A stretch of DNA of 20,864 nt, from NCBI GenBank assembly GCA_005223085.1, contig NJBP01000040.1, positions 1 through 20,864 of the forward strand. The letters run 5' to 3'. Under the pieces are notes generated by a model, which saw only the letters and a program-made list of their open reading frames with translations, had not been told where the DNA came from and did not search any database. The DNA is from Candidatus Aerophobetes bacterium Ae_b3b (lineage in GTDB: Bacteria; Aerophobota; Aerophobia; Aerophobales; AE-B3A). The number at the start of each line of letters is the position of its first letter. The first letter of the stretch is position 1. The translations under genes and the position numbers were made by a program. Of the stretch, positions 1 through 20,864 are shown in pieces.

Positions 1-1
1 A

Positions 2-1120
<1,119 letters not shown>

Positions 1121-1134
1121 CCAAGAAAAGAGCG

Positions 1135-2217
1135 ATGCATACGGTTACTTTGATCCCGGGTGATGGAATTGGTCCGGAAATTACTCAGGCTGCCCGACAT
1201 TGTCTGGAGGCTACCGGAGTAAAAATAAAATGGGAAGTAGTGCGCGCCGGAACTTCGGCCATGGAAAAGTATGGTAGTCCTCTTCCTTCTGAAGTTATTG
1301 AATCCATAAAACGAAATAAAGTAGCCTGGAAGGGTCCCATTACCACACCGGTTGGGGAAGGTTTTCGCAGTGTAAACGTTGCTTTACGAAAGAGTCTCAA
1401 TCTATATATGTGTCTTCGGCCCTATAAGTACTATCCAGGAGTGCGAGGTGGATTCCAAGATGTTGATTTGATCATTATTCGAGAGAATACAGAAGATTTA
1501 TATGCCGGAATCGAGTTTGAACATGACAAACCTGAAACAAAAAAGCTCATTGACTTTATCCACTCACTAAAGGGTGTCAAGATAAGTGATGATTCTGGGA
1601 TCAGCATCAAACCTATTTCTATCTTTGCTTCAAGAAGGATAGTTGAAACTGCCTTTCGCTATTGCCTTAAGAACAGTCGAAAAAAGGTAACCGCTGTTCA
1701 TAAGGCCAACATAATGAAGTTTAGTGATGGATTATTTTTGAAGGTAGCCAGAGAGGTTGCTAGTAGGTATGAAGGAAAAGTAGAGTTTGAAGAGAGATTG
1801 GTTGACAATATGTGCATGCAGCTTGTTCAGAAACCACAGAATTATGACGTTCTGGTACTGCCCAATCTTTATGGTGATATTATCTCTGATCTCTGTGCTG
1901 GCCTGGTGGGTGGATTGGGAGTAGCACCGGGAGCAAATATAGGGGATGAATATGCTGTATTTGAGCCTACCCATGGAAGTGCCCCCAAGTATAAAGGAAT
2001 GAATAAAGTCAATCCCACCGGGATGATTCTTTCCGGAGTAATGATGCTTAAGTTTCTGGGAGAAGAAAAAGCCGCTGATAGGCTGGAAAGAGCAGTAGCC
2101 GAAGTAATTCGGGAGGGAAATAAAGTGACCTATGACCTCAAAGCTCATCCTTGTGATCCTACTGCTGCCGGAACACAAGAGATGGCCCAAGTAATTATAG
2201 GGAAAATAAAAAATTAA
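1135..2217 (+). CDS. icd: Isocitrate dehydrogenase, short isocitrate/isopropylmalate dehydrogenase family form
   Basis: Cytoplasmic oxidative decarboxylation of isocitrate to 2-oxoglutarate. The 360-residue protein starts with the family motif [10 protein letters not shown]. The substrate loop RSVNVALR carries Ser79 and Asn81, the isocitrate-type signature rather than the isopropylmalate type. [15 protein letters not shown] follows, then Lys190 (VHKANIMKF), Asp225, and the metal aspartates in NLYGDIISD (248, 252). The coenzyme loop is [15 protein letters not shown]. Lys285, Tyr286, Val292 and Tyr333 match the residues that select NADP in the E. coli enzyme, although the protein has the short length usual for NAD-dependent members. 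The fifth NADP determinant (Arg395 in E. coli) is Ala here. It starts 14 nt after eno behind a weak AAAAGAG site. Isocitrate specificity is well supported; coenzyme preference is inference. Confidence 0.9.
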
Positions 2218-2231
2218 AGAGAAAATAAGAC

Positions 2232-2259
2232 TTGCTTTTTTGTATTTTTGTGCTAGAAT
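2232..2259 (+). promoter_or_regulatory. Predicted sigma70-type promoter for ftsH
   Basis: In the 102-nt gap after icd there is TTGCTT (2232-2237), a 16-nt spacer, and TAGAAT (2254-2259) preceded by TGC, which makes an extended -10 (TGnTAGAAT). The -35 matches only its first three bases, but the extended -10 compensates. It lies 60 nt upstream of the ftsH start. Seen by pattern only. Confidence 0.55.
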
Positions 2260-2283
2260 AAAAGCAGTGGCAAAACGTGGAAC

Positions 2284-2299
2284 TTAATCTTAAGATTAA
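2284..2299. promoter_or_regulatory. Perfect 16-bp palindrome between promoter and ribosome binding site of ftsH
   Basis: TTAATCTTAAGATTAA reads identically on both strands. It lies 25 nt downstream of the predicted -10 box and just before the AAGGAG ribosome binding site (2303-2308), where an operator for a dimeric repressor would act. It is AT-rich, so chance is possible; no regulator can be named. Confidence 0.35.
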
Positions 2300-2319
2300 A
2301 ATAAGGAGAAGAAGTTAAG

Positions 2320-4290
2320 ATGGATGGTCGAGTCCCAAAGCAACCCATAAAGAAGAAAAAGCAATCGATACCAAAGAAAAAGCAATCTATACAGAAGAAT
2401 AAGTTTAGCCGGAACCTGTTTCTTCTTTTCATTATATTTGTGGTGGTTATCTCCCTTTTCAATTTCATTCGTCTAGGCTCCAGTGTTAAGGAGACTGAGC
2501 TTTCCTATTCCCAGTTTATGGAAATGGTGGAATCACAGCGGATAACCAAGGTTACTATCAGGGGACATATCATAAGAGGGGAGCTGGGTACAAATATGCC
2601 ATTTAAGACCTATGCACCAGAAGACCCTGAGTTAATTAAAATCCTGCGGCAAAACGGGGTGGAGATTCAAGCTGCTCCTGAAAGTTCCCCTTGGTTATTG
2701 AATGTACTGGGGGGACTTTTGCCTATTCTGATATTTGTGGTTATCTGGATCTATATTATGAGACAGATGCGTATAACCGGGAGTAAAGCTCTTTCCTTTG
2801 GGAAAAGTAGAGCCAAACTTGCTTCCAAAGACACGGTTAAAGTTACTTTTAACGATGTTGCTGGTGCAGAAGAAGCCAAGGAAGAGTTAAAGGAGATAAT
2901 CGAGTTTCTAAAAAATCCTCAGAAATTTCAGAAGCTGGGAGCGAAGATTCCTAAAGGGGTAATTGTAGTTGGACCTCCTGGCTGTGGAAAAACTCTTCTG
3001 GCTAGAGCTGTAGCCGGAGAAGCCGGCGTTCCTTTCTTGAGCATTAGTGGGTCAGATTTTGTGGAGATGTTTGTAGGAGTGGGAGCAGCGAGGGTAAGAG
3101 ATCTGTTTGAGCAGGGAAGGAGAAACGCTCCCTGTATTATCTTTATTGATGAGTTAGATGCCGTGGGAAGGCAGAGATTCGCTGGTATTGGGGGAGGACA
3201 TGATGAAAAAGAACAGACTTTGAATCAACTATTGGTGGAGCTGGATGGCTTTAGCCCTCGTAAGGGAGTGATAATAATGGGGGCCACTAATCGCCCGGAT
3301 GTTCTGGACGTGGCTCTTCTTCGACCGGGAAGATTCGATAGAAGAATTAGCATCAATATCCCCGATATAAGGGAAAGAGAAGATATTCTTGCCCTTCATA
3401 TGAGGAATAAACCCATTGCCAAAGAGGTGAATATTAAGGTTCTTGCTCGCAGAACCCCTGGATTTGTGGGTTCAGATATAGAGAATTTGGTTAATGAGGC
3501 ATCTTTGTTAGCAGCAAGAAGAAACAAGGATAGCATCGGTATGGTGGAATTGGAGGAAGCCATTGACCGAGTAATTGCTGGGCCAGAAAAAAAATCAAGA
3601 ATTATGCGGGAAAAAGAAAAAAGAATTATTGCCTATCATGAAAGCGGCCACACTGTGGTAGGTAATCTCCTCCCCCATGCTGATCCGATCCACAAGGTTT
3701 CCATTATCCCCCGTGGATCGGTAGCATTAGGATATACTTTGCAGTTGCCTGTTGAGGATAGATATCTGGCAACTAAATCAGAACTGCTGGATAAGCTCAG
3801 TGTTCTTCTTGCTGGACGTGCCAGCGAAGAGCTCATTTTCAAAGAGGTTAGTACCGGGGCTCAAAATGACCTCGAACAGGCCACTCACGTTGTAAGAAAG
3901 ATGGTCTGCGATTATGGAATGAGCGAAAAATTAGGTCCGGTCGCTCTAGGAAAGGGAAATGCTGAAGTTTTTCTGGGGCGAGACTTTCTTAAAGAGAAAA
4001 ACTATAGCGAGGAGTTAGCCTTTGATATAGACAAAGAGATTCATCGGATAATACAGGAGTCTTATGACCGGGCACTTAGAATCTTAAGGGAGCATAAGGG
4101 TAAACTCATACGATTAGCCGAAAAGCTGGAGGAACAGGAGGTATTGGGAGAAGAGGATATAAAAGAAGTTCTGGGAGAAAAAATAACAGAAAAGATCCCA
4201 GGAGAAAAAAAGATAAGAAGAAATAGGACAAAGTTGGTGCTTAAAAAGGCAAATGCGCATAAATCCTCGAGTTCTAATCCTGAGAAATGA
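2320..4290 (+). CDS. ftsH: ATP-dependent zinc metalloprotease FtsH
   Basis: Membrane-anchored hexameric AAA+ protease that degrades damaged membrane proteins and regulatory proteins. The 656 residues are laid out as in the family: a lysine-rich cytoplasmic N-tail (1-29), transmembrane helix about 32-50, a periplasmic domain, a second helix about 125-147, then the AAA domain with Walker A GPPGCGKT (218-225), Walker B IIFIDELD (273-280) and second region of homology [10 protein letters not shown]...RPGRFDR (321-341). The protease domain has the zinc motif HESGH (440-444) and the third ligand Asp517 in NDLEQAT. Two common residues differ: Cys for Thr in Walker A and Ser for Ala in HEAGH; neither removes a catalytic group. 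The N-tail holds a short internal repeat, KKKQSI twice. AAGGAG precedes the ATG. The 3' end overlaps folP by 38 nt. Confidence 0.97.
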
Positions 4291-5455
4291 AAGAGGTGTC
4301 AAAGACGAGCTAAAGAAGATAGGAGTTAGTCAGGAAGCGGTAAAAATTCTTGCCCCCAAGGCCTTCCATTATCTAATTAAAATAGAGGGAATTCCCTCCC
4401 CAACTGCCAACCTTCTTAAACAGGAGATGCTTTCCGTGATGGCCGATGCAGCCATCTCAAAGGAGGTAGCCTCTTTCACCTCTAAAAAAAGCGGTGTTTT
4501 ACTTATAGGTACTGAGGCACAGTTAAAAAAAGTTCTTCCTCGATTAAATAGACAGCCCTTTAATCTACCCGAGGTTTCCCAAAAACTGGCTGAGCTTCTC
4601 AAAAACTTTAAAAAGGGTAAATTCGTTCTTTCTTTTAAAGAGAAAAAAATGGATTTGACTAGAAAAGTGGCAGTGATGGGAGTATTGAACCTAACCCCGG
4701 ATTCATTTTATAATGGAGGAAAATATACTACCCAGGCCCGGGCCTTGAGGAAAGTGGAAGAAATGGTTAAGGAGGGCGCTGATTTGATTGATGTGGGGGG
4801 AGAGTCTACTCGCCCAGGAGCAAAAGAGGTGGGGATAGAAGAGGAGATAAGAAGAGTCATCCCTGTTATAAGTAAAATAAGGGAGCTCTTTGAGATACCT
4901 GTTTCCATTGATACTTACAGGGCAAAAGTAGCAAAATCGGCTCTGGAAGCAGGGGTAGACATGGTTAACGATATAAGCGGTTTAAGATTCGATCCCGGGT
5001 TAAAAGAGGTAGTCGCCCGGTTTGGGGCAGCAGTGGTATTGATGCACATAAAGGGAACTCCGCGAGATATGCAGAGTAATCCCCGATATGAATCTTTAAT
5101 GGGGGAGATAATCTCCTACCTCTCAGATAGTATAAGATTAGCTCAAAAAGCCGGGATAGATCTAGAGAAAATAATTGTTGACCCGGGGATTGGCTTTGGT
5201 AAAACCCCCGAACATAATCTTCAGATTTTAAACCATCTGGGGGAGCTGAGGAGTTTAGGCAGGCCCATTTTAATTGGTGTCTCTCGGAAATCCTTTATTG
5301 GAGCCATCTTAAAGCTACCTTTAGAAGAGCGGTTGGAGGGTAGTCTGGCGGCGGCATGTTTAGCGCTGATGCAAGGGGCAAAAATTATAAGGACTCACGA
5401 CGTAAAACCCACACGCCGGGCAGTAGATCTAACCCAGGCTATTATCCAGAGCTAG
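4253..5455 (+). CDS. folP: Dihydropteroate synthase with N-terminal extension
   Basis: Condenses 6-hydroxymethyl-7,8-dihydropterin pyrophosphate with p-aminobenzoate in folate synthesis. The 400 residues divide into an extra N-terminal domain of about 135 residues, containing the stretches KIGVSQEAVKILAPKA and NLLKQEMLSV that I recall from many clostridial and thermophile homologues, and a TIM barrel with all DHPS loops. These are NLTPDSF (146-152), GESTRPG (183-189), SID (218-220), NDISG (239-243), MHIKGTP (264-270), DPGIGFGK (310-317), SRKSF (344-348) and RTHD (380-383). The start lies inside ftsH; the extension motif begins soon after it, which supports the 38-nt overlap and coupled translation. 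Lys appears in MHIKGTP where Arg is common, and Tyr-Asn replaces Ser-Asp in the PDSFSDGG loop. Confidence 0.95.
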   Translation: MRINPRVLILRNERGVKDELKKIGVSQEAVKILAPKAFHYLIKIEGIPSPTANLLKQEMLSVMADAAISKEVASFTSKKSGVLLIGTEAQLKKVLPRLNRQPFNLPEVSQKLAELLKNFKKGKFVLSFKEKKMDLTRKVAVMGVLNLTPDSFYNGGKYTTQARALRKVEEMVKEGADLIDVGGESTRPGAKEVGIEEEIRRVIPVISKIRELFEIPVSIDTYRAKVAKSALEAGVDMVNDISGLRFDPGLKEVVARFGAAVVLMHIKGTPRDMQSNPRYESLMGEIISYLSDSIRLAQKAGIDLEKIIVDPGIGFGKTPEHNLQILNHLGELRSLGRPILIGVSRKSFIGAILKLPLEERLEGSLAAACLALMQGAKIIRTHDVKPTRRAVDLTQAIIQS

Positions 5456-5466
5456 AGGTATAATCA

Positions 5467-5946
5467 ATGATTGTTTTAGGGGTTGATCCTGGTACGGCTG
5501 CCACTGGATATGGATTAATCAACACCGGAAAAAATCCTGAGATGATAGAGTGTGATTGCATATATACCTCATCCCAGATGGAAATGGCGGACCGTTTAAA
5601 AATCATTTACCAGAAAATGGGTGAGATCATCCACAGATTCCATCCAAAAGAGGTGGCTATCGAACAGATTTATTTCAGTAAAAACAGCAAAACAGCACTA
5701 TCCATCGGACAGGCACGAGGTGTAATTATGTTAGCCGCCTCTAATGAAGGAATTAGGGTTTTCAATTATAGTCCGTTAGAGGTTAAGCAAACTATAACCG
5801 GATACGGACGAGCAACCAAACATCAGATTCAACATATGGTTAAGGATTTACTTCATTTATCTTGTGTTCCGAGATCCACTGATTCCGCTGATGCTCTTGC
5901 GGTGGCCCTTTGTCATTATTATTCTAGAAGATTTAGCGAATACTGA
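5467..5946 (+). CDS. ruvC: Crossover junction endodeoxyribonuclease RuvC
   Basis: Dimeric nuclease that resolves Holliday junctions with RuvAB during recombinational repair. The length of 159 residues is normal. The RNase H-like acidic catalytic set is present: Asp7 (GVDPGTAATG), Glu66 (VAIEQIYF), and Asp139 and Asp142 in TDSADALAVALCH. The conserved SIGQARGV and YSPLEVKQTITGYGRATK segments are also there. It starts 11 nt after folP behind AGAGGT and is followed after 19 nt by thrC. The usual partners ruvA and ruvB are not in this window, so ruvC has been separated from them in this genome. Confidence 0.96.
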   Translation: MIVLGVDPGTAATGYGLINTGKNPEMIECDCIYTSSQMEMADRLKIIYQKMGEIIHRFHPKEVAIEQIYFSKNSKTALSIGQARGVIMLAASNEGIRVFNYSPLEVKQTITGYGRATKHQIQHMVKDLLHLSCVPRSTDSADALAVALCHYYSRRFSEY

Positions 5947-5965
5947 CAATTTTTTTGGAGGATTT

Positions 5966-7228
5966 ATGATACTACGGTGCATCGAATGCGGAAGAAATTA
6001 TCCAGTAAATGACGTCAGATATAGGTGTGATTGTGGAGATTTATTGGAGGTAGTGCATGATACAGAATCGCTTCGAGGCAAGATTTCTCGAAAGACTTTT
6101 GACCAAAGATTATCCACCAGAGAATTTCCTTATAATTCTGGTGTCTGGAGGTATAAGGAGCTAATATTAGATATAGACAATAAATTCATTGTTTCCCGAC
6201 CGGAAGGAAATACCAATTTATACTCTGCCGAAAAAGTGGGAGAATGGGTCGGTGTTAAGCACCTATGGCTAAAGCATGAAGGAGAAAACCCTACTGCATC
6301 TTTTAAAGATAGAGGAATGACCACTGGAATTACTGTGGCAAAGATGATGGGATTTAAAAAGGTTGCTTGTGCCTCTACCGGAAATACTTCTGCTTCCATG
6401 GCTGCCTATGCTGCCATGGCTGGTATAAAAGCCATTGTCTTTATCCCTCAGGGCAAAATTGCCTTTGGCAAATTAGCCCAGTCCCTTGCCTATGGGGCAA
6501 AAACCTTGCAGATAAAAGGTGATTTTGATGATTCTATGAACCTGGTTGAAAAGATCTGTGGCCAACTAAAGATATATTTACTGAACTCAATTAACCCCTT
6601 TAGAATTGAAGGGCAGAAGAGCATCGGCTTTGAGGTTTTACAACAATTAAAGTGGCAAGTCCCTGATTGGTTTGTCTTACCCGGTGGTAATCTCGGGAAT
6701 AATTCTGCTTTGAGCAAGGGTCTTAAAGAATTATACGAAATCGGATTAATTAGTCGAGTCCCCAGGATAGCGGTGATACAGGCTCATGGGGCGAATCCCC
6801 TTTATAGAATGTGGAAGAAAAAAACCTCCTTTAAACCGGTTCAGCCAGTCACGATTGCTACTGCCGTAAAAATTGGAAATCCCATTAGCTGGAAGAAATC
6901 AATCAGGGGAATTGAATGGAGTAGGGGAGTGGTAGAAGAAGTTAGCGAACAGCAAATAATGGACGCCAAGGCTATGGTTGACCAGGCCGGAATTGGAGCT
7001 GAGCCAGCCTCCTGCTGTAGTGTGGCTGGAATCAAGAAGTTAGTCAGGTCCGGCATCATTCACAAGGAAGATAAGGTGGTGGCTATTCTAACGGGAAGCC
7101 TTTTAAAAGACCCCGATGCCGTAGTTAATTATCATCTGGGCAAGCTAAAGGGGATTGAATCTACTTATGCCAATCGGCCAATTCAAATTGAAGCCAGCCT
7201 GGAGGCCATTAGAAAGGCCTTAGATTAA
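5966..7228 (+). CDS. thrC: Threonine synthase
   Basis: PLP-dependent enzyme that converts O-phosphohomoserine to threonine. The 420 residues start with a small zinc-ribbon-like segment (Cys5, Cys8, Cys21, Cys23). The PLP lysine, Lys114, follows in NPTASFKDRG, then STGNTSASMAAYAA and the phosphate-binding PGGNLGNNSA. I place the start at 5966, where GGAGG sits 5 nt upstream and the cysteine pair begins at residue 5. An in-frame upstream start at 5864 would overlap ruvC by 83 nt and add 34 residues that look non-native. The next gene is a phosphoglycerate-mutase-family protein proposed elsewhere to be a homoserine kinase, which would supply this enzyme's substrate. Confidence 0.95.
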   Translation: MILRCIECGRNYPVNDVRYRCDCGDLLEVVHDTESLRGKISRKTFDQRLSTREFPYNSGVWRYKELILDIDNKFIVSRPEGNTNLYSAEKVGEWVGVKHLWLKHEGENPTASFKDRGMTTGITVAKMMGFKKVACASTGNTSASMAAYAAMAGIKAIVFIPQGKIAFGKLAQSLAYGAKTLQIKGDFDDSMNLVEKICGQLKIYLLNSINPFRIEGQKSIGFEVLQQLKWQVPDWFVLPGGNLGNNSALSKGLKELYEIGLISRVPRIAVIQAHGANPLYRMWKKKTSFKPVQPVTIATAVKIGNPISWKKSIRGIEWSRGVVEEVSEQQIMDAKAMVDQAGIGAEPASCCSVAGIKKLVRSGIIHKEDKVVAILTGSLLKDPDAVVNYHLGKLKGIESTYANRPIQIEASLEAIRKALD

Positions 7229-7235
7229 ATCATAT

Positions 7236-7362
7236 TTAACCGCAGAACACGCCGAGAACGCTGAGAATCGGGAAAATTAGTGAAACGAATCTCTGATGCT
7301 CACATTTTATTAAGTTTTTCTTTTCAATTAGTCTCGGCGCACTCTGTGATCTCTGCGGTGAA
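7236..7362. repeat. Imperfect long inverted repeat between thrC and the mutase-like gene
   Basis: The left arm (7236-7266) begins TTAACCGCAG and the right arm (7332-7362) ends CTGCGGTGAA. Aligned without gaps, the left arm and the reverse complement of the right agree at about 22 of 31 positions, with a 65-nt AT-richer centre. The arms carry a CGCAGAG/GCCGAGA-like texture that resembles the dispersed ACCGCAGAGA-type repeats I recall from many environmental bacterial genomes. No T-run follows, so it is not a classical terminator. Confidence 0.6.
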
Positions 7363-7371
7363 TAATTACAA

Positions 7372-8592
7372 ATGAAGTCTATAATATTTGTGGGAGATGG
7401 GATGGCCGATTATCCTTTGCCAGAGTTGGGCGGCAAGACTCCTTTAGAGGTAGCCAGTACTCCTTGGATGGACTGGTTAGCCCGGAGGGGGAGATGTGGA
7501 AGGCTGATTACCATCCCCGAGGGAATGTCTACTGGCTCAGCAGTGGCTAATCTGAGTATCTTAGGTTATGATCCTAGAATTCACTTCCAGGGAAGGGGCG
7601 TCCTGGAGGCAGCCAGTATGGGCATCAAGTTAAATCTCCAAGATGTTGTCTTCCGATGTAACACTATCTGTGCGGAGAATAACAAGATAAAGAATCACTC
7701 CGGTGGCCACATTACCACTCAGGAGGCGGCTGAATTGATGAGGACGATTGATCAGGAGTTAGGAAGTGATCATATCAAATTTTATCCTGGCGTTAGTTAC
7801 CGACATCTGTTGGTTTTAAAAGGGGGAAAGTTCTCAGCCAATGTTGAATGCACCCCGCCTCATGACGTTTTAGGTATACCAATAGACAGAGTATTGGTCA
7901 GGGCAAAAGATGCCCAGTCTAAGAAGACTGCCCAGCTTCTTAATAAGTTGATTCTTGATTCTGCCAGTATTCTTGAACAGCATCCAGTTAATGTGAAAAG
8001 GAATCACCAAGGGAAGGACATGGCAAATGTGATCTGGCCCTGGTCCCCCGGTAAAAAGCCGGTGATGAAGACACTTCAGGAAAGATTCGGGATAAAGGGA
8101 GCGGTAATATCGGCAGTCAACCTGATCAAGGGACTTGGAGTTTATGCCGGCTTTGGCATTATGCAAGTAAAGGGAGCAACTGGGCTATATAACACGAATT
8201 ATGAGGGAAAGGCTGATGCTTCTCTTGCGGCTTTAGAAAAATACGATCTTGTTTTTGTTCATGTTGAGGCAAGTGACGAGGCTGGCCACGAAGGCAATGT
8301 TAATCTAAAAATTAAAACTATCGAGTATTTTGATCAGAGATTAGTGGGCAGAGTTTTAGGTGGCATTCACGAGAAAGTACGTATTGCCTTATTGCCGGAT
8401 CATCTTACTCCGATTGCGGTAAGAACACACGTTGCTGACCCGGTTCCTTTTTTAATATACGATCCTGAAAAAACGGGTGATGAGGTTAGAGAGTTCAACG
8501 AATCATCCTGCGGTGAAGGAAGCCTGGGTTTACTAGAGGGAGATAGGTTTATTAAAAGGGTTTTGGGTATAGAAGATCAAATTCTCACCTAA
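7372..8592 (+). CDS. Archaeal-type cofactor-independent phosphoglycerate mutase family protein; possible homoserine kinase
   Basis: Member of the alkaline-phosphatase superfamily branch of archaeal-type 2,3-bisphosphoglycerate-independent phosphoglycerate mutases; 406 residues, normal length. Metal and nucleophile motifs are visible: FVGDGMAD (Asp9), EGMSTGSAVANLSILGYDP with the probable phosphoserine at Ser56, HVEASDEAGHEGN, and LLPDHLTP near the C-terminus. One subgroup (TIGR02535, as I recall it) is proposed to be a non-orthologous homoserine kinase because it neighbours threonine genes. Here the gene directly follows thrC, which fits that proposal. Against it, enolase is also in the window, so a glycolytic mutase role remains possible. 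The family is certain; the substrate is not. The radical SAM gene starts 1 nt after its stop codon. Confidence 0.88.
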   Translation: MKSIIFVGDGMADYPLPELGGKTPLEVASTPWMDWLARRGRCGRLITIPEGMSTGSAVANLSILGYDPRIHFQGRGVLEAASMGIKLNLQDVVFRCNTICAENNKIKNHSGGHITTQEAAELMRTIDQELGSDHIKFYPGVSYRHLLVLKGGKFSANVECTPPHDVLGIPIDRVLVRAKDAQSKKTAQLLNKLILDSASILEQHPVNVKRNHQGKDMANVIWPWSPGKKPVMKTLQERFGIKGAVISAVNLIKGLGVYAGFGIMQVKGATGLYNTNYEGKADASLAALEKYDLVFVHVEASDEAGHEGNVNLKIKTIEYFDQRLVGRVLGGIHEKVRIALLPDHLTPIAVRTHVADPVPFLIYDPEKTGDEVREFNESSCGEGSLGLLEGDRFIKRVLGIEDQILT

Positions 8593-8593
8593 G

Positions 8594-9757
8594 ATGAAAA
8601 TTCTCGTCCATAAGAGAGAATACGAGGTAATTGAGTCACCTCAACCACATATCCTCGTTCCCACCAGAAAGCAGCTCCACGGCTGGTGGCCGGGAAAGAG
8701 AGAATGTACTTCGGAGCGAATGCTCATTAACCCCTATAATGGGTGTGGTATAGGCTGCTTTTTCTGCTACGCTCGGGCCTTTCCTGGATATTTCCGTACT
8801 TTTCGAGACTCCGGTGTAATTACGGTAGCCAAGGATTTTGATCAGGTAGTAGCCGAGCAACTGGATTCCATAGATATTGCTGCCTGCGGGTATCTGAGCC
8901 CGGTTACCGACCCATTCCAATCCTTGAATGTCAAATATCACCTTTCAGAGAAGATAATCAGGGTCTTTGTTGAAAGGAACATTCCTATCGAGTTCATTAC
9001 CAAAGCTCCCATTCCTGAGGAGGTTATCGATCTTATAAAGCAGCAGTCCCATTCCTTCGGGCAAGTTTCCATTCTTACTCTTAAGGAGGATTTAAGAAAG
9101 ATTCTGGTTCCTCGGGGTGCCTCTACAGATCTTTTATTGCAAAATCTAGAGAAATTGACCCAGGAGGGAATTTTTGCTGTCTGCCGCATTGATCCGATCT
9201 TTCCTTACGTTACTGATAAGATAAAAGAGTTGGTGGAGTTGATTGAGAGGATAAAATCCCATGGAGTTAGCCATATTGTGACCAGCATCCTGGATATTCC
9301 TCAAAAAACTAAAAGAGATGTTTTCTCGACGATAAAAAAATATTTTGGAGTGGCCATGGAATGGGATTATCAAAGACTTTATCGAGAAAACATCGATGGG
9401 TATCTCAATGCCGATATAAGTTATCGAAAAAGAATTTTTGATGGACTGCGCAATGCGTGTGAGAGGAAAAATTTAACCTTTGCTCTCTGCATGGAATACG
9501 AGATCGAAAAGGGAGAAATTATCGGTCTAAATCAGGAGTTTATGAGTTCTCGCAACTGCGAAGGAATTGATATTCCTCTCTATAAAAGAGAAGGAAAAAA
9601 GTTCTACCCAGCAGTTGATTGCGCCGGGGACTGCTTATATTGCACCGATCCTCGATGTGGTATCGAAGACCTTGCTATGGGATGTGAAGGATCCAGGAAA
9701 GACTGGCGGCTTAAGGATTATCGGCGATGGTCAAAGGAACATATTGAGGGGGGATAG
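8594..9757 (+). CDS. Radical SAM protein, spore-photolyase-like (COG1533) type, with C-terminal cysteine cluster
   Basis: The 387-residue protein has the radical SAM cluster motif CX3CX2C at Cys51, Cys55 and Cys58 (GCGIGCFFCYARAF). The TIM-barrel landmarks of the SPL-like group follow: LSPVTDPFQSL, EFITKAPIP and CRIDPIFPYVTD. The C-terminus holds a second CX3CX2C (Cys343, Cys347, Cys350) plus Cys355 and Cys364, which could bind an auxiliary iron-sulfur cluster. No substrate can be assigned; DNA photoproduct repair is only one possibility in this broad group. It begins 1 nt after the preceding stop with no clear ribosome binding site, suggesting translational coupling. Its last 14 nt form the left arm of a hairpin. 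Confidence 0.87.
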   Translation: MKILVHKREYEVIESPQPHILVPTRKQLHGWWPGKRECTSERMLINPYNGCGIGCFFCYARAFPGYFRTFRDSGVITVAKDFDQVVAEQLDSIDIAACGYLSPVTDPFQSLNVKYHLSEKIIRVFVERNIPIEFITKAPIPEEVIDLIKQQSHSFGQVSILTLKEDLRKILVPRGASTDLLLQNLEKLTQEGIFAVCRIDPIFPYVTDKIKELVELIERIKSHGVSHIVTSILDIPQKTKRDVFSTIKKYFGVAMEWDYQRLYRENIDGYLNADISYRKRIFDGLRNACERKNLTFALCMEYEIEKGEIIGLNQEFMSSRNCEGIDIPLYKREGKKFYPAVDCAGDCLYCTDPRCGIEDLAMGCEGSRKDWRLKDYRRWSKEHIEGG

Positions 9758-9791
9758 GGCTTAGCCGATTCCTTCGGAATGTCCCCCTCAA
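9744..9791 (+). repeat. Nested stem-loop at the 3' end of the radical SAM gene
   Basis: TTGAGGGGG near 9744 pairs with CCCCCTCAA ending at 9791, giving an outer stem of 9-10 bp with one bulged G. A second small hairpin, ATTCC-TTC-GGAAT (9768-9780), lies inside. There is no T-tract after it, so a Rho-independent terminator is unlikely. It may protect the mRNA end or mark a repeat or insertion boundary, because a truncated gene begins directly downstream. Confidence 0.6.
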
Positions 9792-9828
9792 CGGCCCGAT
9801 CTCCTACAAGTAAGAGTTCATATTATAG

Positions 9829-10413
9829 ACGCAGACCCTTCAACCGTGTCCGTGCCGAAGAAGGGAGAGAAGGTGTAATACTCCTCTGGACACGTGCATT
9901 TCTTTAAATAAATTAGCTGATTATGTCTTAAAGAGAAAATTGGGAAGACAGATAACCAAGGAAGAGGCTTTGAAGTTATTAAAAGATTGTGAAAAAAACT
10001 GGGGGTTAATCCATCAGACAGTAAATACCGATCACCCTGATGTAATTTGTAACTGTTGTCCCTGTTGTTGCGCTCTGTTGCGGGCGGTCATTTATCATAG
10101 CAAGAAGGCAGGTACCAGCAAGAGTAGATTTCGCCCTAAGGTTGATCCTTCTAAATGCAGGCAATGTTTAAAATGTACCAGAGTGTGCTATTTCTCGGCG
10201 GTGATTAATAAATATGGACGAAGAGTTTATATAGAAGATAACTGTTATGGGTGTGGTTTGTGTGCTTCTAATTGCCCTAATGGAGCTATTGAATTGATTG
10301 AAGTTTTACCTCGGGATCACATTCCTGCTGGTGAAGGATTTGGCGTTGGCTGGTCAATACCTAACAGTTGGTCAACACCTGAAAAAGACAAATTAAGAAA
10401 ACCTGGGTCCTGA
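9829..10413 (+). pseudogene. Two-[4Fe-4S] ferredoxin-domain protein, 5'-truncated remnant
   Basis: The clear coding part contains CNCCPCCC, then two ferredoxin motifs: CRQCLKCTRVC and CYGCGLCASNCPNGAIEL. A TTG at 9940 could start a 157-residue protein. The same frame stays open upstream to 9829 and reads PCPCRRRERRCNTPLDTCISL and then LADYVLKRKLG, which matches the conserved middle of larger proteins of this ferredoxin family that carry about 150-200 further residues on the N-terminal side. Between the TAG at 9826 and the CTG at 9886 there is no ATG, GTG or TTG, so the cysteine-rich part has no usable start. I read this as a gene that lost its 5' half, with a short product from 9940 possible. 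The neighbouring nested hairpin may mark the break. Partner and function are unknown. Confidence 0.65.
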
Positions 10414-10531
10414 CGAACAAGAGCAAGTTAAACTTTTAGTAAGCAAAATGGGAGGTAAAAAGTTTCAAGTCTTTCCCGGCTGGCAGAGTGCCGCAGGCAT
10501 TGAGAAGACGAACAGGTTTGTTGATCGCTGA
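10397..10531 (+). other. Short unrecognised open stretch overlapping the end of the ferredoxin remnant
   Basis: After a stop at 10394, this frame is open for 44 codons and has protein-like composition (EQEQVKLLVSKMGGKKF, then FPGWQSAAGIEKTNRF). It contains an ATG at 10448, without a clear ribosome binding site. It may be the decayed tail of the ferredoxin gene in a shifted frame or chance. No family recognised. Confidence 0.2.
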
Positions 10532-10554
10532 TAGCTGACCACAGTGAGATAAAT

Positions 10555-10575
10555 AAAAGGGGACAGGCTCCTTTT
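10555..10575. repeat. Small palindrome with T-run, possible weak terminator
   Basis: AAAAGGGG-ACAGG-CTCCTTTT folds into an 8-bp stem with one G-U pair and a 5-nt loop. On the + strand it could act as a weak terminator after the ferredoxin remnant. AAGGGGACAGGCTCC-like palindromes are also frequent as dispersed repeats in environmental genomes, from memory. Confidence 0.4.
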
Positions 10576-10582
10576 GTGAATT

Positions 10583-10617
10583 TGATGAACCATGAGCTAT
10601 GAGCCATGAACTATGAA
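10583..10617. repeat. 7-bp tandem repeat, five units
   Basis: Five consecutive heptamers: TGATGAA, CCATGAG, CTATGAG, CCATGAA, CTATGAA. The first is a diverged copy. Consensus CYATGAR. Not part of a recognised gene. Confidence 0.7.
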
Positions 10618-10695
10618 GCTGATACACAGCGACGAAGGGGAAAAGCTCCGAGATATATTGTTTTTGGAGATTGACCTTGACTTTTCATTAAATTC

Positions 10696-10728
10696 TTGAC
10701 AAAAAGAAGAAAAAGAATAGGCTATATA
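10696..10728 (+). promoter_or_regulatory. Possible promoter with perfect -35
   Basis: TTGACA (10696-10701) is a perfect -35 box. The best -10, TATATA (10723-10728), lies 21 nt away, longer than ideal; TAGGCT at 10718 has better spacing (16 nt) but poor match. Placed upstream of the broken regulator and the transporter genes. Confidence 0.3.
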
Positions 10729-10749
10729 TGTCAGAACGTTACTACCTAG

Positions 10750-10780
10750 TTATGATAAAAATAACTATTGAAATTATAAT
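10750..10780 (+). promoter_or_regulatory. Possible promoter for the lacI-like remnant (perfect -10)
   Basis: TATAAT (10775-10780) is a perfect -10 box, 36 nt upstream of an ATG (10817) that has a good AGGAAGG site. No strong -35 is visible at 16-19 nt; TTATGATA lies in the right area. The position fits a promoter of the original regulator gene. Confidence 0.4.
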
Positions 10781-10816
10781 AGAATGATGGAATAAAATCT
10801 TTACCAGGAAGGTTAA

Positions 10817-11427
10817 ATGAAGAAGAAAGAACTCCGGAATAACGCCATAAGCAGTGATTATAATACTCAACTATAGCTTATCTTGTTCCCAGCATAACCA
10901 ATCCCTTTTTGTCTGAGATAGCAAGCTCTATCGAAGATCTTGCTTCATCTCACGAATGTAACTTGATACTGTGCAATGCAGGTACAAAAGCCGACAAGTT
11001 AAGGAAAATAACCGCTATGCTTCTGGAACACAGGGTAGCAGGTGTAATACATTCTCTACCCAGTACGGATGCTCTATTTAACCTCGTAGAAATTTTTCAA
11101 AACACACACATTCCTATTGTTGCCGCTAGTGGTTCTCGCAGATTTCCAGAAGTGGACATGGTAATGGCAGATGATGTACAGGGTGCGCGGGATGCCGCTC
11201 GATTCCTTATAGAGCTTGGTCACTCCCGCATTGCACTTCTTGCTGTTAAAAACAGTGCTACCAGTAAGCGAAGGACTCAGAGGTACAGAGAGGCCTTTCG
11301 ACAAACAAGATGTAAACTGCATGAAGAGTGCGTTGTGGAAGGTCCTGGTTTCAGTGAAGACTCCGGATATACCCTTATGAAAGTCCTTCTCGACAGCTCG
11401 ACCTCCTACAAGGTAGCTAGAGCTTAG
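10817..11427 (+). pseudogene. LacI-family transcriptional regulator, remnant lacking DNA-binding domain and C-terminus
   Basis: Intact LacI-type regulators have an N-terminal helix-turn-helix, a hinge, and a sugar-binding domain of about 270 residues. Here an ATG at 10817 with a good AGGAAGG site starts MKKKEL but stops after 19 codons without any helix-turn-helix. In another frame, from 10864, the sugar-binding domain begins with the textbook STIAYLVPSITNPFLSEIA, followed by NLILCNA, HRVAGVIHS, DDVQGARDAARFLIELGHSRIALL and RYREAFR. It then ends at VARA in place of the expected PTA(I/V)FAANDLMA region, so about 90 residues are missing. An internal deletion plus a C-terminal loss explains both ends. 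A shortened product from TTG 10909 could be made but could not bind DNA through this fold. It precedes the transporter genes and was probably their repressor. Confidence 0.8.
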
Positions 11428-11530
11428 ATTAAGAAGAGGAGCAATTAAGAGATGAGGCCGGGAATTAGAGTCAAGAAGAAGTGAGAAAGTACAGAAGAAA
11501 GCAAGCCGGGTGTTTAGAAAGGAAGAGGTC

Positions 11531-12388
11531 GTGTTAAGAAGAAAACCTTTAATCTTTTTATTAGTCATCCCATTCTTGTTTTTCATCCTAAGCCATACAA
11601 TTCCGTTTTTTTATGGAATTGGCCTATCATTTTATGATTGGAGAGAAAACTTCGTAGGTTTTACTAATTATCTATCCGTTTTCAATGACGCTATGTTTTG
11701 GGATTCCCTAAAGTTTACTTTCATCTATGCGGTGGTTGTTGCTGGCGCCATGACCTTTTTCGGCTTATTCTTCGGTATTTTTATTAATCATCTTGGAAGA
11801 GGACAAATGTTGGTCAAATCAGTCCTTTTGATCCCTTGGGCTATTTCACTTACAGCTTGGGGTTTACTGGGCCAAATTGCTCTTAGCAGGCAGTTTGGCG
11901 TGGTAAATGATGTTCTTGTGCGTTTAGGTATTCTGGAAAGTAGACTAGCCTGGCTTGGCGACCCTACTCTGGCGAAAATTTCGGTAATGCTTTCCCGAAT
12001 ATCCAAAGACGTCTGGTTCAGTGCTTTATTATTTTTAGTCGCCCGGCAAACGATTCCCTCAGAGCTCTATGATGAGAGCAAGGTTTGCGGAGCAGGGCCA
12101 TGGCAAACCCTTTGCTATGTCACGCTTCCTATGTTAAAACCAACTATGCTATTTGTAACTACAATACTTTTCATCTTCGCTTTACAGGAGTTTGACCTGG
12201 TATTCGCCTTAACTCGGGGTGGGCCTGGATTTGCCACTGAAGTTGCCTCGATTAACATATTTCGCCACGGTGTCCGCTATGGGAATTATGAGTACGGAAC
12301 TGCTGTAGCTGCGGTCTGGAGTTTAATAGTCTCCGTTTTTGTTATCGTAGTTTTTGCACCTTTGCAGAGGAGAATTATGGAAAAATGA
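11531..12388 (+). CDS. Carbohydrate ABC transporter permease, MalF/UgpA type
   Basis: Inner-membrane channel subunit of a sugar importer (CUT1 family). Six transmembrane segments are visible: PLIFLLVIPFLFFILSHTIP, FIYAVVVAGAMTFFGLFFGI, VKSVLLIPWAISLTAWGLLG, the helix around WFSALLFLVARQ, LFVTTILFIFALQEF and TAVAAVWSLIVSVFVIVVF. The EAA loop, which contacts the ATPase, is ELYDESKVCGAGPWQTLCYV followed by TLP. I prefer the GTG at 11531 because AAGGA lies 8 nt upstream and the charged start RRKPL leads straight into the first helix. An in-frame GTG at 11510 adds 7 residues but has no ribosome binding site. The stop overlaps the next start as ATGA, so the two permeases are translationally coupled. 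Confidence 0.92.
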   Translation: MLRRKPLIFLLVIPFLFFILSHTIPFFYGIGLSFYDWRENFVGFTNYLSVFNDAMFWDSLKFTFIYAVVVAGAMTFFGLFFGIFINHLGRGQMLVKSVLLIPWAISLTAWGLLGQIALSRQFGVVNDVLVRLGILESRLAWLGDPTLAKISVMLSRISKDVWFSALLFLVARQTIPSELYDESKVCGAGPWQTLCYVTLPMLKPTMLFVTTILFIFALQEFDLVFALTRGGPGFATEVASINIFRHGVRYGNYEYGTAVAAVWSLIVSVFVIVVFAPLQRRIMEK

Positions 12389-13215
12389 AGAGGTTGAAGT
12401 CAGGAGATGTATTAAGGTTATTGGGAATAATAGTAGTTGTTTCTCTTGCCTTTGTTCCGATTTACTGGATGCTTAATGTCTCTCTTTTACCGGAGACAGA
12501 AGTAATAAGGACCAGTCCTCATTATTATCCTCCTCCTGGTATACTAACTCTCGAAGCTTATAAAGAGATCCTAACCGAGTACTCGGTTTTCACTTATATA
12601 CTAAATTCGATCATAATTTGTTTTCTAGCTACTGTGGTAACGCTTCTTTTAAGCTTTTCTATAGCTTATAGTATCGCCAAACATGATTTCAAATTAAAAA
12701 AATATGTATACTATGGGATAATATGGTTACTTGCTCTTCCCTGGGTAGTTTATGTCCTTCCCATTTTCAAGATAGTCAGTGGTTTGGGTTTGTTAGATAC
12801 CCATATTCTTATGATAATGCTGTATGGATTTAGCGGAATACCACTTTTTTCCTGGTTCGCCTTACCCTTCATGCATACTTTTCCAAATGAGTTAATTGAT
12901 GCGGGAAGATTGGACGGATGTAGTGAATGGGGTGTAGTATGGAGAATCGTGATGCCTTCATTGAAAAATGCTCTCATAGCACTTTTTATCCTAAGATTTG
13001 TTTGGGCTTACAATGATCTTCTTTATTCGCTGTCTTTCACTTTTCACAGAGCAAAAATGATAATGCCGGCTTTATTGGAATTCCCGGGTCTTTATGAGAT
13101 GCCTTACGCAAAAATGGCAGCGGGAGGGCTCTTAGCAATGCTTCCCATCCTTTTGATTGTGGTCATATTTCAAAAATATGTAGTTAGCGGCCTAACGGGA
13201 AGAACTCTGAAGTAA
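12385..13215 (+). CDS. Carbohydrate ABC transporter permease, MalG/UgpE type
   Basis: Second channel subunit, 276 residues, partner of the preceding permease, with which it shares an ATGA overlap. Six hydrophobic segments are visible: IIVVVSLAFVPIYWMLNVSL, SIIICFLATVVTLLLSFSIA, IIWLLALPWVVYVLPIF, ILMIMLYGFSGIPLFSWFAL, LIALFILRFVWAYNDLLY and GGLLAMLPILLIVVIF. The EAA loop is PNELIDAGRLDGCSEWGVVW followed by RIVMPSLKNAL, a good match to the MalG group. No ATPase gene is in the window, so the pair probably uses a shared MsmX/MalK-type ATPase encoded elsewhere. The solute-binding protein gene follows 201 nt later, behind a structured leader. Confidence 0.93.
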   Translation: MKRLKSGDVLRLLGIIVVVSLAFVPIYWMLNVSLLPETEVIRTSPHYYPPPGILTLEAYKEILTEYSVFTYILNSIIICFLATVVTLLLSFSIAYSIAKHDFKLKKYVYYGIIWLLALPWVVYVLPIFKIVSGLGLLDTHILMIMLYGFSGIPLFSWFALPFMHTFPNELIDAGRLDGCSEWGVVWRIVMPSLKNALIALFILRFVWAYNDLLYSLSFTFHRAKMIMPALLEFPGLYEMPYAKMAAGGLLAMLPILLIVVIFQKYVVSGLTGRTLK

Positions 13216-13305
13216 GAGAGCTTTTTCTTAAGGAGAGGTTAAGGGCTGGAAATTAGGGCCGAAAGGGGGTGAGAAATTGGCTAGGTCAATTCAGCTTGGG
13301 TAAAA

Positions 13306-13358
13306 GAAAGTTCTCAAGGGGTGTGTTAAATAATTAGCTTCTTTTGTCGAGAACTTTC
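13306..13358 (+). promoter_or_regulatory. Stem-loop in the leader of the solute-binding protein gene
   Basis: GAAAGTTCTC (13306-13315) is perfectly complementary to GAGAACTTTC (13349-13358), with a 33-nt loop whose edges can add a few weak pairs (CAAGG with CTTTTG). It ends 58 nt before the ATG. Hairpins between permease and binding-protein genes often adjust relative mRNA levels; as DNA it could also be an operator. Confidence 0.6.
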
Positions 13359-13416
13359 AGGGAGAGGTGAACCATTTTTAGGAAAATTAAACTGTTACCG
13401 AAAAAAGGAGCGAACC

Positions 13417-14688
13417 ATGTTTAAAAAAATAATGGTGGGAATGGCAGCCGCAGTAATCCTGGGAGTAGTCGCGCAGGGAGTGATGGCGGCCAAGATTGTA
13501 TTCTACACCCCATCTTGGGGAGTAGAATACGCAGAGCAGATAATTGCTCTGTTTGAAAAAGAAAAGCCAGATGTGAAAGTTGATCTGATACGAGGACCAT
13601 CAACCTGGGACGATCACGTTGCCAGAACTTCCCTTTGGATAAGGACGAAATACCCTGGTGTGGACGTACTATACGAAGATGATGTATTTGCACTGAACGG
13701 AGCCTATTTTGGCGTGTGGGAGGATCTGACGCCCTACCTTTCGGAGGAAGAAAAAGCAGATCTTATAGGCCTACAGAAAGAGTATGCACGGAGACACGGA
13801 GGGATATACCGAATCCCCTGGTGGAATGGTATGAGCTATATGTATTACCGCAAAGATTTATTGGCAAAAGAGGGTGTTACTGTACCAGATACTTGGGATG
13901 AGTTTCTGGAAGTAGGCAAACGGTTGACCAGGGACTTGAACGGGGATGGGGAAATAGATCAGTGGGGATATGTGACCCAGGGAACACCGGGCGAAATGTA
14001 CAACAATTTCATGGAGTTTCTCTATCAAACAGGGGCAGAGGAATGGGAGTTAGCCCGTGAGGGCCAGTCTGTACCGGAAGCCAAAAAAGGCTTGGAGTTT
14101 ATGGTTGAGGTGTACACAACCATCGCACCGGGTGCCCTATCGGCCATTGGCTATGACGAGAGCAGGGCGTTATTCAGAGAAGGTAAGGTAGCCATGCTTC
14201 GAGATTGGGCCGACATGGGATTAATTGCACCGCAAGAAGGGCTGACAGACGTAATTGGTGTTATGAATTTTCCAGCCGGTCCGGCCGGACCATATGGAAT
14301 TGGTCATTGCTGGGGCGCTGTGGTTAATAAATATGGAGCTGCCTTCAAAAAGAATAAAGATGTGGTAATAGATTTTGCGAAATTCATGATTAGACCCGAA
14401 ATCCATAAGATAACGGCTGTAATGGAAGGACCGGCACTCAAATCCGTACTTGGGGACCAGAAATTCATGCAGGAATTAGCAGAACGTAACATTGTTACGC
14501 CTTACTTTGAAGAATTCTTAAAATTCAGAAGAGTAAGGAATTTTCCACCTGGGAAAGCGACCGAGTATCACGAGGGTATCGGAAGAATGGTTACCAAGAC
14601 TGCAATTACCGGGGAGCTAACAGTTGAGAAGGGGCTGCTTGAAATACAAAAGTGGATCGACCCATTAATAGCAGAATTCAAAAAATAA
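13417..14688 (+). CDS. Extracellular solute-binding protein of a sugar ABC transporter (family 1)
   Basis: Secreted or periplasmic receptor that delivers a carbohydrate to the two permeases encoded just upstream. The 423 residues begin with a signal peptide (MFKKIMVGMAAAVILGVVAQ, then GVMA) with cleavage likely after Ala24 or Ala25; no lipobox Cys is present. The mature part starts KIVFYTPSWG and has family-1 features: EQIIALFEKEKPDVKVDLI, RIPWWNGMSYMYYRKDLL, VPDTWDEFLEVGKRL, and DLNGDGEIDQWGY. The start is fixed by AAGGAG 6 nt upstream. The ligand cannot be read from sequence; the downstream MelA-type enzyme suggests an alpha-galactoside or related sugar. Unlike the more usual order, the binding protein follows the permeases. 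Confidence 0.93.
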   Translation: MFKKIMVGMAAAVILGVVAQGVMAAKIVFYTPSWGVEYAEQIIALFEKEKPDVKVDLIRGPSTWDDHVARTSLWIRTKYPGVDVLYEDDVFALNGAYFGVWEDLTPYLSEEEKADLIGLQKEYARRHGGIYRIPWWNGMSYMYYRKDLLAKEGVTVPDTWDEFLEVGKRLTRDLNGDGEIDQWGYVTQGTPGEMYNNFMEFLYQTGAEEWELAREGQSVPEAKKGLEFMVEVYTTIAPGALSAIGYDESRALFREGKVAMLRDWADMGLIAPQEGLTDVIGVMNFPAGPAGPYGIGHCWGAVVNKYGAAFKKNKDVVIDFAKFMIRPEIHKITAVMEGPALKSVLGDQKFMQELAERNIVTPYFEEFLKFRRVRNFPPGKATEYHEGIGRMVTKTAITGELTVEKGLLEIQKWIDPLIAEFKK

Positions 14689-14748
14689 GTAGCCTCCATA
14701 TGGTGTTCAGTTAAATTTATCTCTACCTAAATACTTGAGGAGAATCAC

Positions 14749-14774
14749 CCTAAGATGAGCTCAAATTCTCGTCC
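14749..14774 (+). repeat. Copy of the sequence at the start of the radical SAM gene
   Basis: CCTAAGATGA and AAATTCTCGTCC occur here separated by GCTC, and occur directly joined at 8588-8609 around the radical SAM start codon. That is 22 identical bases with one 4-nt insertion, too long to expect by chance in 20 kb. Confidence 0.6.
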
Positions 14775-14881
14775 CTAGAGTCCTGGAACATTATGTCTTT
14801 CTCCTCTCAGAACGGTAGAGTCTCGCAAAAGGTGACACTTAAGTCTTCAGAAGAAGTGAGAGGTAGGTAGAGGTGACTGAA

Positions 14882-14921
14882 GTCCCTGTCTGTTCTCTAA
14901 AAAGCAGGCAGGGACGTTTTT
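14882..14921 (+). terminator. Rho-independent terminator after the transporter genes
   Basis: GTCCCTGTCTG (14882-14892) pairs with CAGGCAGGGAC (14905-14915) over 11 bp with one G-U, loop of 12 nt, followed by GTTTTT. An overlapping alternative hairpin, GACGTTT-TT-AAACGTC (14913-14928), uses part of the same sequence. It lies 193 nt after the binding-protein stop. Confidence 0.85.
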
Positions 14922-14960
14922 AAACGTCTTCTTCTTAGGGAGCTCCAATATCGTTAATCT

Positions 14961-14990
14961 TTAACCATTCTACCAGAAGCGAGGTATTAT
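14961..14990 (+). promoter_or_regulatory. Possible promoter for the URO-D-like operon
   Basis: TTAACC (14961-14966), 18-nt spacer, TATTAT (14985-14990). It is the best sigma70-like pair in the 145 nt between the terminator and the first URO-D-like gene, which needs its own promoter if the terminator is efficient. Weak match. Confidence 0.3.
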
Positions 14991-15066
14991 GCTGCTTCTT
15001 TAGCATGTTGATAAAGATCTATCTTACTCACAACACTATACGAACGTAAGAGGTATTTATAGAGGA

Positions 15067-16147
15067 ATGAACCCCAGGGAGAGAGTATTGAGTGCAATAA
15101 GCAGAAAGAGGCTGGATCGAATCCCTTGTGATTATTGGGGCACCCAGGAAGTTACCGATAGGCTGAAAAAATATTTTGGTGTAGAGGAAGACCTGGGTTT
15201 ATGGAAAAAACTGGGGATTGACAAAATTATACATCTGACTCCGCCTCCTCTGTGGGTACCCGTCTCTCACCACTATATTGGCCCTTCTCTCTCGGATAAC
15301 GAGGATGTGTGGGGGGTGAAATTTAAACCTCGGTCTTATGCTGATGGAGCGGGAATCTATCAGGAGATATGCTATAATCCATTGGCGGATAGGGAAACTA
15401 TTGAAGAGATAGAAACCAATTATACTTTTCCGAAGGTAGATTGGTTTGACTTTTCCACTATCGAGGAGGAATGTCGCAAGTATCCTGAATACGCTATTGA
15501 GTGTGGATACGCGGCTCCTTTCTTTATTTACAACAATATCCGAGGATTGGAAAAGTCCCTTATGGCACCTGGCTAACAACCAAGAGTATGCTCACTATGT
15601 TATTGATAAAATCTGTGACTTCTTGTATTCTTTCCACCAGAGACTGTTCGAGGCCGGAAGTGGCTTAATAGACATTGCCGAAGTTACCGATGATTTTGGA
15701 ACTCAATCAGGGCTCATGATCAGTGGGGAAATGTTCGGTGAGTTCTTCGAAACTCATTATCAACGTCTTATCAAATTAGTAAAGGATTTTGGCATAAAGG
15801 TGTTTCATCACGATGATGGAGCCATAAGACCTCTAATTTCCAAACTAGTAAAGTTAGGGATAGAGGTGCTCAATCCTATACAGTGGAAACTGCCAGGGAT
15901 GGATCTCAAGGAGTTAAAGAAAAGCTTCGGTGAGGTGCTATGTTTTCATGGAGGAGTTGATAACCAAAAGACTCTTCCTTTCGGAGACCGTAAGGACGTT
16001 GAAAGGGAGGTTATCCATCTTCTAGACACCCTAGCCTCCAATGGAACCGGCTATATTTTGGCTCCCTGCCATAATATTCAACCAATTACACCGGTCGGGA
16101 ACATCATAACCATGTATGAGACTGTTCACCATTATGGGGTCCTTTAA
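15067..16147 (+). pseudogene. URO-D-like protein 1, broken by a 1-nt insertion
   Basis: Uroporphyrinogen-decarboxylase superfamily (COG0407-like), a TIM-barrel group that includes heme-pathway decarboxylases and the methylcobamide:CoM methyltransferases MtaA/MtbA. The first frame (15067-15576) runs from MNPRERVLSAI through RLDRIPCDYW to RGLEKSLM and then stops after APG. The +1 frame continues with LANNQEYAHYVIDKI to the end. Removing one base near 15565-15566 (ATGGCACCTG to ATGGACCTG) restores SLMDLANNQEY and a 359-residue protein colinear with URO-D-like 3. The repaired protein has VTDDFGTQ, VFHHDDGAI, NPIQWK, CFHGGVDNQ and ILAPCHNIQ. True mutation and sequencing error cannot be told apart here. 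It is not the heme enzyme: it sits in a sugar cluster and lacks heme-gene neighbours. Confidence 0.82.
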
Positions 16148-16165
16148 CATTTTTTGGAGAATAAT

Positions 16166-17215
16166 ATGCTAACACCCCGCGAAAGAATAATGCAGGTGCT
16201 GCGCAGACAACTTCCAGACCGTGTTCCACTTGGAGCATACTCTTTTTTACTTCCTCGTGGTACTGCGGAGCGTAAGGTAAGAGAAAAGGGATGTGGGATT
16301 GTTCACTTTGAGAGAGTTTATGCCACTGAAATGCAAAATGTAGAAATCAGCACTAAAGAAAAATGGGAAAATAATGAGAAAACTACCATCCACATCTATC
16401 GTACTCCCCTGGGAGATCTTTATGAGAAGACAAAGTTAGACCCGGGGTACCGTAGTCAGTGGACAAAAGAATTTATGATAAAGAAGCCTTCTGATTATCG
16501 TATCGCAAAATACATTATAGAAAATACCGTCTATCATCAGAATTATGAGTTTTTTGTAGAAGTGGAGAAAAATATCGGAGAGGATGGCATCTTGATAGCC
16601 AATATGGACCGAACTCCTCTACAGAGAACATTGATAGAGTTAACCGGAACTGAGAGATTATGCATAGATTTATATGAAAGAGCAGATATAATGGAGGAAT
16701 TTTTCGATTCTTTACGGAAGAAGCAAGACGAGATGTATCAAATAGCGGCTGATTCACCAGCACAGATTATCCATAATTGGGACAATCTTACTGAGGATAT
16801 AACGGAGCCCCGATTGTTTCAAAAATACTGTCTTCCTCTCTATAACAAATATGGACATCTGCTCCATGAGAGAGGTAAGATATATGTAGTACACATGGAT
16901 GGCAAACTATATCATCTAAAGAATTTGATCAAAAAAGCAGAAATTGATGTTATTGAATCCTTTACTCTGCCAGGTGCTGGTGGAAATCTTTCCCTACAAG
17001 AGGCAAAAGATGTGTGGAAAAATAAGACTATAGTAGCAAATTTACCCGCCTTTCTCTGCTATAAAGATGAAGAGTTTATAAAAAGATTTATTCGAGACCT
17101 CCTGATCCAGGTTCCCAAAGAGCGATTTATGCTTGATGTTAGTGAGGATCTACCTCAAAAATTCTGGAGACGAACCTTGCCTATTGTGGCAGATGCTATG
17201 CAGATGTATGGATAA
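16166..17215 (+). CDS. URO-D-like protein 2, divergent
   Basis: The 349-residue member of the URO-D superfamily begins LTPRERIMQVLRRQLPDRVP, the usual family opening. I place the start at ATG 16166, with GGAGA 6 nt upstream; an in-frame TTG at 16154 would overlap that ribosome binding site. It lies 18 nt after gene 1. It is much more distant from its two neighbours than they are from each other. It keeps the central VVHMDGK (242-247), where the others have FHHxDGA. It lacks the C-terminal ILAPCHNIQ; the equivalent stretch reads FMLDVSEDLPQ, with no cysteine. A different substrate, or a partner rather than an equivalent enzyme, is likely. Reaction unknown. Confidence 0.87.
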   Translation: MLTPRERIMQVLRRQLPDRVPLGAYSFLLPRGTAERKVREKGCGIVHFERVYATEMQNVEISTKEKWENNEKTTIHIYRTPLGDLYEKTKLDPGYRSQWTKEFMIKKPSDYRIAKYIIENTVYHQNYEFFVEVEKNIGEDGILIANMDRTPLQRTLIELTGTERLCIDLYERADIMEEFFDSLRKKQDEMYQIAADSPAQIIHNWDNLTEDITEPRLFQKYCLPLYNKYGHLLHERGKIYVVHMDGKLYHLKNLIKKAEIDVIESFTLPGAGGNLSLQEAKDVWKNKTIVANLPAFLCYKDEEFIKRFIRDLLIQVPKERFMLDVSEDLPQKFWRRTLPIVADAMQMYG

Positions 17216-17242
17216 TCATGTTTTTAGAGGAGGAGTCGAGTC

Positions 17243-18334
17243 ATGCCTAAGGAATCTATGACCTCAAGAGAACGTTGGCTTGCGGTACTTAACCATCAGA
17301 AGCCAGACCGCATCCCGATGGACTACTGGGCTACTCCCGAGGCTACCAAAAAGCTTATGAAGTATCTACGCTGTGATAGTGAGGAATCCTTATTTAACCG
17401 TCTGCACATTGATCCAGTTACTACTGTATGGCCAAAGTACATTGGTCCTCCAGAACGGGCTGGTTTCATGGAACCCCCCGTTGGTAGTGACAAAAATATA
17501 GATATATTTGGTTGTGGTTTTAAAGAGATGAGTTATGGAGTCGGCGTGTATGAAGAGTGTATCCATCATCCCTTGGCTGAATATGAAACCCTGGAAGAAA
17601 TAATGCATAATTACCGATGGCCCAGTCCTGATTGGTATGATTATTCTGTCATTCCCAGCCAGATTATGGGAAAAGAGAAATACCCAATTCAGTGTTACGG
17701 CTCGGAACCCGGATGGAAATACGCCCATTTAAGAGGTCATGAACAAGCCCTTATCGATTTTGTTCTTCATCCTGAGATCGCACATTACTGCATCGATGAA
17801 ATTTTTGATTTCTGTCATGAGGTAACGCGTCGTATTTATGAGACAATTCCCGACCGAGTTGATCTTACCTATGTAACAGAAGATTTTGGAAGCCAGGAAA
17901 GCTTGATGTATTCACCGGACCTAATTCGTGATTTTTTTATTCCGGGGATGAAGCGGATGATAAATCTTGCTCATGAGACCGGCTCTTTTGTTTTCCATCA
18001 TAGCGACGGCGCTATTCGAGAAATAATCCCTGAGATGGTCAAAGCTGGTATAGATATCCTGAATCCTATTCAATGGCGGTGTAAGGGAATGGAACGGGAG
18101 GCTCTTAAACGCGACTTCGGTGACGAAATAGTCTTTCATGGAGCTATGGATAATCAATACACTTTAGCATTTGGATCTATAAAAGAGGTCCACCGGGAAG
18201 CGTTGGACAACCTCCGTATTTTAGGAAAAGGAGGGGGCTATATCCTTGCTCCCTGTCATAATATTCAGGTAGCTAGTCCTCCGGAAAACATTGTAACTAT
18301 GTATGAGACTGGCTGTGGAAATGGCTGGTATTAA
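17243..18334 (+). CDS. URO-D-like protein 3, close paralogue of protein 1
   Basis: The 363-residue URO-D superfamily protein starts at 17243, with GGAGGAG about 8 nt upstream. Family features are RERWLAVLNHQKPDRIPMDYW, YVTEDFGSQESLMYS (210-224), FVFHHSDGAIREI (249-261), NPIQWR, VFHGAMDNQ and GYILAPCHNIQ (332-342, Cys338). In the methyltransferase branch, a His-x-Cys plus a late Cys bind the zinc that activates the methyl acceptor. Here His252 or His251 with Asp254 and the late Cys338 could be a variant metal site; that is inference. It is colinear with the repaired gene 1 almost throughout and differs at the extreme C-terminus (GCGNGWY against VHHYGVL). Part of the tandem set leading into the GH4 gene. 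Confidence 0.9.
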   Translation: MPKESMTSRERWLAVLNHQKPDRIPMDYWATPEATKKLMKYLRCDSEESLFNRLHIDPVTTVWPKYIGPPERAGFMEPPVGSDKNIDIFGCGFKEMSYGVGVYEECIHHPLAEYETLEEIMHNYRWPSPDWYDYSVIPSQIMGKEKYPIQCYGSEPGWKYAHLRGHEQALIDFVLHPEIAHYCIDEIFDFCHEVTRRIYETIPDRVDLTYVTEDFGSQESLMYSPDLIRDFFIPGMKRMINLAHETGSFVFHHSDGAIREIIPEMVKAGIDILNPIQWRCKGMEREALKRDFGDEIVFHGAMDNQYTLAFGSIKEVHREALDNLRILGKGGGYILAPCHNIQVASPPENIVTMYETGCGNGWY

Positions 18335-18351
18335 TGTAAAACTTTGCCAAT

Positions 18352-18402
18352 AACTTAAAAATCATGGATGAGGCTGTTCACCATGGAGGTAAAAATGCCT
18401 AA
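18352..18402 (+). other. Possible remnant of another URO-D-like 3' end before melA
   Basis: Between URO-D-like 3 and melA, one frame reads [15 protein letters not shown] and stop. This resembles the C-terminus of protein 1 (IITMYETVHHYGVL), and the bases GAGGCTGTTCACCATGG match GAGACTGTTCACCATTATGG there. It overlaps the melA start as stop codons of coupled upstream genes often do. Protein 3 may have lost this original tail, or a further copy was deleted. Short, so tentative. Confidence 0.3.
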
Positions 18403-19717
18403 AATCACATTTATAGGAGCAGGGAGCTTCGAATTTACGAGACGTCTGGTGCGGGATATTCTCTCGTTTCCTGCCCTTGCCGACAGTACTATAGTACTTA
18501 TGGACATCGATGATGAACGTCTTTCTTTCATCAAGGCCGCGGTAGATAAGATAGTTACTGCGGGAAATTATCCGGCAAAAGTAGTTGCCACCAAAGATAG
18601 AGTTGAGGCGCTCAAGGGAGCGGATGGAGTAGTTTGCACAATCCTTGTCGGTGGCGTTCAGGTATGGCGTACGGATATAGAAATCCCCAAAAAGTATGGA
18701 GTTGATATAAACGTCGGTGATACCAGAGGCCCGGCCGGGATTTTCAGGGCTCTCAGAGCCATACCAGTAATGCTTGACATTTGCAAAGACATAGAGCGTT
18801 ACTGCCCGGAGGCTATTTTCCTCAACTACACCAACCCCATGGGTATGCTTTGTCGGGCAATGCAAAGCCAGAGCAAAGTCAAAGTAACTGGTCTTTGCCA
18901 CAGCGTCCAGGGTACAGCTGAGATGCTGGCCCGATGGATAGGTGCCCCTATGGAAGAGATTACATACCTTTGTGCCGGCCTAAACCACCAAGCGTGGTTT
19001 CTTGAGTTCAAATGGGATGGTAAAGACACCTACCCTCTTATTAGAGAAGCCATTAAGAGACCTGAGATTTACGATGAAGAGCAGGTGAGAAATGAAATGT
19101 TTCTCCATCTGGATTACTACGTCACCGAGTCCAGCGGCCACAGCTCGGAATACATTCCGTGGTTTAGAAAAAGACCAGATCTCATAGAGAAATACTGCAC
19201 GCATAGCACTGGCTGGAATCCCGGAGAATATGCGTTTATCCTAAAGGAATATTTGAGAAGAGAGAATACCTGGAAATCTGAAGTAAAGGAATGGCTTGGG
19301 AAACCATCAATGGACCTAAAAAGAGGTAAAGAATATGCAGCAAGCATTTTCAATGCCACAATTGGAAATGGAACTCTATACGAGTTTAACGGAAATGTCA
19401 GAAACTTTGGCCTTATAGACAATCTTCCCGAAGGCTGCTGTGTTGAAGTACCAGTGGTTGCCTCCAAGCATGGATTTAACCCTATTTGTGTAGGTCCGCT
19501 GCCGCCACAGCTTGCTATTCTCAACAATATCAATGCCAGATGCGAAGAGCTAGCAGTGGAGGGTGCTACTACCGGTGATGCAAGAATGATATTCCATGCA
19601 ATTTGTTTTGATCCCTTGACGTCCGCCGTTCTAAGCCTTGCCGAAATAAAAAAGATGGTAAGAGAGATGTTCGAGACAAACAAAAACCGACTGCCTCAAT
19701 TTAGACATTTTTCTTAG
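18395..19717 (+). CDS. melA: Glycoside hydrolase family 4, alpha-galactosidase (MelA) type
   Basis: GH4 enzymes cleave glycosides by an oxidation-elimination route that needs NAD+ and a divalent metal, usually Mn. The 440-residue protein has the N-terminal dinucleotide fold ([22 protein letters not shown]), NYTNPMGM, the metal and specificity motif CHSVQGT (Cys168, His169), AGLNHQAWF (His198), [13 protein letters not shown] and [27 protein letters not shown] and VTES(S)xH match E. coli MelA as I recall it; phospho-glucosidases and glucuronidases of the family differ at this site. I place the start at 18395, where GGAGG lies 5 nt upstream and the fold begins at once; in-frame ATGs at 18368 and 18383 add only unlikely residues. 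The product should be cytoplasmic, acting on imported sugar. Exact substrate is unproven. Confidence 0.92.
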
Positions 19718-19759
19718 TTCGTGAATTCAAAAAAAATTAGTTTTCCCACCTTTTGGCAA

Positions 19760-19797
19760 GGAGCTTTTAAATTCTATCTTTTTTGTTGAAAAGCTCC
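19760..19797. repeat. Inverted repeat after melA
   Basis: GGAGCTTTT (19760-19768) and AAAAGCTCC (19789-19797) are perfectly complementary, with a 20-nt AT-rich loop. No T-run follows directly. It could end or stabilise the melA transcript. Confidence 0.5.
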
Positions 19798-19927
19798 CTT
19801 AGATGGAATTTTTGAAAAGGAAGGAATTAAAAAATAAGATTTTGGGGTTAAAATTAAAAAACTTGAGGAAGTGCGCTCTGGCGAAAAAACTCCAAAGCTG
19901 GATGTTCTGAGGTTCACCCACGGGAAC

Positions 19928-19953
19928 GTATATCTGCGATAATGCAGATATAC
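19928..19953. promoter_or_regulatory. Perfect 10-bp dyad, hairpin or operator
   Basis: GTATATCTGC, 6-nt centre GATAAT, GCAGATATAC. It lies 124 nt upstream of the reductase start. The 26-bp length and separated arms suit either an operator or an RNA hairpin. Confidence 0.5.
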
Positions 19954-20076
19954 CCCGACATGGGAAAGGTATCCGCAAGGTAAATATGAATGAGTTACAA
20001 GAAATTGATGGCATTAAGTGAGATGTTTTTAAGCGTATTTTAATAGTTGGTAATCTGATAATAAGGAGGAAAACAT

Positions 20077-20568
20077 ATGGAGTTTAGAACACTTGAAGGA
20101 ACTGGACTTAAAGTCTCTGTAGTTGGATTTGGTGGATGGGCCATTGGCGGCGGGTACAATATCAATGGCAATCCCATAGGTTATGGTAAAACAGATGACT
20201 TTGAATCTCTTGCTGCTATAGAAAAGGCCATTGATATTGGTATTAACCTAATCGATACCGCAGATGCTTATGGTGGGGGTCACAGTGAGTGTCTTATAGG
20301 GCAGGTTCTTCAGGCAAGACATTCAAATTGCTTCGTAGCAACAAAAGTTGGGAACCAGAGGCGCGATCCATTCCCAGCACGGAAGAACTTGGACTATGAT
20401 TATATGGTAATGGCCTGTGAAAGCAGCTTAAGAAGACTTCGCCGAAAGGTTATTGATCTCTATCAATTACATAATCCAAGTATGGCAGTTATCAAAAGTA
20501 ATTCTGTATGGGAAACATTAGTAGATGAGATGTTAAAAGCAGAAGCAAACTACCTGCCAAAGTTTTAA
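20077..20568 (+). pseudogene. Aldo/keto reductase, 3'-truncated
   Basis: NADP-dependent aldo/keto reductases are usually 300-340 residues; this frame ends after 163. The N-terminal half is well preserved: LGGTGLKVS-like opening (LEGTGLKVSVVGFGGWAIGG), IDTADAYGGGHSE with Asp60 and Tyr65, Lys90 in FVATKVG, and His132 in DLYQLHNPS, so the full catalytic tetrad is there. It stops at YLPKF, where the family continues GKIRYxGVS and the cofactor-binding half. Another frame just past the break reads SFKYLGESW, which may be a trace of that motif. Only 26 nt separate it from the end of the convergent aldolase gene, so the missing half was probably lost by recombination there. Start is supported by AAGGAGG 7 nt upstream. 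The barrel cannot close, so activity is doubtful. Confidence 0.8.
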
Positions 20569-20594
20569 ATATTTGGGTGAGTCATGGCTTGAAG

Positions 20595-20864
20595 TTAAAC
20601 AAGCTCTATCACTTCTTCCATGCTTGCATTGTCATGGACAATATGGCAAAGGGCCAAGATCATACCTTTGATATTCTTCCTCTGCCACACATTTCTTCCC
20701 ATACATATTCCCTTAGCTCCTGCCTGGATTGCCTCGCTTACAAGCTGGAGAAAATCTTTATCTTCCCGCATTTTAGGGCCACCCGCTATAACAATAGGCA
20801 CGGGAGTAGTAGAGACCACTTCCCTGAAAGTATCTATACTTCCGGTATAGTGAGTCTTAATGAC
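20595..20864 (-). CDS. Class I aldolase, DhnA/LsrF/archaeal FBA type, C-terminal part
   Basis: Only the last 89 codons are visible; the 5' end lies beyond the right edge on the reverse strand. The frame begins VIKTHYTGSIDTFREVV at the window edge, which holds the probable Schiff-base lysine of this TIM-barrel family. The phosphate-binding segment PVPIVIAGGPKMREDKDFLQ follows, then AIQAGAKGICMGRNVWQRKN and the terminal HIVHDNASMEEVIEL. These motifs match fructose-bisphosphate aldolase class I of the archaeal type and LsrF/DhnA proteins. The substrate is probably a sugar phosphate. It is the only - strand gene and converges on the truncated reductase. Confidence 0.85.
   Translation of the reverse strand, partial: VIKTHYTGSIDTFREVVSTTPVPIVIAGGPKMREDKDFLQLVSEAIQAGAKGICMGRNVWQRKNIKGMILALCHIVHDNASMEEVIELV

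Follow-up and report, generated by a model that had tools for sequence, protein, structure and literature searches.

The stretch of DNA analysed here, called the window throughout, is 20,864 nucleotides long and represents one entire contig (C28) of the Candidatus Aerophobetes bacterium Ae_b3b genome, a bin of 2.04 Mb that is 88.6% complete. It carries a cassette encoded entirely on the + strand and composed, in this order, of two CUT1 permeases, a binding protein, three UroD-like proteins (U1, U2 and U3) and a glycoside hydrolase of family GH4 (Table 1). A sequence-only reading had described three tandem UroD-like genes preceded by a sugar ABC transporter and followed by melA. Three such genes do lie at the positions where it placed them, but U1 is frameshifted and two are intact. 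The spacings it gave, 18, 27 and 60 nt, hold when U2 is taken to start at 16166 and GH4 at 18395. The transporter is borne out by the PF00528 permeases and the PF01547 binding protein, and melA by a GH4 product with PF02056/PF11975 that exceeds the PRK15076 cut-off. No heme or corrinoid gene was found in the window.

The open reading frame list places U1 in two frames (15067-15576 and 15446-16147). Its similarity to U3 switches between these frames near 15570, where they are offset by one base, so U1 is either a pseudogene or the product of an assembly error. The frames upstream of the LacI-type remnant (10909-11427) contain stops. Because this regulator and the aldo/keto reductase are both truncated and U1 is interrupted, the locus may be decaying, or else contain assembly errors.

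Table 1. Features of the window and the evidence for each
Feature	Position	Strand	Evidence and remarks
LacI-type sugar-binding regulator remnant	10909..11427	+	No HTH, C-terminus truncated; PF00532 matched in part
CUT1-type ABC permease 1	11510..12388	+	PF00528
CUT1-type ABC permease 2	12385..13215	+	PF00528
Extracellular sugar-binding protein	13417..14688	+	PF01547/PF13416
U1, UroD-like, frame broken near 15570	15067..16147	+	Two ORFs; HHDDG and APCHN motifs retained
U2, divergent UroD-like	16166..17215 (alternative start 16154)	+	PF01208, 36.5 bits; HMDG, no late Cys-His
U3, UroD-fold, predicted corrinoid-dependent methyltransferase I	17243..18334	+	PF01208; alignment of 42 orthologs; model
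U3 metal motif (predicted), codons H252 H253 S254 D255 G256	17996..18010	+	
U3 late metal motif (predicted), codons C338 H339 N340 I341 Q342	18254..18268	+	
GH4 alpha-galactosidase, MelA type	18395..19717 (alternative start 18368)	+	PF02056/PF11975; PRK15076; CHSVQG motif
Aldo/keto reductase, truncated	20077..20568	+	PF00248 matched at positions 2-116 of 291 only

Families, fold and putative metal site of the UroD-like proteins

Many uncultured anaerobes carry expanded sets of UroD-like genes, which are easily mislabelled as heme enzymes; the source genome alone contains 21 PF01208 matches in 2.04 Mb. Curated cut-offs were applied to 19 UroD relatives, namely U2, U3 and 17 paralogs of the same genome, and none of the 19 reached the cut-off for HemE or that for MtaA/CmuA. 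Against the HemE model (TIGR01464, cut-off 302.95 bits), U3 gave no match at 1e-3 and the best of the 19 reached E 4.1e-13. Against the MtaA/MtbA/CmuA model (TIGR01463, cut-off 235.4 bits), U3 and the C-terminal part of U1 scored below the cut-off, at 46.4 and 47.9 bits, and no protein of the source genome matched with an E-value of 1e-50 or lower. The substrate-binding arginines of the HemE MRQAGR motif are replaced in U3, the aligned stretch reading DYWATPEATK. U3 shares the HemE fold (Z about 26) but differs by the absence of RQAGR, by its sub-threshold score and by a locus that is not a heme locus; the cut-off and the missing motif rule out a heme-pathway enzyme.

In a 50-row tree whose references were E. 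coli HemE, CmuA, CmuC and mtaA_cmuA-family proteins, OdmB, VdmB, MtvB and MtoB being left out, U3 and its orthologs form a single clade (support 100/99). U1, represented by the window protein and an intact Chloroflexota protein, is its sister (100/97). U2 groups with an ortholog of 81% identity from genome G015 and with the Chloroflexota U2, far from U1 and U3. By both tree and cut-offs these proteins fall outside the characterised HemE and MtaA/CmuA groups, so that the first refuting condition named by the sequence-only reading does not apply. Judged by U3, the nearest named relatives of the source genome are Candidatus Aerophobetes. At least 80 loci encode a U3 ortholog (52-78% identity), and the taxa concerned include Aerophobetes, Chloroflexi, Armatimonadetes, Latescibacteria, Planctomycetota, Aminicenantes, Bacillota and Bathyarchaeota.

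The predicted model of U3 (pLDDT 93.7) adopts the UroD TIM-barrel fold. In a structure search UroD and MtaA were tied at Z about 26 (25.7 for 4AY7), a tie by which this search cannot tell HemE-like from MtaA-like; CdmB was absent from the structures listed, which carries no weight either way. H253, D255 and G256 are invariant in 42/42 aligned U3 orthologs, and so are C338, H339, N340, I341 and Q342. Of the site residues proposed earlier, Cys338 was right but the histidines and the aspartate were one position off, being His252/His253 and Asp255. In a profile alignment H253 falls on the zinc-binding His of MtaA, D255 on its Cys, and C338/H339 at the third zinc ligand. U1 displays the same letters, His-x-Asp and Cys-His; U2 keeps His-x-Asp only, the late Cys-His being missing. 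The zinc triad of MtaA/CmuA type, His-x-Cys with a late Cys, is absent from both U3 and U1. U3 resembles MtaA/MtbA, the soluble coenzyme M methyltransferases, and the mlp clusters in fold and in weak profile similarity, but it lies far under the curated cut-offs, lacks His-Cys-Cys and occupies a separate clade; the last two features rule out membership of either group. In the O-methyltransferases of the UroD family a carboxylate (Asp or Glu) is reported to replace Cys in the metal site (PMC10418091). As judged from its residues, the His-x-Asp plus Cys-His arrangement of U3 is a putative metal site of this carboxylate type, with D255 standing for Cys as in those enzymes (PMC10418091; PMC13222342).

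Association with sugar importers and glycosidases

A same-strand ABC permease lies within 4 kb of 8/15 UroD gene clusters of the source genome, for 1.7 expected (P about 8e-5), and by inspection three further clusters adjoin ribose-type transporters. The linkage extends beyond this genome. In two Anaerolineae loci (L206 and L227) a single strand encodes a binding protein, permeases, a UroD-like protein, U1, U2, a UroD, another UroD-like protein and GH4, some frames of this run being broken. In a Bacillota locus (L266) one strand carries a permease, a binding protein, a second permease, U1 and U2, with a GH106 gene ahead. The importer-U1-U2 order is kept in three phyla, Aerophobota, Chloroflexota (with GH4) and Bacillota, and the U1 and U2 proteins of Aerophobota and Chloroflexota fall in matching clades. 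The sequence-only reading had proposed a search for shared gene order and would have been refuted by a linkage confined to this contig; the sugar linkage in fact recurs on other contigs and in other phyla. It might be objected that numerous UroD paralogs sit beside numerous importers by coincidence, without any shared pathway: the source genome has 96 PF00528 matches and the majority of U3 orthologs stand alone. We consider this very unlikely in view of the permease excess around the UroD clusters, the order kept in three phyla and the matching U1 and U2 clades.

The GH4 protein scores 527 bits against PRK15076, for a cut-off of 486, and is thus of MelA type. It is 43% identical to E. coli MelA and shares its CHSVQGTAE stretch, differing in that it forms a subfamily of its own. 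Among 50 U3-bearing genomes about half encode members of this subfamily (61-75% identity), for the most part not next to U3. GH4 adjoins U3 in the window and in L039, L059, L062, L105 and L106, that is at 6/81 U3 loci belonging to several phyla. As GH4 adjoins so few U3 loci and the importer is conserved with U1/U2 and not with U3, an obligate U3-GH4-importer operon was rejected. The same GH4 subfamily is also found in Bacillota bins (L199, L200 and L202), where reading of the sequences placed it in gnd-zwf operons that include a cyclase-like gene.

Other U1 loci carry GH32, ThuA, Gfo/Idh or rhaM genes. The glycosidases near U1 and U3 vary (GH4, GH36, GH106, GH29, GH32 and GH38) and therefore imply no single substrate; the GH106, GH29, GH32 and GH38 genes led us to drop alpha-galactosides as the sole substrate class. 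Such neighbours raise the question of a reaction on sugars or sugar acids other than methyl transfer, for instance decarboxylation, epimerisation or keto-sugar elimination, for which the UroD fold would have been recruited with incidental corrinoid neighbours. Gfo/Idh/MocA oxidoreductases, xylose-isomerase-like TIM barrels, ThuA, rhaM and glycosidases form a keto-sugar style context, and in U2 the metal site is incomplete. We judge this reading improbable, as U3 itself occurs within corrinoid operons (see below), the HemE RQAGR arginines are replaced and His-x-Asp/Cys-His is positioned at the methyltransferase zinc site. A sugar-acid decarboxylase, one of two functions suggested initially, finds no support: the arginines of HemE are missing, and the putative metal site is of the kind seen in the methyltransferases.

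Candidate corrinoid partners and proposed sugar demethylation

Some U3 orthologs are part of complete operons for corrinoid methyltransfer, one of them with a GH36 melibiase as its neighbour, which to our knowledge is a new observation. A Brocadiaceae locus (L115) reads U3, B12-binding protein, pterin-binding MT2 and RACo; a Latescibacterota locus (L075), U3, corrinoid protein, RACo and a pterin-binding/MTHFR protein; and an Anaerolineae locus (L074), GH36 melibiase, U3, CobW-like protein, a second UroD, corrinoid protein, UroD-like protein, RACo and homocysteine S-methyltransferase. A corrinoid protein follows U3 in L089 and L049, and RACo lies near U3 in three Aerophobota. RACo is found at most 10 kb from U3 in 6/55 genomes, for 0.6 expected (P about 4e-5). 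It is present in 53/56 U3-bearing genomes, leaving three without it, versus 26/55 comparison genomes (Fisher P 4e-8, a test ignoring kinship and lifestyle), an enrichment for which an anaerobic lifestyle as such may instead be responsible. Corrinoid protein, MT2 and activator are co-encoded with a minority of U3 orthologs (L115, L075 and L074), the window not being among them. In about 70 of 80 U3 loci neither corrinoid nor sugar genes were recognised alongside, and a tally of immediate U3 neighbours by family gave no single dominant partner. No corrinoid gene was found beside the U1/U2 importer loci examined; the corrinoid linkage was seen for U3 only.

The sequence-only reading had noted that corrinoid, activator and heme genes are missing and argued from this absence. 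The statement is true of the window, but the argument fails at genome scale: corrinoid proteins are encoded on contigs C67 and C10 of the source genome, which also has three RACo genes outside the window. The C67 protein scores 201-296 bits against U3-linked corrinoid proteins and the C10 protein 116-145 bits. On a third contig a candidate pterin-binding MT2 gene lies directly upstream of a UroD gene followed by ABC permeases (L124:17591-19655, G000:C15), plausibly an MT2-MT1 pair. The C10 contig carries a run (L126, G000:C10, 2755-10926) of importer genes, corrinoid protein, MttB-family methyltransferase, UroD, xylose-isomerase-like TIM barrel and FGGY kinase that, from its gene content, would constitute a second sugar-linked methyl transfer cluster of the same genome.

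Methyl removal from a modified sugar, the other function suggested initially, gains support because U3 orthologs sit in corrinoid methyltransferase operons; the substrate and the activity given below are those we infer. We propose that the cassette serves the catabolism of a methylated sugar or glycoside, the probable substrate being an alpha-galactoside, through corrinoid-dependent O-demethylation with corrinoid partners acting in trans. The CUT1 importer would take the substrate in and the MelA-type GH4 would cut the glycosidic bond using NAD and a metal. The UroD-like proteins would act as methyltransferase I enzymes, in which His253, Asp255 and Cys338/His339 would bind a metal that activates the methyl ether oxygen. 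The methyl group would pass to the cob(I)alamin of a corrinoid protein encoded elsewhere, the closest candidate being that of C67, which RACo would keep active, and a pterin-binding MT2, possibly the C15 candidate, would move it onto tetrahydrofolate. The corrinoid evidence from U3 is carried over to U1 because their clades are sisters and have the site in common, a bridge that is itself presumptive. We hold this proposal with moderate confidence because most U3 orthologs stand alone.

The characterised O-demethylases of the UroD superfamily, MtvB, OdmB, VdmB and MtoB, act on methoxylated aromatics (PMC13222342). Together with the chloromethane enzyme CdmB they belong to the same superfamily as U1-U3, and some U3 orthologs likewise have corrinoid protein, MT2 and activator in their operon. 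Compared by description and not by sequence, these systems differ in that they are known to act on aromatic methyl ethers or chloromethane and not on sugars, and in that the corrinoid partners of the window would act in trans. Their existence raises the prospect of a corrinoid methyltransferase working on a non-sugar donor, either a methoxylated (e.g. aromatic) aglycone released by GH4 or a small osmolyte, the sugar genes merely delivering the glycoside. The corrinoid operons are silent on the substrate, which suits such a donor as well. We nevertheless find it unlikely: polar residues predominate among the invariant positions of U3 (D27, E33, E213, D214, Q218, H299, D303-Q305 and Q342) and the sugar importer linkage is repeated within the source genome and in three phyla.

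Glycans of plants, algae and bacteria commonly contain methylated sugars. The enzymatic sugar demethylation known to us requires oxygen (cytochrome P450). The open-licence literature searched yielded nothing relevant that would tie UroD-like genes to sugars or describe an enzyme for anaerobic sugar demethylation; reports may exist elsewhere. More tentatively than for the window itself, we suggest that corrinoid-dependent O-demethylation of sugars or cyclitols brought in by importers could be widespread among anaerobes of many deep-branching phyla and involve two new UroD-fold sister clades, U1 and U3, with the companion U2. If U1 and U3 were sugar O-demethylases, the methyl groups of buried carbohydrate would enter one-carbon metabolism and a large unnamed part of the UroD superfamily would acquire a testable function. 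Anaerolinea thermolimosa is cultured and carries U3, U1, GH4 and RACo, which makes the idea accessible to laboratory work.

A remote UroD-like family (DW...DWxAWW...DRP) was also encountered, at L074:5038-6120, L105:7357-8403, L206:15050-16138 and L212:6442-7494. The two members scanned had no Pfam match over cut-off, and the family adjoins U1, U3, GH4 or corrinoid genes.
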